64,000 nt of DNA from Planotetraspora kaengkrachanensis (GTDB lineage: Bacteria > Actinomycetota > Actinomycetes > Streptosporangiales > Streptosporangiaceae). A program made the translations under genes and the position numbers. The stretch spans positions 1 through 64,000 of the forward strand of contig NZ_BONV01000014.1 in NCBI RefSeq assembly GCF_016862895.1, given 5' to 3'. Below the pieces are notes generated by a model. It was given only the letters and a program-made list of their open reading frames with translations. It made no database searches and was not told the DNA's origin. The first letter of the stretch is position 1. Every line of letters starts with the position of its first letter. Below are positions 1 to 64,000 of this stretch, piece after piece.

Positions 1-2
1 CA

Positions 3-38
3 CCGAGGCCGTCGGCCCTGTTGCTCGCGGCGGAGTGA
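3..38 (+). CDS. possible C-terminal tail of an upstream gene (partial)
   Basis: One frame reads through the left edge of the window and stops at a TGA at 36-38, ending PSALLLAAE. That would suit the tail of a regulator or enzyme lying to the left, possibly a regulator of the sugar operon that follows, but eleven residues cannot identify it. An alternative is that this is non-coding sequence. Confidence 0.25.
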   Translation, partial: PRPSALLLAAE

Positions 39-567
39 CCAGAACTACCTTTGTCCTCACAAAAGTATTGCGGGCAATTAGGAAACATGATTTGCTAACC
101 CGCCATGGCGCTCGACGCGTGTAACGGCAGCGTTGCGTCCTGCCCCATACCTGCCGGAAGGCGTGCCCGAAAACCCCCGTGCCTGAGGTGTCAATGTCGA
201 CCCGTCCAGCGCCGCCGCGTCGCAGCAGACCGCCCGCGCGGTCCGCTTCCTCCGCCGCGCCGCCTTGAGCGCCGCGGCGTGGAGGAGGAGCCGGTGTCCC
301 GGTTTCCCCGGTTTCTCCGGCGTTGTCGCGGTCGTCGCCCGCTTCCGGTCGGCCCCCGGACGGCTTCTCCTCGCGCGGCCGCCGGTCGTATTCGGGCACA
401 TGAGAACGTCCTGACCAGTCTGACCACCCGTATGGCGAAATGTTTCGTCTGTGTTACGTGTGAGTGTCAGCCGCACAACCGATTATGACAGGCCTTTACG
501 TCATAAATATGTCATGACATATTGGCAAAGTGTTCCTCCTAGTTACCCGATGTATCGGAGGCGTTAC
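39..567. other. upstream region without a convincing gene
   Basis: About 530 bases precede the ABC operon. Open frames on both strands here are Arg/Pro-rich and lack ribosome binding sites, as expected of chance frames in GC-rich DNA. The last 120 bases become AT-rich and contain a perfect palindrome and the ribosome binding site of the first gene, so this is most likely the operon's control region. Confidence 0.5.
506..523. promoter_or_regulatory. perfect 18-bp palindrome, likely operator of the mannoside operon
   Basis: AATATGTCATGACATATT is identical to its reverse complement and lies 44 bp before the GTG of the binding-protein gene in an AT-rich patch. Its size and position suit a dimeric repressor site (GntR, LacI or ROK type). 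No complete regulator gene is adjacent, so the binding protein is unknown. Confidence 0.6.
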
Positions 568-1962
568 GTGAAGTTGCGGAATAGGTTGATGGGCGCGGCG
601 GTGGTCGTCGTCGCGTCGGGACTGGGGCTGGCGGGTTGCGGCCAGTCGTCCGATGGCGGCAGCGGGGACACGATCGAGCTCACGATCGCTCAGAACTCCA
701 TCTCGGGTGGCAAGAACGCGGCCGGGGCGGACTACATGACGAACTGGGTGATCCCGCAGTTCGAGGCCGCCGAGAAGGCGAAGGGCAAGAACGTCAAGGT
801 CAAGTTCGTCCCGAGCGGTGTCGACGACGAGCAGTACAAGACCAAACTCTCCCTCGACCTCAAGTCCGGTAAGGGCGCGGACGTCTTCGACCTCGACGGC
901 ATCTGGGCCGGCGAGTTCGCCGAGGCCGGCTACCTCAAGCCGCTGTCCGACGTGGTCGGCGCCGACGCGGACAACTGGGACGGCTGGGCGCAGATCCCGG
1001 AGTCCGTCCAGGGCCTGGCTACGTACAACGGCAAGAAGTACGCCCTGCCGGTCGGCACCGACGGCCGCGTGCTCTACTTCAACAAGAAGCTCTTCCAGAA
1101 GGCCGGACTGCCGGCCGACTGGCAGCCCAAGAGCTGGCAGGAGATCCTCGACGCCGGCAACAAGCTGAAGGCGGCCGGCGTGCCGGTGCCGATCCAGATC
1201 AACGCGGGCACCGCCATGGGCGAGGCCACGACCATGCAGGGCGTGCTCCCGCTCCTCGCGGGCGCGGGCGGCCAGTTGATGCAGGACGGCAAGTGGACGG
1301 GCGCCTCCCAGGCGATGAAGGACGCCCTCGGCTTCTACCAGAAGATCTACGGCGGCAGCGGCCTCGGCGACCCCAAGCTCCAGCAGGAGGCCAAGGGCCG
1401 CGACAAGTCCTTCCAGCAGTTCGCCGGCAACGAGATCGGCATCCTGCTGGAGAGCGACTACCTCTGGCGCGGCGTGCTCAACCCCGAGACCGGCGTGGCC
1501 AAGATGGCCGACCGGGACCAGAGCGTCGGCTACGCGCTCATCCCCGCCGAGGAGCCCGGCAAGGGCATCAACGGCCAGGACTTCATCAGCATGTCGGGCG
1601 GCGGGCTGCGCGCGGTCAACCCGAACAGCGCCCACCCGAAGGAGGCGTTCGAGCTGGCGGCGTTCACGCTGTCGCCCGACGGGCTGAAGGAGGAGACCAA
1701 GAACGGCAACGTGCGCATCACCCCGCGCTCCGACGTCAACAAGGAGATCCTCTCCAGCGAGCCGCTGCTGACCTACATCTCCGACAAGGTGGTGCCGCTC
1801 ACGGCCTTCCGCCCGCCGGTCGCCGCCTACACGCAGGTGTCCGTGGCGCTCCAGGAGGCCACGGCCGAAGTGGTCAGCGGCAAGACGCCCGACCAGGCCG
1901 CCGCCGACTATCAGTCGAAGCTCGAAGGAATCGTCGGTGGCGCAGGCAACGTTGCCTCCTGA
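568..1962 (+). CDS. extracellular sugar-binding lipoprotein of an ABC importer
   Basis: Captures a sugar outside the membrane and delivers it to the two permeases encoded next. The GTG at 568 has CGGAGG six bases upstream and gives 464 residues with a lipoprotein signal: basic start, hydrophobic run and lipobox LAGC with the lipidated Cys at residue 24. An earlier ATG at 451 would add 39 residues before the signal and overrun the palindrome, so it was rejected. The body has the look of the extracellular solute-binding family 1 fold. It overlaps the next gene by 26 bp. The substrate is inferred to be mannose-containing from the GH38 gene in the same run. Confidence 0.9.
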   Translation: MKLRNRLMGAAVVVVASGLGLAGCGQSSDGGSGDTIELTIAQNSISGGKNAAGADYMTNWVIPQFEAAEKAKGKNVKVKFVPSGVDDEQYKTKLSLDLKSGKGADVFDLDGIWAGEFAEAGYLKPLSDVVGADADNWDGWAQIPESVQGLATYNGKKYALPVGTDGRVLYFNKKLFQKAGLPADWQPKSWQEILDAGNKLKAAGVPVPIQINAGTAMGEATTMQGVLPLLAGAGGQLMQDGKWTGASQAMKDALGFYQKIYGGSGLGDPKLQQEAKGRDKSFQQFAGNEIGILLESDYLWRGVLNPETGVAKMADRDQSVGYALIPAEEPGKGINGQDFISMSGGGLRAVNPNSAHPKEAFELAAFTLSPDGLKEETKNGNVRITPRSDVNKEILSSEPLLTYISDKVVPLTAFRPPVAAYTQVSVALQEATAEVVSGKTPDQAAADYQSKLEGIVGGAGNVAS

Positions 1963-2863
1963 GGTCCTCGACGACGCGAAGGCCCGCCGCTACAACGCGG
2001 ACGCGGCGGGCCTGGGCAGACTGAGAGCGGGCGCGTTCGTCGCACCGGCTCTGGTGCTCATCTCGCTCTTCCTCGTGTTCCCCGCACTCTGGGTGCTCTA
2101 CCTGAGCCTGTCGAACTACCGCCTCACCGGCGCGGCCGCAGCCGCACCCCAGTCGGTCGGGTTCGACAACTTCGTCAAGGCTCTGACGGACCCGGAGTTC
2201 TGGAGTTCGACCTGGCTGACGTTCGAGTTCGTGCTCGGCTCGGCCGTCATCGGGCAGGTCGTGCTCGGCTTCCTGATCGCCTGGATCATGCGCGACCGCA
2301 CCGGCCCGATCAAGCGGATCGTCGAGGGGCTGGTCATCCTCGCGTGGATCCTGCCCAGCGCCGTCGTCTCGTTCCTGTGGGTGGCGCTGCTCGACCGTGA
2401 CGGCGGCACCCTCAACACGCTGCTCCACGCGCAGGACTTCGCACCGCTGCTCGACCACCCGATGCTGTCGATCATCGTCTTCAACATCTGGCGCGGTGCG
2501 GCCTTCTCGATGATGTTGTACGGCGCGGCGCTCGGCAACGTGCCGCCCTCCCACCTGGAGAGCGCCCGGCTGGCCGGGGCCTCCGGCTGGCAGCAGCTCC
2601 GTGACGTGGTGTTCCCGCATATCAGGGGACACGTGCTGACCAACCTGCTGCTGATCAGCCTGTGGACGTTCAACGACTTCACGCCGTTCCTGCTGACCGC
2701 CGGCGGACCCGACGGCAAGACCGAGGTGTTGTCCGTGCACGTCTACCAGGTGGCGCTGCAAGGCGGCGAACTCGGATACGGCGCCGCCGTCTCCACCGTC
2801 ATCCTGCTGATCAACCTGGTCGTGGCGGTGTTCTACCTGCGGCTGTTGCGGAGTAAGAAATGA
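1937..2863 (+). CDS. sugar ABC transporter permease (MalF type)
   Basis: Inner-membrane subunit forming half of the translocation pore. 308 residues with about six hydrophobic segments, the first near residues 32-54, and the EAA-type cytoplasmic loop in the C-terminal half (ESARLAGASGWQQL), which docks on the ATPase. The GTG start at 1937 lies inside the end of the binding-protein gene, with GAAGGAA six bases before it, so the two are probably translationally coupled. Its stop overlaps the next start as ATGA. Confidence 0.93.
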   Translation: MAQATLPPEVLDDAKARRYNADAAGLGRLRAGAFVAPALVLISLFLVFPALWVLYLSLSNYRLTGAAAAAPQSVGFDNFVKALTDPEFWSSTWLTFEFVLGSAVIGQVVLGFLIAWIMRDRTGPIKRIVEGLVILAWILPSAVVSFLWVALLDRDGGTLNTLLHAQDFAPLLDHPMLSIIVFNIWRGAAFSMMLYGAALGNVPPSHLESARLAGASGWQQLRDVVFPHIRGHVLTNLLLISLWTFNDFTPFLLTAGGPDGKTEVLSVHVYQVALQGGELGYGAAVSTVILLINLVVAVFYLRLLRSKK

Positions 2864-3677
2864 CACGGTTCGTGCTGCACCGCATCGGCTTCTACGTACT
2901 GGTCGCCGTGCTGCTGGCGTTCTTCGCCGTTCCGCTGCTGTGGCTGGCATCCGCGCCGTTCACCTCGGACCCGACCTACCAGGTGCGGATGCCCGACTTC
3001 ACGGCCGACAACTTCCGGGCGCTGTTCGACAACCCGTACGCCCTCGGCTCGTTGTGGAACTCGGTCCTGCTGGCCGCGGGCACCGCCGTGCTGGTGGTCG
3101 CGTTCGCCACCCTGGCCGCGTACGCGCTCAGCCGGGTACGCCTGCCGGGCCGGGACGCGCTGCTCTACACGCTGCTGCTGCTCTCGTCGATCATCACCGG
3201 AACGGCCGCCATGGTGCCGCTGTTCCAGTTGGCGGTCGAACTCCAGCTGATCGACTCGCAGCTCGGGCTCATCCTCATCCTGACCGGAGGCCTGCTGCCG
3301 GCGGCCATCTTCATGATGAAGGACTTCATGGACTCGACGCCGAAGTCCTACGAGGAGTCGGCCCGCGTCTTCGGCGCCACGCCGCTGCAGATCGTGCGCC
3401 ACGTCGTCGTCCCACTCGTACGGCCGGGGCTCGCCACCATCGGCGTCTGGGCCGTGGCCAACGTGTGGGGCAACTTCCTGATGCCGTATCTGCTGCTCAG
3501 CGACGTGGAGAAGCAGCCAGGCGCGGTCATCATGTACACGCTGTACACCGAGGGCGGCCAGGCCAACCTCCAGCTGCTGGCCACGTTCGGCCTGCTCTAC
3601 TCGGTGCCTGTGGTGCTCATGTACCTGTTCGTAAGCAAGAAGTACGGCTTCCGCTTCCACGGAGGGATCAAGCGCTG

Positions 3678-3678
<1 letters not shown>
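2860..3678 (+). CDS. sugar ABC transporter permease (MalG type)
   Basis: Second pore subunit of the carbohydrate importer. 272 residues, first membrane helix at about residues 11-33, and an EAA loop (EESARVFGATPLQ) facing the ATPase. It shares ATGA with the permease before it and with the ATPase after it, so the four transporter genes form one transcript. Length is normal for the family. Confidence 0.93.
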
Positions 3679-4744
<1,066 letters not shown>

Positions 4745-4748
<4 letters not shown>

Positions 4749-5938
4749 CCGTGATCAACGGGCACTGGAGTCTGGACGACCGGCTGGAGCGGATCCTGCG
4801 GGAGGTGCCGTTCGAGGTGCCCGCGGGGACGCGGGCGGTGACCGTCAGGCTGCGCTTCGACCGGTCGCTCGGCGTGCTCGACCTCGGGTGTGCCTCTCCG
4901 GACGGCTTTCGCGGCTGGTCCGGCGGGGCGCGCGACGAGTACACGATCACCGAGGAGTGGGCGACGCCCGGCTACCTGCCGGGTTCGGTGGAGGACGGCA
5001 CCTGGCACGTGTGGTTGCGCCTGCACCGGGTGCCGCCGCAGGGTCTCGACTACACGCTGGAGATCACCACTGCGACGACCGTTCCGGCGCAGCCGATCGC
5101 CGAGGAGCCGCCGCACGGCGAGCGTCCGCCGCGCCGTGACGTCCCCGACGTGGACGGCCTGCGCTGGTTCGCCGGCGACTTCCACGCCCACACCCTGCAC
5201 AGCGACGGCTCGCTGACCATTCCCGAGCTGGCCGAGCTGGCCGCTTCCCGGGGGCTCGACTTCCTCACGGTCACCGACCACAACACGACCAGCCACCACC
5301 CGTATCTGGCCGGCGTGGGCAAGGACCGGGGCATCACGCTGCTGCCCGGCCAGGAGGTCACCACCGACCGCGGCCACGCCAACGTGTTCGGCGCCGTCGG
5401 CTGGGTCGACTTCCGGGAGCCGGTCGACTCCTGGATGCGGCACGCGGCCCGCGAGGGCGGCCTCATCTCGATCAATCACCCGCTCGGGGGCGACTGCGCC
5501 TGGCTCCAGCCGGTGACCGAGCGGCCGCGCATCGCCGAGGTGTGGCATTCCGGCTGGTGGGACCGGCGCTGGGGCGCGCCCCTTGCCTGGGCCGACGCCT
5601 GGCGCCCCGACCTGGTGGCGATCGGCGCCAGCGACTTCCACAAGGTCGGCGAGGACGGGCTGCCCGGTCAGCCCACCACCTGGGTGCTGGCCGAGGACAC
5701 CGGCTCGATCTTCGAGGCGCTGGCCGCCGGCCGCACCGCGATTTCGGCGGGTCCCGGCGAGCCGCTGCTCGTCAGGCTCGGCGACGAACTGCTCGCGCTC
5801 GACGCCGACGGGCTGATCCTGGTCCGTCCCGGCGGCGACCGTCAGGTGATCCGCGGCGAGCGGGTGCTCGTCCCGGCAGGCGAGGGACGGCACCGGTTGG
5901 AAACGCATCAGAACGAGGTCATGGCCATATGCGGGTGA
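4745..5938 (+). CDS. CehA/McbA-like PHP-domain metallohydrolase
   Basis: 397 residues. The central PHP domain starts near residue 141 with GDFHAHTLHSDGS, followed by TVTDHN, and later INHPLGG and GASDFHK, which are metal-ligand motifs of the PHP family. The roughly 135-residue N-terminal part is probably a beta-sandwich. Such proteins often sit in polysaccharide-degradation operons; a phosphoesterase or esterase role is likely but the substrate is unknown. The start overlaps the ATPase stop (ATGA), making it the fifth gene of the operon. No signal peptide, so it probably acts on imported material. Confidence 0.85.
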
Positions 5939-6012
5939 CACGAGGAGCCCTGGCGCGAGCCACGGACATCTACCTGCGCCACGACCTGCGGATCGGCTGG
6001 GGGGCCGCATGA
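5929..6012 (+). CDS. possible 27-residue peptide bridging the PHP and GH38 genes
   Basis: An ATG at 5929 opens 10 bp before the PHP stop and the frame ends at a TGA at 6010-6012 that overlaps the GH38 start as ATGA. It fills the only gap (70 bp) in an otherwise fully overlapping operon, which argues for translation. The peptide is basic with one acidic patch (ARATDIYLRHDLRIGWG). It may act only to couple translation. No homologue is recognised. Confidence 0.45.
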   Translation: MRVTRGALARATDIYLRHDLRIGWGAA

Positions 6013-8690
6013 CCGCCGAGATCGTCGTCGTCCCGCACACCCATTGGGACCGCGAGTGGTACGAGCCGTTCCAGCGCTTCCGCCTGAGGCTGGTGGCGCT
6101 GCTCGACGAGGTGCTCGACACGATGGAGCGCGAGCCCGGCTACCGCTTCACCCTCGACGGGCAGCTCGCGTGCGTCGACGACTACCTGGAGGTGCGGCCG
6201 GAGAACCGGGACCGCATCGCCGCGCTGGTCGAGTCCGGACGGCTCGCGGCGGGGCCGTGGCAGATCCTGCTCGACGAGTTCCTCTGCTCGGGTGAGAACA
6301 TCATCCGCAACCTCGAACTCGGCATGGGCCGGGCCGACGAGCTCGGCGGGTCCATGCCGGTGGGCTACCTGCCGGACATGTTCGGGCACACCGCGCAGAT
6401 GCCGCAGATCCTCAAGCGTGCGGGCCTGCTGCACGCGTGCGTCTACCGCGGCGTGCCGTCGTCCGTGGTGACCGACGCGTTCGCCTGGGTCGCGCCCGAC
6501 GGCACGGCGCTGCGGACTCAGTACCTGCCCCTCGGGGGGTACGGCAACGGCGCCCACCTGTTCGAGGACCCCGCGCACCTGGCCGAGCGGGCCGCCGACT
6601 TCTCCGCGCGGATGCGTGAATGGCACGGCCCCGACGGGGCGTTGCTGGCGATGTACGGCGCCGACCATTCCGCGCCGGTGCGCGGGCTGCCGCAGATGGT
6701 GGCGGGCATCGGCGCCCGCATGGACACGTTGTCCGGCTACGTCGGCGCCCATCCGGGCGACGTGGACGGGCTGCCGCGGGTGCACGGCGAGCTGCGGTCC
6801 CACGCCCGTGCCAACATCCTGCCCGGCGTCATCTCGGTCCGCGCGCACGTCAAGCAGGCCATGGGCCGCGCCGAGCGGATGGTGGAGCGTTATGCCGAGC
6901 CGCTTGCCACCCTGTGGGGCGACAGCTGGCCGGGCCGCTTCCTCGACATGGCGTGGTGGCGGCTGGTGGACGCCAGCGGCCACGACTCGGTGACCGGCTG
7001 CGGCGTCGACGACACGGCACAGCAGGTGGCGGCCAGGATCGCCGAGGCCGAACACCTCGGTCAGGCGGTCCGCGACATGGTCACCGCCGGGCTGGCCGCC
7101 GAGGTGCCCGCGGACGGCGTGCTGGTCGTCAACCCGACGCCCGCCCGGCGGCGCGGAATCGTGCTGATGGACGTGGCCGGGCTCGACCCGCTGGTCGGTC
7201 CCACCGGCGTACCGATCCCGGCCCAGACGCTGGCACACGCGCCCACGGTGCTGCTCGACGCCGAGATGGACCCGGCCACCGCGCTGACCTTCGTCCACGG
7301 AACCGAGCTGTACGGTCAGCACATCGTCGGCTGGGCGGTGGCAGGCGACACGCTCACTTTCACCGTGGCGAAGACGTCCACGGCGGCGTTCGACGTGGCC
7401 GAGGTGCGCGACGCGCTCGACGGGGTCACCAGAGTGCGCATCGTCGCCGAGCCCCGCCGTACCGTGGCCGCCCTCGTCGAGGCGCCGCCGCTGGGGCACA
7501 CCAGTGTGCGGCCGCGGGCGAACGGCGACGCCCACCGGGCGCCGGCCCCGTTCGCCGAGGTGCGCGCCGACGACCGGGTCCTGGACAACGGGCTGCTCCG
7601 TGTCGAGGTGGCGGACGACGGCACCCTGACGCTCACGTCCGCGGACGGCACCACGCTCACCGGCGCGGGCCGCATCGTCGACGGCGGAGACGTGGGAGAC
7701 ACCTACAACTACGCGCCCCCGGCCGCCGACCGGATCGTCCTCGAGCCCACCTCGGTCCAGGTGTCCGTCGCCGCCTCGGGACCGTTGGTGGCCGCGTTCG
7801 ACGTGGTGCGCACCTACCGGTGGCCCGCCGCGGGCGACGACGTCACGGGCGTTCAGGAGATTCCCGCGGCATCGAGGACCGAGGCCACCGAGGAGATCGT
7901 CGTCGGCACCCGGGTCGAGCTCCGGACGGGCGAGCCGTACGTCAGGCTGCGGGTCGAGTTCGACAACCGGTGCTCCGACCACAGGGTCCGGCTGCACGTG
8001 CCGCTGCCCGCGCCCGCGACGGCCTCGCACGCCGAGGGGCAGTTCGCCGTCGTCACCCGCGGCCTCACCGCCGAGGGCGGGTGCGGCGAGGAGCCGTTGC
8101 CGACCTTCCCCGCCTCCTCGTGGGTGGCGGCCGGAGGCGTGGCGGCGCTGCTCGAGCACGTCACCGAGTACGAGCTGGTGGACGACGGGACCGAGCTGGC
8201 GCTCACGCTGCTGCGCTCGGTCGGCTACCTGTCGCGCAACCTCCACGCCCTGCGGCCCGAGCCCGCCGGGCCGCAGCTCGCGACCCCGGCCGCCCAGGTG
8301 CGGGGGGCGCGTTCGGTCGAACTGGCGCTCATGCCGTACGGCGGATCCTGGGCGGCCGTGCCGCCCGCGGCGGAGACGTTCCGCCACGACCTGCTGGCGG
8401 TGCCGGGCACCGGTCCTTCCTCGTTCGACCTGCCCCCGGCGGCCCCGGGGCTGGCGGTCTCCGGCGAAGGCGTGGTCATGACCTCGCTGCGTGCCAGGGA
8501 CGACTGGCAGGAGCTGCGGGTCGTGGCCATGTCGGACACGGACACCGAGGCGGTCGTCGAGGGCGCCTTCACCCGCGCCAGGTACGCCGATCTGCGCGGC
8601 CGCGGCGGCGATGAGATCGAGGCCGGCTCCGGCGTCGTCCGCCTGCCCCTGCGCGCCTGGGAGATCGCCACCGTCCAACTGGCCGACTAG
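6009..8690 (+). CDS. alpha-mannosidase, glycoside hydrolase family 38
   Basis: Cleaves alpha-linked mannose from imported oligosaccharides in the cytoplasm (no signal peptide). 893 residues. The N-terminal catalytic domain shows the GH38 zinc motif HTHWDREW (His10, His12, Asp14) and the nucleophile motif YLPDMFGH with Asp123. The middle helical domain (HDSVTGCGVDD) and large C-terminal beta domains follow, as usual for the family. It is the last gene of the operon, so the upstream ABC importer is inferred to take up mannosides. Confidence 0.93.
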   Translation: MTAEIVVVPHTHWDREWYEPFQRFRLRLVALLDEVLDTMEREPGYRFTLDGQLACVDDYLEVRPENRDRIAALVESGRLAAGPWQILLDEFLCSGENIIRNLELGMGRADELGGSMPVGYLPDMFGHTAQMPQILKRAGLLHACVYRGVPSSVVTDAFAWVAPDGTALRTQYLPLGGYGNGAHLFEDPAHLAERAADFSARMREWHGPDGALLAMYGADHSAPVRGLPQMVAGIGARMDTLSGYVGAHPGDVDGLPRVHGELRSHARANILPGVISVRAHVKQAMGRAERMVERYAEPLATLWGDSWPGRFLDMAWWRLVDASGHDSVTGCGVDDTAQQVAARIAEAEHLGQAVRDMVTAGLAAEVPADGVLVVNPTPARRRGIVLMDVAGLDPLVGPTGVPIPAQTLAHAPTVLLDAEMDPATALTFVHGTELYGQHIVGWAVAGDTLTFTVAKTSTAAFDVAEVRDALDGVTRVRIVAEPRRTVAALVEAPPLGHTSVRPRANGDAHRAPAPFAEVRADDRVLDNGLLRVEVADDGTLTLTSADGTTLTGAGRIVDGGDVGDTYNYAPPAADRIVLEPTSVQVSVAASGPLVAAFDVVRTYRWPAAGDDVTGVQEIPAASRTEATEEIVVGTRVELRTGEPYVRLRVEFDNRCSDHRVRLHVPLPAPATASHAEGQFAVVTRGLTAEGGCGEEPLPTFPASSWVAAGGVAALLEHVTEYELVDDGTELALTLLRSVGYLSRNLHALRPEPAGPQLATPAAQVRGARSVELALMPYGGSWAAVPPAAETFRHDLLAVPGTGPSSFDLPPAAPGLAVSGEGVVMTSLRARDDWQELRVVAMSDTDTEAVVEGAFTRARYADLRGRGGDEIEAGSGVVRLPLRAWEIATVQLAD

Positions 8691-8698
8691 ACCGACCG

Positions 8699-8733
8699 GC
8701 TCCCGACCGGCCACGAAACGGCTGATCGGGAGC
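8699..8733 (+). terminator. hairpin after the mannoside operon
   Basis: GCTCCCGA at 8699-8706 pairs with TCGGGAGC at 8726-8733 across a 19-base loop, 8 bp after the GH38 stop. There is no U-run, as is common in actinomycetes. It probably ends the six- or seven-gene transcript. Confidence 0.55.
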
Positions 8734-8756
8734 GAGTGGGGCGACCTGTGAGAGGC

Positions 8757-8893
8757 AAGGCCTCGGCATAGTCGCGTTATGTTCGTTTTATTCATGCTGG
8801 GTCGAGTCGGAGGGTCTCGGGGGTCCTGGTGGCGTCCCGGGCGTGGTGGCGTGCAGGCGGCTGTGATGCTGGCGTGCCTGGCCGTTTTGGAGG
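8757..8893. repeat. direct repeat copy 1 (ISAs1-type element right end)
   Basis: This stretch resembles 11388-11523 in the same orientation, sharing blocks such as TGGCGTCCCGGGCGTGGTG. Both contain the reverse-strand C-terminus of a transposase, so they are two decayed copies of the same insertion sequence end flanking the 8.9-11.4 kb segment. Confidence 0.6.
8792..8893 (-). pseudogene. ISAs1/IS4-type transposase C-terminus, frameshifted and interrupted
   Basis: Reverse-strand reading gives pieces of the C-terminus typical of ISAs1 transposases: KTARHASITAAC in one frame and RHHARDATRTPETL in another, then a stop at 8792. The frame change shows decay. The upstream part is cut off at about 8893 by a segment with long inverted repeats; LLAIGIL, which normally precedes KTAGH, resumes beyond it at about 10320-10345. 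Confidence 0.6.
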
Positions 8894-9058
8894 TGCCACC
8901 GGAATACGGCAGAAACGGGCCGCGCGGCAAGATCCAGGATGATCAGCACCTCCTGGCGTTGCTCGACGGGGTCCTGTCCCGTATCGGCGACCGGGCCGAC
9001 GAACGCCTGGCGTTCCAGGCGTCCTTCCCGATCCACAGCTGAAAGCCGGCGACACACG

Positions 9059-9544
9059 ATGACGATGAGCTCCGGCGCCTCCGACCGGATACCGGGCATT
9101 CCCCCGAGGCCACAGCTTCCCGATCTCGCCGCTGCCCGCATGCTCGGCCCCGCGGAAACCGTGGAGGCGCGCTGGCAGCAGCTGCTGCTCGTCTGGCGCT
9201 GGCATCACGAGCGGCACGAAGCCTTGCACCCCGGCAATGCCTACCCGGGCATCGTGGTGTTGATTGAGGCTGCCCGAGCGGAGCCGAAACTCCGGCAGCT
9301 CTATCCCTTCACCAGTCATTTCAGACTGCTGTTCAGCAGCTGCACGAGCCACCCGTGGTCGGTCCAGGCGCCGTCGATCGAACCTCTGCGGGATGGCCGG
9401 TTCTGTGTCCGTCGTCCTCGAAGTCCCGAAGTCATCGGGGTCATCCACACGGCGGACGCCGCAGTGGCTCTCGTCGTCGACAACCTCCCAGCCGGGCTCG
9501 GCCCGGCTGTCGACTCTCAAGGAGATGGAGCTCGTGACCGGTGA
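9059..9544 (+). CDS. DUF6193-like protein
   Basis: 161 residues. The central pattern (WQQLLLVWRW, then RQLYPFTSHFRLLFSSC and later DTADAA-like HTADAAVALVVDNLP) resembles the DUF6193 family that occurs beside biosynthetic and conflict-type genes in actinomycetes; its biochemical role is unknown. The ATG at 9059 is the first with a plausible, weak upstream GAAAG; an ATG six bases later is possible. It overlaps the next gene by 11 bp, so the two are coupled. Codon use is less biased than in neighbouring genes. The family assignment is from memory of the motif pattern. Confidence 0.55.
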   Translation: MTMSSGASDRIPGIPPRPQLPDLAAARMLGPAETVEARWQQLLLVWRWHHERHEALHPGNAYPGIVVLIEAARAEPKLRQLYPFTSHFRLLFSSCTSHPWSVQAPSIEPLRDGRFCVRRPRSPEVIGVIHTADAAVALVVDNLPAGLGPAVDSQGDGARDR

Positions 9545-10271
9545 GGGCGCGACGAAGCAGCGGTTTCTGATCTTGCACGACTACGGAATGGGCGGTATCA
9601 CCGTGCTCGAGTTCGACGCCGCCGTCCTCAAGCAGCCGGGAATGTACTTCGGGGCAGGACTGGACGACCCAAGGCTGCCAGCCTTGTTGCTGTCAGCTGC
9701 GGCTCGGCACGCACTGCACCCGGCGACGCGAGTCGCAGAAGATCACTCGCTCATCTCAGAGATCGTCGTCTTCGGCGACTTGTGTTTCAACGTGACGATT
9801 AACCAGCAGCACACTTGGTCGGACTCCCCGCCCCTCGGTTACTTCGACTCCCTGCTCGGCCCCGAGTGGTGGCTCCTGGCAGCGATCGCGACGCTCTGCT
9901 TAACGACAACCGTCGAAATGTGGAGCGACGGCCGAGGCTTCAGCCAAGAACTCGCCGGCCTTCGTCCCCTCAACACTGTGCAGGGGTTCGATCCGCAGCC
10001 GGGAAGCGGGACTCGCGTCACCTTCACCATCGACGGCCACAACCTCCCGTCCAGCGCTGCCTTTCCCGCAGACCTCGGCAGCATCGACGCCCACGGCCCG
10101 GACTGCACCGCAACGGACGGGCCAGGCTACGTAGTGATCCGCGACCACAGGAGCGACGACCAGAGCAGCACCCGTCTGGCTCAGGTGTCCTCTGTTCGCC
10201 CCCGTGCGGCGATCCTGACTGCGCCACCCACATCGGAACGACCAGCGGCTATCCGAGCCCTCAACCCCTGA
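9534..10271 (+). CDS. degenerate GyrB-like (GHKL fold) protein
   Basis: 245 residues from a GTG at 9534 with AAGGAG nine bases upstream. It follows the layout of the gyrase B N-terminal region: a PGMYFG motif with DDPRL after it (gyrase: PGMYIG..GLHHL), a hydrophobic helix where the ATP-binding Asn helix should be, an AAIATLCLTTTVEMW stretch (gyrase: VVNALS..VEV), and GSGTRVTFTID (gyrase: TGTTVRFxPD). The Asn/Glu and Asp-Gly-Arg-Gly ATP-site motifs are missing, so ATP binding is doubtful. Coupled to the DUF6193-like gene. The function may be structural or inhibitory; this is inference. Confidence 0.5.
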   Translation: MTGEGATKQRFLILHDYGMGGITVLEFDAAVLKQPGMYFGAGLDDPRLPALLLSAAARHALHPATRVAEDHSLISEIVVFGDLCFNVTINQQHTWSDSPPLGYFDSLLGPEWWLLAAIATLCLTTTVEMWSDGRGFSQELAGLRPLNTVQGFDPQPGSGTRVTFTIDGHNLPSSAAFPADLGSIDAHGPDCTATDGPGYVVIRDHRSDDQSSTRLAQVSSVRPRAAILTAPPTSERPAAIRALNP

Positions 10272-10315
10272 GACTCAGCCCGCGGCCCGTTTCTGCCGTA
10301 TTCCGGTGGCACCCC

Positions 10316-10352
10316 TTTTGGAGGATCCCGATGGCGAGCAGATCCTGGCTGC
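10316..10352 (-). pseudogene. short transposase remnant right of the inverted-repeat unit
   Basis: Read on the minus strand, this gives DLLAIGILQ, matching the NLAIGILK stretch of the transposase remnant at 11.5 kb and continuing the fragment at 8792-8893 across the inserted unit. Upstream sequence is too decayed to follow. Confidence 0.4.
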
Positions 10353-10460
10353 CAGGCGATCTGGCTATGGCCGTCAGGGCGCTTCAGGCGCATCCTGTGA
10401 AGTGCGCGGAGTGGCCGGGCGTGGCCAGCATGCTGGGTTCTGGCCGGCGAGGAGGAATGC

Positions 10461-11306
10461 ATGGAAAGCGCGCCGAGCAGGACGGCGATGTTTGCGGCCG
10501 TGTCGCGTGGATTGTTTCGCCTGGAGACGGCGTCGCCGTGGGTACTGGACGATGTGCTGGCCCTGGTGCTTGTCGGCCCGGTATGGCAGCAGCTGCGAGA
10601 CCAGTTCGATCCGCTGTTCCCCGGCCCGGTCCGCAGCGAGTCCCGTGCGGCTGTCTGCACCCGCAGCCGGTACGCCGAGGACCGGCTGGCTGCTGGTGCC
10701 TTCACGCAGTACGTGATTCTTGGCGCGGGGCTTGACTCGTTTGCGTGGCGGCGGCCGGATCTGCTCGGCTCGCTGACGGTGTTCGAGGTTGATCACCCTG
10801 CCTCCCAGGCCTGGAAGCTCGAGCGGGTCAGGGAGCTCGGCCTGCCGCTCAGCGACTCGCAGGTATTCGTGCCGGCTGATTTCGAGGCCGGACCGGTTCA
10901 GGATGTTCTGGGCCCGGCTGGGTTCGACTGGGCGCAGCCGGCGATGTTCTGCTGGACGGGCGTCGCCCCCTATCTGACGGCACAGGCGATCGAGTCGACG
11001 TTGCGCACGATCGCGGCGGCTGCTCCCGGGTCTGAGGTGGTGTTCTCCTACCGGGCCGAGGACTGTGCGCTCGACGACGCGGGGACGGAATTCGCCCGTA
11101 TCTACACGCCGATCGCGGCTTCTGCCGGCGAGCCTCTTCAGCCTGGCTGGCCGGTATCCGAGATCGAGAGGCTGATCAGCCGGTGCGGGCTAAAGGTCGT
11201 GGACCACCCCGCACGTGCAGACCTCCAGCAGCGGTACTTCGCCGGCCGTACCGATGGCCTGCGGCCCTATACCTTCGAGACCCTGGTGGCCGCGCGGGTC
11301 ACCTGA
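10461..11306 (+). CDS. SAM-dependent methyltransferase (leucine carboxyl methyltransferase-like)
   Basis: 281 residues. The pattern RSRYAEDRLAAG, then VILGAGLDSFAWR (SAM-binding loop), FEVDHPASQAWK and FCWTGVAPYLT matches the TIGR00027/LCMT-like O-methyltransferases common in actinomycetes. The substrate is unknown; these enzymes often act on small natural products. Start ATG at 10461 with GGAGGA four bases upstream. It is surrounded by transposase remnants, so it may have arrived with them. Confidence 0.85.
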   Translation: MESAPSRTAMFAAVSRGLFRLETASPWVLDDVLALVLVGPVWQQLRDQFDPLFPGPVRSESRAAVCTRSRYAEDRLAAGAFTQYVILGAGLDSFAWRRPDLLGSLTVFEVDHPASQAWKLERVRELGLPLSDSQVFVPADFEAGPVQDVLGPAGFDWAQPAMFCWTGVAPYLTAQAIESTLRTIAAAAPGSEVVFSYRAEDCALDDAGTEFARIYTPIAASAGEPLQPGWPVSEIERLISRCGLKVVDHPARADLQQRYFAGRTDGLRPYTFETLVAARVT

Positions 11307-11387
11307 GCGAGCGCAGGCCACGTCGGCAACTTCACCGTCTGCGAGGGCCAGGCGGTGACGGTACGGCAGAGGAGTACAGCAACCTCC

Positions 11388-11523
11388 AGGGCCTCGGCGT
11401 AGCCGCGTCGTGTCCGCTTTGCTCATGCTGGGCGCAGTCCGAGGGTTTCGAGGGTCCGGGTGGCGTCCCGGGCGTGGTGCCTGCAGGCGGCGGCGACGCT
11501 GGCGTGCCCGGCCGTTTTCAAGA
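11388..11523. repeat. direct repeat copy 2 (ISAs1-type element right end)
   Basis: Second copy of the sequence at 8757-8893, same orientation. It is better preserved as a coding remnant than copy 1. Together they bracket the inverted-repeat unit and the methyltransferase gene. Confidence 0.6.
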
Positions 11524-11593
11524 TGCCGATGGCCAGGTTGCGCAGGGCGGCCATGGCCCCGGTTGCGCTGGCGGGAGGCGACCGGGATGTGCC
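11423..11593 (-). pseudogene. ISAs1-type transposase C-terminal fragment
   Basis: Reverse-strand frame of about 56 codons ending MAALRNLAIGILKTAGH...RHHARDATRTLETLGL, the characteristic C-terminus of ISAs1-family transposases. Nothing upstream on the minus strand resembles the rest of the enzyme, so it is a remnant without activity. Confidence 0.7.
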
Positions 11594-11623
11594 GCCAGCA
11601 CTATGCCGGGACCCTGCTGTGAG

Positions 11624-11655
11624 AGGCCCCCGGACCTGCACGAGTCCGGGGGCCT
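11624..11655 (+). terminator. strong intrinsic terminator
   Basis: A 12-bp perfect stem (AGGCCCCCGGAC at 11624-11635, GTCCGGGGGCCT at 11644-11655) with an 8-base loop is followed by TTCG. It lies 320 bp after the methyltransferase gene. It insulates the DUF4331 operon from the mobile patch. Confidence 0.8.
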
Positions 11656-11801
11656 TTCGCTGTCCGGATTTACCCAGAAATGCGGCCAATCCGGGGAGCG
11701 CGCGGTGACGAATGAGGGTCAGGATTCCGGCCGGATCCTCCCTTCGAAAGTCACCCGATCGGCCACTCAGGTGGCCGGGACCCGAAAGGATCCAGCAGAC
11801 C
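11656..11801 (+). promoter_or_regulatory. probable control region of the DUF4331 cluster
   Basis: 146 bases between the terminator and the DUF4331 start. CCGGATT at 11664-11670 and AATCCGG at 11688-11694 form an inverted repeat with a 17-base spacer. No clear -35/-10 pair is visible. The position makes it the likely promoter region. Confidence 0.35.
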
Positions 11802-13184
11802 ATGGAGCTCCGAACCAACCGGCGCATCCTCGTCGCCGTCGGCCTGGCGGGCGCGCTGGCCGTGTCCTCCCTCGCCCTTCTCCGACCGGAGACCGGCGTG
11901 GCGTCCTCGCACCGCGAGGCGCCGATGATCGCGGGCGACCCCCGGAACGACAACACCGACGTGTACGCCTTCGTCAGCCCGGACCGGCCCGACACGGTCA
12001 CCTTGATGGCCAACTTCATCCCGTTCGAGGAGCCGACCGGCGGGCCGAACTTCTACCAGTTCGACACCAACTCGCGGTACAACATCAAGATCGACAATAA
12101 CGGGGACGCCAAGCCCGACGTCACCTACCAGTGGGTCTTCAGGAACGAGGACAAGCGCGGCACGGCCACCTTCCTCTACAACAACGGCCCCGTCACCTCG
12201 CTGACCGACAAGAACCTGCTGTTCAAGCAGCGCTACACGCTCAAGAAGATCACGCACAGCGGGACGAAGACCCTGGTGTCCGACGGCATCGTGGCGCCGA
12301 GCAACACCGGCCCGGCCTCCATGCCGATGTACTCCATCCTGCGCGCCCAGTCGATCAAGAACGTCCCGGGTGGCACCAAGGCGTTCGCCGGGCAGGCCGA
12401 CGAGGCGTTCTTCGCCGACCTGCGGGTCTTCGACCTGCTGTACGGCGGCGACCTGTCCGAAGTCGGCAAGGACACCTTCAACGGATACAACGTGCACAGC
12501 CTCGCCCTGCAGGTGCCCAAGAAGGACGTCGCGCTGCGCGGGAACGCCGGCCGCAACCCGGTCATCGGCGTCTGGTCGACCGTGGACAAGTGGAGCCCGA
12601 AGGGCTACGTCCAGGTCTCCCGGCTGGGCCAGCCGCTGGTCAACGAGGTCGTCGTCCCGGCCGCGCTGAAGGACGCCTTCAACGCGCTGCCCCCCAGCAA
12701 GGACGCCGACGTCCCGGCCGTCGTCAAGCGCGTCACCAACCCCGAGGTGCCGATGCTGCTCCAGTCCATCTACGGACTCAAGGCGCCGAAGACCCCGCGC
12801 ACCGACCTGGTCGAGATCTTCCTGACCGGCATCGCCAAGGCCAACGGCCCGATCAAGGCCGACCTCAACTCACAGATCCTCAACAAGGACGCGGGCAAGC
12901 TGCGTCCCTCGGAGATGTTGCGGCTGAACATGTCCATCCCGCCCGCAAAGAGCCCGAACCGGCTCGGCGTCCTCGCCGGTGACCTGCAGGGCTTCCCGAA
13001 CGGCCGCCGCCTGGGAGACGACGTGATCGACATCGCCCTGCAGGCGATGGCCGGGGCCGCCCAGACCGGCAAGCTCGTCGGCGCCCTCGCGGCCGGCGAC
13101 AAGGTGAACCAGAACGACAGGCCGTTCTCCACGCAGTTCCCGTACATCCCGCTGCCCGGCAACACGTCCGTCAACGCCGGCTGA
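11802..13184 (+). CDS. exported DUF4331 protein
   Basis: 460 residues with a Sec-type signal (basic TNRR, hydrophobic stretch to about residue 30), then ASSHREAPMIAGDP and NTDVYAFVSPD, hallmarks of DUF4331. The family has no assigned reaction. It is often found beside TPR and metal-transport genes, as here. The ATG at 11802 follows AAAGGA by 11 bases. An ATG 30 codons upstream would push the signal peptide inward and was rejected. A strong hairpin separates it from the TPR gene, which may set differential expression. Confidence 0.88.
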   Translation: MELRTNRRILVAVGLAGALAVSSLALLRPETGVASSHREAPMIAGDPRNDNTDVYAFVSPDRPDTVTLMANFIPFEEPTGGPNFYQFDTNSRYNIKIDNNGDAKPDVTYQWVFRNEDKRGTATFLYNNGPVTSLTDKNLLFKQRYTLKKITHSGTKTLVSDGIVAPSNTGPASMPMYSILRAQSIKNVPGGTKAFAGQADEAFFADLRVFDLLYGGDLSEVGKDTFNGYNVHSLALQVPKKDVALRGNAGRNPVIGVWSTVDKWSPKGYVQVSRLGQPLVNEVVVPAALKDAFNALPPSKDADVPAVVKRVTNPEVPMLLQSIYGLKAPKTPRTDLVEIFLTGIAKANGPIKADLNSQILNKDAGKLRPSEMLRLNMSIPPAKSPNRLGVLAGDLQGFPNGRRLGDDVIDIALQAMAGAAQTGKLVGALAAGDKVNQNDRPFSTQFPYIPLPGNTSVNAG

Positions 13185-13192
13185 TCTGACGC

Positions 13193-13224
13193 GCGCGGGA
13201 CCCGGCCCTCCCCGGGTCCCGCGC
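13193..13224 (+). terminator. 13-bp perfect hairpin between the DUF4331 and TPR genes
   Basis: GCGCGGGACCCGG at 13193-13205 pairs fully with 13212-13224 across a 6-base loop, 8 bp past the DUF4331 stop and 20 bp before the TPR start. It has no U-run. It may be a partial terminator or a 3' mRNA-stabilising structure letting DUF4331 outnumber the downstream products. Confidence 0.65.
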
Positions 13225-13244
13225 CCAGACCTGAGGGGATCATC

Positions 13245-14546
13245 GTGAAGACCTCCGCGAAAGTCCGGATCGTCGCCGGCGTGCTCGGCCTCGCCTCCGT
13301 CCTGACCCTGGGCGCCGCCCTCATCCCTGGCGAGACCCCCGCCGAGCGGCCGTCACCGGCCGCCGCCGGCAGGCTCACGCTCGAGGAGATCCCGGTCTCC
13401 GCCGCCTCGCTCAAGGACACGATCCGGGCACTCACCACCCGGCTCGAACGGCTGCCGCGCGACCACGACGCCTGGGCCCAGCTCGGTGCGGCCTACGTCC
13501 AGCAGGCTCGCCTGACCGCCGACCCGTCCTTCTATCCCCGGGCCGAGCAGGCGCTGGGCCGTTCCCTCGCTCTGCGCCCCGGCGACTTCGCCGCCCTGGC
13601 CGGCCAGGCCGCACTCGCCGCCGGCCGCCACGACTTCGCCGAGGCCGTACGGCTGGCCCGCCTGTCGGAGGCCGCCAACCCCTACGGCCAGGGCGCCCAG
13701 GCGGTGCTCGCCGACGCCTACACCCAGCTCGGCCGGTACGGAGAGGCCACGCGGGCGGTCGACAGGCTGATGGCGCTGCACCCCGGCGTCGCGTCCTTCG
13801 CGCGGGCGTCCTACGACGCCGAACTCCGCGGTGACCGCGCCGCGGCCCGCCGCATGCTCGAGCACGCACTCGACGACGCATTCTCGCCCGAGGACGTCGC
13901 CTACTGCCGCCACTATCTGGGCGAGCTCGCTCTTCACTCCGGTGACCTGAAGCGCGCCACCGAGCAGTACCGCCTGGCGCTGAAGGCCGCCCCCGACTTC
14001 ACCCCCGCTCTCGCCGGAACCGCCAGGGCCGCCGCGCTGAGCGGCCGGCTGGAGGAGGCGGCCGACCTTTACGGGACGGTGGTCGCCCGGTTGCCCCTGC
14101 CCCAGTACGTCATCGAGTACGCCGAGGTGCTGACCGCGGCCGGCCGGGACCCGGTGGACCAGTGGGCGCTGCTGCTTGCGCAGCGGGACCTCATGAAGGA
14201 CGCCGGGGTCAAGGACGACCTGACCTGGGCGGAGTACGAGGCCGACCACGGCTCTCCCGCGCGGGCGGTGGAGTACGCCCGGGCCGAGTACGCCCGCAAC
14301 CCCAACGTGGTGGCCGCCGACGCCCTGGCCTGGGCGCTGCACCGCGACGGCCGCGACCGGGAGGCGTTGCCGTACTCCCGCCGGGCCACGGCCACCGGCT
14401 GGCGGAACGCGCTGCTCCTCCACCACCGCGCGGAGATCGAGCGCTCGCTCGGCATGGACCGCGAGGCCAGGGAATCCGCGGCCGGGGTCCGCGACGCCGA
14501 CCCCTCCTTCTCACCCGAACTCCCCGCGCTGGCGAGGTTCTCATGA
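13245..14546 (+). CDS. membrane-anchored TPR-repeat protein
   Basis: 433 residues. An N-terminal hydrophobic segment (residues 9-27) anchors or exports it, and about eight tetratricopeptide-like repeats follow from residue 60 (for example AWAQLGAAYVQQARL, AVLADAYTQLGRYGEATRA). TPR arrays usually scaffold protein partners. GTG start at 13245 with GAGGGGA upstream. The stop overlaps the transporter start as ATGA, so the two are translated together. Partner candidates are the DUF4331 protein and the NicO-like protein. Confidence 0.82.
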   Translation: MKTSAKVRIVAGVLGLASVLTLGAALIPGETPAERPSPAAAGRLTLEEIPVSAASLKDTIRALTTRLERLPRDHDAWAQLGAAYVQQARLTADPSFYPRAEQALGRSLALRPGDFAALAGQAALAAGRHDFAEAVRLARLSEAANPYGQGAQAVLADAYTQLGRYGEATRAVDRLMALHPGVASFARASYDAELRGDRAAARRMLEHALDDAFSPEDVAYCRHYLGELALHSGDLKRATEQYRLALKAAPDFTPALAGTARAAALSGRLEEAADLYGTVVARLPLPQYVIEYAEVLTAAGRDPVDQWALLLAQRDLMKDAGVKDDLTWAEYEADHGSPARAVEYARAEYARNPNVVAADALAWALHRDGRDREALPYSRRATATGWRNALLLHHRAEIERSLGMDREARESAAGVRDADPSFSPELPALARFS

Positions 14547-16084
14547 TGCTCGTAAGGACCGTCAGAAGGGCACTCGCCGTGGCCCTCGCCGGCCTGGCGG
14601 CGTGCGTGACGCTCACCGTGGCCGCCTCCTCGGCCCAGGCCGCGTCCATGCATCCCCTGGGCAACTTCACCGTCAACCACTACAACGGCCTGCGGATCAC
14701 CCCGGACCGGGTGGAGAACCTGGCGATCGTGGACAGCGCCGAGCTGCCCACCCTCCAGGCCCGCTCCGCCGTGGACGCCGACCGGTCGGGATCGATCTCC
14801 GACGCCGAGCGAACGGCGTACGGCGCCGCCCGCTGCGGCGAGCTCGCCGCAGCGCAGAGCCTGACGGTGAACGCGGCCGCCTCGGCCTGGCAGGTCGGGG
14901 AGGCGGGCTTCGTCTACGAGCCGGGACAGGGCGGCCTGCAGATCAGCCGGCTGACGTGCCGGTTGTCCGCGTCCGTTGAGACCCGGGGTGCGGTCGCGTT
15001 CAGCGACGGCTTCCTCGCCGACCGGCTGGGCTGGCGGGAGATCACCGCGGTGGCCGCCGACGGGGTGCGGCTGGCGCGATCGTCGGTCCCCGGGACCAGC
15101 GTCAGCGACGAGCTGCGCGGCTATCCGGGCGACCTGCTGGCCAGTCCGCTCGACCAGCGCACCGCGGAGCTGAGCGTCGTCACCGGGTCGGGGTCCGTGG
15201 CGGTCGCGTCGCCGCTGGTGGGCGGCGGGCCGGTCGGGGACGCGCTGGCGGCCCTGGACGGCGCGTTCACCCGGTTGGTCGGCACAGATTCCCTGACCGT
15301 GCCGCTGGGTCTGCTCGCCGTCCTCCTGGCCGCGCTGCTCGGCGCCGGTCACGCTCTCGCCCCGGGACACGGCAAGACCATCATGGCCGCGTATCTGGCC
15401 GGGCGGACCGGGCGTCCTCGCGACGCGCTGGTCATCGGCGCCACCGTGACGGTCACCCACACCCTCGGCGTGCTCGTCGCCGGTTTGTTGCTGACGGTGT
15501 TCTCCACCCTCACCGGGGAATCCGTACTCGGCTGGCTCGGCGTGGCGAGCGGACTGCTGATCGTCGTCGTCGGCGTGGGGTTGCTGAGGTCCGCCTGGAA
15601 TACCCGGCACGGTGGCGACCCGCACGGCCACGGCCACGGCCACGGACATGGTCACGGTCATGGTCACGGGCACGGTCACGGGCACGAACATGCGGAGCAG
15701 GAAGGCGCCCGGGTGGCGGTGCTCGAGCGCGAGCCCGTCGGTCCCCCCGCCGAGGAGCGTTCGCGCCGTGGGCTGGTCGGCATGGGAGTGGCAGGGGGCC
15801 TGGTGCCCAGCCCGTCGGCGCTCGTCGTCCTGCTCGGTGCGATCGCGCTCGGCCGCACCTGGTTCGGGATCGCCCTCGTGCTCGCCTACGGGCTCGGGAT
15901 GGCCGCCACCCTCACCGTCAGCGGACTGCTGCTGGTCAGGCTGGCGGGCGTGCTCGACCGCTTCGCCTCGCGAAGCCGCGGCCTGGCGGCCCGCTGGACG
16001 GCGCTGGCACCGGTCGCCACGGCCTGCGTGGTCATCGTGCTCGGCCTGGGCCTCGCCGTACGCAGCTTCACCGGATCCGTCTGA
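14543..16084 (+). CDS. NicO-like nickel/cobalt transporter with EF-hand-like and His-rich segments
   Basis: 513 residues. A signal peptide is followed by an extracytoplasmic domain with an EF-hand-like loop (DADRSGSISDAE), then membrane segments carrying the NicO motifs GAGHALAPGHGKT and TVTHTLGV. A cytoplasmic His/Gly run of more than twenty residues (alternating HG) at about residues 358-382 lies between helices, and four more helices follow. Metal export or uptake is expected from the family. The start overlaps the TPR stop. Alternative: one of the related membrane proteins annotated as sulfite exporter TauE-like. Confidence 0.85.
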   Translation: MMLVRTVRRALAVALAGLAACVTLTVAASSAQAASMHPLGNFTVNHYNGLRITPDRVENLAIVDSAELPTLQARSAVDADRSGSISDAERTAYGAARCGELAAAQSLTVNAAASAWQVGEAGFVYEPGQGGLQISRLTCRLSASVETRGAVAFSDGFLADRLGWREITAVAADGVRLARSSVPGTSVSDELRGYPGDLLASPLDQRTAELSVVTGSGSVAVASPLVGGGPVGDALAALDGAFTRLVGTDSLTVPLGLLAVLLAALLGAGHALAPGHGKTIMAAYLAGRTGRPRDALVIGATVTVTHTLGVLVAGLLLTVFSTLTGESVLGWLGVASGLLIVVVGVGLLRSAWNTRHGGDPHGHGHGHGHGHGHGHGHGHGHEHAEQEGARVAVLEREPVGPPAEERSRRGLVGMGVAGGLVPSPSALVVLLGAIALGRTWFGIALVLAYGLGMAATLTVSGLLLVRLAGVLDRFASRSRGLAARWTALAPVATACVVIVLGLGLAVRSFTGSV

Positions 16085-16197
16085 GCCGCTCGAGATCGAG
16101 GCTGCGGGCGAAGTGCCGGCGGCCCCGATCCGGCCGTTCACCGTCGGTGTCCTGAAGTGGGTGAGGGCCTACTGGCGTGGTGCGACCCGACCAAGGA

Positions 16198-16983
16198 TCA
16201 CGGCTGACGCCAGAGGGCGGCGAGCTCGACGCGGCTGGCACAACCGGTCTCGTCCAGGGCCCGGCCGAGGTGCTTCTTGACGGTGTCGACCCCGATGAAC
16301 AGGCGGTCGGCGATCCGCTGGTTGGTGAGTCCCTGAGCGGCGAGCCGGGCGACCTCCCACTCCCGGGGCGTCAACCGCCACTCGGCGCGGGCCGTCGCCT
16401 GCTCGCGGTGACGAGCGAGCTGATCGGCGGCCAGCGGGGTGAGATGGCGCCGCAGGGTCCGCAGCACCGTCAGGTCACGGACGGACACCTGTGGCGTGTC
16501 ACGCACCGCCATGCCGACATAGAGGACACCGGCCGGTCCGGCGTCGATCAGCATGCCGGCCTTGTCGGTGATCCCATATGGCCGCAGAAACCGCTCGGCG
16601 TACTCCCGGTCCTGCGCCACCTCGTCCAAGGTGACGACACCGGCCGCCGTCAGCAGCCGGCACGCCCGCTCGGTGCGGAAGGGGTCGGCGTCCATCCAGC
16701 GGGCGGCGTAGTCGGCCAGGAACCGCGGAGAATAGCCGCCCTGGACACCGCAGCCGCTTCCGACGGCCTCCTGCAGGGTGCGGCCGTGGAGCACCGCGAC
16801 TCCGGCGTAGCCGAACCAGGTCTGCAGAGCCCGCACCAGCCGTTCCTGGAACGCACTCAGATCTGTGGCCCTGTCGACCGCCTCCAGCACGCCGACCAGA
16901 CGCCGGTAGTCGGCGACCGCCATCGGTTCACCGGCCGGCAACGGACGGGGAACGGGGAGGGGTCCGGCGAGCGCGTCTGCCAC
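16198..16983 (-). CDS. LuxR-family transcriptional regulator
   Basis: 261 residues. The last 60 form a LuxR helix-turn-helix (LTPREWEVARLAAQGLTNQRIADRLFI, DTVKKHLGRAL). The N-terminal about 190 residues look like a GAF-type sensor. It is divergent from an SDR gene 106 bp away, so it probably controls that gene and itself. The inducer is unknown. Confidence 0.88.
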   Translation of the reverse strand: MADALAGPLPVPRPLPAGEPMAVADYRRLVGVLEAVDRATDLSAFQERLVRALQTWFGYAGVAVLHGRTLQEAVGSGCGVQGGYSPRFLADYAARWMDADPFRTERACRLLTAAGVVTLDEVAQDREYAERFLRPYGITDKAGMLIDAGPAGVLYVGMAVRDTPQVSVRDLTVLRTLRRHLTPLAADQLARHREQATARAEWRLTPREWEVARLAAQGLTNQRIADRLFIGVDTVKKHLGRALDETGCASRVELAALWRQP

Positions 16984-17089
16984 AGGTCAATCTTCCACCT
17001 TTGGGCCATACCGCGGCAAAAGGCGACGGGGCATCGTGATCGCAGCGCCTTGGGCACACGGCCGGAGGCGAGCCGAGAAGGGATCCACA

Positions 17090-17950
17090 GTGAACACCGT
17101 CCCGAGCCCGCGCCGATGGTTGATCACCGGTGCCAACAGCGGCCTCGGAGCCGCCTTCACCCGGGCCGCGCTCGCGGCCGGTGACGTGGTGGTCGCCGCG
17201 GTACGCCGCCCCGGGGCCATGGCCGAGGTGGCCGACGAGCACCCGGATCGGGTGACGGTCGTCGAGTTGGATGTGCGCGACCCAGCGGCCTGCCGGCGCG
17301 TGGTCGAGACCTCCGGCCGCATCGACGTGCTGGTCAACAACGCCGGCTACGGGATCGTCGGCGCGATCGAGGAGACCACTGAGGAGGAGGTCCGCGACGC
17401 GTTCGAGGTGATGTTCCACGCACCGCTGCGGTTGACCAGACTGGTGCTGCGGCAGATGCGTGAGCGGAGGAGCGGGGCGATCATCCAGGTCAGCAGCATG
17501 GGCGGGCTGCTGTCCTTCGCCGGTGCCGGCGCCTACTGCGCGGCCAAGGGAGCGTTGGAGCAGGCCAGCGAGGCGCTCGCGGCCGAGGTCGGGCCGCTGG
17601 GGATCAACGTCGTCATCCTCGAGCCAGGAGCCTTCCGGACCGGGTTCGCAGGATCGGCGCTCCGCCAGAGCACGCCGATCCCCGGCTACGAGGACACCGT
17701 GGGCCCGATACGGACCTCCTTGGCGGCTTCTCACGGCAACGAGCCCGGCGATCCGGACAAGGCCGCTCGAGCGCTGTTGAACACGCTCGACCTGCCAGAG
17801 CCTCCGCTACGGCTGGCGCTGGGTGAGGATGCGATCTCCGCCATCCGGGCGAAGCTCAAAGCGGTGGCCGCGGATCTGGACGCCACCGCCGACCTCGCCC
17901 GCCACACCGCCGTGGCGAGCCAAGATCCACTGATTGGCGGCATCCTCTAG
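17090..17950 (+). CDS. short-chain dehydrogenase/reductase
   Basis: 286 residues with a classical SDR layout: nucleotide-binding TGANSGLG near the start, NNAGYG, catalytic Ser in QVSSMGG and YCAAKGALE with Tyr/Lys. NADP(H) preference is likely from the Arg after the second strand (AAVRRPG). GTG at 17090 follows GAGAAGGGA; an ATG at 17036 would overlap the divergent promoter. Role unknown; probably regulated by the adjacent LuxR protein. Confidence 0.88.
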   Translation: MNTVPSPRRWLITGANSGLGAAFTRAALAAGDVVVAAVRRPGAMAEVADEHPDRVTVVELDVRDPAACRRVVETSGRIDVLVNNAGYGIVGAIEETTEEEVRDAFEVMFHAPLRLTRLVLRQMRERRSGAIIQVSSMGGLLSFAGAGAYCAAKGALEQASEALAAEVGPLGINVVILEPGAFRTGFAGSALRQSTPIPGYEDTVGPIRTSLAASHGNEPGDPDKAARALLNTLDLPEPPLRLALGEDAISAIRAKLKAVAADLDATADLARHTAVASQDPLIGGIL

Positions 17951-18052
17951 GATCGGGCCGTCTCTTCGGCCGATCTTGTGGGGTTCGACGTGCGCCTGTC
18001 CCGGTTGCGGTCCCTGTCCCCGGTACGGGCGAACCCGGTTCGGGCCGGCCGC

Positions 18053-18505
18053 ATGCCGATCCGAGCCCTCGGAGCGGCGAAGGCCGTGCTTCTGGTGGCG
18101 ACCGGCCTTCTGCCGGTGGCGTGTTCCACGTGCTCGTGGTCGGTGGCGGACATCCGCCGGCTGCACTCAGAACTCGCCGCGGCGGTTCCGGAAAGCCTGG
18201 GAGCCGCGTCGGTCGGTGCGATCCAGAACGGCTCCGAATGCGATGAGGACGGGCAGGGCGTATGGGCGAACGTGACGGTCCGGCACGTGCGTTCGTACAA
18301 GGACGTGATCAGTGAACTCAAACGACAGGGCTGGAGCGACCTGTCGGCGGAGCAAGAGGCCGGCTTCCTCGACGACAGCCCCGTCGTGAAGAAGCAGATC
18401 CGTGGTCGAACCGTCTTGGCATGGGTCGTCTCTCCCATCGAGCCGCCCGATGCGCCGAAAGGGTATGTCGAGCTCTCTTTCGAGTTCCTGGACGAAGACA
18501 CCTGA
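18053..18505 (+). CDS. small hypothetical lipoprotein
   Basis: 150 residues from ATG 18053: a short basic start, hydrophobic run and lipobox (LPVAC), then an acidic domain ending VELSFEFLDEDT. Upstream GTGs at 17978 and 17990 would give a 25- or 21-residue longer N-terminus ahead of the signal, so the ATG gives the best signal peptide. I do not recognise the family. It lies in the same direction as the SDR gene but without overlap. Confidence 0.6.
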   Translation: MPIRALGAAKAVLLVATGLLPVACSTCSWSVADIRRLHSELAAAVPESLGAASVGAIQNGSECDEDGQGVWANVTVRHVRSYKDVISELKRQGWSDLSAEQEAGFLDDSPVVKKQIRGRTVLAWVVSPIEPPDAPKGYVELSFEFLDEDT

Positions 18506-18562
18506 GACGCCGTGACGTGCGGAGCCGGCCGGAACCGGTCTCCGCAACTCATCCGGGCGGAT

Positions 18563-18991
18563 TCAGATGTCCCCATCTTCGGCGAGGACCCGCTGGGCGA
18601 CGGCGAAGGCGGAGTTCGCCGCGGGGACGCCGCAGTAGACGGCGGTCTGCAGGAGCACCTCCTTGATCTCGTCGGCGGTCAGCCCGTTGCGCCGGGCCGC
18701 ACGCACGTGCATGGCGAGTTCCTCGAGATGGCCCCGCGCCACCAGGGCGGTCAGCGTGATGCAGCTGCGGGTGCGCCGGTCGAGGCCGGGACGGGTCCAG
18801 ATCTCGCCCCACGCGTAGCGGGTGATGAGGTCCTGGAAGTCCGCGGTGAAGCCGGTCGTGCCGGCCAGCGCCCGGTCGACGTGCGCGTCGCCCAGCACCT
18901 CACGCCGGACCTTCAATCCTTCCTCGTACGGCTCACGCGGGGAGCGGGGGACGGCGCCGCCGTCGGTGGGGCCTTCGGCTTGCGAGCTCAT
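18563..18991 (-). CDS. pcaC: 4-carboxymuconolactone decarboxylase
   Basis: Converts gamma-carboxymuconolactone to beta-ketoadipate enol-lactone in the protocatechuate branch of the beta-ketoadipate pathway. 142 residues with the carboxymuconolactone decarboxylase signatures (FQDLITRYAWGEIWTR, LTALVARGHLEELAMH, EIKEVLLQTAVYCG). The ATG at 18991 follows GGAG. It lies 32 bp after pcaD; in many actinomycetes the two are fused as pcaL, whereas here they are separate. Confidence 0.92.
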   Translation of the reverse strand: MSSQAEGPTDGGAVPRSPREPYEEGLKVRREVLGDAHVDRALAGTTGFTADFQDLITRYAWGEIWTRPGLDRRTRSCITLTALVARGHLEELAMHVRAARRNGLTADEIKEVLLQTAVYCGVPAANSAFAVAQRVLAEDGDI

Positions 18992-19023
18992 GGGGGTTCT
19001 CCAGGGGGACGTGAGGTGCGGGC

Positions 19024-19779
19024 TCAGGGGGTCTTCCAAGGGGATGCCAGGTGGCCGGCGACGGCGGCGGTGACGACGTCGGGCCGCTCGGCGTTGGCGA
19101 GATGGGCGGCCTCGGAGACGACGAGAAGCTCGGCGCCGGGGATGCCGCCGGCGAGCGCACGCCCGTGGTCGGGCGGGGTCGCGAGATCCTCGGCGCCCGC
19201 GATGACCAGCGTGGGCGCCTCGACCAGGCCGAGCCGGTCCCGCGCGTCGAACCCCGCGAGCGCCTCGCAGCAGGCGGCGTAGCCTTCCGGATCCGCGCCG
19301 CGCAGCATGGCGAGATACGGCGCCGCTCCCGCGAAGCCGGGGGTGAACCACCGTGCCTCGGCCGCCCGGGCGACGGGCTCCATCCCTTCACGCCGCACGA
19401 GGGCCGCCCGCTCGTGCCACGGTTCCGGCGGGCCGAAGCGTGCGGAGGTGCAGCACAGGACGAGGCTGCCGACGTGGCCGGGCGCGGTGAGGGCGAGCGT
19501 GGTGCCGACGGCCCCGCCAAGTGAGACGCCCGCGTAGCCCACCACGTCCAGCCGATGCAGGTCCAGGAGGGCCAGGACCATCCCGGCGAGGTCTTCCATG
19601 GTGAGGCCGGTGACGGTGGGGGAGCCGCCGTGCCCCGGCAGGTCGTAGCGCAGAACCCGCCAGTGGCGGGTGAGCGAGGGAAGTTGTGGCTCCCACAGGT
19701 CGAGGGTGGTCCCGAGCGAGGGCCCGAGGACGACGACGGGGGCGTCGGACGGCCCGTCGAAACGGTGGTGCAGCGTCAT
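19024..19779 (-). CDS. pcaD: 3-oxoadipate enol-lactonase
   Basis: Hydrolyses beta-ketoadipate enol-lactone to beta-ketoadipate. 251-residue alpha/beta hydrolase: YDLPGHGGSP, nucleophile Ser in YAGVSLGGA, acid in GAEDLATPP and catalytic His in SEAAHLANAERPD. Length is normal for a stand-alone PcaD. It sits where pcaB would normally separate it from pcaG; the gap to pcaG is only 54 bp. Confidence 0.92.
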   Translation of the reverse strand: MTLHHRFDGPSDAPVVVLGPSLGTTLDLWEPQLPSLTRHWRVLRYDLPGHGGSPTVTGLTMEDLAGMVLALLDLHRLDVVGYAGVSLGGAVGTTLALTAPGHVGSLVLCCTSARFGPPEPWHERAALVRREGMEPVARAAEARWFTPGFAGAAPYLAMLRGADPEGYAACCEALAGFDARDRLGLVEAPTLVIAGAEDLATPPDHGRALAGGIPGAELLVVSEAAHLANAERPDVVTAAVAGHLASPWKTP

Positions 19780-19833
19780 GGGGTTCCCGTTCGCCGGCTG
19801 TCGCCGGTGTGCGTCGTGCCGATGTGACGAAGG

Positions 19834-20325
19834 TCAGAACTCAAGGAAGGCCGTCTCCTCTTCGCCTTGCAGCCGGACGTCGAAGACGTAGGCGTCCGCC
19901 GTCTCGGCCCGGGCGATCAGTGTCGCCCGGAGGGCCGGCTCGAGGGAGTCCAGCAACGGGTCCGGCGCGTCTTCGAGGTAGATCCGGGTCGCCACCGGCT
20001 TGAGCAGGCCCCGGGCGAACACGAGCAGGGCGAGGTACGGCGTCGCGGGCCGGGCCGTACGGAACCGGTAGGAGCCGTCCGGCGCGGTGGGGCAGCGCCC
20101 GAAGCCCGAGACGCCCGGGCCCCGGCGGTCGAGCGCGCCGCGGGTCCCGGTCTCGCCGAGCCACAACTCCAGCAGCGCGTCCGGGACGGGCTCGCCCTCC
20201 CCGTCGAGCACCCGGCCGGTCACCGTGATCGCCCCCGGGTGGTCCTCGGGCACGAGCTCCCCACCCTGCGCGTACGGCAGGGCGTAGCCGAAGAAGGGGC
20301 CGACCGTCTGGGACGGGGTCGTCAT
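19834..20325 (-). CDS. pcaG: protocatechuate 3,4-dioxygenase alpha subunit
   Basis: 163 residues, the smaller subunit of the non-haem iron dioxygenase that opens the protocatechuate ring. SQTVGPFFGYALPY at the start and GRVLDGEGEPVPDALLELW are typical of PcaG. The ATG at 20325 overlaps the pcaH stop (ATGA). Slightly shorter than the usual 185-200 residues. Confidence 0.92.
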   Translation of the reverse strand: MTTPSQTVGPFFGYALPYAQGGELVPEDHPGAITVTGRVLDGEGEPVPDALLELWLGETGTRGALDRRGPGVSGFGRCPTAPDGSYRFRTARPATPYLALLVFARGLLKPVATRIYLEDAPDPLLDSLEPALRATLIARAETADAYVFDVRLQGEEETAFLEF

Positions 20326-20990
20326 GAGTCCTCCATGGGGGTGCGTCCCAGAGTCACGTCGAACCGGTAGCCGAGCGCCCATTCCGGCTCGGTCGCGTCG
20401 AGGTCGAACGCGGCGACCAGCCGTTCGCGGGCGGCGGCGTCCGGGATCGACTGGAAGATCGGGTCGAACGGGAACAGGGGGTCGCCGGGGAAGTACATCT
20501 GGGTGACCAGGCGCTGGGTGAATGCGGTGCCGAAGACGGAGAAGTGGATGTGCGCGGGACGCCAGGCGTTGTGGTGGTTGCGCCAGGGGTAGGCGCCCGG
20601 CTTGACCGTGACGAAGCGGTAGCGGCCTTCGTCGTCGGTGAGGCACCGGCCCGCGCCGGTGAAGTTGGGATCGAGCGGCGCCGGATGCTGGTCGCGTTCG
20701 TGGGCGTAACGACCGGCCGAGTTGGCCTGCCAGACCTCGACCAGCGTGTTCCTGACCGGGCGTCCTGAGCCGTCGAGGATGCGGCCGGAGACGACGATGC
20801 GCTCGCCCAGCGGCTCTCCGGAGTGCTGCGCGGTGAGGTCGGCCTCGTGGTCCGCCACCTCGTGGTGGCCGAACACCGGGCTGGTCAGCTCGATCGCGTC
20901 CGCATCGGCCTTCATGCGCAGCGGCGGCCGTGAGGGGGCGCGCAGCAGCGTGCTGCGGTAGGCGGGGCTCAGATACGGCGGGTGGGTCAT
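20322..20990 (-). CDS. pcaH: protocatechuate 3,4-dioxygenase beta subunit
   Basis: 222 residues, the iron-binding subunit. GRILDGSGRPVRNTLVEVWQ and the ligand region PGAYPWRNHHNAWRPAHIHF, with the Tyr and His residues that hold Fe(III), are present. It overlaps pobA upstream and pcaG downstream by 4 bp each, so pobA-pcaH-pcaG is one coupled transcript. Confidence 0.94.
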   Translation of the reverse strand: MTHPPYLSPAYRSTLLRAPSRPPLRMKADADAIELTSPVFGHHEVADHEADLTAQHSGEPLGERIVVSGRILDGSGRPVRNTLVEVWQANSAGRYAHERDQHPAPLDPNFTGAGRCLTDDEGRYRFVTVKPGAYPWRNHHNAWRPAHIHFSVFGTAFTQRLVTQMYFPGDPLFPFDPIFQSIPDAAARERLVAAFDLDATEPEWALGYRFDVTLGRTPMEDS

Positions 20991-22165
20991 GACGTTCCTT
21001 TCTCCCCGTACGGCAGGCCCACGTAGTTCTCCGCGAGCGTCGTGGCCGCCGCCTCCGAGGTGGTGACGTAGTCGAGGTAGGAGGTCTGCAGCCGCCGGCC
21101 GTACTCGTCGTCGGAGTCGAAGGTGTGCAGCAGCGTGGTCATCCACCAGGAGAAGTGCTGGGCCCGCCACACCCGGGTGAGGCAGGCGCGGGAGTAGCCG
21201 TCGAGCAGGGTGGTCGAGCCGTCCGCGAAGAAGGCGGCCAGCGCCTCGGTCAGCACCCGCACGTCGGCCACCGCGAGGTTCAGCCCCTTGGCCCCGGTGG
21301 GGGGCACGATGTGCGCGGCGTCGCCCGCGAGGAAGAGCCTGCCGTACTGCATGGGTTCGGCCACGAAGCTGCGCATCGGCGTGATCCCCTTCTCGATGAC
21401 CTCGCCGGTGCCGAGGGTGAATCCGGGGACGGTCTCCAGGCGTGCCTTGAGCTCCGCCCAGACCCGTTCGTCCGGCCAGGCGTCGATGTGGTCGTCGGCC
21501 GCCACCTGCAGGTAGAACCTGCTGATCTCGGGGGAGCGCATGCTGTGCAGGGCGAAGCCGCGGTCGGTGCGCGCGTAGATGAGCTCGTCTGCCGAGGGGG
21601 CGACCCGGGCCAGGATGCCCAGCCAGGCGAAGGGGTAGTCGCGCCGGAACTCGGTCAGCGTCCCCTCGGGGATCGACGGGCGGCAGATCCCGTGGAAGCC
21701 GTCGCATCCAGCGATCACGTCGCAGTCGAGGCGCTCGTCTCCGAAGGTCACGTACGGCCGGTCCGTGCCGAGGTCGTGCACGGCCACGTCGTCGACCTCG
21801 AAGCGGATGTCGCCGCCCGCGGCGAGCCTGGCGGCGATGAGGTCCTTGACGACCTCCTGCTGGCCGTACACGGTGATGGCCCGCCCCGGCACCAGCTTCT
21901 CGAACGCGATGCGGTGGCCGGCGCCGCCGTATCGCAACTCGATGCCCTGGTGGGGCAGCCCCTCCCTGAGCAGGCGCTCGCCCACCCCGGACGAGACGAG
22001 GGTGTCCACCGTGCCCTGTTCCAGCACGCCTGCCCGTACCCGCTGCTCCACGTACGCGCGTGACCGGCGTTCCAGCACCACCGAGTCGATGCCGCGCAAA
22101 TGGAGCAGGTGGGAGAGCAACAGGCCCGCCGGCCCGGCTCCGATGATCCCGACCTTGGTTCGCAT
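20987..22165 (-). CDS. pobA: 4-hydroxybenzoate 3-monooxygenase
   Basis: FAD enzyme that hydroxylates 4-hydroxybenzoate to protocatechuate. 392 residues: GAGPAG FAD loop at residues 9-14, an Arg-rich region after EQRVRAGV, CDGFHG and GDAAHIVPPTGAKGLNLA. It is the first gene of the catabolic operon, divergent from an IclR regulator. Confidence 0.94.
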   Translation of the reverse strand: MRTKVGIIGAGPAGLLLSHLLHLRGIDSVVLERRSRAYVEQRVRAGVLEQGTVDTLVSSGVGERLLREGLPHQGIELRYGGAGHRIAFEKLVPGRAITVYGQQEVVKDLIAARLAAGGDIRFEVDDVAVHDLGTDRPYVTFGDERLDCDVIAGCDGFHGICRPSIPEGTLTEFRRDYPFAWLGILARVAPSADELIYARTDRGFALHSMRSPEISRFYLQVAADDHIDAWPDERVWAELKARLETVPGFTLGTGEVIEKGITPMRSFVAEPMQYGRLFLAGDAAHIVPPTGAKGLNLAVADVRVLTEALAAFFADGSTTLLDGYSRACLTRVWRAQHFSWWMTTLLHTFDSDDEYGRRLQTSYLDYVTTSEAAATTLAENYVGLPYGEKGTS

Positions 22166-22252
22166 GAGATGAGCATCGGGAGCGCGGGCCGTGGAGCGTA
22201 GTCTTCTCTTCTACTGAGTGGAAACGGCGGGACTATTTCCGGAGGTGAGCGG
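22166..22252. promoter_or_regulatory. divergent promoter region between pobA and the IclR gene
   Basis: 87 bp shared by the two divergent genes. GGAAA at 22220-22224 and TTTCC at 22236-22240 form an inverted repeat with an 11-base spacer, the kind of site IclR proteins bind. GGAGGTGAG at 22240-22248 is the IclR gene's ribosome binding site. Confidence 0.45.
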
Positions 22253-23044
22253 ATGTCCGGAGGCGCACGTGATCGGGGACGTTCGGTCACCTCACGGGTC
22301 CTGGCGATCCTCGACGCCTTCGACGCCCGCCACCCCAGGCTCACGCTGAGCGAGATCGCGGCCCGCAGCGGCATGGCGCTGACCACCGTCCACCGGCTGG
22401 TCGGCGAGCTCGAGGAGTGGCAGGCGCTCCGCCGGACCGCGGACGGGTGCTACCACATCGGGATCAGATTGTGGGAGCTCGGGCAACTCGCCCCCGACTC
22501 CCTGCAGGCGGTGGCGCATCCCTGGCTGCAGGAGCTGTACGGCAGCACGGGGGAGAACGTCCATCTGGCCATCCGCGACGGCGTCGAGGTCCTCTACGTG
22601 GACCGGTTGTTCGGCAAGCGGGCGGTGCCGATCGTGTCGCGCACCGGGGGCCGGTTGCCGATGCACTGCACCGGCGTGGGGAAGGCCCTCCTCGCGTTCG
22701 AACCCGGCTGGTTCGTCACGTCGTTCCTGTCGCGTCCGCTCGAACGGTTCACCCCGCACACCGTCACCGAGCCGGGACGGCTGTCGCGTGAGCTCACCCA
22801 GATCCGGGCACGCGGATACGCCCTCACGCACGAGGAGATGACGCTCGGCTCGTGCTCCGCCGCCGCGCCGATCATCGCGGACGGCGTGCCGGTGGCGGCG
22901 GTCGGGATCGTCGTCTCGTCGAGGCGTGTCCGGGAGTTGCCGCGCCTGGTCGAACCGCTCCTGGCCGCCACCGACGGCATCGCCCGCGCCTACCAGGCCG
23001 CGATCGCCCCGGCGGCGCGGCCCCGCCAGGAACGGCGCGATTAG
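22253..23044 (+). CDS. IclR-family regulator of the pob/pca operon
   Basis: 263 residues: N-terminal winged helix-turn-helix (LTLSEIAARSGMALTTVHRLVGEL) and C-terminal IclR effector domain (GRLPMHCTGVGKALLAF, RGYALTHEE, GIVVSSRRV). Divergent from pobA, so it most likely responds to 4-hydroxybenzoate or protocatechuate, as PobR/PcaR-type regulators do. The ATG has an ideal ribosome binding site. Confidence 0.9.
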   Translation: MSGGARDRGRSVTSRVLAILDAFDARHPRLTLSEIAARSGMALTTVHRLVGELEEWQALRRTADGCYHIGIRLWELGQLAPDSLQAVAHPWLQELYGSTGENVHLAIRDGVEVLYVDRLFGKRAVPIVSRTGGRLPMHCTGVGKALLAFEPGWFVTSFLSRPLERFTPHTVTEPGRLSRELTQIRARGYALTHEEMTLGSCSAAAPIIADGVPVAAVGIVVSSRRVRELPRLVEPLLAATDGIARAYQAAIAPAARPRQERRD

Positions 23045-23242
23045 CCCGGGCGGCCAGCGACGTGGTGGCCGACGGCTGCGTGGGGTGCAGCCGTACAACG
23101 AAAAGACCAGCCCAAAGGGCATCTGTGTCGATCCGGGGAGCGCACCCGAGGGATTCACCCCGACCGTCGGATTAGAAGTGGAGCAGATCTTTACCTACCG
23201 CCATAGTCGTTGACCTGCAACGTTGTGCTCTCGGTCGTGAAT
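23045..23242. other. intergenic stretch without a gene
   Basis: Nearly 200 bp between the convergent IclR and kinase genes. I see no gene, no strong hairpin and no repeat; base composition starts to fall here. Confidence 0.4.
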
Positions 23243-23935
23243 CTAGGTACGAGCCATCCCGCGCATATCCCGCAGGTGAAACATTGCGGCCAGTTCGTCG
23301 GCAAGTTCGGCAACGCTTCGAGAGCCGTCGACCTGCAGGACCGGCAAGTCGAGTTCGAGGGCTTGGTGTCGTACTTCTTCATCCCAGAGTTCGTCGCGGG
23401 CCAGTCGCTTGGCTAACGCGTCGGCATGGTCACTGCTTCCCCAGTTGGCTCGTGCTCTGGCTGGGTCGGCGAATCGGGTGCCCAATGCATTGCGGCGGAA
23501 TTCGGGTGTTGGCAGCAGAAAGGCGGCTTGCTCACGGCGCGTCAGCAGTGGCGCGACGTCTCGGGGCAGGGTACGGAAGTCGTCGACGAGTACGGGACGG
23601 TCGGCGGGCAGGGTAAGCAGGTCTTCGATGACGAATCCGAATGTCTCGCCGTACAGGCTGGGCATGGCCTGGAAGATCTCATCCGCGGTGCGTCCCGTCC
23701 ATCTTTGCTCCAGGGGCGTTCGCAGCAATGCGAACAGGTAGGGCTGTTGCTGCGGGGTGCACCGGTTGATGTAGCCCTGTTCGGCGCGGTCGCCGTCATA
23801 CACGAGCAGGTCGTGCCGTTCCGCCAAGGACTGAGTGAGGGTGCTCTTGCCAGCGCCGGTACCGCCGGCAATCCAGCGGACATGCGCGAGTCGACGAGCG
23901 AGATCAGCAGGCGCGTGCTGGCCGAGGAAACTCAT
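23243..23935 (-). CDS. P-loop kinase-like protein
   Basis: 230 residues. Walker A GGTGAGKSTL lies about 25 residues from the start, followed by LLVYDGDR, DRPVLVDDFRTLPR and VDGSRSVAELADEL near the end, a pattern seen in uncharacterised AAA/uridine-kinase-like proteins. The ATG at 23935 was chosen because the open frame above it (43 codons) lacks protein-like sequence. It stands alone just outside the tRNA-Lys scar. Substrate unknown. Confidence 0.7.
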   Translation of the reverse strand: MSFLGQHAPADLARRLAHVRWIAGGTGAGKSTLTQSLAERHDLLVYDGDRAEQGYINRCTPQQQPYLFALLRTPLEQRWTGRTADEIFQAMPSLYGETFGFVIEDLLTLPADRPVLVDDFRTLPRDVAPLLTRREQAAFLLPTPEFRRNALGTRFADPARARANWGSSDHADALAKRLARDELWDEEVRHQALELDLPVLQVDGSRSVAELADELAAMFHLRDMRGMART

Positions 23936-24149
23936 GCCCGGCAGTCTCACAAGTCTGAGCAGCCAGAAACAGTCTTGTTCTTGCACCACGCGGCGGTGAA
24001 GATCGAAGGAGAGGACCGACGTCTTACATCGCGCGATCGCGCAGCCAGGACCGCCCCGGCTCATGATCAGGCCCTTAACTCAGCCACTGCAGTGATGGGA
24101 GTACCGGCCTGCGCGGCGCGCACAGTCCGCCTGCCTGATCACCCTGTGT

Positions 24150-24230
24150 GCCGTCGACCCGCCCGAAGGGGAAGCGGGCCTTGGCCCGCTCGGCTTGTCC
24201 CGGGTCGATGGTGGGCGGGGTGCGTCACGA
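24150..24230. repeat. structured intergenic repeat, copy A
   Basis: Copy A of a family with members at 27177, 28674 and 30385. It contains GCCGTCGACCC (24150-24160) facing GGGTCGATGGT (24202-24212), pairing with two G-U wobbles, and inner stems GCCCG/CGGGC and GGGCC/GGCCC. It shares TGCTCGGCTT-like sequence and CCCGGGTYG with copies B and C. Only the left half of the unit is present. Confidence 0.6.
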
Positions 24231-24308
24231 AGAATCTGGCCGGTGACGCGGTGGCGAGGATGGGCCGCGCACTGTGGGACAACTGAACAATTGCAACCAG
24301 AAATGCAA

Positions 24309-24351
24309 CTGGGCAGGCTTCCAAACGATCATTGTTTTGGAGTCTGCCCAG
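24309..24351 (-). terminator. large hairpin beside the tRNA scar
   Basis: CTGGGCAG...CCAAAC (24309-24326) pairs with GTTTTGGAG...TGCCCAG (24334-24351) with one mismatch and a one-base bulge. It lies directly after the 3' end of the tRNA-Lys fragment read on the minus strand, where a tRNA gene terminator would be. Confidence 0.6.
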
Positions 24352-24360
24352 GTCATTAGG

Positions 24361-24405
24361 GGTGGGGCGCCAGGGACTCGAACCAAGAACCTACGGATTA
24401 AAAGA
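24361..24405 (-). other. 3' half of a tRNA-Lys gene (attachment-site scar)
   Basis: Read on the minus strand, the segment begins in the anticodon loop (CTTTTAATCCGT, anticodon UUU) and runs through a T-arm (GGTTCGAGTCC) to an acceptor end (GGCGCCCCA). The 5' half is absent: the sequence before it does not form a D-arm or anticodon stem. Identity starting at the anticodon loop is the standard core left by tyrosine integrases. The intact gene would be expected at the far end of the element, at higher coordinates, but none is in the window. Confidence 0.75.
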
Positions 24406-24561
24406 AGACGACGTGATCGACGTGGACGCCCCTGACCTGGGCGAGCGCAGTTCGCGGATGCCCGCCAGAGTTCGAGGTTGTTCACCCTCTTGGCTGTAGT
24501 CGTGGCTGTACGCCCAACGCTTGGTCCGGCGGACCATTACGTGTTGCAGCACCCCAGGGTC

Positions 24562-24945
24562 ATGGGCAGAGTGGGCTACGTGATCGAGATTGACGGCCCT
24601 TTCTACCGCGTCACCGAGCCTGACTTCGAGATGCTGATCCCACGCTGGGAGCAGCATGACACGGTGACCGCGGACGAGGCGGACGCAACCATCACGCTTG
24701 CTGACGGCACTCGTCGCTACGCCACCTTTATGACGCTCGGGGTAATCAGCAGGGTCATGGATCACTGGCGAGACACGGGTGAATGTCTCAACGGCCGATA
24801 CTTCTGGTGCTCCGATCTGATCATCATTCGTGAGCCCGGCTTCGGCTCGATGATCGACGCTGTTCGAGACATGATCGGAAGTGGAGACATCGAAGGCGCA
24901 AGTGGCGTGCTTTCGCCTGATGACAATGCGCAGCATGCGGATTAA
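24562..24945 (+). CDS. hypothetical protein
   Basis: 127 residues from ATG 24562 (YVIEIDGPFYRV...); the open frame starts 84 bp earlier but that part looks non-coding. A compact beta-rich start and an acidic tail (GVLSPDDN). It is the first gene after the tRNA scar. I do not recognise it; size and setting suit an immunity-type or orphan island protein. Confidence 0.6.
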   Translation: MGRVGYVIEIDGPFYRVTEPDFEMLIPRWEQHDTVTADEADATITLADGTRRYATFMTLGVISRVMDHWRDTGECLNGRYFWCSDLIIIREPGFGSMIDAVRDMIGSGDIEGASGVLSPDDNAQHAD

Positions 24946-25214
24946 AAGATCGACTTCCATCTGTTCCGGATGGTTCAATGCAGGTCACTGGGCAGGTGTT
25001 GACCGGTCTGAACGATCCTGGATCATCCTGAACTGCAACTCAAACTGTAACTCCCCGATCGCACACCGAGAGAGTCAAGGCGACGTAGCAGCTTGATCGA
25101 GGATGGTTGGTCCAACGAACAACCCCACGGCCAGCAGCATGATCACGGCACAGGCGTGGACGAACCCCACGGCGCGGGACTACATGCTAGAAACCGTCCG
25201 GAGGTTCACTAGGG
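24946..25214. other. intergenic region with no recognised gene
   Basis: 269 bp of mixed composition. A frame from 25103 runs into the next gene but has no protein-like features. GGAGG at 25199-25203 may serve the next gene. Confidence 0.4.
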
Positions 25215-26081
25215 ATGAGCGCGGATACGTCCGGGGCGCCGCAAGAGCGAGCGCTCCGCCATGTCGCGGCCCTATCGTCAGGCGAGCCACTCGACCCCCA
25301 ATTACGTGTGACGCTGAACTTCCATCCGGACCGCCTGGTGGGCGACCAGCTAATTTTGCTCAGGCTTGCCGACGACGGCCTTTACCACTCGCAGTTCATC
25401 ACGGGCACAAGCAATGGCGGTCTCACCGCTCATCCAGGCGGGGACCGGTGGCGCTGGGAGAGTCGGATCTTCGGCAGTGCATACGACCACGCACCCGCTC
25501 ACGATCGACCCGTCTACGGCGCACTGAACTTCCGCCGCAAGCCCATCGGTGCGGCACCGCGATTCGGATCCGCCCACTTCAGGCTGACCGCAGAGGCCCT
25601 TTCACGAGCCACGTTCTGTTATCCCGACAGCTTCTTTGAACCGTCGGCCTTCGGTGTCGCTTCCCGCATGGCACTCATCGAGTTAGCTACAGCGGATAAC
25701 CCGGACGCCCTAGACGACTACATCGAGGCTCAGGTACACGGACCGGTCAGGCTCGACTGTGACGTGGAGGCGCTGGTCCTGGATCCGAGTTATCGCGGAA
25801 CAGCCGTGCAAGCTGCGGCCCACCGGCTTCCATGCCCAATCGAATGGCATGCCGGATTCCGACTCGCCATTGATCAACTGCGACGCTACCCAGATTACCG
25901 CGGGCAGGAATATGTTGACCTGGGTACCGAGATCGCGGTGGACGGTCACCTCGATCCGCGGATCATTGGAGATGCGGCCTGTACGGGCCGCTATGACCCG
26001 CAGGCACTCAAGAAGGTCTGGCACTGCCTGGCACGTTTCGGCTCGCCATTCGATGCAGGCCAAGATGACGGATCGTTGTAG
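25215..26081 (+). CDS. DUF3626 protein
   Basis: 288 residues matching the DUF3626 pattern: LNFHPDRL, SQFITGTSNGGLTAHPGGDRW, WESRIFGSAYD, RPVYGALNFR, PRFGSAHFRLT and YIEAQVHGPV. The family's biochemical role is not established. Conserved polar residues (His, Asp, Glu, Arg) suggest an enzyme; an effector role is possible given the island setting, but that is inference. ATG at 25215, 11 bases after GGAGG. The gene ends one base before a tRNA-Gly-like core sequence. Confidence 0.82.
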   Translation: MSADTSGAPQERALRHVAALSSGEPLDPQLRVTLNFHPDRLVGDQLILLRLADDGLYHSQFITGTSNGGLTAHPGGDRWRWESRIFGSAYDHAPAHDRPVYGALNFRRKPIGAAPRFGSAHFRLTAEALSRATFCYPDSFFEPSAFGVASRMALIELATADNPDALDDYIEAQVHGPVRLDCDVEALVLDPSYRGTAVQAAAHRLPCPIEWHAGFRLAIDQLRRYPDYRGQEYVDLGTEIAVDGHLDPRIIGDAACTGRYDPQALKKVWHCLARFGSPFDAGQDDGSL

Positions 26082-26099
26082 CGTTGTCAGCTTGGGAAG
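26082..26099. repeat. tRNA-Gly(CCC)-like core, left copy
   Basis: The reverse complement, CTTCCCAAGCTGACAACG, matches the anticodon arm of actinobacterial tRNA-Gly(CCC) apart from one base. The same 18-mer (one difference) recurs in direct orientation at 31419. A GTGAGTGACCGTG motif follows at 26149-26161, resembling integrase arm-type repeats. Likely an attachment-site scar. Confidence 0.5.
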
Positions 26100-26240
26100 C
26101 GTATGGATCACGGCTCGTACGGACGCTGAGCTGGGCGTCGGGCCGGTCGTGAGTGACCGTGGTTGACCCCTCGTCACCCTGGTTAATTGCACGCTAATTG
26201 CACGGTGATCATGCCATCGTGCAGCGCGTACGCTTCTGTC

Positions 26241-26522
26241 ATGTTAACCGTACGGTGGCCTGATTACTTCGATGACTACGCATCGGTGATTGAGGTCAAG
26301 GGCTGGTTCGGGGACGTCACAGTGGAGTGGAACGGGGTACGTATCCAACCGGTGTTTTACGATCCGGTACGGCTCAGCCAGGAGATAAGCGATGAGCTCG
26401 CCGGCGGCTCGTACTTCCGGGAACCCAACCTCATCGTGATCGAGAAGGTAACGCGTGATCACATGGAGGCGGCCATCGCCGCTCTCTCAGAAGAGGGCCT
26501 GGCTTGCCTGATACCCGATTGA
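26241..26522 (+). CDS. small hypothetical protein
   Basis: 93 residues from ATG 26241 (LTVRWPDYFDDYASVIEV...). Alternating strands with aromatic residues and a final helix (HMEAAIAALSEEG) suggest a compact alpha/beta fold, as in many immunity proteins. The upstream region holds two copies of TAATTGCACG in tandem (26184-26204), perhaps a control site. Family not recognised. Confidence 0.6.
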   Translation: MLTVRWPDYFDDYASVIEVKGWFGDVTVEWNGVRIQPVFYDPVRLSQEISDELAGGSYFREPNLIVIEKVTRDHMEAAIAALSEEGLACLIPD

Positions 26523-26646
26523 GCGCGTGACGGGATCAAGCAAGGAAGCCGAACCCTGCACGTGCTGACCTTCGGCCTCCAGTTCGGCATTCAAGGCATC
26601 CCTGTTAATCATCCCGAAATCACAGAGCCGCTGCCTGTGGCTGGAG

Positions 26647-26853
26647 TCACGAGTAGAAGCCCTTCCAGTACTCCTCATGGCTCTGAGCGAAGTCCTCGGG
26701 ACGCGTCTCGCGGAGGTGGCGGTACCGGTCGTGATAGAAGATGAGGGCTTCCTGAAGGGAGCAGCCGAAGGTGTCCTTGATGAGCTTGATGCCTCTGATC
26801 GTTTGGCCGCGGAGGATGAGTTCATCGAACGTGGTGGCTACCTCATCCTTCAT
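26647..26853 (-). CDS. small hypothetical protein with L7/L12-C-like motif
   Basis: 68 residues from ATG 26853. The segment GQTIRGIKLIKDTFGCSLQEA resembles the helix-turn in ribosomal L7/L12 C-terminal-like small domains (I.AIK..R..TG.GLKEA). Such tiny stand-alone proteins occur in actinomycete islands; function unknown. An ATG 12 codons upstream is an alternative start. Confidence 0.5.
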   Translation of the reverse strand: MKDEVATTFDELILRGQTIRGIKLIKDTFGCSLQEALIFYHDRYRHLRETRPEDFAQSHEEYWKGFYS

Positions 26854-26905
26854 GCGGAGATCGTGGCAGGGGCATGAGCGAGCAGGCAAGGCGTTTTGGA
26901 CCTTG

Positions 26906-27130
26906 CTAGCCCTCGTGCCGAGGGCATCGCGTGGACCATGCCCCGTCGGGGGATAGTCGATCTCCCGTCACCCGCTCCACAACCAAACGCCCATTCTCGA
27001 AGCTGAGCCGATCACCGACGTGGAGCAAGAGTGGCGATGCCAGTTCGAAGGCGTAACCGTCGTCAGTCGCGACCTCGTTGGCGATCAAGCTTCTTGGCAG
27101 AGGCGTTCTGCCGTCTGCGGTGACCTTCAT
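26906..27130 (-). CDS. small hypothetical protein
   Basis: 74 residues from ATG 27130 (KVTADGRTPLPRSLIANE...). The sequence alternates beta-like stretches (YAFELASPLLLHVGDRLSF) and looks like a genuine small beta-barrel protein. It is in the same direction as the gene at 26647. Family not recognised; an ATG 12 codons upstream is possible. Confidence 0.45.
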   Translation of the reverse strand: MKVTADGRTPLPRSLIANEVATDDGYAFELASPLLLHVGDRLSFENGRLVVERVTGDRLSPDGAWSTRCPRHEG

Positions 27131-27176
27131 GTCGGGAGGATGCCACATGGCTGCGAGCCCGCACATCTTTCCCTGC

Positions 27177-27319
27177 CTGACCCCCTGGCCCTGGTCTGCT
27201 CGGCTTGCCCCGGGTTGATGGCGGACGGGGTGATCAGGTCCTTACCTCAGCCTCTGGGGCCGGCGGGACGAGTACACGCCTAGCGATCACCCCGGAGCCG
27301 GAGCGCCCCCGCCGGAGGC
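27177..27319. repeat. structured intergenic repeat, copy B
   Basis: Left block (CCCTGGTCTGCTCGGCTT, CCCGGGTTGATGGCGG) is about 85% identical to copy C. GGGGTGATC at 27227-27235 faces GATCACCCC at 27284-27292. The right block ends CCCCCGCCGGAGGC, shared with copy D. The final GGAGG serves as the ribosome binding site of the gene at 27326. Confidence 0.65.
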
Positions 27320-27325
27320 TTATGC

Positions 27326-27931
27326 GTGCAAGCATGGGCTGTGACGAAGAGTTCATGGTGGGACAGTTGGATCTCCTCACTCGACGAGCGGACCCAGGAC
27401 GAAGCGATCATGCTTCGAAAGCAGCTGCGGCAACTGGGTGTGGAACATCCTGACGAATGGGTTCGGTCAGAGATCAGCGAGAACCAAGCGCAAGTAGCTC
27501 GCTACCGCTTGCTTCGGGGACTCTGGTCAGCAGAAATCAACTCCTGGCGCGACAAGGTAGATACCTGGATCGCCAATACCAGGCGAGAACTGAACCGCAG
27601 GCCGACAGGACCCTTCTCAGACGGGGGCAAGGCATTGCTTCGCCTGGTCGATGAACTCGGCGCAACCCAGGAAGAAATCGGTGCCCTGGCACGGATGATC
27701 GCTTATGAGACTGTATTCGGTGTGCTCTACCAGCTCGACGACTCGGACATTACTGAGGACGACATCACAATCCCCGTAGATCTGCTGAATGAGCTACCGA
27801 GCTGGGCATTGATTGAAGTTCGGGGCGAAGATGGCGAGCCGACAGGGAGAACGATCCAGGGGCTGCACGAAAGTCTCTTGAGCATGGATCCGAGCGGGCG
27901 GGACGGGCGCCCCGCTACGAGATCCGAGTAG
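27326..27931 (+). CDS. hypothetical helical protein
   Basis: 201 residues from a GTG at 27326, seven bases after the GGAGG that ends repeat copy B. Mostly helical, with WVRSEISENQAQVARYRLLRGLW near residue 45 and an acidic middle (DDSDITEDDITIP). I have no confident family name. Repeat-supplied translation signals suggest gene and repeat move or evolve together. Confidence 0.65.
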   Translation: MQAWAVTKSSWWDSWISSLDERTQDEAIMLRKQLRQLGVEHPDEWVRSEISENQAQVARYRLLRGLWSAEINSWRDKVDTWIANTRRELNRRPTGPFSDGGKALLRLVDELGATQEEIGALARMIAYETVFGVLYQLDDSDITEDDITIPVDLLNELPSWALIEVRGEDGEPTGRTIQGLHESLLSMDPSGRDGRPATRSE

Positions 27932-27943
27932 CTGATCACGGTC

Positions 27944-28339
27944 ATGGAACACGAAGCGGCAGCTTACGAGCCGATGACTCCGGCACATCTCGCGGTGGAG
28001 CACGGCGACCTGAGGGAACTGACCCGGTTGCTCGACGCTGGTGCCGACCCAAACGAGGTGTGGTCCAACATGACCCTGCTCGTACATGCGATTGACATGG
28101 AGGCGGACGGAGCAACGCAAACTGGAAAGCCACTCGACGCCTCATGCACCGCTGTGCTTCTGGCCTATGGGGCCGATCCCGAACGCCCGAGTCCCGACGG
28201 AACAATCCCGCGCCTCTACGCTTTCCACTACCGTCACGGGCTGGCTGTCCGGTTGCTTGAAGCCCACATCGCCCGCCGTCACGGCGGCACCATGCAGAAC
28301 CCCTGCCCTGAGTTTCCTCCAGCAGAACCCCACAGGTGA
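27944..28339 (+). CDS. ankyrin-repeat protein
   Basis: 131 residues with about three ankyrin units (TPAHLAVEHGDLRELTRLLDAGADPN, then CTAVLLAYGADPERPSPDGT). Ankyrin proteins of this size are common immunity or partner proteins in polymorphic-toxin loci. The stop overlaps the next gene's start (GTGA), so it is translated together with a barstar-like protein. Confidence 0.75.
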   Translation: MEHEAAAYEPMTPAHLAVEHGDLRELTRLLDAGADPNEVWSNMTLLVHAIDMEADGATQTGKPLDASCTAVLLAYGADPERPSPDGTIPRLYAFHYRHGLAVRLLEAHIARRHGGTMQNPCPEFPPAEPHR

Positions 28340-28662
28340 AAGACGGCAGAATGCGCGTGGTCGTGGATGGGCGGCAGGTCAGGTCGGAAGCTGATTTCCA
28401 CGCCCTGCTGGCAGGGCTGCTGGACCTCGGTCCCTACTACGGGCACAACCTCGACGCGCTTTGGGACAGGTTGAGTACCGACGTGAAACGGCCGGTGGAG
28501 CTGGTGTGGACCCATTGGGAGGAGAGCAGAGCGAACCTGGGAACCGAGATCTTCGGCAAGATCCGTACGATTCTCACGCGCGTCCAAGCGCTGGATGCGG
28601 ATCGGAACTGGAGCGAGCGCTTCACCTTCGAATTGCGCGGAGCGCATGCTCCGCCCGCCTGA
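28336..28662 (+). CDS. barstar-family (RNase inhibitor-like) protein
   Basis: 108 residues. VVVDGRQVRSEADFHALLAG, then LGPYYGHNLDALWDRLSTD and ELVWTHWEESR, is the barstar pattern, including the helix that plugs a barnase active site. It should neutralise a barnase-like RNase, but no such toxin gene is in the island. GTG start at 28336 overlaps the ankyrin stop; an ATG at 28351 is possible. Confidence 0.85.
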   Translation: MKDGRMRVVVDGRQVRSEADFHALLAGLLDLGPYYGHNLDALWDRLSTDVKRPVELVWTHWEESRANLGTEIFGKIRTILTRVQALDADRNWSERFTFELRGAHAPPA

Positions 28663-28673
28663 TCTGCTCGTAC

Positions 28674-28892
28674 GCCGTCGACTTGCCCGCAGGGGGAAGC
28701 GGGCCAGGGCCAGGGGGTCAAGGTGGAGTGCACCACTGGATAACGACATGGACACGCTGCCCCTGGTCTGCTCGGCTTATCCCGGGTCGTTGGCGGGTGG
28801 GGCGATCAGGCGTCCTACCTCAATCCTCGACGGCCGTCGACGATGAGCTGGCCTTTGGCGGTTACCCCGGTGCCAGGAGCGTCCCCGCCGCA
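28674..28892. repeat. structured intergenic repeat, copy C
   Basis: Has both an upstream block shared with copy A (GCCGTCGAC, then GCCCGC...GCGGGC hairpin at 28685-28704) and the two blocks shared with copy B (CCCTGGTCTGCTCGGCTT at about 28761, and a right block ending CCCCGCCGCAGGC). It is the most complete copy and links the family together. Confidence 0.6.
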
Positions 28893-28965
28893 GGCGAAAA
28901 CAATTGGCTGGCCAGCGCTCTGGTGTGGAGTATCGGTGCTTATGGGGATGTTCAGCGTTGTGAGG

Positions 28966-29292
28966 ATGCCCGAACCTCTTGCTTGTCCGAAGTGCGGGGA
29001 GTCGGGCACATGGAAAGCGCAGTTCAAGTTCGGTGCTCTCGACCTCGTGGAGTACCGGGTCGGGCAGAGGTTGGATTGGGATTACGCGTGGGATGTGGAG
29101 GGCGAACGCGGCCATCACCGCGTGGTGGCCCAGGGAGTTCTAGAGGGTTGCCCGCATTGCCATGCTCACGGTTTCGAGGAGCCATGGGACCTGGTCGTCA
29201 TCGAGATCGTCGATGACGTCATCGTGTCCGCTGTGCAGGACACCAGCGGTGAGGGCTGGTGGGCGGATGAGTGGCGGGTGCTTAAGGATTAG
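28966..29292 (+). CDS. small zinc-ribbon protein
   Basis: 108 residues from ATG 28966, with two Cys pairs, CPKCGESG and CPHCHAHG, about 55 residues apart that would bind one zinc. The rest is beta-rich and acidic. ATGs at 28942 and 28948 are also possible and no strong ribosome binding site decides. Function unknown. Confidence 0.6.
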   Translation: MPEPLACPKCGESGTWKAQFKFGALDLVEYRVGQRLDWDYAWDVEGERGHHRVVAQGVLEGCPHCHAHGFEEPWDLVVIEIVDDVIVSAVQDTSGEGWWADEWRVLKD

Positions 29293-29439
29293 TTGGTTCT
29301 CTGCTTGGGCGCGGCCGGAGCTGCCGTCGGCCGGGACCGGCCCCCATGCCGCATGCCCGGCCGGCGAGCGGGCGTGGGGCCGCGAGGCGGCGCGGAGCGC
29401 CGTCTTTGATACCTACGGGCTCAATTCGGCAGCAAATTC

Positions 29440-29453
29440 GGATTGTGTAATCC
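29440..29453. promoter_or_regulatory. short inverted repeat before the gene at 29461
   Basis: GGATT and AATCC flank a 4-base spacer in an AT-rich patch eight bases before the next GTG. It could be an operator or a small hairpin affecting translation. Confidence 0.3.
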
Positions 29454-29460
29454 TTGGGGC

Positions 29461-29934
29461 GTGAACAAGCCATCCCTCGATGAGCGGTTCGCCATTTGGC
29501 GCCATGTAATGGTCGGCTCGCCTGGTCCAGCCCCGGAAGAGGGTATGGCGACCAGGACCTCCTGGGGGAAGTTGCAGCCGCTACGCAAACCCCGCGCTCT
29601 GCCGCCACCGGATCGAGTGTGGGCTGAGCGGGAATGGGAGATTATCCGGTGCGGCCACGTTCCGGCAGATATGGACGACAAGTGGTTCGCTTTCGTCGAG
29701 CATGATCGCTTATGCCTGCACCGGAGTTGGACCGGCGACCAGGTATTCCAAGCGGACTTCCAACCGTGTGACCGAGGATGGCAGATCGTCAAGGCGGCGG
29801 TTGAGTCACGCAGACGTTGGTACAAGCGCAAGTACGAGGTTCCGGATCGCCTAACGCTGGAGTTGCTGATCGATACGGTTCTCCTTGGGACCTATGACGA
29901 GGTGCGCTGGCGGCACCTGTGGAAGCTGCAGTGA
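29461..29934 (+). CDS. hypothetical protein with HRSWTG motif
   Basis: 157 residues from a GTG at 29461. The segment MDDKWFAFVEHDRLCLHRSW (then TG) resembles a motif I recall from widespread uncharacterised bacterial proteins of this size; no function is established. The last third is helical and basic (RRRWYKRKYEV). Stand-alone, in line with other orphan island genes. Confidence 0.6.
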   Translation: MNKPSLDERFAIWRHVMVGSPGPAPEEGMATRTSWGKLQPLRKPRALPPPDRVWAEREWEIIRCGHVPADMDDKWFAFVEHDRLCLHRSWTGDQVFQADFQPCDRGWQIVKAAVESRRRWYKRKYEVPDRLTLELLIDTVLLGTYDEVRWRHLWKLQ

Positions 29935-29988
29935 CACTTCCTGCGCCCCCGGTGGCTATCGTGCTCCCAGCAATGGAAAGATCGTCTA

Positions 29989-30351
29989 GTGAGACTCTGG
30001 AAGCGGAAGAAGCACGGCATCGAGAACCCTGAGGTGATCGATATCATCTCCCTCACCCCCGACTCAGATGTGATCGAGATCCATATGGTTCAGACGGTCG
30101 AATGGGGCGGAAAGGGTGATCAAGTCCTTCTGATCCAAGACAAGCTGAACGCCTACCTCAACTTCTTGTTGTCTGGCCAGCTCGCCGAACAAGCCCCCGC
30201 ACACGCCGAACTTCCATGGCGCATTGTGCTCTTCTGCCAAAGCGAACCTCCACTTGAAGTGCGGGATTTCGTAGAAAAGGCCGCCCCAGTGGCGGCTGAA
30301 TCCGGTGGTGAGTTCACCTGGCGCATGACGTCGGCCGCCGCCGACTCGTAG
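29989..30351 (+). CDS. DUF6572-like protein
   Basis: 120 residues. PEVIDIISLTPDSDVIEIHM, then a Trp-containing strand, LLIQDKLNAYLNFLLSGQL, and a C-terminal strand-helix match the DUF6572 pattern found near immunity genes. GTG start at 29989. Function unknown; an immunity role is plausible. Confidence 0.7.
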   Translation: MRLWKRKKHGIENPEVIDIISLTPDSDVIEIHMVQTVEWGGKGDQVLLIQDKLNAYLNFLLSGQLAEQAPAHAELPWRIVLFCQSEPPLEVRDFVEKAAPVAAESGGEFTWRMTSAAADS

Positions 30352-30384
30352 GCGTACACGCCACACCTTGCCCCCATCCCGTTT

Positions 30385-30527
30385 GCCATCGACCCCACCG
30401 CGGAGGAGACGGACTGATGGACTCGCCTGGGTCGATGGCCGGTGGGATGGCCACCCACCCCAGCCACCCCACCACCCGTACGTGTGTTCGAACGCCATCC
30501 CGGAGTCGGAGAGCCCCCGCCGGAGGC
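30385..30527. repeat. structured intergenic repeat, copy D
   Basis: GCCATCGACCC at 30385-30395 is the exact inverse of GGGTCGATGGC at 30429-30439 (33-base loop), the perfect version of the stem seen in copy A. The right block 30495-30527 (CCCGGAGTCGGAGAGCCCCC...) matches copy B closely, again ending GCCGGAGGC followed within six bases by an ATG. Confidence 0.65.
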
Positions 30528-30615
30528 ATCACCATGTGCGGCCAGCGCCTGGCGGCTGTTCCAGCTCAGCCCGACGCCTGGCACGCATCTGGCACGTGAT
30601 CTAGCATCATCGACC

Positions 30616-31398
30616 GTGGCATCTTGGGTCAGCCGATACCGGTTAGGCGAACACATCGCAGTGTGGAACGAACTGCGTGCCTACGGATCGGCTGGCGTGC
30701 CTGAGAGCCGCCAGGAGGATGCCGAAGAGGTCGCACGAGAGACCATGCGTCGGGTCGCGGCCAACGTCGACATGCTGGTGGACCAGCTTTCATCTGCAAA
30801 GTACGCGTTCGCTTTCCCTGACGCAGTCCGACGAACCCCTACGGCAGAGGACTTGCAAGCTGTCGCGATGGCCGAAACCCTTATCGGTCCTCTACCTGTG
30901 GCGCTCCGCGCATGCCTGGAGATCGTGGGTCCTGTCGATCTGTGTGGGGACGGAGGCTCACTGCTGCCTCACGTCGGCTACCACGGGCCTGAACGTGAGT
31001 CCTGGGATTTTGCGCCGGACCCTCTAGTCCTCCACTCAGGCCAGGTGCTTGGGAACCAGATCAGTTCCGTCGTGGGAGACCTCAGTCTCGGGTGTGCCTG
31101 CACGGATCCGGAAGAGGATGAACCGTGCCGGTTCCATGCGAGCGGCTTCTTTTTCAGCATCGCACCTGACGAGGCGGCCAAGGAGAACTTCAGCGGGGGA
31201 GATCACACCATCCATCTCCCGAACGCGAACCCCGACCCCCAGCTTGAGTACGTAGCGGTGGCGGAGTCTATTTCGCTCGTCGAATATTTACGTCTGTCTC
31301 TCGCCTGGGGTGGATTCCCTGGCTACAGCGTCCGACCCGCACACGTGCCCCTGCCGGGTCTTCTCGAACGGCTTGGACATCAGCTAATGAAGTTCTGA
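30616..31398 (+). CDS. SMI1/KNR4-like hypothetical protein
   Basis: 260 residues from GTG 30616. N-terminal half is helical (RYRLGEHIAVWNELRAYG, ARETMRRVAANVDMLVDQL); the second half contains LIGPLPVALRACLEIVGPVDL and later segments ending LSLAWGGFPGY, compatible with an SMI1/KNR4-type fold common among immunity proteins. A cluster CACTDPEEDEPC may bind metal. The family assignment is tentative. Confidence 0.6.
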   Translation: MASWVSRYRLGEHIAVWNELRAYGSAGVPESRQEDAEEVARETMRRVAANVDMLVDQLSSAKYAFAFPDAVRRTPTAEDLQAVAMAETLIGPLPVALRACLEIVGPVDLCGDGGSLLPHVGYHGPERESWDFAPDPLVLHSGQVLGNQISSVVGDLSLGCACTDPEEDEPCRFHASGFFFSIAPDEAAKENFSGGDHTIHLPNANPDPQLEYVAVAESISLVEYLRLSLAWGGFPGYSVRPAHVPLPGLLERLGHQLMKF

Positions 31399-31418
31399 AC
31401 ACCCGCAGAAGACTTCAC

Positions 31419-31436
31419 CGCTGTCAGCTTGGGAAG
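31419..31436. repeat. tRNA-Gly(CCC)-like core, right copy
   Basis: The reverse complement, CTTCCCAAGCTGACAGCG, fits the anticodon arm and start of the variable loop of actinobacterial tRNA-Gly(CCC) as I recall it. It is a direct repeat of 26082-26099. Nearby 31494-31522 carries spaced CCGTGA repeats like integrase arm sites, and 32126-32138 another. Confidence 0.5.
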
Positions 31437-31634
31437 TCTTTCAACAGCATGCAGTCTGAGCTGCGAAAACGCTGACCTGGGCATATGCACGTCGAGTGAC
31501 CGTGAGTCCCCGTGATTCGCCGCGGGTTGCCGACCGTACGGGTACGACCACGAGCGTGGCGTCGACTCGGGGGGCCGGCGCGATAGGCGGAATATCCGGA
31601 TGAGTGCGCTGATCCATCGTGACAGCCTGGAAGC

Positions 31635-31976
31635 ATGCCATTTGAGGAGTTCGAACGCGCCGGCGCTCGATACGCGGTGCAGTTTACGTATGCCTTGCCT
31701 GACGACGCTTGGTATGTGGAGCTGAGCGAGGCGGTGCCTGCACCAGCGGCCTGGGCTGACATCCCAAATGCCAAGACCCACCTGCCTGGGCCCGCCTTCG
31801 TCACGGCGGTGGTGCCTGACGAGGATCCAACCCGGGAACCGACGATCCACGTTCATGGTGACGGGAAGGAGCGCGCTATCCCTTACGAGGTGCTGCGTTG
31901 GTACATGGAGAAGGTCTCCGAGGAGGTCGAACGCTGTCGCGCTGGATTGATCGAGAACAGCGAAGGCGAGATGTAG
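31635..31976 (+). CDS. small hypothetical protein
   Basis: 113 residues from ATG 31635 (PFEEFERAGARYAVQFTYAL...). Beta-rich start, a Pro-rich middle and a C-terminal amphipathic helix. I do not recognise the family; acidic composition and island setting suit an immunity protein. Confidence 0.55.
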   Translation: MPFEEFERAGARYAVQFTYALPDDAWYVELSEAVPAPAAWADIPNAKTHLPGPAFVTAVVPDEDPTREPTIHVHGDGKERAIPYEVLRWYMEKVSEEVERCRAGLIENSEGEM

Positions 31977-32210
31977 GCGAGGGGACCACCTGCTGGCGCC
32001 TCACCTCCGACCCACCGGCGGGCGCGGCGCAGCCCCAGTTTGGAAGGCTTCGGTACGCGATCGTCTAGCCTGCTGAGACGCAGGTCACGCGCCTAATCGT
32101 CTGCCTCATGGCTTTCCGCGGCTTGCCGTGAGTCACCGCACTGACGGGCGCGCGACGGGCACGGCTACGCGGCTCACTGGTCCCGATAGGCGCCAGGCGG
32201 CGAGTAACCT

Positions 32211-32507
32211 CTACAACCCCACAGCTTCTCCAACCAGATCATGTAGCTCATACGCAGCGGCCATAATCCGGTCCGCCACCTCCCCGTCATACATCGCCGC
32301 GTTTGCCTCGGTCGCGGGGAATACATCGACGACGATATTCACCCCCAAGCGAGGGATACAGTCGAGTTCACGCCAGGCGGCAGCACAAGCTGTAAGCGAA
32401 GCTTTCGTAGCCTCATACGCACTTATGTCGAACCCGACCCCTGACCTGAGCGAGCCATCGAACGCTGCCCAGGCCTCGGCCAGCGCCTCTGGTGGGTCTG
32501 CGCCCAT
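32211..32507 (-). CDS. small hypothetical protein
   Basis: 98 residues from ATG 32507. Helical start (ALAEAWAAFDGSL), a strand VNIVVDVFPAT and a helical end (DRIMAAAYELHDLVGEA). Reads on the opposite strand to most island genes. An ATG eight codons upstream is an alternative start. Family not recognised. Confidence 0.5.
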   Translation of the reverse strand: MGADPPEALAEAWAAFDGSLRSGVGFDISAYEATKASLTACAAAWRELDCIPRLGVNIVVDVFPATEANAAMYDGEVADRIMAAAYELHDLVGEAVGL

Positions 32508-32614
32508 CGCGGGTCTCCCCTCACCCAGCAAATAGCATCAGCTGGCATCAAAGCGATCAGCAGGATTCGACGCAAGCCGCACCTTGCCCGCCCATCCCGA
32601 TGCTCCTATGGATG

Positions 32615-32764
32615 TCAAGCAGCCAGCTTGTGCGCGCCGCGATCGGGACGCCAGGCGGCGCAGGTGGCGATCAGATGCCGGACGGTCAGACCGCGCAACT
32701 GGTCACGCAGCGGCTCGGGGGCGGTGACGATCAATGCTTTGATCCCCCAGCGCCCCTCGTAGGC
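32615..32764 (-). pseudogene. IS110-like transposase fragment
   Basis: About 49 codons on the minus strand containing ALIVTAPEPLRDQLRGL and LIATCAAWRPD, close to the internal segment of IS110-family transposases that precedes the catalytic Ser region. Both ends of the gene are missing. It marks the right border of the accessory island. Confidence 0.6.
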
Positions 32765-32799
32765 TCCGTGACGCGGTGCAGAGCCGGGGAGGCGGCCGG

Positions 32800-34674
32800 T
32801 CAGGCGCCTCCGCGCCGCCGCCGCGGCACGACGCGCCGCCACCAGCGAGGCTTGATCTCCCCGGCCGAGCGCGGCGGCTCGTCCTCTGTGCCGTCGCCGG
32901 GGGCGAGGACGCGTTCGGCCAATGCCCTGACGTCGGAGTTCATGTCCGGGGTCGCCAGTGTCAGCAAGGCCAGGGACTCCAGGATGGTGACGGGGCGGGT
33001 GCGGCTCGCCTCCATCGCCGCGATGAAACGCCACCCGACCACCTCGGCGACGTCCGCGCGCGTGTCCGGCACCACCCACGCGGTGGTGACGAGTCCCAGG
33101 AGGGCCGCCTCCGTCACCCAGTCCTCGGGGCCGTACGCGAGGTCGACGAGGACCCCGCGCCGGTCGGATCCGGCCCACGGCTGGTCTGCCCTGTGATGCG
33201 CGATGCCGAGGCAGGCCCATGCCTGGACCGAGCGGATCCACTCGGGCCAGGTGGCCGCGTCCTCCTCGGGGGGCGCCGGCGGGTGAACGAGAACGCCCAG
33301 GAGGTCGTCGAGGGTCAGTCCCGACAGGCGAACCGCCTGATCGTAGGCGGCGGGCAGGTGCGGCCAGCCCTGCTGCGCGATGTCCTGCAGGGCGCGGGCG
33401 GCGTCGGGGGACGGCGGGGCGGCCGACGGCCGGGCCTCGGTCCCGTCGTAGTCCCACACCCTTGTGCCGACCGAGCGGACCGGGCCCGAGGAGAACACCT
33501 CGGGAACCGTGGACCGGGGATCGGGGTCGGGCACGCCGCCGATCGTCAGCGTGAAGTCGGGGAGGGACCGGTCGAAGGCCAGCAGGGCGCTCGGCGGCTC
33601 CGGCGCCGAGACCGTCAGCGTCCCCCCGGTCGGCTTGTCCTCCGCCTCCAGCACCTGGGACAGCACGTTGACCACCGACTCCGAGGGCGCGGGCACGGGG
33701 CCGAGCCAGAAGCGGCGCTGCGACCAGGAGGTCAGCACGCCCTCGGCGTGGGAGTTGCCGGGATGCTCGCGCAGGTGGTCGGCGAGTTCGACGAGATGGC
33801 GCACGTCGCCGTCGCGCGCGAAGCGCATGCCGCACGCCGTGGGGAAGGCGTTCTCCTGGTACGGCTCTCGCTTGAGCACCCGCTCCACCCAGGTGAGCCC
33901 GTCCTCGGCGCGTCCGCTCATCGCCAGAAGCTCCGCGATGTCGGTCTCCACCGCCGCGTTGCCCGGGTCGTGTTCCAGGGCGCGCAGGAAGGCCCGCTCG
34001 GAGTCGGCCCAGCGCTCCATGCTCCGGTAGGCGTAGGCCACGGCCACCGAGGCCTGCAGCGACGGAGCCGCCTTCTCCGAGCGCAGGGCCATGTCGAGCG
34101 CCTCGTCCCACGACTCCATGCGGCGGGACAGGACGGACGCGACCCACAGGATCCCGGCGTGTTGCGGCCACAGCCCGGCCGAGTTGCGGACCAGCGAGAG
34201 GTAGGGCTGGACGCCGGATCGCATGTCGGAGGGGATCGGGTCGGGAAGCACCCGCAGCAGCCGCGCGGCCAGGGCGCACAGCTCGTCCGGCGGCACGCGG
34301 GTCGCGAGCGCGGTGTCGAGCACCCACGGGATGTCGGCCCAGCGGCCCGCGGGCTGATGGCACTGGGCCGACACCAGCAGTTCGAGTGCCTCGGAGTGCT
34401 CGCCGTCCGCCGCGAGAACGTGGGCTCGGGCGACGACCGCGCCGAGGAAGGCGGGCTGCTCGACGGGGAACAGGTCGAGGCGGTCGTCCGCGCGCCCGGT
34501 GAGCACCGTCAGCAGCTCGTGGGCGTCAGGGAAGGTGGGGTCGCAGACGAGGGCGTTGGCGATGTGGTCGGCCGCGTGCTGCCGTTCACCGTCGTCGAGG
34601 GCCAGACGGGCCATGCTCAGCTCGCCCTCGGCCTCCAGGCGGCGGTCCCCCGTGCCCTCCGATGCTGGCGTCAC
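32800..34674 (-). CDS. large TPR-repeat protein
   Basis: 624 residues with TPR-like helices over the first 300 (SMARLALDDGERQHAADHIANAL, AVAYAYRSMERWADSERAF), then a less repetitive C-terminal part ending in an Arg-rich tail (RWWRRVVPRRRRGG). GTG at 34674 follows GAGGAG; an earlier start 20 codons upstream lacks a site. No enzyme motif; probably a scaffold. Composition is back to chromosomal. Confidence 0.75.
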   Translation of the reverse strand: MTPASEGTGDRRLEAEGELSMARLALDDGERQHAADHIANALVCDPTFPDAHELLTVLTGRADDRLDLFPVEQPAFLGAVVARAHVLAADGEHSEALELLVSAQCHQPAGRWADIPWVLDTALATRVPPDELCALAARLLRVLPDPIPSDMRSGVQPYLSLVRNSAGLWPQHAGILWVASVLSRRMESWDEALDMALRSEKAAPSLQASVAVAYAYRSMERWADSERAFLRALEHDPGNAAVETDIAELLAMSGRAEDGLTWVERVLKREPYQENAFPTACGMRFARDGDVRHLVELADHLREHPGNSHAEGVLTSWSQRRFWLGPVPAPSESVVNVLSQVLEAEDKPTGGTLTVSAPEPPSALLAFDRSLPDFTLTIGGVPDPDPRSTVPEVFSSGPVRSVGTRVWDYDGTEARPSAAPPSPDAARALQDIAQQGWPHLPAAYDQAVRLSGLTLDDLLGVLVHPPAPPEEDAATWPEWIRSVQAWACLGIAHHRADQPWAGSDRRGVLVDLAYGPEDWVTEAALLGLVTTAWVVPDTRADVAEVVGWRFIAAMEASRTRPVTILESLALLTLATPDMNSDVRALAERVLAPGDGTEDEPPRSAGEIKPRWWRRVVPRRRRGGA

Positions 34675-34755
34675 GCAAAACTCCTCATCTGCCGCAAATG
34701 AGGACCTACGATGCCATGCCCGGACACCGAACACGAACCCGGTCGCACCTCGTGG

Positions 34756-35301
34756 TCAGCTCGCTGAGAACGGGGCTCCGTGACCAGGGATGATCAAGAT
34801 GGGGGACAAGCCGAGCACGCGTTCGCGGGACGTGCGGAGCAGGGCCCCGTCCACGGCGAGGGGATCCTCGTCCGGGCCGTCGGCGTGCCACCACAGGTGG
34901 GTGAGCGCGACCAGGCCGTCGCCGGTCTCCACCAGTGTGGTGACGTCCTCCAGCGTGTGGCCCGGCGTGCGCATCAGCCGTACGGACTCGGACAGGGCGA
35001 AACCGTCGGCGTCGCGGTCGTCCCAGCGGTCGTCCTGGTAGATCGCCCAGTGGTCGTGGAAGCGGGCCTCGGGGAACAGCGCCGCGTTGAGCGTGTGGTC
35101 GGGATGGTGGTGCGAGAACACCACGTCGGTCACGTCCGCGGGCGTGAGGCCGAGCCTCTCGATCGGATCGAGGATCAGCCGCCGGTTCGCCACCATTCCC
35201 GGGTCCACGACGACGATCGCCGACCCGTCTCTGATCAGGGTGACCGTTCCGGCCACCCGGTCACCGACGTATCCCTCGGTCAGCACATGAACTGTCGCCA
35301 T
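34756..35301 (-). CDS. MBL-fold metallohydrolase (MBLAC1-like)
   Basis: 181 residues with the metallo-beta-lactamase motifs VVVDPG, FSHHHPDHT (the HxHxDH zinc site), RTPGHTLEDV and IIPGHG. The short, single-domain form resembles MBLAC1/glyoxalase-II-like hydrolases. It runs 9 bp downstream of the DUF4291 gene on the same strand, so they may be co-transcribed. Substrate unknown. Confidence 0.87.
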   Translation of the reverse strand: MATVHVLTEGYVGDRVAGTVTLIRDGSAIVVVDPGMVANRRLILDPIERLGLTPADVTDVVFSHHHPDHTLNAALFPEARFHDHWAIYQDDRWDDRDADGFALSESVRLMRTPGHTLEDVTTLVETGDGLVALTHLWWHADGPDEDPLAVDGALLRTSRERVLGLSPILIIPGHGAPFSAS

Positions 35302-35310
35302 CGGGCCAGA

Positions 35311-35925
35311 CTATTCAGCGTTCTCCGCGCCCGCCGAGCCGGGCGTCGCCTCGATGACCGAGGTGAGGTTCGCGCCGATCGGGTACGGCCGCTCGACGGG
35401 AAGCAGGCCGGCCGGGTCGCCGCCGTCCCTCACCACGGCGTGTGCGGCTCGGACCAGGCCGGTGACGTCGGTGATCGCCAGGGTCCACTTGTCCAGGTAA
35501 CGGTCGACGGCCTCGCCGGACAGGCCGATCTGGACGGACCGGTACGGCAGCGCGTTGTGGTGCGGGTCGCGTTCGGGATCCCACTGGATCCGGACCGGAG
35601 ACCGCCGCAGCCGTGCGGCCCACTCCTCCCGGTCGGCGCCGTGACCCGGATGGCTCGGGCACGAACGGGTGAGCGCCCACTCGAACCCCTCACGGGTGAT
35701 GTCGATCGCCAGGACGCGTGTCTGCCCGGCCTTGGTGGCCCAGCCGCAGCGGTACATCATCCAGAGAAAGGACGGCTTGATCCAGGTCATCCGCTCTCGT
35801 TTGAACGGCGGGACGAACCGCCCGGCGGCGACGGCGGGTTCCGCGACGGCCGGGTCGTAGGCCTGGTAAACGGTGATCGACTCCTCGGTGTACGCGGCGC
35901 GAATCTGCCGGTAGGGGACGTTCAT
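35311..35925 (-). CDS. DUF4291 protein
   Basis: 204 residues with the family's near-invariant core: RQIRAAYTEESITVYQAY, AAGRFVPPFKRERMTWIKPS and FLWMMYRCGWATKAGQ. The family is widespread and has no assigned function. It is upstream of the MBL-fold gene on the same strand. Confidence 0.9.
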   Translation of the reverse strand: MNVPYRQIRAAYTEESITVYQAYDPAVAEPAVAAGRFVPPFKRERMTWIKPSFLWMMYRCGWATKAGQTRVLAIDITREGFEWALTRSCPSHPGHGADREEWAARLRRSPVRIQWDPERDPHHNALPYRSVQIGLSGEAVDRYLDKWTLAITDVTGLVRAAHAVVRDGGDPAGLLPVERPYPIGANLTSVIEATPGSAGAENAE

Positions 35926-36061
35926 GACGGCAACGGTGCCGAATCCGGTGATCGCCGGGCAACATATTTAGCGCCCTCGCACCGGTGTTGAGACCTGTGA
36001 TGCGGCTCCGTACGATCACCATCGCTCTCGTACTTTTCCCGCATATGCCTCGGAGGACGAC

Positions 36062-37471
36062 ATGGCGGCGCTGCCAGGTGGCATGACCCGGAGGCGTGCG
36101 GTGTGGCTGCTGCTGTCGCGTCGTCCCCGGCTGATCGTGCCCCGACGCGCCCGGCCGCTCCTGACTCCTCTGGCGGTGGCCGCCGCCGCGGTGGCCGTCG
36201 TCCTCGCCGTGTTCGTGCTCGTGGACATCCCCCTGAACGTGTTCGTCCTCGGCGCGGTCGCCCTGATCGCGGCGGGAGCCAGTGTGATCGGTGGTGCGGG
36301 TGCCCGGCAGGGGGAATCCGATGTGCATCTTCTCCGCCGTGACACTCATGCCGACCTGTACGCACTGGTCGCCGACGTCGCCCGTGAACTGCGGCTTCAG
36401 CCTCCCCGCCGGGTGATGGCCTGGGCGTCCCCGGATGCCAGGGCCACCCGCGGCTTCCTGCGGACCGAACTGTGGCTCGGCCTGCCGCTGCTGGCGGTAC
36501 TCGACGAGGAGGAACTGCGAGCCGTCGTCGCCCACGAGCTCGTGCTGGAGAGGCTGAGCCGTCCCTGGCCGACCGGCGGCCTGTTGACCCTGTACTGGAC
36601 AGAGGTGTCACGCGCGGAGGCCGGAGCCGAGCCGTTGGGGGAGCTCGGCCCTCTCGTCGACTCCCTCATGCTTCAGGCCGATCAGGCAGGCGTGCGTGTG
36701 GCCGGCTCGGAGGCCACGACATCGGCCCTGTCCAAGGGGTTGCTGGTTGCGAACGGGTTCACCTGGTTCATGCTGCGGTATGCCCGTGACCTGGTGACCG
36801 AGCGCTTCTTCCCGTCCGACCTCTATGCGGGCTGGCGATGGAAGCTCCAGCACGACGACCTCGCCGAGCGGATGTGGCCGGGGCTGGTCCGGGCGGACGC
36901 GGGTGATGAACGTCCCGGGGCGTCGATGAGCCGACGCGTCGCCGCACTCGGTGGAGTTCTGACGATTCCCCGGCCCCCCGAGCGGGTGCTTTTCACGGCA
37001 CTCCCCGGCGAAGTGGAGGAACGTTTCACACGTCAGGCCCTGTCCCGGTATCTCCCTAAAAGATATGTGCTGTCCAGGAAGACGCGATACGGCGACGTCC
37101 CGGACGGCGCCTGGGACCGGCATCACGAACGTGAGCGCGACGAGGTTCTGGCGGCCGCCGCGGCACTCCTCGGGAAGGACGTCGCGGATCCGCTCGACGC
37201 TGTGGAGATCGTGGTCGCGGGACGGGCGCCCGAGCTCGAGTGGAACCACGCGTTTTCGTTCTGTGCTCATCCGGGTCGGGAGGTGTGCGTGCTCTTCCCG
37301 TTGATCCACTGCGCGTTGCGTGCCTCAGGCCACGACTACGGCCACCCGCTGCGGCAGCGTGAGCTGCGTGCGCCGACCGGGGAGGTCGTCGACGTGACCG
37401 GGCTCGCGGTGCGGTTCCTCGACGGAGGTTCGGCGAAGGACGACTTCCGCGCGTTGCTGACGTCGCTCTAG
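36062..37471 (+). CDS. M48-like membrane protein with incomplete zinc motif
   Basis: 469 residues. Two membrane helices (about 35-80) are followed by a domain like M48 peptidases: DLYALVADVARELRL, then VVAHELVLERL at His158. The usual HExxH is HELVL here, so the second zinc His (position 162) is Leu and proteolysis is doubtful. The remaining about 280 residues are unfamiliar. ATG at 36062 after GGAGGAC. Its TAG stop shares CTAG with the convergent TetR gene. Confidence 0.65.
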   Translation: MAALPGGMTRRRAVWLLLSRRPRLIVPRRARPLLTPLAVAAAAVAVVLAVFVLVDIPLNVFVLGAVALIAAGASVIGGAGARQGESDVHLLRRDTHADLYALVADVARELRLQPPRRVMAWASPDARATRGFLRTELWLGLPLLAVLDEEELRAVVAHELVLERLSRPWPTGGLLTLYWTEVSRAEAGAEPLGELGPLVDSLMLQADQAGVRVAGSEATTSALSKGLLVANGFTWFMLRYARDLVTERFFPSDLYAGWRWKLQHDDLAERMWPGLVRADAGDERPGASMSRRVAALGGVLTIPRPPERVLFTALPGEVEERFTRQALSRYLPKRYVLSRKTRYGDVPDGAWDRHHERERDEVLAAAAALLGKDVADPLDAVEIVVAGRAPELEWNHAFSFCAHPGREVCVLFPLIHCALRASGHDYGHPLRQRELRAPTGEVVDVTGLAVRFLDGGSAKDDFRALLTSL

Positions 37472-38040
37472 AGGTTCGGCGCACCGGCGCGCAGGCCGTC
37501 GACGACCAGATCGAGCAGCCGTGCGGCCCGCGCCTCGCCCTCCTCGCCGGGGCTGATCCGCCACAGGAAACCCAGCATCAGCAGCACGTCGTCCGGGTCG
37601 ACGCCCGGCCGGATGTCGCCGGCGTCCTCGCAGGCGCGCAGCAGGAGCGTGACCGCGCCGATGATCGGGCCGTAGGTCTCGCCCGCCAGGCCGTCGTCGG
37701 TGAGGGCGTGCAGCACGTCCGCCAGCCCGTGCTTGATCCGCCCGTAGTAGGCGAGCCGGTCGCACCACAGCCGCAGCGCCTCCAGCGGAGGATGGTCCTC
37801 CAGCAGCTCCGGCGCGTACGCGGCGAGCCGCTCCACCTCATGGCGGTAGACGGCGAGGATCAGGGCCTCGCGCGTGGGGAAGTGCCGGTAGAGGGTTCCC
37901 GGGCCGACACCGGCCATCTTGGCGATCGAGTTCAGCGAAACGTCGCCCGAGGCCGTGAACGCCTTCTGCGCGACCTCGATGATGCGGGCGCGGTTCTGCC
38001 GCGCATCCGCCCGCACGGGCTCGTTCCGCGCCTCGGCCAT
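37468..38040 (-). CDS. TetR-family regulator
   Basis: 190 residues: N-terminal TetR helix-turn-helix (ARIIEVAQKAFTASGDVSLNSIAKMAGVGPGTLYRHFPTREAL) and a C-terminal helical ligand domain. It faces two palindromic sites and the remnant epimerase gene, so it probably represses itself and the divergent unit that includes the SDR at 38842. Confidence 0.9.
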   Translation of the reverse strand: MAEARNEPVRADARQNRARIIEVAQKAFTASGDVSLNSIAKMAGVGPGTLYRHFPTREALILAVYRHEVERLAAYAPELLEDHPPLEALRLWCDRLAYYGRIKHGLADVLHALTDDGLAGETYGPIIGAVTLLLRACEDAGDIRPGVDPDDVLLMLGFLWRISPGEEGEARAARLLDLVVDGLRAGAPNL

Positions 38041-38077
38041 GTTGTCCGTCCGCCCTCTCGCCAGTCGTCTCCGCTTG

Positions 38078-38101
38078 CGTACCGGAGAGCTCTCCGGTAC
38101 G
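38078..38101. promoter_or_regulatory. perfect 24-bp palindrome (TetR operator 1)
   Basis: CGTACCGGAGAG followed immediately by its exact inverse. It lies 38 bp before the tetR start. Outer CTTGCG/CGCAAG extends the symmetry with a 2-base offset. Strong candidate for the TetR dimer-pair site. Confidence 0.75.
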
Positions 38102-38113
38102 TTCGCAAGTGTT

Positions 38114-38129
38114 CCGGAGACCTCTCCGG
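38114..38129. promoter_or_regulatory. 16-bp inverted repeat (TetR operator 2)
   Basis: CCGGAGA, two bases, TCTCCGG: the same half-sites as operator 1, centred 32 bp away, toward the epimerase side. The pair suggests cooperative control of both divergent promoters. Confidence 0.7.
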
Positions 38130-38181
38130 TCAAGTACAGCACATCGCGGCGGCGGCGGGGCGATCGAGAGGAGACGAGACC

Positions 38182-38759
38182 ATGGCGGAGACCGTTCTGG
38201 TGACCGGAGGCACGGGATTCGTCGCGGGCCGGTGCATCGTCGAGCTCCTGCGACGGGGCTATGCGGTGCGCACCACGCTGCGCACCAGGGCCCGCGAGGA
38301 CGAGGTGCGCGACGCCCTCTCCACGGCGGCGGACCCCGAGGGGCGCCTGAGCTTCGCCGTCGCGGACCTGACGTCGGACACCGGCTGGGCGGAGGCGGTC
38401 GCGGGCTGCGAATACGTCCTGCACGTCGCGTCGCCACTGGGAGGGGTCGCGACCAGGGACCCGCGGGCCAGCGGTTCATCGCGGCCGGCGAGTTCCTCTG
38501 GGCGTCCCAGATCGCCCAAGAACTGCGTGCGCGGCTGGGAGAGGCCGCCGGCAAGGTGCCCAGGAGGGCGTTGCCCGATGTCGCCGTCCGACTGATGGCG
38601 CGTTTCGACCCCGGTGTCCGCGCGCTCACGCCGTATCTCGGCCGCAGGCACCTCCACACCGCGCGCAAGGCCGAGCGCGTGCTGGGCTGGCGGGCGCGGC
38701 CCGCCGCCGAGACCGTCGTCGACTGCGCGAGGAGTCTGGCGGCCCTGCAGGTGGTGTGA
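38182..38759 (+). pseudogene. NAD-dependent epimerase/reductase with internal deletion
   Basis: The 5' part encodes a normal start (AETVLVTGGTGFVAGRCIVE...LHVASPLGG) of a dihydroflavonol-reductase-like epimerase. At about 38455-38475 the frame changes to one encoding its C-terminus (GQRFIAAGEFLWASQIAQEL...). Roughly 150 central residues, including the catalytic YxxxK, are missing. The ATG at 38182 still has GAGGAG, so the deletion may be recent. Confidence 0.75.
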
Positions 38760-38841
38760 CGGGGTTTCCTCCCGTTCCACCTCTCGCCCAAAGGCGGACC
38801 CACGCGGCCGTCGCCGGCCGCGCACAAACTATGGAGAGACC

Positions 38842-39858
38842 ATGAGCACCCTTCAGGCACCTATCACCGACACCCCGTTCGACGCGTCCTCCACCGCGGA
38901 GGACGTCATCGAGGGCGTCGACCTGACCGGCAAGGTCGCGATCGTCACCGGCGGTCACTCCGGCATCGGCCTGGAGACCACACGGGTGCTGCGGCAGGCC
39001 GGAGCGCAGGTCGTCGTCCCGGTGCGCCACCCCGAGAAGGCCGCACGCGCGCTGGCGGGAATCGACGGCGTCGAGATCGCGAAGCTGGATCTGATCGATC
39101 CCGCCTCGGTCGACGCCTTCGCCGGGGGATTCCTCGCCTCCGGCCGTCCGCTGCACATCCTCGTCGGCAGCGCGGGGATCATGGCGGTTCCGCTCGCCCG
39201 TGACGCGCGCGGTCAGGAGTCGCAGTTCGCCACCAACCACCTGGGCCACCACCAGCTCGCGGTGCGGCTGTGGCCCGCCCTCCTCAGGGCCACAGGAGCG
39301 CGGGTGGTGTCGGTCTCGGCCGCCGCGCACCGGCTGTCCCCTGTCGTCTTCGACGACCCCGCGTTCGAGCGCCGGGAGTACCACCCGATGCTCGGCTACG
39401 GCCAGTCGAAGACCGCCAACATCCTGTTCGCCCGCGAGCTCGACCGGCGCGGCGCCGACCACGGAGTGCGCGCCTTCTCCGTCCACCCGGGCGCCATCAT
39501 CGGGACCAACCTCAGCCGCTACGCCACGCCGGAGACCCTGCGCTCGATGGGGCTCGTCGACGAGGAGGGCAACCCCGTCATCGACCCGTTCGCAGGAAAG
39601 AAGAACGTACGGCAGGGCGCCTCGACGAGTGTGTGGTGCGCGGTGAGCCCGCGACTCGACGGCATGGGCGGCGTCTACTGCCTGGACAACGACATCGCCG
39701 CGGTCGCGGAGCCGGATCCCGGAACGCTGGACCCCTTCAGGCACCATTCCTCGGAGGTCCCCCCGCCCGCCGGCCTCGCACCGCACGCCGCAGACCCGGA
39801 GGCCGCCGTCCGGCTGTGGGACCTGAGCACGGAACTGACCGGCGCACGGCTGCCATAG
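38842..39858 (+). CDS. short-chain dehydrogenase/reductase (retinol-dehydrogenase-like)
   Basis: 338 residues. TGGHSGIGLETTR binds the cofactor, GSAGIMAVP replaces the usual NNAG, a Ser lies in SVSAAAH, and YGQSKTANILFA carries the catalytic Tyr/Lys. A C-terminal extension (VYCLDNDIAAVAEPDP) is typical of the long subgroup. Downstream of the epimerase remnant and probably under the same TetR control. Confidence 0.87.
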   Translation: MSTLQAPITDTPFDASSTAEDVIEGVDLTGKVAIVTGGHSGIGLETTRVLRQAGAQVVVPVRHPEKAARALAGIDGVEIAKLDLIDPASVDAFAGGFLASGRPLHILVGSAGIMAVPLARDARGQESQFATNHLGHHQLAVRLWPALLRATGARVVSVSAAAHRLSPVVFDDPAFERREYHPMLGYGQSKTANILFARELDRRGADHGVRAFSVHPGAIIGTNLSRYATPETLRSMGLVDEEGNPVIDPFAGKKNVRQGASTSVWCAVSPRLDGMGGVYCLDNDIAAVAEPDPGTLDPFRHHSSEVPPPAGLAPHAADPEAAVRLWDLSTELTGARLP

Positions 39859-40137
39859 GCGCCGCCGTCGCCGGGCGGCGCGCAGCTGGAACGGTCCGCT
39901 TTCCGCAAGCGGCGCAAGTTATTGCCGCGTTTCTGACGCCATATTTCATGGATATTTCCGAGTATTGCAAGCTGGTATCGACCCCTGTCAAGATGCACGC
40001 AAAGCGGTTGTTCTCGCTCCGGGGGTACGGCGAGCGCCGCCGCGTGCCGACCCGCCGACCCGAGCCCCCGGAGCGTCCCCGGGCGGCCTGCGGAGGAGGT
40101 GAGGCATGGACCGCCGTTCTGGACGAAAGGAAAGCAC
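39859..40137. promoter_or_regulatory. AT-rich intergenic region before the secreted hydrolase
   Basis: 279 bp. Bases 39900-39975 are unusually AT-rich for this DNA, suggesting a promoter or regulator site for the hydrolase gene. GCAA and TTGC flank GTTA near 39916, a weak inverted repeat. No small gene is evident. Confidence 0.35.
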
Positions 40138-42534
40138 GTGGCAGTCTCCCGCCGGACGTTCATCACCTCGGTGGTGCCGGGATCCGCTATCGCCGCCGTG
40201 TCGGGCACCGAACTGATCTCCGCGATGACCAGCGCGGCGAACGCCGCGAGCCCCGTCGGTGACGTGGTCGGGAAGATCACCGTCGGCTACCAGGGCTGGT
40301 TCGCCTGCCCGGGTGACGGCGCCCCCATCAACACCTGGTGGCACTGGAGCCAGAACGGGTCCCAGCCGCCCTCGCGCAACAACACCACCATCGTCGCGTG
40401 GCCCGACATGCGGGAGTTCACGCGGTCCTACCCGACCGCCTACGGCAACCTCGGCGACGGCCGGCCCGCGGCGCTGTTCTCGTCGTACGACCAGCAGACC
40501 GTCGACACGCACTTCAGGTGGATGCGGGAGAACGACTGCGACACGGCCGCACTCCAGCGTTTCAACCCGAACGGCGGTGAGGGCGCGACCCGTGACGCGA
40601 TGGCCGTCAAGGTGCGCGCGGCGGCCGAGGCGTACGGCCGCAAGTTCTACATCATGTACGACGTCTCGGGCTGGACGAACTTCCAGCCCGAGATCAAGGC
40701 CGACTGGACGAACAAGATGGCGGCCATGGCGGCCTCCTCCGCGTACGCCAGGCAGAACGGCAAGCCCGTCGTCGGCATCTGGGGGTTCGGGTTCAACGAG
40801 GCCAAGCACCCGTCGGACGCGGCGGCCTGCCTCGACGTGGTCAACTGGTTCAAGAGCCAGGGCTGCTACGTGATGGGCGGCGTGCCGACGTACTGGCGAG
40901 CCGGGATCAACGACTGCCGGCCCGGTTTCATCGAGGTGTTCAACGCCTACAACATGCTCTCTCCGTGGATGGTGGGACGGATCAGCACGGCGGCGGACTC
41001 CGACAGGTTCTACAACGACCTCAACGTGCCCGACCAGGCGTACTGCAACGCCCGCGGCATCGACTACCAGCCCTGTGTGATGCCGGGAGAGGTGACGGCG
41101 CGGCATCGCGCGCACGGCGACTTCATGTGGCGCCAGTTCTACAACATGGTCAGGGTGGGCGCCCAGGGCATCTACATCTCGATGTTCGACGAGTTCAACG
41201 AGGGCAACCAGATCGCCAAGACGGCGGAGAACCAGTCGATGATCCCGGTCGACTCCGGTTTCCTCGGCCTCGACGAGGACGGCACGGTCTGCTCGTCGGA
41301 CTACTACCTGAGGCTCACCGCCGACGGCGGCCGCATGCTGAAGGGCCAGATCGCGCTCACCCCCGTCCGGCCCACGCCCCCGGTGGTCGGAGGCGGTGGC
41401 GGCGACACCAACCTGGCCCGCGGCAGGGCGACGTCGGAGAGCGGCCACAACCAGAACTTCGGCTCGGGGAACGTGGTCGACGGCGACGCGAACAGTTACT
41501 GGGAGGGCCCGAACAACGCGTTCCCGCAGTGGGTGAAGGTCGACCTGGGTGCGGCGGCGTCGGTCGGGCGGGTGGTGCTGAAGCTGCCGCCGCAGTCGGC
41601 GTGGCAGACGCGGACGCAGACGTTGTCCGTCCAGGGCGGCACGAACGGGTCGTCGTTCTCCACGATCGCCGGGCCGGCCGGGTACACGTTCAACCCGGCG
41701 ACGGGCAACGCCGTGACGATCACGTTCACCCAGACTTCTGTGCGGTACGTCCGCGTCAACATCACCGCCAACACCGGCTGGCAGGCCGCGCAGCTGTCCG
41801 AACTCGAGGTGTACGGCACGGCCGGAGGGAACACCGACACGCAGGCGCCCACCGCACCCGGCAACCTCACGGTGACGGGCAAGACGGTCACCAGCGTCTC
41901 GCTGTCGTGGTCGGCCTCGTCGGACGACAAGGGCGTGACCGGCTACCAGGTGCGTGGAGGCGGCGCGGTCGTGGCCGCGGTGACCGGCACCTCCGCGACC
42001 GTCACGGGACTGACGGCGGCCACGGCCTACAGCTTCACCGTGACCGCGCAGGACGCCGCGGGCAACACCTCGCCCGCCTCCAACACCGTCAACGTGACCA
42101 CGGACGCGCAGGCGAACACCAACCTGGCCCGCGGCAAGGCGACCTCGGAGAGCAGCCACACGCAGAACTACGGCTCGGCCAACGTCGTCGACGGCGACGC
42201 GAACAGTTACTGGGAGAGCGCCAACAACGCGTTCCCGCAGTGGGTGCAGGTCGACCTGGGTGCGGCGGCGTCGGTCGGGCGGGTCGTGCTGAAGCTGCCG
42301 CCGCAGTCGGCGTGGCAGACGCGGACGCAGACGTTGTCCGTCCAGGGCAGCACGAACGGCTCGTCGTTCTCCACGATCGCGGGGTCCGCGGGCTACACGT
42401 TCAACCCCGCGACGGGCAACACGGTGACGATCACCTTCGCGCAGACCTCCGCGCGGTACGTCCGGCTGAACGTCACCGGCAACACCGGGTGGGCGGCGGC
42501 GCAGTTCTCGGAGTTCGAGGTGTATCCGGCCTGA
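40138..42534 (+). CDS. Tat-exported GH71/99-like glycoside hydrolase with two discoidin/CBM32-like domains
   Basis: 798 residues from GTG 40138 (GAAAGGAAAG upstream). It starts with a twin-arginine signal (SRRTFITSVV...). The catalytic part (about 40-410) opens VGKITVGYQGWFACPGDG and ends with GIYISMFDEFNEGNQ, as in GH71/GH99-like proteins; endo-mannanase-type activity is possible but not shown. Then discoidin domain 1, a fibronectin III domain (TAPGNLTVTGKTVTSVSLSW) and discoidin domain 2. The two discoidin domains are almost identical at the DNA level. Confidence 0.82.
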   Translation: MAVSRRTFITSVVPGSAIAAVSGTELISAMTSAANAASPVGDVVGKITVGYQGWFACPGDGAPINTWWHWSQNGSQPPSRNNTTIVAWPDMREFTRSYPTAYGNLGDGRPAALFSSYDQQTVDTHFRWMRENDCDTAALQRFNPNGGEGATRDAMAVKVRAAAEAYGRKFYIMYDVSGWTNFQPEIKADWTNKMAAMAASSAYARQNGKPVVGIWGFGFNEAKHPSDAAACLDVVNWFKSQGCYVMGGVPTYWRAGINDCRPGFIEVFNAYNMLSPWMVGRISTAADSDRFYNDLNVPDQAYCNARGIDYQPCVMPGEVTARHRAHGDFMWRQFYNMVRVGAQGIYISMFDEFNEGNQIAKTAENQSMIPVDSGFLGLDEDGTVCSSDYYLRLTADGGRMLKGQIALTPVRPTPPVVGGGGGDTNLARGRATSESGHNQNFGSGNVVDGDANSYWEGPNNAFPQWVKVDLGAAASVGRVVLKLPPQSAWQTRTQTLSVQGGTNGSSFSTIAGPAGYTFNPATGNAVTITFTQTSVRYVRVNITANTGWQAAQLSELEVYGTAGGNTDTQAPTAPGNLTVTGKTVTSVSLSWSASSDDKGVTGYQVRGGGAVVAAVTGTSATVTGLTAATAYSFTVTAQDAAGNTSPASNTVNVTTDAQANTNLARGKATSESSHTQNYGSANVVDGDANSYWESANNAFPQWVQVDLGAAASVGRVVLKLPPQSAWQTRTQTLSVQGSTNGSSFSTIAGSAGYTFNPATGNTVTITFAQTSARYVRLNVTGNTGWAAAQFSEFEVYPA
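41410..41813 (+). repeat. intragenic 404-bp repeat, copy 1 (discoidin domain)
   Basis: Aligns without gaps to 42121-42524 at a constant offset of 711 bp; a stretch of about 100 bases around 41545-41635 differs by a single base. The near-identity including silent sites indicates recent duplication or gene conversion. Confidence 0.85.
42121..42524 (+). repeat. intragenic 404-bp repeat, copy 2 (discoidin domain)
   Basis: Second copy, at the C-terminal end of the hydrolase gene. Differences from copy 1 are concentrated at the edges, as expected if the centre is being homogenised. Confidence 0.85.
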
Positions 42535-42541
42535 TCTCCCC

Positions 42542-42575
42542 GGCCCCGGCCGTTCCGCAGCGGACGGCCGGGGCC
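42542..42575 (+). terminator. strong terminator after the hydrolase gene
   Basis: GGCCCCGGCCG at 42542-42552 pairs with CGGCCGGGGCC at 42565-42575; the stem continues with TCCGC/GCGGA past a one-base bulge. It begins 7 bp after the stop. Confidence 0.8.
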
Positions 42576-42711
42576 TGCCCCTACAGCCGAGGCCACGATT
42601 CGGTCTTTTCCCTCGACGTGGCAACGGTTCTCATGATCGAATCTCCTCGGTCCGCTTTCTGGACCCCTCGCACGCGAAACGGCCCATCCCCCCCGCGACC
42701 GGGAGATCGTC

Positions 42712-43467
42712 ATGACCGCAGCGCTCGAGATAGCCGGCCTGTTCAAGGCCTTCGGAGAGAAGGTGGCGGTCGATCACGTCGACCTGACCGTCCCCCAGGG
42801 CTCCTTCTACGGGCTGGTCGGCCAGAACGGAGCCGGCAAGACCACCACTTTGGCCATGGCCGTCGGACTGCTCAGGCCCGACAGCGGCGGGGCCCGGATC
42901 TTCGGGGCCGACGTGTGGTCCGATCCGGACACGGCCAAGGCGCTCGTGGGTGTGCTCCCCGACGGTCTGGCCATGCCGGAGCGCCTGACGGGACGCGAGG
43001 TCCTGACCTATCTGGGCCTGCTGCGCGGCCTGTCCAAGGATGTGGTGGCGGAGCGGGCGGGCGAGCTGCTGGAGGTCCTCGAGCTCGACTCGGCGGAGAA
43101 CACCCTGGTGATCGAATACTCCACCGGGATGCGCAAGAAGATCGGGCTGGCGACCGCGCTGCTGCACGCGCCGCGGCTGCTGGTGCTGGACGAGCCCTTC
43201 GAGGCCGTCGACCCCGTCTCCGCGACGACGATCAAGGGGATCCTCCGCGGTTTCGTCGCCGGCGGGGGATCGGTCGTGTTGTCCAGCCACGTCATGGCGC
43301 TCGTCGAACAGCTCTGCGACCACGTCGGGGTCATCGACGAGGGGCGGGTCGCCGCCGCCGGCACGCTGGAGGAGGTCCGGGGTTCCGGCTCGCTCGAGGA
43401 CGCCTTCGTCGAGCTCGTCGGCGCGTCCGGCGCGGGGGCGAAGGAGCTGACATGGCTGTCGCGCTGA
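42712..43467 (+). CDS. ABC-2 type transporter ATPase
   Basis: 251 residues: Walker A GQNGAGKTTT, signature YSTGMRKKIGLATAL (an STGM variant usual in ABC-2 exporters), Walker B LLVLDEPFE, and switch SSHVM. It energises the membrane protein encoded next, whose start lies 16 bp inside this gene. Substrate unknown. Confidence 0.92.
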   Translation: MTAALEIAGLFKAFGEKVAVDHVDLTVPQGSFYGLVGQNGAGKTTTLAMAVGLLRPDSGGARIFGADVWSDPDTAKALVGVLPDGLAMPERLTGREVLTYLGLLRGLSKDVVAERAGELLEVLELDSAENTLVIEYSTGMRKKIGLATALLHAPRLLVLDEPFEAVDPVSATTIKGILRGFVAGGGSVVLSSHVMALVEQLCDHVGVIDEGRVAAAGTLEEVRGSGSLEDAFVELVGASGAGAKELTWLSR

Positions 43468-45290
43468 CCATGGCGGCCATGAAGGTGGCCGTCCTGCGCA
43501 ACTCGATGAACAGCCAGAAGGCCGGTCTCGTCGTCGCAGGAGCCGTGCTCGGCCTCATCCTGGCCGGTGGCACCATCGCCGTCGCGTTCGTCGGCGATCC
43601 GAACGCGGGCTCGGTCACGGGGTGGCACACCGGAGACCTGCTGGCCGCCGCGTACGCGGTCTGGATGCTCGGCTGGATCTTCGGGCCGGTCTTCATCGGA
43701 GGCGGCGACGAGACCCTGCGCCCCGAATACTTCACCCTTGTCGGGCTGCGGCCCCGGCGCCTCGCCTTCGGGCTGCTCACCGCGTCCTTCATCGGAGTCG
43801 CCCCGGCGGTCAGCCTGGTGGCCCTGGCCGCACTGGTGGTCTTCGGCGTGCGCGTCGGCTCGGCGGTCCCGGTGCTGATCGCGCTCCCGGCAGTGCTGCT
43901 GTCGCTGGTGGTCTTCGTCCTGCTGTCCCGCGTCGCGACCGCTGTCATGGGGCTGGCGCTGCGGTCGCGGGTCGGCGCGATCGCAGCGGGGCTCAGCAAC
44001 GGCGTGATTCTCGCCGCGCTCGGTCAGGGGTGGGTCTTCTTCGTCGCCTTCCAGCAGGTGGGCGGGATTCCGCCCACGGCGTCGGCCATCCTGCGGTACC
44101 TCCCGTCCGGCTGGGGCCTGATCGCCGTCGAGGCGGCCGCCGAAGGGGCGTTGCCGCGCGCGGCCGCCGCGCTCGCCGCGATGTGCCTCCTGATCGTGCT
44201 GCTGCTGGGCGCGTGGGCGGCGCTGCTCACCCGGCGCACCTCCGCGGCCCGGCCGTCCGTCCGCGGCAGGCGGCCGATGACGGCCGCGTCCGCACAGGGC
44301 GCAGTCGTGGCCAAGGAGTTGCGCACCTGGACCCGCGACCTGGTGCGCAACCACCAGCTCACCTTCGCCCTGGCCTATGCCGTCTTCTTCACCTCGTGCA
44401 TGCTCTTCATGGGCATGAACGGCCTGCTGCCGTACACGGGCGCGGTCTTCATCCTCATGGCGGGCGCGATGTCGGCCAACCTGTACGGCACGGACGGCAC
44501 GGTCCTGTGGCTCACCCTGATGACGCCGGGGGCCTCCGAGGTCCGGGGCCGGCAGTGGGCGTGGCTGCTGACCGTCGGCCCGGTGGGCCTGGCGCTGACG
44601 GTCGCCGGCGCCGCGATCACAGGCGGCCCGTGGCCGCTGCCGCTCGCCCTGACAGCCGCCCTGCTCGGCGGCGCGGCGGGCATCGTCCCGCTGATCTCGG
44701 TCTACGCGCTCGTGCCCGGCATCGATCCGCACCGGCGGGGCGGCAATCCGCTGCGCTCCTCCGAGGACGACGGCTCGCTGACCGGCCTCGCCTACGCCGT
44801 GATCGGGCTGGGCGGGCTCACCGGCGTGCCCGCCGGACTGGTCGCCTCCTCCTACGGCTGGCCGGGAGTCGCGGTGGGGATCGCGACCGGGGCGCTGTGC
44901 GTGTGGGGGTTGGGCGCGCTGGCCGAGAGCAGGCTGGGATCCCACGGCCCCGAGCTGCTGCAGACGATGCGCACGGGCAAACGTGCGCAGTCCGCGTCGG
45001 CGAGGTGGAAGAAGTTCGACGACCTGCCGAAGCGCGACCAGATCATCGCGACCGTCGGCTGGTCGTTGGGCGCGATCCCGCTGTTCCCGCAGGGCATCGT
45101 CGCCGGCGTCCAGAAGGCCAACGGCACGACGGAGAAGAGCTGGTTCCTCGCCCTCCACGTGCCCGACCCGTGGGGATGGCCGGTGGTCGTCTTCATGGTC
45201 CTGCTCGGCATCGCCATGTACGGCGGGGCGTTGTGGGTCTCCTACCGCCCGCGCCCGAAGGAAGAGGCGGTCGCGGCGGCGGCGACCTAG
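43452..45290 (+). CDS. ABC-2 type transporter membrane subunit
   Basis: 612 residues with about 12-14 hydrophobic segments, an unusually large single permease rather than the typical six-helix unit, consistent with two fused halves. ATG at 43452 with AAGGAG five bases before. A cytoplasmic loop near residues 500-545 (KRAQSASARWKKFDDLPKRD) may contact the ATPase. An exporter is likely; cargo unknown. Confidence 0.87.
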   Translation: MAVALTMAAMKVAVLRNSMNSQKAGLVVAGAVLGLILAGGTIAVAFVGDPNAGSVTGWHTGDLLAAAYAVWMLGWIFGPVFIGGGDETLRPEYFTLVGLRPRRLAFGLLTASFIGVAPAVSLVALAALVVFGVRVGSAVPVLIALPAVLLSLVVFVLLSRVATAVMGLALRSRVGAIAAGLSNGVILAALGQGWVFFVAFQQVGGIPPTASAILRYLPSGWGLIAVEAAAEGALPRAAAALAAMCLLIVLLLGAWAALLTRRTSAARPSVRGRRPMTAASAQGAVVAKELRTWTRDLVRNHQLTFALAYAVFFTSCMLFMGMNGLLPYTGAVFILMAGAMSANLYGTDGTVLWLTLMTPGASEVRGRQWAWLLTVGPVGLALTVAGAAITGGPWPLPLALTAALLGGAAGIVPLISVYALVPGIDPHRRGGNPLRSSEDDGSLTGLAYAVIGLGGLTGVPAGLVASSYGWPGVAVGIATGALCVWGLGALAESRLGSHGPELLQTMRTGKRAQSASARWKKFDDLPKRDQIIATVGWSLGAIPLFPQGIVAGVQKANGTTEKSWFLALHVPDPWGWPVVVFMVLLGIAMYGGALWVSYRPRPKEEAVAAAAT

Positions 45291-45297
45291 GACCCGT

Positions 45298-46134
45298 TCA
45301 CGCGGGTTGCTCGGCGACGCGCTCGGCGAGCACCCGCAACTGCTCGGCCGCGTGGCTGCCGTCGACGGCGGTGAACACCAGCAGCCGCAGGTCCTCGCTC
45401 TCGCTGGCGAAGGTCTGGCACTCGAGCTCGATGAGGCCAAGCTCGGGGTGCACGATCCGCTTGCTGTCGAGCCTGCGCACGGCGACCTCGTGCCGGTCCC
45501 ACAGGTCGGCGAACTCGCTGCTCTCGTGACGGAGCCGCTCGACGAGTTCGTCGGCGTACGGGTCGGCTCCCCGGCGCGCCAGCCCGGCCCGGAACTCGGC
45601 GACCTGGACGCGGCTGTGGTGGTCGTGCTCCTCGGCGGGGTAGATCCGGCGGGCGGTGGGGTCGGTGAACCAGCGCCACAGGAAGCTCCGGGCGAAGCCG
45701 GTGAAGTCCGTCTGGTCGCCCAGCAGGGCCCGCGCCATCCGGTTCTGCGCGGGGATCTCCGCGAGGTCGGTCACCACCTGCGCGGGGGTGTCGTGGAGCC
45801 GGTCGAGCAGGCGCAGCGTCGCGGCGCGCACCGGCGCGGAGGACACCTGCCGGAACGGCGCGTTGTAGCCGGCCAGGCGGTAGAGATGGTCGCGCTCGTC
45901 CGGATCGAGGCGCAGTGCCCTGGCGATGGCGGAGACCATCTGCTCAGAAGGCTGGGAGCCGCGCTGCTGCTCCAGCCGGCTGTAGGAGTCGACGGACATG
46001 CCGACCAGGATCGCGACCTCCTCGCGGCGCAGCCCCGGGGTACGGCGACGCGTCCCCATGGCGAGGCCGAGCTCACGGGGATGGAGGGATTCGCGTCGGC
46101 GGCGGAGGAAATCCGCGAGTTGCGGCCGGTCCAC
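45298..46134 (-). CDS. MmyB-like helix-turn-helix regulator
   Basis: 278 residues. N-terminal XRE-type helix-turn-helix (RRTPGLRREEVAILVGMSVDSYSRLEQ) and the C-terminal MmyB ligand-binding domain (FARSFLWRWFTDPTARRIYP). In actinomycetes these often control a neighbouring oxidoreductase; here the aldo-keto reductase gene is divergent, 201 bp away. GTG start at 46134. Confidence 0.88.
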   Translation of the reverse strand: MDRPQLADFLRRRRESLHPRELGLAMGTRRRTPGLRREEVAILVGMSVDSYSRLEQQRGSQPSEQMVSAIARALRLDPDERDHLYRLAGYNAPFRQVSSAPVRAATLRLLDRLHDTPAQVVTDLAEIPAQNRMARALLGDQTDFTGFARSFLWRWFTDPTARRIYPAEEHDHHSRVQVAEFRAGLARRGADPYADELVERLRHESSEFADLWDRHEVAVRRLDSKRIVHPELGLIELECQTFASESEDLRLLVFTAVDGSHAAEQLRVLAERVAEQPA

Positions 46135-46335
46135 GCGTCCAATGTAAGCGGGCCCGGGCAGTGCCGACGTCACCCGGGCGCCTGCCTCGCCGCCGCAGCG
46201 GGGGAGAGACTCTCCCTGGATAAACGAGCCCTGCCGCACTCGCGCGGGGGATCCCATCATCGGGATGTCGTCCGTGCCCCGCGGACGGCCCGGGCGCAGG
46301 CGCCCGGTTGACTGACGAAGGATGAGGTTTCCCCC

Positions 46336-47337
46336 ATGGAGGCTCGCAAGCTCGGCGCGACCGGCCCGGTGGTCTCCGCGATCGGACTCGGCGCGATGGG
46401 CATGTCCGACCTGTACGGCCCGGCCGACGAAGCGGAGAGCATCGCCACGATCCAGGCCGCGGTCGACGCCGGGATCACCCTGATCGACACGGCCGACTTC
46501 TACGGCTCGGGCCACAACGAGATGCTGATCGGCCGGGCGCTCAAGCCGTACCGGCGCGAGGACGTGACGATCAGCGTCAAGTTCGGCTCGAGGCGTGATC
46601 CGTTCGGCGGCTGGGGCCAGGTGGGCTCCGACGTGAGCGCCGCGGCGGTCAAGGACCGGCTGGCCTTCACCCTCCGGCGGCTGAACACCGACTACGTCGA
46701 CATCTACCGCCCGACGCGGATCAACCCGCAGATCCCGGTGGAGGAGACCGTCGGCGCGATCAAGGAGATGGTGGAGGCGGGACTGGTCAGGAACATCGGC
46801 CTGTCGGAGGTGAACGCGCGGACGCTCCGCCGCGCGGCGGCGGTCCACCCGATCAGCGACCTGCAGATCGAGTATTCGCTGGTGTCCCGTGGAATCGAGG
46901 CCGAGATCCTGCCGACGGCCAGGGAACTGGGCATCGGCGTCACCGCGTACGGCGTGCTCTCCCGTGGTCTGCTGTCGGGGCACTGGACCCCCGATCGACG
47001 GCTCACCACTGGCGACTTCCGCGCGACGAGCCCCCGCTTCCAGGGTGAGAACCTGGAGGCCAACCTCAGGCTGATCGAGGCGCTGCGGGAGGTGGCCGGC
47101 GACCTGGGCGTCACGGTCGCCCAGGTCGCCATCGCCTGGGTCGCCTCGCGCGGCGAGGACATCGTGCCGCTGGTGGGCGCCCGCCGTCGCGACCGCCTCG
47201 GCGAGTCGCTCGGCGCCCTTTCGCTGACACTCGACCAGGAGGCGCTGGCCCGTATCGAGAGCGCCGTGCCCCTGGGCGCGGCGGCCGGCAACCGGTACGC
47301 CGACGCCGTCCTCCAGACGATGGACAGCGAGCACTGA
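46336..47337 (+). CDS. aldo-keto reductase
   Basis: 333 residues, NADPH-dependent carbonyl reductase fold: LGATGPVVSAIGLGAMGMSD, DTADFYGSGHNE with the catalytic Asp/Tyr, SVKFGS with the Lys, and a C-terminal cofactor loop VPLVGARRRDRL. The usual catalytic His (QxHR) is replaced: VDIYRPTR. Several related sequences carry the same RPxR variant, so activity may persist. Probably controlled by the divergent MmyB-type regulator. Confidence 0.88.
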   Translation: MEARKLGATGPVVSAIGLGAMGMSDLYGPADEAESIATIQAAVDAGITLIDTADFYGSGHNEMLIGRALKPYRREDVTISVKFGSRRDPFGGWGQVGSDVSAAAVKDRLAFTLRRLNTDYVDIYRPTRINPQIPVEETVGAIKEMVEAGLVRNIGLSEVNARTLRRAAAVHPISDLQIEYSLVSRGIEAEILPTARELGIGVTAYGVLSRGLLSGHWTPDRRLTTGDFRATSPRFQGENLEANLRLIEALREVAGDLGVTVAQVAIAWVASRGEDIVPLVGARRRDRLGESLGALSLTLDQEALARIESAVPLGAAAGNRYADAVLQTMDSEH

Positions 47338-47403
47338 CGATCCGCCCTCCGGCCCCCCGTCTGGCCCGCTCCGCCGGGTGCGGGACGGGACGGGCCGAGC
47401 CGG

Positions 47404-48390
47404 TCAGCCGCCGAGGTTCTCGCGACCGTGCGGAGCCTCCCAGTCGGCTTCGCGCGGTTCCACCTCGATGCGGGCCGGGCCGTCGTTGAGGAACGAGGCT
47501 CCGGTGAAGCGGAAGGATCCGAAGTCGGTGGTGGTCCGGAACGCGTCGTGCTGATAGAGGTCACGGGCGTAGGCCCACAGGTGGGGGAAGCCCGTCAGCG
47601 GACGCTCGCTGATCTTGCCGAGCGGGTTGTACCCGAGGTCGAACCGGGCGAGGGTCACCCACAGCCGGACGTCGGACTCCGTGATGTGGTCCCCGAACAG
47701 GAACCGGCGGTCCGCCAGCCGGGCGTCGAGGTCGTCCAGGGTCGCGATCAGCGTGTGGCGCAGTTCGTCGTAGTCCTCCTGGGTGGTCGCCCCGGCGACC
47801 CGGTAGGTGCCGTTGTTGACCTTGCGGTAGATCTCGTCGTTCAGCGAGTCGATCTGCGGCCGCAGGTCTTCCGGGTAGAGCCGGACGGCCGGGTCGCCCC
47901 ACTCCTCGAACTGGGTGCCGAGGTCGATGGTGATGTCCGGGAAGTTGTTGCTGACGATCTTTCCGGTCGCCCGGTCCCAGAGCACCGGCACCGACAGGTG
48001 GCCCGGATAACCCGGTTCGGTCGCGTCGTAGGCCTGCTGGAGGAACAGGAACCCGTTCACCGGGTCGGCCCCGCGGCGCTCACGGAACGCCCATCCGCGG
48101 GCGTCCCGCTCGTCGTCGACGTAGGAGAGCGAGACCGCCCCGTCGAGGCCCTTGAGCGAGCGGACGATCGCTGTGCGCTGCGCCCAGGGGCAGAACCACC
48201 CGACGTAGAGGTGGTACCGGCCGGGCTCGGCGGGAAAGCCGCTCGACCCGTCGGCGGTGATCCGGCCCTGGAAGGGGTAGCGCGGGCGGTTGAACCCCGA
48301 GGCGGTGTCGATCCGCCCCGGCCCGTAAGGACCGTGGGTCTCGATGTCCACCGGGGGCGCGTATACGGGGGATCGCGAGGGTGCGGTCAT
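47404..48390 (-). CDS. glutathionyl-hydroquinone reductase-like (Xi-class GST)
   Basis: 328 residues. The active-site region HLYVGWFCPWAQRTAIV carries the CPWA Cys of the Xi class, and VPVLWDRATGKIVSNNFPDI contacts the thiol. Actinomycetes normally use mycothiol, so a mycothiol-linked hydroquinone substrate is expected. Stand-alone and convergent with the aldo-keto reductase gene. Confidence 0.88.
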   Translation of the reverse strand: MTAPSRSPVYAPPVDIETHGPYGPGRIDTASGFNRPRYPFQGRITADGSSGFPAEPGRYHLYVGWFCPWAQRTAIVRSLKGLDGAVSLSYVDDERDARGWAFRERRGADPVNGFLFLQQAYDATEPGYPGHLSVPVLWDRATGKIVSNNFPDITIDLGTQFEEWGDPAVRLYPEDLRPQIDSLNDEIYRKVNNGTYRVAGATTQEDYDELRHTLIATLDDLDARLADRRFLFGDHITESDVRLWVTLARFDLGYNPLGKISERPLTGFPHLWAYARDLYQHDAFRTTTDFGSFRFTGASFLNDGPARIEVEPREADWEAPHGRENLGG

Positions 48391-48537
48391 GACGTCACCT
48401 TCCGAGCAGTGGCCGGTTGTGTCTCATCAAACCCTTGATTCCTACCAGAGGAATATGAAATCTGTGATCCGTAACTGTGATCGTCCCCGTGCGGCGCCGG
48501 GGGTTCAACCCCGCCCGGTTTCCCGTGCCGGAGCCGA

Positions 48538-48555
48538 TGTGAGGTGATCCTCACA
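48538..48555. promoter_or_regulatory. inverted repeat upstream of the ABC exporter gene
   Basis: TGTGAGG, four bases, CCTCACA: a perfect 7-bp inverted repeat, 66 bp before the start codon of the gene at 48622. Candidate repressor site; no regulator is adjacent. Confidence 0.5.
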
Positions 48556-48621
48556 ATGTCGTGAAATATCCCGTTAACCCAATGATGTCAGGATCTTCGG
48601 GGACTGACAGAGGGGTGGGCA

Positions 48622-50373
48622 GTGACGGCTCTGGATCATCGTTACCGTGGGGAACATCCGGTCCGGACGTTGGCCTACCTGTTCAGCGAGGACCGCCGGG
48701 GCATCGCCGTCGCCGTCGTCGCGTTCATGGTGAAGCACAGCCCGACCTGGACGCTCCCACTGATCACCGCCAACGTGATCGACGTGCTGGTGGCGCACCG
48801 GCCGGTCGCGGAGTTGTGGGTCAACACGGGCGCGCTGCTGTTCCTGCTCGTCCTCAACTATCCCGGGCACGTCCTCTACGTCCGCACCATGCACGGCGCC
48901 ATCCGCCGGATGGGCACCCGGGTCCGGTCGGCGCTGTGCCGCCGCATGCAGGACCTGTCGATCGGCTACCACGCCAGGGTCAGCGCCGGAGTCCTGCAGA
49001 CCAAGGTCATCCGCGACGTCGAGGTCGTCGAGCAGATGGCGCAGCAGGCGAGCGACGGTGGACTGGCCGCGCTCGCCATGCTCGCCGGCGGCCTGGGGGT
49101 GATCGCGTTCAAGGTGCCGCTCGCGCTGCCGGTCTTCCTTCTCGTCGTCCCGGCAGCCTCGGTCCTCGTGATGCGCATGCGCGGCCGGATGAGGTCCGAC
49201 AACGAGAGCTTCCGCCAGGAGGTCGAGCGGCTCTCCTCGCGAGTGAGTGAGATGACCACGCTCATCCCGATCACCCGGGCGCACGGGCTGGAGCAGGACG
49301 CGCTGCGCCGGGTCGACCGCACCCTGAGCAAGGTCCTGCGCACCGGCCTGCGTCTCGACCTGGTCAACGGCAGGTTCGGCTCGCTCGCCTGGATCATCCT
49401 CAACATGGTGGGGGTCGGCTTCCTCGCCGGGTCGGCGCTGGTCGCCTACTACGGCGTGCTGCCGATCACCCCGGGCGACGTGGTCATGCTCAGCACCTTC
49501 TTCGCCACCCTCACCACGGCGGTCACCACTCTGATGAGCCTCACCCCCGTGATCGGCAAGGGACTCGAGGCGGTCCGGTCCATCGGAGAGGTGCTCGAGG
49601 CGCCCGACCTGGAGCAGAACGCGGGCAAGGACGAGGTCGCCCAGGTCACGGGCAGGATCGAGTTCCGCGACGTGTCCTACGCCTACGAACCGGGCCGTCC
49701 GGCGATCGAGGATCTCGACCTCACCGTGACGCCGGGCGAGACGGTCGCGCTGGTCGGCGCGTCGGGCGCGGGCAAGTCCACCGTGCTCAACCTCGTCATC
49801 GGCTTCCTGCGGCCCACGTCGGGTGCGATCCTCCTGGACGGCAGGGACATGGAGACCCTCGACCTGCGGACCTACCGGCGCTTCCTGTCGGTGGTGCCCC
49901 AGGAGTCGATCCTCTTCGAAGGCAGCATCAGGGAGAACGTCACCTACGGCATGCGCGACGTTCCGGAGGAGACCGTACGGGTGGCGCTGCGCGACGCCAA
50001 CGCCCTGGAGTTCATCGACCGGCTCCCGGACGGGCTGGACACGGTCGTCGGCGAGAGGGGCGCCCGGCTGTCGGGCGGCCAGAAGCAGCGACTGGCCATC
50101 GCCCGCGCGCTGATCCGCGACCCCCGGGTGCTGATCCTCGACGAGGCGACCTCCGCGCTCGACTCGCATTCCGAGGCGCTGGTGCAGGAGGCGCTCGCCC
50201 GGCTCGTGGCCGGCCGTACCGTCTTCGTGGTCGCGCACCGCCTGTCCACCATCCGCGGCGCGGACCGGATCGTAGTGATGGCCGACGGGCGGATCGCGGA
50301 GATCGGCTCGCACGACGACCTGCTCCGCGACGGCGGCCTCTACTCGGGGTTGCAGGCGGCGCAGGCCGGCTGA
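48622..50373 (+). CDS. ABC exporter with fused membrane and ATPase domains
   Basis: 583 residues: six-helix membrane domain in the first 320 residues, then an ATPase with Walker A GASGAGKST, signature LSGGQKQR and Walker B LILDEATSALDS. It should work as a homodimer, exporting lipid, peptide or drug; the cargo is unknown. GTG start at 48622. The 3' end overlaps the convergent kinase gene by 34 bp. Confidence 0.9.
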   Translation: MTALDHRYRGEHPVRTLAYLFSEDRRGIAVAVVAFMVKHSPTWTLPLITANVIDVLVAHRPVAELWVNTGALLFLLVLNYPGHVLYVRTMHGAIRRMGTRVRSALCRRMQDLSIGYHARVSAGVLQTKVIRDVEVVEQMAQQASDGGLAALAMLAGGLGVIAFKVPLALPVFLLVVPAASVLVMRMRGRMRSDNESFRQEVERLSSRVSEMTTLIPITRAHGLEQDALRRVDRTLSKVLRTGLRLDLVNGRFGSLAWIILNMVGVGFLAGSALVAYYGVLPITPGDVVMLSTFFATLTTAVTTLMSLTPVIGKGLEAVRSIGEVLEAPDLEQNAGKDEVAQVTGRIEFRDVSYAYEPGRPAIEDLDLTVTPGETVALVGASGAGKSTVLNLVIGFLRPTSGAILLDGRDMETLDLRTYRRFLSVVPQESILFEGSIRENVTYGMRDVPEETVRVALRDANALEFIDRLPDGLDTVVGERGARLSGGQKQRLAIARALIRDPRVLILDEATSALDSHSEALVQEALARLVAGRTVFVVAHRLSTIRGADRIVVMADGRIAEIGSHDDLLRDGGLYSGLQAAQAG

Positions 50374-50894
50374 GCGTCGAGGAGCCGCCGGGCGTCGCGG
50401 CGCGATCGCAGGCGCACGAACCGCAGGTGGGCGTGCTCACCGGAGGCAGCGGCCCGTGCGTAGCGGTCCCGGTAGACGCGGTGTCTCGTCCACGCCCACA
50501 TCACGACGCTCTCATGCGGATCGAGTGTGGTGAGGTTGCGCCAGCGCTCCCTGTTGCCGTTCCACAGTTCGGCCCCGGTGGCGGCCCTGCGCAGCGTGCG
50601 GGTGACGACCTGCCACATGACGACGGCCCGCGGAGGATCGAGCCAGACGACCGTGTCGGCCCTGGCCCACAGCAGATCGCGCACGGCGCTGTAGTTGCCG
50701 TCGACGACCCACGTGTCCTGCGCGGCGAACTCGGCCACCCGGCGGCGGAACTCGTCGTCGGGCAGCGGCTCCCAGCCCGGCTGGTGGTACCACGAGTCCA
50801 GCTCGACGTGCGGCGCACCGAGCCTGCCGGCCAGGAGACGCGCGAACGTCGTCTTGCCCGACCCGGAGTTGCCCACCACCGAGACCCTGCGCAT
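50340..50894 (-). CDS. adenylate-kinase-like (FlaR/topology-modulation-like) P-loop kinase
   Basis: 184 residues: RRVSVVGNSGSGKTTFAR (Walker A), HVELDSWYHQPGWEPL, DTWVVDGNYS and ADTVVWLDPPR match the family once called topology modulation proteins. Probable nucleotide kinase. The ATG at 50894 has CGGAGG ten bases upstream; a GTG at 50903 would be too close to it. Confidence 0.85.
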   Translation of the reverse strand: MRRVSVVGNSGSGKTTFARLLAGRLGAPHVELDSWYHQPGWEPLPDDEFRRRVAEFAAQDTWVVDGNYSAVRDLLWARADTVVWLDPPRAVVMWQVVTRTLRRAATGAELWNGNRERWRNLTTLDPHESVVMWAWTRHRVYRDRYARAAASGEHAHLRFVRLRSRRDARRLLDAQPACAACNPE

Positions 50895-51067
50895 CTGCTC
50901 CACCCTCCGGGACCCTGGCCACCGGCCGCGCCGCGCGGATATCGTGCGCGTACGGGCGAGGTGAGGAGCCTACCGATGACAGTGCGCGACGGCGATTCGG
51001 TTTCCGGCGTCGTCTGAACGAATGGGCGCCGGAAGGTAATCACCCTTCCCACCCATTGGAGCCTGTT

Positions 51068-52591
51068 TTGCGTGCCTCCGTCACGTATTTGATCATTCGC
51101 GGCTCGGCGGCCTTCGCCGCCGGCTGCGCTTTCACCCTCAATCTGGTGTACCAGGCGCAGGTCGCCGGTCTCGGCCCTCTCCAGCTCGTCATCGTCGGCA
51201 CGACGCTGGAGGTCGTCTGCCTGGTCGCGCAGGTGCCGACCGGGGTGCTGGCCGATCTGCGCAGCCGCAGGCAGTCGGTCGTCGCCGGGTATCTGCTGTT
51301 CGGGACCGGCGTGCTGATCGAGGGGACGGTTCCCCGGTTCGGTGCGATCCTCGCGGCCAACGCCGTACTGGGCGTCGGCTGGACGTTCGTCGACGGCGCC
51401 CTGGACGCGTGGGTCGTCGACGAGGTGGATCCGGCACACCTGAACCGCCTTCTCGTGCGCGGCGCGCAACTCGGCCAGGCGGCGACCGTGGCCGGCATCG
51501 GGGCCTCGGTCTGGCTGGCCGGATTCGGGCTGAACGTCCCGCTCGTCGTGGGCGCGGCCGTCTGGCTGGTCCTCGGCGTCGTCCTCGCCGCCGCGATGCC
51601 CGAGCGAGGCTTCCGGCCGCGCACGCGGCAGGCGTGGCAGGGATCGCTGCGCTCGATGCGGGACCAGGCCGGTCGCGCGGCCGCCACGGCCCGCAGAAGC
51701 CGCCCGATGAGGTTCATGCTGGCCGCGGTGTTGCTGACGGCCTTCGCGAGCGAGGGCGTCGACCGGCTCGGGCAGGTCCACTTCGTCCAGACCTGGAGCA
51801 CTCCGGCGTACTGGTTCGGTCTCATGGCCGTCGCGGCGATGGCGGGGGCGGCCGCGCTCACCGAACTGGTCCGAAGGCTGACCGACCTGACCGACCCGGC
51901 ACGTACGGTTCGCGCCCTCGCCGTCCTGCAGACGGCGGGCGCGGTCGCGACGGCCGCGTTCGCGCTGACCGGCGCGTTCTGGGTCGCCGTCCTCGCGTGG
52001 GCCGGGGCGGGCATGGCCCGGTCGGCGGCCGAGCCGGCGCGCGCCGCATGGCTGGCCCGGCAGACGGAGCCGACGAGCCGCGCGACGGTCTACTCGCTTG
52101 TCGCGCAGGCGGATTCCGCGGGCGAGCTCATGGGAGGTCCGCCCGTCGGAGTGCTCGCACAACGCGTGTCGATCGGTGCCGCGCTCGCGGCGTCGGCGGC
52201 CGTGCTCGTCCTCGCGGTGCCGTTCCTCGCCGCCGCGGGGCGGCGGCTACCAGTCGCCGGTCCACTCCGTGACGACCTCGGCGCCGTCGAGACGGCAGCG
52301 GAGGCGGAACGGACCGCGGGCGACGCCGCCGCAGATGAAGCGGCCGAGAGAGTCGGCGCCGACGGCGACCCGATCCCCGGCTCCCGTTCCCGCGCCTCCG
52401 CCGGTCTCGCCGCCGGACCCGGGGAGCGTCTCGATCGTGATCTCGGCGGGGCGCGACGGGACGAGACGGCCGACGAACGTGGAGCCGGTGGCCCCGTGCA
52501 CGACCTCCACCTCGACGGTCGTCGCGCCCCATTCGTAGGCGAGCAGGCGCGTCCCGCTGCCCGTCCGGACGGGCAGCGGCCCGGCGAGTGA
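51068..52591 (+). CDS. MFS transporter with antisense-overlap tail
   Basis: 507 residues by the open frame, from a TTG at 51068 preceded by TTGGAG six bases away (TTG 51056 lacks a site). About 12 membrane helices fill residues 1-395, with the family's VPTGVLADLRSRRQSV loop. The final about 110 residues are Ala/Arg/Asp-rich and lie exactly antisense to the gene at 52247-52738, so the tail is probably a run-on rather than a domain. Cargo unknown; a drug exporter is likely. Confidence 0.78.
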   Translation: MRASVTYLIIRGSAAFAAGCAFTLNLVYQAQVAGLGPLQLVIVGTTLEVVCLVAQVPTGVLADLRSRRQSVVAGYLLFGTGVLIEGTVPRFGAILAANAVLGVGWTFVDGALDAWVVDEVDPAHLNRLLVRGAQLGQAATVAGIGASVWLAGFGLNVPLVVGAAVWLVLGVVLAAAMPERGFRPRTRQAWQGSLRSMRDQAGRAAATARRSRPMRFMLAAVLLTAFASEGVDRLGQVHFVQTWSTPAYWFGLMAVAAMAGAAALTELVRRLTDLTDPARTVRALAVLQTAGAVATAAFALTGAFWVAVLAWAGAGMARSAAEPARAAWLARQTEPTSRATVYSLVAQADSAGELMGGPPVGVLAQRVSIGAALAASAAVLVLAVPFLAAAGRRLPVAGPLRDDLGAVETAAEAERTAGDAAADEAAERVGADGDPIPGSRSRASAGLAAGPGERLDRDLGGARRDETADERGAGGPVHDLHLDGRRAPFVGEQARPAARPDGQRPGE

Positions 52592-52738
52592 GTCGTAGGT
52601 CAGCCGGGCCAGCTCGTCGTCCATCGCGCGCAGCGCATGGGCGGCCGCCGCGGCACGGATGAGAGAGGAGGGGAGGGAATCCATGAACTCGACGGCCCGC
52701 GACAGGGTGCCTGCGAGTCGGTCGTCATCGGGGTTCAT
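52247..52738 (-). CDS. small partner protein of the S8/CHAT locus
   Basis: 163 residues. A helical N-terminus (RAVEFMDSLPSSLIRAAAAAHALRAMDDEL) is followed by a beta-sandwich-like domain (TVEVEVVHGATGSTFVGRLV ... LGRFICGGVARGPFRLRC). I recall similar proteins beside CHAT, sigma-factor or S8 genes in actinomycetes, with no assigned function. It follows the S8 gene by 63 bp on the same strand. It may regulate or anchor the proteases (inference). Confidence 0.65.
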   Translation of the reverse strand: MNPDDDRLAGTLSRAVEFMDSLPSSLIRAAAAAHALRAMDDELARLTYDSLAGPLPVRTGSGTRLLAYEWGATTVEVEVVHGATGSTFVGRLVPSRPAEITIETLPGSGGETGGGAGTGAGDRVAVGADSLGRFICGGVARGPFRLRCRLDGAEVVTEWTGDW

Positions 52739-52801
52739 GGATCCCTCGCTCGTCTGCGGCGCGAGAGCCGCCGCGAAGAGGCTCGTGGACGGACGTGCCG
52801 A

Positions 52802-54325
52802 TCAGGTCGCGCGGGAGAAGGCGGACGTGGACGTCTCCTGCCAGCCGGGCGGCAGGATGACGGCGACCTTCTGGTCGAAGACCGTCCCCGCGCCCTGGTT
52901 CCGGGCGATGAGCGCGTCGGCCGCCTCCCGGGGGTCGCGCAGGCCGTTCTCCTGCATGTAGTTGACGATCGACGCGACCACGATGGGAGTGGAGAAGGAG
53001 GTGCCGCTCCACCTGGCCAGGCCGGTGAAGGAGGTGTGGTCGGCGTCGGACGACGGCTGCCCCTGGTCGAGGCTCAGCAGGCCCGTGTGGCGGGGGAACC
53101 GGCAGGTGCATTCGTACTGCCTGTACGGGTCGAGGTGCCGGCAGTTCGCGTACGTCGAATGCTGATAGACGTACTCGGGAGGGGTGGAGTCGATCGCGGT
53201 GAAGGCGTGGAGGAGCCGCTCACCCGGAGCGTAGACCCGGACCCACGGCCCGTGGCTGGTGAAACAGGCGCCGTCCGTTCCGTCGGAGCGCAGCGCCCCG
53301 ACGGAGACGACCGCGTTCGCGTACTTGGGCAGCGCCGCGTACGCGGCGGGCACGAACGGCTTGTCGTTCCCGTTGTTCCCGGCGGCGGCCACCAGCAGGG
53401 TGCGCCGCGCCATGAGCTGCTCCATGAACCCTTCGAGGCCCTTGAGTTCGTCGACGGCCGCCGTCGGGTCGTCGGAGGGGGTCAGCGTGCCGGCGGAGAG
53501 GCTGATGATGTCGGGCCAGTCGTCTCCGAGCACCTCCAGCAGCCGTTCGCCGAGGTGATGTTCCAGCAGGGCGCCCTTGCCGACCAGCCCGTTGTCGACC
53601 CTCACCGCGGCGTGGGGAGCCACCGCCTTGATGATGCTGGCGATGAACGTGCCGTGGCCCGCGTACAGGTCGAGGACGCCGTCGTCGCCCTCGAGCCTGT
53701 TGGTCTGCCCCTCCGGGTGGGTGACGTCCGCCAGCCAGGGGTAGGACGCGTAGCCGTCCACGAGTCCGGTGTCGACCACCAGGACACGCACCGGTCCGTC
53801 CTGGCCCGGAGGAGGAGCCATCGGGTTCCGCGGCGGGTTCAGGGCCCGCTCCGCGTCCGCCACCCTCTCCGGCAGCGTCAGCGCGACGAAGTTCTGCGGT
53901 GTGACTCCCACGGGGAGGGCCTGCGGGTCGGGCTCGTCGTTGGGACAGCAGTTGACGTTGGCGATGTGGACGACGTGGTTGCGCGTGGCCAGCGGCTGCC
54001 CGGTGCGGTTACGCGCCCTCCCCAGCGCTTCGAGCGCCGGGGCGACCCCCCAGTCGGAACTCACGTCCTCCATGGAGTCGTCCCCGACCTGGATCCGGTA
54101 GACGTCCGACCTGCGGCGCACGTCTCCGTCAGCCGGCCTGATCTGGTCCTCGCGGCCCTGGGACACCGATCGCAGACGTCCAATGACCTCGTCCAGATCG
54201 TAGGACCGGGCGATCACGTGTCCCTTCTCGTAGATGGACTCCCCGTCGCCCACGGCGAGCTGAACGCCCTCGGGCATCGAGGCCTGGATCTGGTCGAATT
54301 GCTCTTTGAACCTGTCCGCCGCCAT
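52802..54325 (-). CDS. cytoplasmic S8 (subtilisin-like) serine protease
   Basis: 507 residues from ATG 54325 (GAGGAG eight bases upstream). The triad is complete: Asp185 in VVDTG, His224 in GHGTFIAS, Ser443 in SGTSFSTP. There is no signal peptide or membrane segment, and the roughly 150-residue N-terminal extension lacks an obvious I9 prodomain, so it probably works inside the cell. A Cys-rich insert (NCRHLD...YECTC) precedes the Ser. Divergent from the CHAT gene, 127 bp away. Confidence 0.88.
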   Translation of the reverse strand: MAADRFKEQFDQIQASMPEGVQLAVGDGESIYEKGHVIARSYDLDEVIGRLRSVSQGREDQIRPADGDVRRRSDVYRIQVGDDSMEDVSSDWGVAPALEALGRARNRTGQPLATRNHVVHIANVNCCPNDEPDPQALPVGVTPQNFVALTLPERVADAERALNPPRNPMAPPPGQDGPVRVLVVDTGLVDGYASYPWLADVTHPEGQTNRLEGDDGVLDLYAGHGTFIASIIKAVAPHAAVRVDNGLVGKGALLEHHLGERLLEVLGDDWPDIISLSAGTLTPSDDPTAAVDELKGLEGFMEQLMARRTLLVAAAGNNGNDKPFVPAAYAALPKYANAVVSVGALRSDGTDGACFTSHGPWVRVYAPGERLLHAFTAIDSTPPEYVYQHSTYANCRHLDPYRQYECTCRFPRHTGLLSLDQGQPSSDADHTSFTGLARWSGTSFSTPIVVASIVNYMQENGLRDPREAADALIARNQGAGTVFDQKVAVILPPGWQETSTSAFSRAT

Positions 54326-54440
54326 GGGGCCGCTCCTCGCTGAAGCCTGATGTCTGGTCGTCATGAACGAGAGCCGCGGACCGGCCGTCTGATACATCCG
54401 CGATGCGCACGGAGGGTGGACGTGCCGGTCACTCCATGTC

Positions 54441-54446
54441 TAACAT
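54441..54446 (+). promoter_or_regulatory. possible -10 element of a leaderless CHAT transcript
   Basis: TAACAT ends seven bases before the GTG of the CHAT gene, and no Shine-Dalgarno sequence precedes that GTG. This spacing is typical of leaderless actinobacterial mRNAs that begin at the start codon. No clear -35 is seen. Confidence 0.45.
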
Positions 54447-54452
54447 CGAGCC

Positions 54453-57065
54453 GTGGTCGCAGGAAGATCATCGGGGCGACCGTCGGAACCGGATCCGCTG
54501 GACCTGCTGCCCCTGGTGTTCGCGCGACCGGGGGAGGCGCTCGAACGGGCCCGTGCGCTGCTCGAGACCGGCCCCGGGCCGTACGAGGCCTCCGTCGCGC
54601 ACCAGGTGATCGGCATATGGCAGCGCGACTTCGGCGATCTCACGGCCGGGCTCGGCCATCTGCGCCGCGCGCGGCATCTCGCGGCGAGGTCCGGTTCCGC
54701 CGACCGTGAGGCCGACGTGCTCGCCACCCTCGGCGCCGCATACGTCCACGCCGGCCGTACGAGACGGGGACTGAGCACCCTGGACGAGGGGGTGGCGCGC
54801 GGGACGGGGGTCACGCTCGCCCGCGTGCTGTTCCGCCGGTCGTACGCGTCATGGGTGCTCGGCCGCCACCGCGAGGCGCTGGAGGACCTGCGGCGCGCCA
54901 TCCCCATCCTGAGGCGGGCCGGCGACGTCATCTGGAGCGCCCGGGCGCTGACCCTGCGCGCCACCGTCAACCTGGCCGTGGGCGCCGCCGAGTGGGCCCA
55001 GGCCGACTTCGCCGCCGCCGAGCGCCTGTGGGACGCCACCGACCAGGAACACGACAAGGCCGTCGCCGTGGAGAACCGCGGGCTCGCGGCCTTCCGCACG
55101 GGCGACCTGCCCGCCGCGCTCGGCCACTTCGACGAGGCGGCGCGGCGCTACGCCGCACTGGGGACACCCGCGTTCGTCCTGGCGGGCTCCCGCTGCGGCG
55201 CCCTGCTCGCGGCCGGGCTCGCGCGGGAGGCGGCCCAGGAGGCCGACGCGGCGACGGAACTGCTCGACCGGCTGGGCGGTCAGACCACCCGGAGGGCCGA
55301 GCTCATGCTGGTCGCCGCGCGGGCGCTGAACGACTCAGGCGATCCCGAGGCCGCCGCGGTCAGGGCCGACGCCGCGGTGCGCTCGTTCTCCGCGCAGCGG
55401 CGCGAATGGTGGGAGGTTCACGCGCGGCTCGTGCGCGTCCAGGCCCGGCTCGCCGCCGGGCAGGCGTCGGAGCCGCTCCTGCGGGAGGCGGCCTCGGTCG
55501 CCGAGCGGCTCACCGCGCTCGGTTCGCCGGAGGCCGTACAAGGGTTCCTCCTCGCCGGCCGTACCGCCACCGCCCTCGGCCGCGGGGCCGACGCGGCCAG
55601 GCACCTCGCCGTCGCCGCGAAGGGGAGGTGGCGGGGACCGGCGTTCGCGCGGGTGGACGGCTGGGTCGCCCAGGCGCTGCTGGCCGCCGCGCCCGGTCGG
55701 AGCAGAGGGCTGCTCGACGCCTGCAGACGAGGGCTCGAACTGCTCGACGAGCACCGCATGACGCTCGGAGCGCCGGAGCTGCGGGCCCGCGTCACCGCGC
55801 GCGGAGCCGAGCTGTCCACACTCGCGCAACGGGCGACCGCGGACGACCCGCGGCGGCTTCTCGTCTGGAGCGAGCGCAGGCGCGCCGCCGCGCTCGCCGT
55901 CCCGCCCGCCCGCCCGCCGGACGACCCAGAACTGCAGCGAGACCTGACCGCCTTCCGCGAGATCTCCAGCCGGGTGGAGGCCGCCAGGTCGGACGGCAGG
56001 CCCGTGCCGTGGTTGCGCAGGGAGCAGGAGCGCCTGGAGCGGGACATCCGCGCGCGCAGCCTCCGGATGCGGAGCGAGGGAACCGCTCCCGACCACCGGA
56101 TGGACGTCCGGGCGCTGCTCGGCGAACTCGGCGAGCAACGGCTCGTCGAGATCGTCGCGCTCGACGGGAGGCTGCACGTCCTGCTCTGCGGGCACGGCAG
56201 GATCCGCGGGTTCCGGGCGGGCGGGGTCGCCGACGCGGAGGCCGAGGCCGAGCACGTGCGCGCGGCCCTGCGCAGGGTCGCCTACGGGCGGGCCGGCCGG
56301 ATCGCGCCGCTGAAGGAGGCCGGGCTGCGGCTCCAGGAGATCCTGCTCGGCCCCGCCGTACGGCATCTGGGGGAGGGCCCGGTCGTCATCGTGCCGCCCG
56401 GGCCGCTTCACGGCGTGCCCTGGGCGCTGCTGCCCGCCCTGCGGGACCGCGTGCTGAGCGTGTCCCCGTCCGCGGGCACGTGGCTGCGCGCCCGCGGGAT
56501 CGAGCCGCGCGGCGACCGGGTGGTCCTCGTCCGCGGGCCCGGGCTCGCGACCGGCGGCGCCGAGGTGCCGGTCCTGGCGGACCTGTACGGCGAAGTGACC
56601 GTGCTGGAGAACGGAGGGGCCGGCGGCGCCGCCGTGCTGAAGGAGATCGACGGCTGTCACCTCGCCCACATCGCGGCACACGGGACCTTCCGCGCCGACA
56701 GCCCGATGTTCTCCTCGTTGCAGATGGACGACGGCCCGCTGATCGTGCACGATCTCGAACGGCTCAGGAGCGCTCCCTACCGGATCATCCTGTCGAGTTG
56801 CGACTCGGGCACGCTCGAACCGGTGGGGGCGGACGAGCTGCTCGGCCTCGCGGCGGCGCTGCTTCCGCTCGGCACCGCGGGAATCGTGGCCAGCTCCGTA
56901 CCCGTGCACGACGAGGCCGTCGTCCCGCTCATGGTGGCCCTGCACCAGGCGCTGAAGAGCGGGCACGGGCTCGCCGAGGCCCTTCGTGACGCACGGGCGG
57001 CGCTGCCTTCGTCCGCGCTCCACCAGGCCACCGGGTGGTCCTTCTCCGCCATCGGCGCCGCCTGA
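54453..57065 (+). CDS. TPR-CHAT (caspase-like) protein
   Basis: 870 residues. Residues 30-450 are TPR-like repeats (ATLGAAYVHAGRTRRGLSTL, ENRGLAAFRTGDLPAALGHF). The C-terminal about 280 residues form a CHAT domain: VIVPPGPLHGVPWALLP, catalytic His743 in HIAAHGTF and Cys783 in LSSCDSG, then GLAAALLPLGTAGIVAS. Such proteins are predicted or known proteases activated by partner sensing. The likely cytoplasmic location and the divergent S8 protease gene suggest a proteolytic response system. GTG start at 54453, possibly leaderless. Confidence 0.9.
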   Translation: MVAGRSSGRPSEPDPLDLLPLVFARPGEALERARALLETGPGPYEASVAHQVIGIWQRDFGDLTAGLGHLRRARHLAARSGSADREADVLATLGAAYVHAGRTRRGLSTLDEGVARGTGVTLARVLFRRSYASWVLGRHREALEDLRRAIPILRRAGDVIWSARALTLRATVNLAVGAAEWAQADFAAAERLWDATDQEHDKAVAVENRGLAAFRTGDLPAALGHFDEAARRYAALGTPAFVLAGSRCGALLAAGLAREAAQEADAATELLDRLGGQTTRRAELMLVAARALNDSGDPEAAAVRADAAVRSFSAQRREWWEVHARLVRVQARLAAGQASEPLLREAASVAERLTALGSPEAVQGFLLAGRTATALGRGADAARHLAVAAKGRWRGPAFARVDGWVAQALLAAAPGRSRGLLDACRRGLELLDEHRMTLGAPELRARVTARGAELSTLAQRATADDPRRLLVWSERRRAAALAVPPARPPDDPELQRDLTAFREISSRVEAARSDGRPVPWLRREQERLERDIRARSLRMRSEGTAPDHRMDVRALLGELGEQRLVEIVALDGRLHVLLCGHGRIRGFRAGGVADAEAEAEHVRAALRRVAYGRAGRIAPLKEAGLRLQEILLGPAVRHLGEGPVVIVPPGPLHGVPWALLPALRDRVLSVSPSAGTWLRARGIEPRGDRVVLVRGPGLATGGAEVPVLADLYGEVTVLENGGAGGAAVLKEIDGCHLAHIAAHGTFRADSPMFSSLQMDDGPLIVHDLERLRSAPYRIILSSCDSGTLEPVGADELLGLAAALLPLGTAGIVASSVPVHDEAVVPLMVALHQALKSGHGLAEALRDARAALPSSALHQATGWSFSAIGAA

Positions 57066-57095
57066 GCGGGAGGCGACCCGCCCGGCGGCCGCGGC

Positions 57096-57515
57096 TCACT
57101 GGGTCGCGCAGACGGACTCCACGAAGTGCCCGACCTCTTCCTCGGGCAGGTGGCGGGCCAGATCGGCCTCAGTGATCAGGCCGACGAGCCGGTGGTCGTC
57201 GATGACCGGTAGCCGGCGGATCCGGCTGGCCTCCATCGTCTGGAGCACCTGGCTGACATCCGCGTCCGCCGGGATCGTGACCGGCTTGCCCTGTGCGAGC
57301 TGGCCGGCGGTCGTCGTCGCCGGGTCGCCGCCGACCGCGACGCACTTGGTCACGATGTCCCGATCGGTGAGGATGCCGTGCAGCCGGTCGTCGTCACCAC
57401 AGATCGGCAGGGCGCCCACGTTCAGGTCGCGCATGAGCAGGGCGGCGGCCCGGAGCGTCTGGTGCTCACCGACGCATTCGACCCCAGGGTGCATGATCTC
57501 TCGCGCTGTGATCAC
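57096..57515 (-). CDS. CBS-domain pair protein
   Basis: 139 residues with two CBS domains (ECVGEHQTLRAAALLMRDL...GILTDRDI and VTIPADADVSQVLQTM...LVGLITEADLA). Stand-alone CBS pairs bind adenine nucleotides and regulate partners. GTG start at 57515 with AAGGAGGAG, a very strong ribosome binding site. It is convergent with the CHAT gene. Confidence 0.9.
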   Translation of the reverse strand: MITAREIMHPGVECVGEHQTLRAAALLMRDLNVGALPICGDDDRLHGILTDRDIVTKCVAVGGDPATTTAGQLAQGKPVTIPADADVSQVLQTMEASRIRRLPVIDDHRLVGLITEADLARHLPEEEVGHFVESVCATQ

Positions 57516-57670
57516 CGGGATCTCCTCCTTCGGTCTACTTGCCCTCAGCGTCCATCTTGCGAGAGGCGCATAACCCGAGAAAGTGGCGAAAGTCCCGATC
57601 CGGAGGAGTGAGAGGTTTTATTGCCTGGCCTTGTACTGATGGGGTCACTGCCGGCGGGCTGAGCCGGGAT

Positions 57671-58777
57671 TCAGCAGCCGTCCGCGTCGTGCCCGGCCCC
57701 CGTCTCTGTCGCGGACCCTGCCACGGTGACCGACCCGGCGGGCACGGAAGGAGCGGGCACGGTAGGAGCGGACACGGAAGGAGCGGGTGTGGTGATCGCG
57801 GCGCCGCTTTGCCGGGGAACGGCGCAGTGGCCGGGCTTCGCACGGCCCAGGGCCAGCACGTCCGGAGCGGCGTGGTCGACCTGGAGGGTGGTGTGCGCGA
57901 TTCCCCATTCGTCCCGGACCAGCCGCTCGGCGGCCTGCCGGACACTGTGGCAGTCCGCTCCGGGGGCGACCAGGATGTGCGCCGACATCGCGGGATAGCC
58001 CGAGGTGACCTCCCATATGTGCAGATCGTGGACCTCCGCGACGTGCTCGAGCGCGGCGGTCCTGCGGCCGATCTCGGTTGGGTTCAGTCCCGCGGGGGCC
58101 GCCTCCATGAAGATCCGCCCCGACGCGCGGACCAGGCCCCAGCCCGCCTTCAGCATCAGTGCGGCGACGACGAGGGCGGCGATGGCGTCGGCCCCTCCCC
58201 ACCCGGTGAGCCAGACGATCGCGCCCGCGGCCGTGGTGGCGATGAAGGCGTACAGGTCGTTCAGGATGTGCTGGAAGGCGCCCTCGACGTTGAGGCTGCT
58301 CCGGTCGGCCCGGTTGAGCAGCCACGTGGCGGCGAGGTTGACGGCGATCCCGGCGATGCCCGTGGCCACCACATAGGCGCCCGCGACCTCGGCGGGCGTG
58401 ATCAGCCGCCGGACACCCTCGACCACGAAGTACGCCCCGAGCAGGAGCAGCGTGATGCCGTTGATCTGGGCTGAGACGATCTCGGCACGCTTGAGGCCGT
58501 ACGTGAAGCCGCCCTGTGGCGGCCGGGCGGCGACGCGCATCGCGATCAGGGCGAAGACGATCGCTATGGCGTCGGTCAGCATGTGGCCCGCGTCCGAGAT
58601 CAGCGCGAGGGACCGGGCGACGAAGCCGACGACCACCTCGGCGGCCATGAACGTGAGGATCACTGCGAGCGCGGCGCCCAGCAGACGCCTGTCGGCGTCG
58701 GCGGCCACCGTGTGCCCGTGCCCGTGTCCGCGCCCGTTGTCGTGGTGGTGGTCGTGCAGGGTGTCATGGTCGCTCAT
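57671..58777 (-). CDS. cation diffusion facilitator (CzcD-like metal exporter)
   Basis: 368 residues: His-rich N-terminus (HDHHHDNGRGHGHGH), six membrane helices with metal-site motifs SDAGHMLTDA and HILNDLYAF, and a cytoplasmic C-terminal domain (EVHDLHIWEVTSGYPAMSAHI). A Ser/Pro/Ala-rich tail of about 50 residues is unusual. Exports Zn, Co or Cd by proton exchange. An SmtB-type site lies upstream. Confidence 0.92.
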   Translation of the reverse strand: MSDHDTLHDHHHDNGRGHGHGHTVAADADRRLLGAALAVILTFMAAEVVVGFVARSLALISDAGHMLTDAIAIVFALIAMRVAARPPQGGFTYGLKRAEIVSAQINGITLLLLGAYFVVEGVRRLITPAEVAGAYVVATGIAGIAVNLAATWLLNRADRSSLNVEGAFQHILNDLYAFIATTAAGAIVWLTGWGGADAIAALVVAALMLKAGWGLVRASGRIFMEAAPAGLNPTEIGRRTAALEHVAEVHDLHIWEVTSGYPAMSAHILVAPGADCHSVRQAAERLVRDEWGIAHTTLQVDHAAPDVLALGRAKPGHCAVPRQSGAAITTPAPSVSAPTVPAPSVPAGSVTVAGSATETGAGHDADGC

Positions 58778-58796
58778 CCGGCCTCCCTCGTGGCCG

Positions 58797-58906
58797 ACGT
58801 GTGAATAGCGGTCCTCCGTTCGTGGCCGAGGCCCGCTCGCGCGGCGGCGGGCGCCGGGCAGGAGCGGCGGGTCGTCCGCAGCACGTATGAACGGCTATTC
58901 ACACGT
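58797..58906. promoter_or_regulatory. SmtB/ArsR-type operator region with distant inverted repeat
   Basis: TGAA-N6-TTCA (58888-58901) matches the half-site pattern of zinc/cadmium SmtB/ArsR repressors. In addition ACGTGTGAATAGC (58797-58809) is repeated exactly inverted at 58894-58906, allowing two bound repressors or a loop. It lies 20-130 bp upstream of the CDF start. Confidence 0.6.
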
Positions 58907-58980
58907 GCGAGTTTAGGCCGGTCGCGGCCACTGTCAAGGAGATCGGTAGCGGGCCGGTCGCGTTCCGTGTGTCACCCCGG

Positions 58981-58999
58981 TGGTCCTTCAGGAGGACCA
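58981..58999. terminator. short hairpin
   Basis: TGGTCCT and AGGACCA flank a 5-base loop. Its role is unclear: it could end a minus-strand or upstream transcript, or be a regulator site. Confidence 0.35.
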
Positions 59000-59010
59000 A
59001 GAACGATTGA

Positions 59011-59039
59011 TTGATTGCTCCGATGTGTAAACGATAAGT
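59011..59039 (+). promoter_or_regulatory. candidate promoter of the DivIVA-ZIP unit
   Basis: TTGATT at 59011-59016 and ATAAGT at 59034-59039, 17 bases apart, in an AT-rich patch about 100 bp before the first reading frame. A plausible housekeeping-sigma promoter. Confidence 0.35.
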
Positions 59040-59143
59040 AACTGGAGAACTACTTTCAGTAAGCATCGCAGGCCGGCTCCGCAGCACCGAGCCGACTCGC
59101 CGGGCTCCCGCTGGGGGAGGCGATGTGGTCGAAGGGAGACATC

Positions 59144-59239
59144 GTGGCAATCGCCAAGCGGATCGCCTCTGTGCGGTTCCTCCATGCCGCGGCCGCCCGC
59201 GGTGCGCGCAGAGACGTGTCGAAAGGCTCGGTGAGGTAG
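59144..59239 (+). CDS. possible 31-residue basic peptide
   Basis: GTG at 59144 follows GAAGGGAG by five bases, a good ribosome binding site, and the frame stops four bases before the DivIVA start. The peptide (AIAKRIASVRFLHAAAARG...) is basic and could form an amphipathic helix. It may be a leader for the DivIVA gene. No homologue recognised. Confidence 0.4.
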   Translation: MAIAKRIASVRFLHAAAARGARRDVSKGSVR

Positions 59240-59242
59240 GTC

Positions 59243-59980
59243 ATGGGCGAAGGACACGGACACGGCCATTCCGGGGTGGATGTGGCCGAGCACGGCGGCG
59301 CCGTGCGGGCGGGCGCCGACCCGCACGGGGCGACGGGCCTGCTGAGCCCGGCCGCCGTACGCAACCAGGTCTTCACGGTCGTCCGCCTGCGTGAGGGATA
59401 CGACCTCGCCGAGGTGGACCGGTTCCTCGGGCAGGTCGAGACCACCCTGAGTCGCGTCCTGCGGGACAACGAGGAGCTCAGGGCGCGGCAGGACCAGGCG
59501 GAGCAGAACATCCAGCGGGCCGTGATGTCACCCGGCGACAGCGCGGTCCGCATCGTCGAGATCGCCCAGGAGGCGGCCGACCGGACCATGGCCATGGCCC
59601 AGGAGGAGGCGCACGCGATCCTGGCCAGGGCGCAGGAGCAGGCCGAGGCGGTCGAGAGCGACGCGCTCGGCCGGGCGGCGCTGCTGCAGCGGGAGGCCAG
59701 GGAGTCACACCGGGACGTGCTCGAGCGCCGGGTCGAGGGACTGCACGCCTTCGTGGCCGACCTCGGCGCGCGACTGCGGGAGATCGTGGACACCGAGATC
59801 GGCCGGCTGCACGGGCTGCTCGACGAACTTCCCGACCCCTGCGGTGCCCCGCCGATCCTCGCGCAGCACGCCGCCGCGGACGCGGACGGCGATCGTGACG
59901 GCGACACCGCGCCCCTGATGAGCGGGCTCGCCGGGGGCGAGCAGTCCCATCCGGGCACCAACGGGCGCGCCCTGGGATGA
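59243..59980 (+). CDS. DivIVA-domain protein with His-rich N-terminus
   Basis: 245 residues. A short His/Gly stretch (GEGHGHGHSGVDV) could bind metal. It is followed by a DivIVA membrane-binding motif (VRNQVFTVVRLREGYDLAEVDRFL) and a coiled coil of about 130 residues rich in Gln/Glu/Ala. DivIVA proteins organise growth at curved membranes; here the gene lies between metal transporter genes, so a metal-linked scaffold is inferred. The ATG has GGTGAGGTAGG upstream. Confidence 0.85.
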   Translation: MGEGHGHGHSGVDVAEHGGAVRAGADPHGATGLLSPAAVRNQVFTVVRLREGYDLAEVDRFLGQVETTLSRVLRDNEELRARQDQAEQNIQRAVMSPGDSAVRIVEIAQEAADRTMAMAQEEAHAILARAQEQAEAVESDALGRAALLQREARESHRDVLERRVEGLHAFVADLGARLREIVDTEIGRLHGLLDELPDPCGAPPILAQHAAADADGDRDGDTAPLMSGLAGGEQSHPGTNGRALG

Positions 59981-60174
59981 CATCCACGACCGAGCGTGAC
60001 GTTCCGCGACACGGCGAGCGGGACGGCGACCGGCACGGCCGTCGGGCCGAGCACACCGGGCGGGCCGATCAGGCCGATCAGGCCGGCCGGGCCGGGCCGG
60101 TCGGGCAGGACGAGCGGGACAGTGAGACCGAGCAGGACGAGCAGATCGACAGGAGATCCAAGCGATGCCGCTAA
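59977..60174 (+). CDS. possible 65-residue charged small protein
   Basis: The ATG overlaps the DivIVA stop (ATGA) and the frame ends 10 bp inside the ZIP gene, so it would link the two by coupled translation. The product is highly charged and low-complexity (Arg/Asp/Gly/Gln), which could also be a chance frame in a repetitive linker. The sequence carries short repeats such as GGCCGATCAGGCCGATCAGG. Confidence 0.3.
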   Translation: MTSTTERDVPRHGERDGDRHGRRAEHTGRADQADQAGRAGPVGQDERDSETEQDEQIDRRSKRCR

Positions 60175-61412
60175 CGGATTGGGTGGGCACCGCCGCGCCG
60201 GTGCTCGAGGCGATTGCGGGCAGGCGGGATTCCTGGGCAGCGGTGGCCCTGGTCTGCGCCGCGACACTGGCCGGCGCGTGGCTGGCGCGGCGCAACACCC
60301 GGCGGTTGAGTATGTGGCTGGCGGTCGCCTCGGCGATGATGCTGGTCACGGCACTGGTCGACCTGCTGCCCGACGCGTGGTCGGAAGCCGTGGAGGCCGG
60401 AGTCCCCCTCTGGACGCTCGTGCTCTCCGGGTCGTTCGGCTTTCTCGTCATCACGTACTTCACCCGACGGGGGTGCGCCTGCCCGTCCGAGGCGGCTCCG
60501 GGCGCGCTGCACGCGCCGGGACGCCATCGCCGGGTGAAGCGGGCGGTCGACGCGGCGCTGTACGGCGGCATGGGAACCGCGGCCGCGCTCACGCTCCACC
60601 GTGCGATCGAGGGGGCGACCCTCGGGCTCGCCGCGTCGGCCGTCGTGGTCGTGGCGCTGACGATCCACTCCGCCAGCGAGGGACTGGCGCTGGCCGCCCT
60701 CCTGGATCTGGCCAGACAGCGTGTGGCGCCCTGGCTGGTCGTCGCCTGCGTGAGCCCCGCGGTCGGAGTGCTGATGGCCACCGTCGCCCCGATGCCCGGG
60801 TGGCTCGTGCCGATCCTGCTGAGCATGGTCATGGGCGTGCTCCTCCGCACCGCGGTGGTGGGCATGAAGCTCGCCGCGAGAAACCAGCAGGACGGGCGGC
60901 TGTCCCGGCGTCAGCTCACGATCGCCGCCATGGCGGCCACTACCGTGGGCGTCGTCATCGTCACGGCGCACAGCCTCCACGGCGAGCAGGAGCCCGAGCA
61001 GGCGGCCCCGCTCTTCCGGCACTCCCTGGCCGGGTTCCCCGACGCGGCCGTGGCGCACGCCCACGCGGCGCCGCCCGCCCTGACGGGTGGACCTGGCACG
61101 GCGCGGACCGGGCTGCTCGACCGCGTCCCCGGCACGACGGCGCAGACCGACGCCCGTCCACTCAGTCGCACGGAGCTGCGTGAGGCCGTGACGTCGGGGA
61201 AGCTGAGCCTGGGCGACGTGCTCGAACGGCACGACCAGACCACGGGGCATGTGGCCGTCGGCCGAATCGTCCGCCTGCTGCCGGGGTATCTGCCGGAAAG
61301 GATCGACTCCCTCATCGCGTCGAGCGGCGTCGACGAGAAACGGCGCATCGCCGACCTGTCCCAAGACGAGCGCAGCAAATTGCTGGCGGTCTTCGACGGC
61401 CACTCCGGATGA
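60165..61412 (+). CDS. ZIP-family metal transporter-like protein
   Basis: 415 residues with about seven to eight membrane segments. The ZIP-like metal region is LHRAIEGATLG and ALTIHSASEGLALAALL (family: H..xEG). The His-rich stretch AHAHAAPP is near residue 300, and a C-terminal soluble domain of about 80 residues (RTELREAVTSGKLSLGDVLERH) is not part of standard ZIP proteins. AGGAG lies about nine bases before ATG 60165. Zn or Fe uptake, or metal release, would balance the nearby exporter. Confidence 0.7.
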   Translation: MPLTDWVGTAAPVLEAIAGRRDSWAAVALVCAATLAGAWLARRNTRRLSMWLAVASAMMLVTALVDLLPDAWSEAVEAGVPLWTLVLSGSFGFLVITYFTRRGCACPSEAAPGALHAPGRHRRVKRAVDAALYGGMGTAAALTLHRAIEGATLGLAASAVVVVALTIHSASEGLALAALLDLARQRVAPWLVVACVSPAVGVLMATVAPMPGWLVPILLSMVMGVLLRTAVVGMKLAARNQQDGRLSRRQLTIAAMAATTVGVVIVTAHSLHGEQEPEQAAPLFRHSLAGFPDAAVAHAHAAPPALTGGPGTARTGLLDRVPGTTAQTDARPLSRTELREAVTSGKLSLGDVLERHDQTTGHVAVGRIVRLLPGYLPERIDSLIASSGVDEKRRIADLSQDERSKLLAVFDGHSG

Positions 61413-61427
61413 GCTAACATCGTTATC

Positions 61428-62147
61428 ATGGATGTGAAAACGCGGATACTCCAGGCCGCCGCGACTCTGCTCACCGAGTCGCCGGAGGCGGACATCTCGA
61501 CCCGGGCGGTCTGCGAGGCCGCAGGGGTCGGAGCGCCGGCGCTCTACCGGCAGTTCGGCGACAAGGAGGGCCTGCTGACCGCGGTCGTCGACTACGGCTT
61601 CGAGCAGTACCTGGCGAGCAAGCGGGCGGCCCGGCCGTCGGCCGACCCCGTCCAGGACCTCCGCGACGGGTGGGACAACCATGTGGCGTTCGCGGTCGAC
61701 AATCCGAACTACTACCGGCTGATGTACTCGCCGGGCCTGTCGGCCCCACCGGGCGCGGCGGCCGAGGCGCACGCGCTGCTGGTGGCGGTGCTCGAGCGCT
61801 GCGCGGCGGCCGGCAGGCTCCGGATCTCGCCGGAGGTGGCGGCCCAGATGGTGATGTCCGCCAACGCGGGAGTGGCGCTGTCCCTGGTCTCCCGCCCCGC
61901 CATCTACACCGACCCGGAGTTCTCCCGGCTGGTGCGCGACGCCGTCATCGCGTTCATCACGGTCGACGGGACCCCGGGGACCGGCGCCGGGGCGCCGGGC
62001 TCGGCATCCGGAGCGCCCAGCGTGCCGGTGACCGCGACCACCCTCAGCGCACAGTTGCGCGACTCATCCCCGGCCGACCTCACCTCCGCGGAGACCGCGC
62101 TGCTCCAGCAGTGGCTGGCCGTGCTCGGCGCGCAGTCCGAGGCGTGA
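61428..62147 (+). CDS. TetR-family regulator
   Basis: 239 residues: TetR helix-turn-helix (TRAVCEAAGVGAPALYRQFGDKEGLL) and a C-terminal helical domain with a low-complexity linker (GTGAGAPGSASGAP). It is 15 bp after the ZIP gene, so possibly co-transcribed; TAAC-ATC-GTTA at 61415-61425 may be a site for the regulator itself. Targets could be the metal unit or the convergent flavin genes. Confidence 0.85.
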   Translation: MDVKTRILQAAATLLTESPEADISTRAVCEAAGVGAPALYRQFGDKEGLLTAVVDYGFEQYLASKRAARPSADPVQDLRDGWDNHVAFAVDNPNYYRLMYSPGLSAPPGAAAEAHALLVAVLERCAAAGRLRISPEVAAQMVMSANAGVALSLVSRPAIYTDPEFSRLVRDAVIAFITVDGTPGTGAGAPGSASGAPSVPVTATTLSAQLRDSSPADLTSAETALLQQWLAVLGAQSEA

Positions 62148-62193
62148 GGGCGCAGGCGGGACCGGGCGGCCGAAGACCGCCCGGTCCGTCCGG

Positions 62194-62823
62194 TCAGGGT
62201 CGCAGCGCCGCCAGCTGCTCCTCGAACGGGACCACCGTTTCCACCGGTCTGGCCGCCGGGGCCCGGTGCAGCAGCAGGTCGGCCAGTTCCCCGGCCGCGC
62301 GGTCGATCCGGACGGCGAGGAGGTCCGTGTGGGCGTCCCCGCCGCCTCCCCAGTCCTCCGACGCGGCGTACACGGCCGTCGGCATGACGATCGCCCGCAG
62401 GTAGACGAACATCGGCCGCAGGGCGTGCTCGAGCGCGAGTGAATGTCTGGCCGTACCGCCGGTGGCCCCGATGAGGACGGGCTTGCCCGCGAGCGCGTCG
62501 TTCTCGATCACGTCGAAGAACGACTTGAAGAGCCCGCTGTAGGAGGCGGTGAAGATGGGGGTCGCCGCGATCAGGCCGTCCGCCTCCGTCACGGCCTCGA
62601 TCACTTCGCGCAGCGCGGGTCCGGGGAACCCGGTCACGATGTTCTTGGCGATGTCGGTGGCCACGTCGCGCAGTTCCACCACGCGGACCTCGACCGCCCG
62701 CTCCTCGGCCAGGCGCCGCCGGGTCGCCTCGGCCAGCCGGTCGGCGAGCAGACGTGTCGACGACGGCTGGCTGATGCCGGCGGAGACGGCCACTATCTTC
62801 AGAGGCTTGTCGTTCTTCTCCAT
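62194..62823 (-). CDS. NADPH-dependent FMN reductase (CE1759-like)
   Basis: 209 residues of the flavodoxin-like FMN reductase fold: VAVSAGISQPSSTRLLADRL, GLIAATPIFTASYSGLFKSFFD and VLIGATGGTARHSLALEHALRP. It is 18 bp downstream of the LLM oxidoreductase gene and supplies it with reduced FMN, as in the paired CE1758/CE1759 families. Confidence 0.9.
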   Translation of the reverse strand: MEKNDKPLKIVAVSAGISQPSSTRLLADRLAEATRRRLAEERAVEVRVVELRDVATDIAKNIVTGFPGPALREVIEAVTEADGLIAATPIFTASYSGLFKSFFDVIENDALAGKPVLIGATGGTARHSLALEHALRPMFVYLRAIVMPTAVYAASEDWGGGGDAHTDLLAVRIDRAAGELADLLLHRAPAARPVETVVPFEEQLAALRP

Positions 62824-62841
62824 GTTCGTTCCTTCAGGGGG

Positions 62842-63957
62842 TCAGGATCCGGAGCCTGCGGGGACGGCTTCCTCGGCGTCGCGCCGTGCGACGAGGGACG
62901 CGTGGTTGGGGGCGTCCGGCACGTCACTCGGCCGGCCCGCGGCGAACTCCTTGCGGAGGACGGGCACGACCTCCTCGCCGAGGATGTCGAGCTGCTCCAG
63001 CACGGTCTTGAGGGGCAGGCCCGCGTGGTCCATCAGGAAGAGCTGGCGCTGGTAGTCGCCGAAATACTCCCGGAAGTTGAGGGTCCTGTCGATGACCTCC
63101 TGCGGGCTGCCCACCGTGAGGGGGGTCTGCTCGGTGAAGTCCTCCAGCGAGGGCCCGTGGCCGTAGACGGGGGCGTTGTCGAAGTAGGGGCGGAACTCGC
63201 GCACGGCGTCCTGCGAGTTCTTGCGCATGAACACCTGCCCGCCGAGGCCGACGATGGCCTGCTCGGGGGTGCCGTGCCCGTAGTGGGCGTAGCGCTCCCG
63301 GTAGAGGCGGATCATCTGCTGGGTGTGCTCCTTCGGCCAGAAGATGTTGTTGTGGAAGAAGCCGTCGCCGTAGTAGGCGGCCTGCTCCGCGATCTCCGGG
63401 CTGCGGATCGAGCCGTGCCAGACGAACGGCGGCACGCCGTCGAGCGGCCGGGGCGTCGAGGTGAAGCCCTGCAGCGGAGTGCGGAACCGTCCCTCCCAGT
63501 CGACCACGTCCTTGCGCCACAACTGGTGGAGCAGGGCGTAGTTCTCGATCGCCAGCGGGATGCCCTGGCGGATGTCCTGCCCGAACCAGGGATAGACCGG
63601 GCCGGTGTTGCCGCGGCCCATCATCAGGTCGACGCGGCCGTCGGCCAGGTGCTGCAACATGGCGAAGTCCTCGGCGATCTTCACCGGGTCGCTCGTCGTG
63701 ATCAGGGTGGTCGCCGTCGAGAGGATCAGACGCTCGGTGCGCGCCGCGACGTATCCCAGCATGGTGGTCGGTGAGGACGGGACGAAGGGCGGGTTGTGAT
63801 GCTCGCCGGTCGCGAAGACGTCCAGCCCCACCTCTTCCGCCTTGAGGGCGATGGCCACCATCGCCTTGATTCGCTCGTGCTCGCTCGGCGTCCTGCCCGT
63901 GGTCGGGTCAGTGGTGACGTCGCCGACGGAGAAGATTCCGAACTGCATCGTGCTCAC
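62842..63957 (-). CDS. LLM-class flavin-dependent oxidoreductase (CE1758-like)
   Basis: 371 residues, TIM-barrel flavin monooxygenase: MQFGIFSVGDVTTDPTTGRTPSE, VFATGEHHNPPF, and RGNTGPVYPWFGQDIRQG. The GTG at 63957 has AAGGAG about four bases upstream and begins STMQFG; the ATG at 63948 is the alternative. It needs FMNH2 from the following reductase. Substrate unknown. Confidence 0.9.
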   Translation of the reverse strand: MSTMQFGIFSVGDVTTDPTTGRTPSEHERIKAMVAIALKAEEVGLDVFATGEHHNPPFVPSSPTTMLGYVAARTERLILSTATTLITTSDPVKIAEDFAMLQHLADGRVDLMMGRGNTGPVYPWFGQDIRQGIPLAIENYALLHQLWRKDVVDWEGRFRTPLQGFTSTPRPLDGVPPFVWHGSIRSPEIAEQAAYYGDGFFHNNIFWPKEHTQQMIRLYRERYAHYGHGTPEQAIVGLGGQVFMRKNSQDAVREFRPYFDNAPVYGHGPSLEDFTEQTPLTVGSPQEVIDRTLNFREYFGDYQRQLFLMDHAGLPLKTVLEQLDILGEEVVPVLRKEFAAGRPSDVPDAPNHASLVARRDAEEAVPAGSGS

Positions 63958-63971
63958 CAGTCTCCTTTGTC

Positions 63972-63985
63972 GTTGAAATTTCAAC
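63972..63985. promoter_or_regulatory. perfect 14-bp palindrome before the LLM gene
   Basis: GTTGAAATTTCAAC lies 14 bp upstream of the GTG start. Size and sequence suit a MarR/HxlR-type repressor site; the regulator is probably beyond the right edge of the window. Confidence 0.55.
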
Positions 63986-64000
63986 CACCTAAACGCAGAC

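Follow-up and report, generated by a model that had tools for sequence, protein, structure and literature searches.

What system do a subtilase, a small protein and a divergently encoded TPR-CHAT protein belong to when their genes lie side by side? We investigated this question for one such locus in a 64,000-nt stretch of Planotetraspora kaengkrachanensis DNA (the window). All three genes were found where an earlier note on this DNA had placed them. The S8 subtilase gene (54325..52802, minus strand) starts at the ATG at 54325, encodes 507 aa and is followed, after 63 bp, by a gene for a 163-aa small protein (52738..52247, minus strand). The TPR-CHAT gene (54453..57065, plus strand) encodes 870 aa, with catalytic His743/Cys783.

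Active sites and domains of the three proteins

The S8 protein matched the Pfam family Peptidase_S8 (1.2e-15). Its triad, Asp185/His224/Ser443 (209/248/467 in the numbering of a 531-aa ORF), was invariant in 121/121 copies (123 in the set), and the oxyanion Asn was kept in 120/121, so that both the triad and the Asn of S8 subtilases are present. The 531-aa ORF is an alternative reading of the gene, and its start would fall within the ECF-type promoter described below. The protein has five conserved Cys and, as judged by eye, no signal peptide. Its structure model aligned with pro-subtilisins over 460–500 columns, with TM-scores of just 0.36–0.45 by query length, and the protease probably carries an N-terminal pro-domain. 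The TPR-CHAT protein matched the Pfam CHAT domain (2.1e-27), its TPR matches lying individually under the Pfam cut-offs. The His/Cys dyad, located in the CHAT domain after the TPRs, was invariant in 121/121 copies covering both residues (122 in the set). Four loci were entered twice in these S8 and CHAT counts. Both proteases keep their catalytic residues, as the earlier note had read them. A search against Rfam gave no match at the gathering cut-off.

The small protein was predicted by AlphaFold to consist of an N-terminal helical hairpin and a C-terminal beta-sandwich (pLDDT 81, pTM 0.58). On its own, the window protein had no Pfam match; within the family, CarboxypepD_reg was matched by 10/39 members at E<=0.1 (best 1.8e-05). 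The beta-sandwich is thus carboxypeptidase-regulatory-like, and no enzyme domain was found in the family. A comparison of the 39 members with Pfam at E<=0.1 gave no anti-sigma family, a fold search against the PDB gave nothing at E<=0.001, and a sequence search against the PDB gave one chance-level match, with no Csx30-like chain among the matches. Because neither an anti-sigma family nor a PDB fold matched, it is by gene context that we call the protein an inhibitor and propose that it is the cognate regulator or inhibitor of an ECF sigma factor.

The usual gene module and its promoters

The earlier note had named rare co-occurrence of the homologues as an argument against the trio. We examined 40 regions taken from 47 non-window places with S8 homologues (7 were left out). 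A TPR-CHAT homologue was present in 39/40, and S8, sigma, small and CHAT genes were all present in 32/40, which argues that the linkage of the trio is not due to chance. An ECF sigma gene, whose product contains Pfam sigma-70 region 2, lay between the S8 and small genes in 74/80 named CHAT loci, and a fifth gene, encoding a LuxR-type ATPase regulator and convergent with CHAT, was found in 64/75 named loci. These results indicated that the usual module comprises S8, ECF sigma, small and TPR-CHAT genes and, mostly, the LuxR-type ATPase regulator. The window trio is real but incomplete, since the usual sigma factor and LuxR-type regulator are missing from the locus.

The earlier note knew of no described system with this trio. 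However, the conserved neighbours of ECF54 sigma factors, with carboxypeptidase, subtilase and CHAT domains, have already been described in a 2022 review, whose available text gives the modules only as predicted (PMC8999054). The likeness extends to the ECF sigma factor, the subtilase, the CHAT protein, a carboxypeptidase-labelled protein and a proposed proteolytic regulation. An ECF sigma gene with these three neighbours is what we found in the family, the window locus being without the sigma; the label "ECF54-like" for the module follows from gene context. Already known partners, which the note had set against its own reading, thus exist in outline, the ECF54 sigma factor being the missing one. 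The present analysis differs in adding the LuxR-type ATPase regulator, an exact promoter, a second target and a cassette split by complementary losses in Planotetraspora; in addition, the "carboxypeptidase" of ECF54 is probably the small protein, which has no enzyme domain.

The members were also found apart. Sigma and small occurred without detectable S8 or CHAT in three loci (L213, L215, L224), S8 and CHAT without detectable sigma and small in L074, and small without sigma in four loci (L212, L214, L220, L225); L066, like L074, has no sigma. A scan of three neighbours around sigma-small or small-only loci without CHAT revealed no recurrent partner. Tree distances were correlated between S8 and CHAT (partial r 0.66–0.75) and between sigma and small (partial r 0.58–0.64), and barely between S8 and small (partial r 0.23–0.24). 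Since CHAT and sigma were correlated as strongly as sigma and small (0.53–0.60), the division into two couples, sigma-small and S8-CHAT, is not clean. The S8-CHAT correlation makes it reasonable that one protease acts on the other.

A conserved ECF-type promoter motif, TGTATCA-N16-CTC, precedes the S8-small operon in the window (54371..54396, minus strand). Exact copies numbered 131 in 75 named loci, and 128 of them precede S8 or the regulator: 65 on the same strand as S8, upstream of CHAT, and 63 on the strand of the regulator, to the right of CHAT, with 3 elsewhere. The distance from the motif start to the regulator start codon was 34 nt in 60/63, and an exact TGTATCA was found upstream of S8 in 93/106. 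As a control, the motif occurred in 30/3000 random 280-nt segments from the same 75 loci, with the true sites unmasked. Genome-wide raw counts showed no excess over a reversed control (12 vs 16 in 5 genomes; 23 vs 19, counted as no excess, in 10 genomes), and one of the eight cassette genomes examined, G342, had no exact S8-promoter match; for these reasons the promoter assignment draws on conservation and position. The raw counts also led us to drop a genome-wide regulon based on motif counts. Of the 35 sites located in 15 genomes, 11 precede S8, 8 precede the LuxR-type regulator and 2 precede another ATPase gene; the other 14 lie elsewhere. A third site, which 3 Streptomyces-like genomes have in common, falls between the ends of two genes and has no clear target. 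The motif itself is conserved, and the sigma factor most likely uses it to transcribe both the regulator gene and the S8-sigma-small operon. For CHAT, we read by eye a candidate housekeeping-type promoter, TGGACG-N18-TAACAT (54417..54446, plus strand), which ends 6 nt before the GTG and suggests a leaderless mRNA; CHAT would thus be expressed from its own housekeeping-type promoter.

Split cassette and exchanged S8 gene in Planotetraspora

The 63-bp gap between the S8 and small genes (52739..52801, minus strand) is, in most relatives examined, the site of an ECF sigma gene of ~190–210 aa. The sigma gene is absent from this gap in the window and in 3/3 congeners having the locus. Outright loss of sigma in Planotetraspora was rejected: a sigma gene lies ~34 kb from S8 in the window genome and 29–34 kb from it, on the same contig, across four Planotetraspora genomes. 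This distant sigma gene is accompanied by a LuxR-type regulator gene and another small gene. The distant sigma and small genes cluster with Microbispora-type sequences (100/99 and 99/98), and the window CHAT and small genes fall in another clade, the small gene grouping with those of L043, L040, L165 and L182. The cassette is therefore split between two loci, and we infer a history of two cassettes with complementary loss, in which this locus would have retained CHAT, S8 and small, and the Microbispora-like locus 29–34 kb away the regulator, sigma and small. Gene order and phylogeny together identified the trio as the protease half of a sigma-factor signalling module.

Both promoter sites, those of S8 and of the regulator, are kept in 4/4 Planotetraspora genomes with the locus, including the window genome. 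A fifth congener (G077) has neither site and, at the thresholds used, no match to S8 or the regulator and no close match to sigma. Because the promoter is kept at both loci, the halves probably still form one circuit.

The window S8 gene, alone among the three, was swapped for a divergent allele. In a segment nearly coincident with it (52750..54294), the ~90% DNA identity to P. phitsanulokensis (L044) falls to ~69% or vanishes, and dS between the window and congeners was 0.69–0.76 for S8 vs 0.19–0.30 for CHAT. Positive selection as the sole cause was rejected, because synonymous divergence was raised too. An S8 gene swapped beside an unchanged CHAT gene argues against a very strict interface between the two proteins.

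A proposed proteolytic switch and its alternatives

The CHAT profile matched PDB chains named "CHAT domain protein" over the catalytic part (E about 0.02). These chains are presumably Csx29. In Craspase, or CASP, which consists of Cas7-11, Csx29, Csx30, Csx31 and CASP-sigma, the TPR-CHAT protease Csx29 cleaves Csx30, an inhibitor of an ECF sigma factor (PMC10028731). The present module likewise encodes a TPR-CHAT protease with an ECF sigma factor and a putative sigma-inhibiting protein; unlike Craspase, it contains an S8 protease, and the small protein matched no Csx30-like PDB chain. A caspase-like protease, a TPR protein and an ECF sigma factor also occur together in the predicted EACC2/caspase systems (eLife 70394, PMC8195603), which differ in their own constant domains EACC2, TRADD-N and DUF1822, and for which the available text mentions no S8 protease.

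The best explanation, to which we give somewhat more belief than doubt, sees the trio as the protease half of an ECF54-like switch, split in Planotetraspora, in which proteolysis would free the sigma factor. With Craspase as precedent, TPR-CHAT, made constantly, would sense a cytoplasmic signal and pair with the other protease, S8 with its probable pro-domain, to cut the small protein, the proposed cognate inhibitor of sigma; once freed, sigma would raise S8, sigma itself, small and the regulator. The earlier note had suggested a sense-and-cleave system in which one protease activates the other. The conserved unit, the intact catalytic residues and the S8-CHAT correlation agree with that part, but the output looks transcriptional, as the sigma factor, the dedicated promoter and the LuxR-type regulator appear to point to.

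The same partners could work in the opposite sense: the proteases would degrade sigma and so keep it off, the small protein would serve as an adaptor or chaperone instead of an inhibitor, and a signal would block proteolysis and let sigma accumulate. Degradation, with no anti-sigma factor, is what has been proposed for ECF54 in the available text of PMC8999054; an S8 operon under a putative sigma promoter would then give negative feedback, and the correlated CHAT and sigma distances agree with it. That source lists a "carboxypeptidase", however, whereas the small gene here encodes a regulatory-like beta-sandwich, and the three loci with sigma and small but without detectable S8 or CHAT are as expected for a sigma factor with its own regulator. 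We consider degradation of sigma rather unlikely.

Defence or cell death, raised in the earlier note, appears less probable still and gained no support from PADLOC, run on the three window proteins and on the S8 family. CHAT would here activate an S8 zymogen that kills or arrests the infected cell, with transcription control secondary. Two catalytically intact proteases, the probable S8 pro-domain, an S8 gene exchange of a pattern also known in conflict systems and a patchy distribution (S8 in 41/150 family genomes, small in 22/296 phylum genomes) would fit. In the Iet defence system, the subtilase IetS is partnered by IetA; the IetS model matched 15/33 S8 members (best 1.7e-07) and the generic "subtilase" model 32/33. 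The window S8, however, reached just E 0.08 with IetS and had no match at E<=0.001 to the PADLOC models that its relatives match, none of the three window proteins had a significant PADLOC match, and the genes conserved alongside encode a sigma factor and a LuxR-type regulator, with two promoters in common. Finally, the absence of sigma from the locus, a small gene evolving faster than CHAT and the lack of S8 in the fifth congener could indicate a decaying remnant without regulated function. This is very improbable given dN/dS values between the window and congeners of 0.33–0.39 for small and 0.16–0.17 for CHAT, the intact active-site residues and a promoter exact in 4/4 genomes having the locus.

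Extending the switch with freed sigma beyond this locus is more tentative, and we give it a little less than an even chance. Many actinomycetes may harbour a putative CRISPR-free counterpart of the Craspase output, in which a TPR-CHAT/S8 cascade would fire a two-promoter regulon by releasing an ECF sigma factor from its beta-sandwich inhibitor; in Planotetraspora, this circuit would be split into two loci of different ancestry that communicate via one promoter sequence. For the ECF54-like modules of many Streptomyces and related genera, the analysis supplies a defined promoter, a candidate inhibitor and a second gene as target, and the split cassette with its swapped protease is a natural experiment. 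Whether TPR-CHAT proteases serve as cytoplasmic sigma switches outside CRISPR is now a directly testable question. If they do, Craspase would represent one instance of a broader type of bacterial signalling.

Conservation of the S8-CHAT gene unit

The three ORFs were found where and as the earlier note had described them: an S8 subtilase (507 aa, 54325..52802, minus strand), a small protein (163 aa, 52738..52247, minus strand) and a divergent TPR-CHAT protein (870 aa, 54453..57065, plus strand). The S8 start codon is at 54325, and in-frame codons farther upstream fall inside the promoter. TPR matches were present in the CHAT protein, every one under the Pfam cut-off. A sequence check bore out the S8 triad and the CHAT dyad, and these catalytic residues were invariant in every copy covering the sites (121 of 123 S8 and 121 of 122 CHAT copies, four genomes being entered twice).

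A search with the S8 protein (E ≤ 1e-20) gave a match in 41 of 150 family genomes, and regions were obtained around 40 of the 47 S8 places outside the window. The TPR-CHAT gene was present in 39 of these regions, and 32 carried S8, an ECF sigma factor, a homologue of the 163-residue protein and CHAT together. The eight without the full set were three congeners (other Planotetraspora genomes), L053 (a short contig), L064, L066, L069 and L074. A CHAT profile scan of named genomes gave its best 80 loci, out of a larger number, with Streptomyces in the majority. In 74 of the 80, small-sigma-S8 diverged from CHAT; five had S8-CHAT alone, apparently at contig ends. The last, small-S8-CHAT without sigma, was Planotetraspora phitsanulokensis, the closest named relative of the window among these 80 (CHAT identity 94%), from which the window probably belongs to Planotetraspora. 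The S8-small-CHAT unit is real, as the earlier note had observed. The note's remark that it knew of no described system with this exact trio was not supported: the cassette context is known in outline from the published account of the ECF54 sigma group, as far as the relevant passages go (PMC8999054).

The module is patchy, because a phylum-wide search found the small protein in 22 of 296 genomes. Among 20 inspected regions from this search, 11 had the full four-gene set, four had sigma-small alone (L211, L213, L215 and L224; L211 is uninformative, as it starts where its contig does), four had small alone, and L216 had all but S8. Small homologues in distant Actinomycetota (L212, L214, L220 and L225) had no recognisable sigma factor adjoining. 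The window genome holds two additional, distantly related S8-sigma-small-CHAT cassettes, on contigs C9 (L036) and C15 (L037). Contig C64 (L035) encodes its fourth CHAT protein, and the other cassette genes were undetected there within 14 kb.

A fifth gene and an ECF-type promoter

A LuxR-type regulator was convergent with CHAT in 64 of the 75 named loci having room for it. Of 106 divergent loci, 93 had TGTATCA upstream of S8, with CTC at a fixed distance after it and each of these three letters present in ~95% of those loci. Counting both strands, the 75 named loci contained 131 copies of TGTATCA-N16-CTC. Of these, 65 lay a short way upstream of CHAT in the orientation of S8, 63 lay to the right of CHAT in the orientation of the regulator, and 3 were elsewhere. 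The motif was present for 63 of the 64 convergent regulators, and the regulator start codon followed the motif start by 34 nt in 60 of these 63. The CHAT gene has instead TGGACG-N18-TAACAT, read by eye, six bases 5' of GTG. Judging from its place and form, TGTATCA-N16-CTC may be the target of the cassette sigma factor. Raw genome-wide numbers were not above those of the reversed motif (12 versus 16; second set, 23 versus 19), so we claim no wider regulon.

In L255 and L256 (G087 and G112, same genus), a further ATPase-type gene, beyond the S8-sigma-small operon, also had the motif in front of it. In L243, L247 and L260 (G172, G342 and G277), a copy remote from the cassette was flanked by the ends of the same two genes, and no gene stood out as its target.

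The S8 allele and the split cassette in Planotetraspora

Window and P. phitsanulokensis (L044) DNA were ~90% identical on either side of S8; between 52.75 and 54.29 kb, a segment almost coextensive with the S8 gene, they were ~69% identical or unalignable. Window-to-congener protein identity was 48-49% for S8, 91-94% for CHAT and 73-81% for the small protein, and S8 identity among the three congeners was 89-97%. The dS of the window S8 was raised as well, which favours exchange over fast evolution alone, and the gene was probably exchanged. In the tree it fell in the same eight-row clade as the congeners (98/98), yet apart from them; no donor was found.

In the window genome and the three congeners, the closest sigma relative shared a contig with S8 at a distance of 29-34 kb (C14:88070-88663 in the window genome), and a second small gene adjoined it. 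Also beside this sigma gene was the LuxR-type regulator P0004 (GerE, 2.9e-09; AAA matches weak). In the fifth congener (G077), the only sigma relatives were distant ones, and neither S8 (E ≤ 1e-30) nor the regulator (E ≤ 1e-40) had a match. In each of the four genomes that have the locus, TGTATCA-N16-CTC preceded S8 and also the distant regulator; in G077 it was at neither place.

In the trees, window CHAT paired with P. phitsanulokensis (100/99), and the window small gene fell in a clade of L043, L040, L165 and L182. The distant sigma and small genes clustered with the Microbispora-type loci L063 and L132 (100/99; 99/98). By identity comparison, the distant regulator was 70-72% identical to that of the L063 cassette, versus 57% for G058 and 53% for G051. 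Without CHAT and S8, the L063 order is regulator, sigma, small, in order and orientation as in Planotetraspora. The simplest history would be one of complementary losses from two cassettes.

The space between the regulator and the ECF54-like sigma gene holds another ECF-like ORF, oppositely oriented (L099:6648-7502; about 88.6-89.5 kb of C14 in the window genome). The regulator-sigma gap was 1.9 kb in the window genome, <0.2 kb in G022 and G104, and about 1.7 kb in G125.

Protein features and a possible mechanism

The S8 model (pLDDT 78, pTM 0.86) aligned with unprocessed pro-subtilisins over 460-500 columns with modest TM-scores (0.36-0.45 by query), suggesting that the N-terminal ~120 residues probably form a pro-domain. 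Five cysteines (C127, C354, C395, C406 and C408 of 507) were conserved in 85-100% of aligned copies of this subtilase without evident signal peptide. Three are in the stretch before the catalytic Ser, and the five could form a metal or redox site.

The small protein was predicted to fold as a helical hairpin plus a nine-strand sandwich. A carboxypeptidase regulatory-like domain was matched by 10 of 39 family members (best 1.8e-05), and the single score given with a cut-off (21.4 bits) was under it; neither an enzyme domain nor a match to a known anti-sigma family turned up. The regulatory-like match is probably the reason why the published ECF54 account names a 'carboxypeptidase'. Across 49 loci, tree distances correlated for S8 with CHAT, sigma with small, and also CHAT with sigma, to which shared history contributes too. 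In the open-access papers searched, we found no report of the promoter, the fifth gene, the nature of the small protein, the split cassette or the swapped protease.

The ECF54 proposal, as outlined in PMC8999054, is that the proteases destroy the sigma factor; we rank it second. Protease removal of the small protein would have a precedent in the Csx29-Csx30-CASP-sigma system, as outlined in PMC10028731. By this analogy, which we prefer, the small protein would hold the sigma factor back, CHAT and/or S8 would take the small protein away, and the sigma factor may then drive both the S8 and the regulator promoters.
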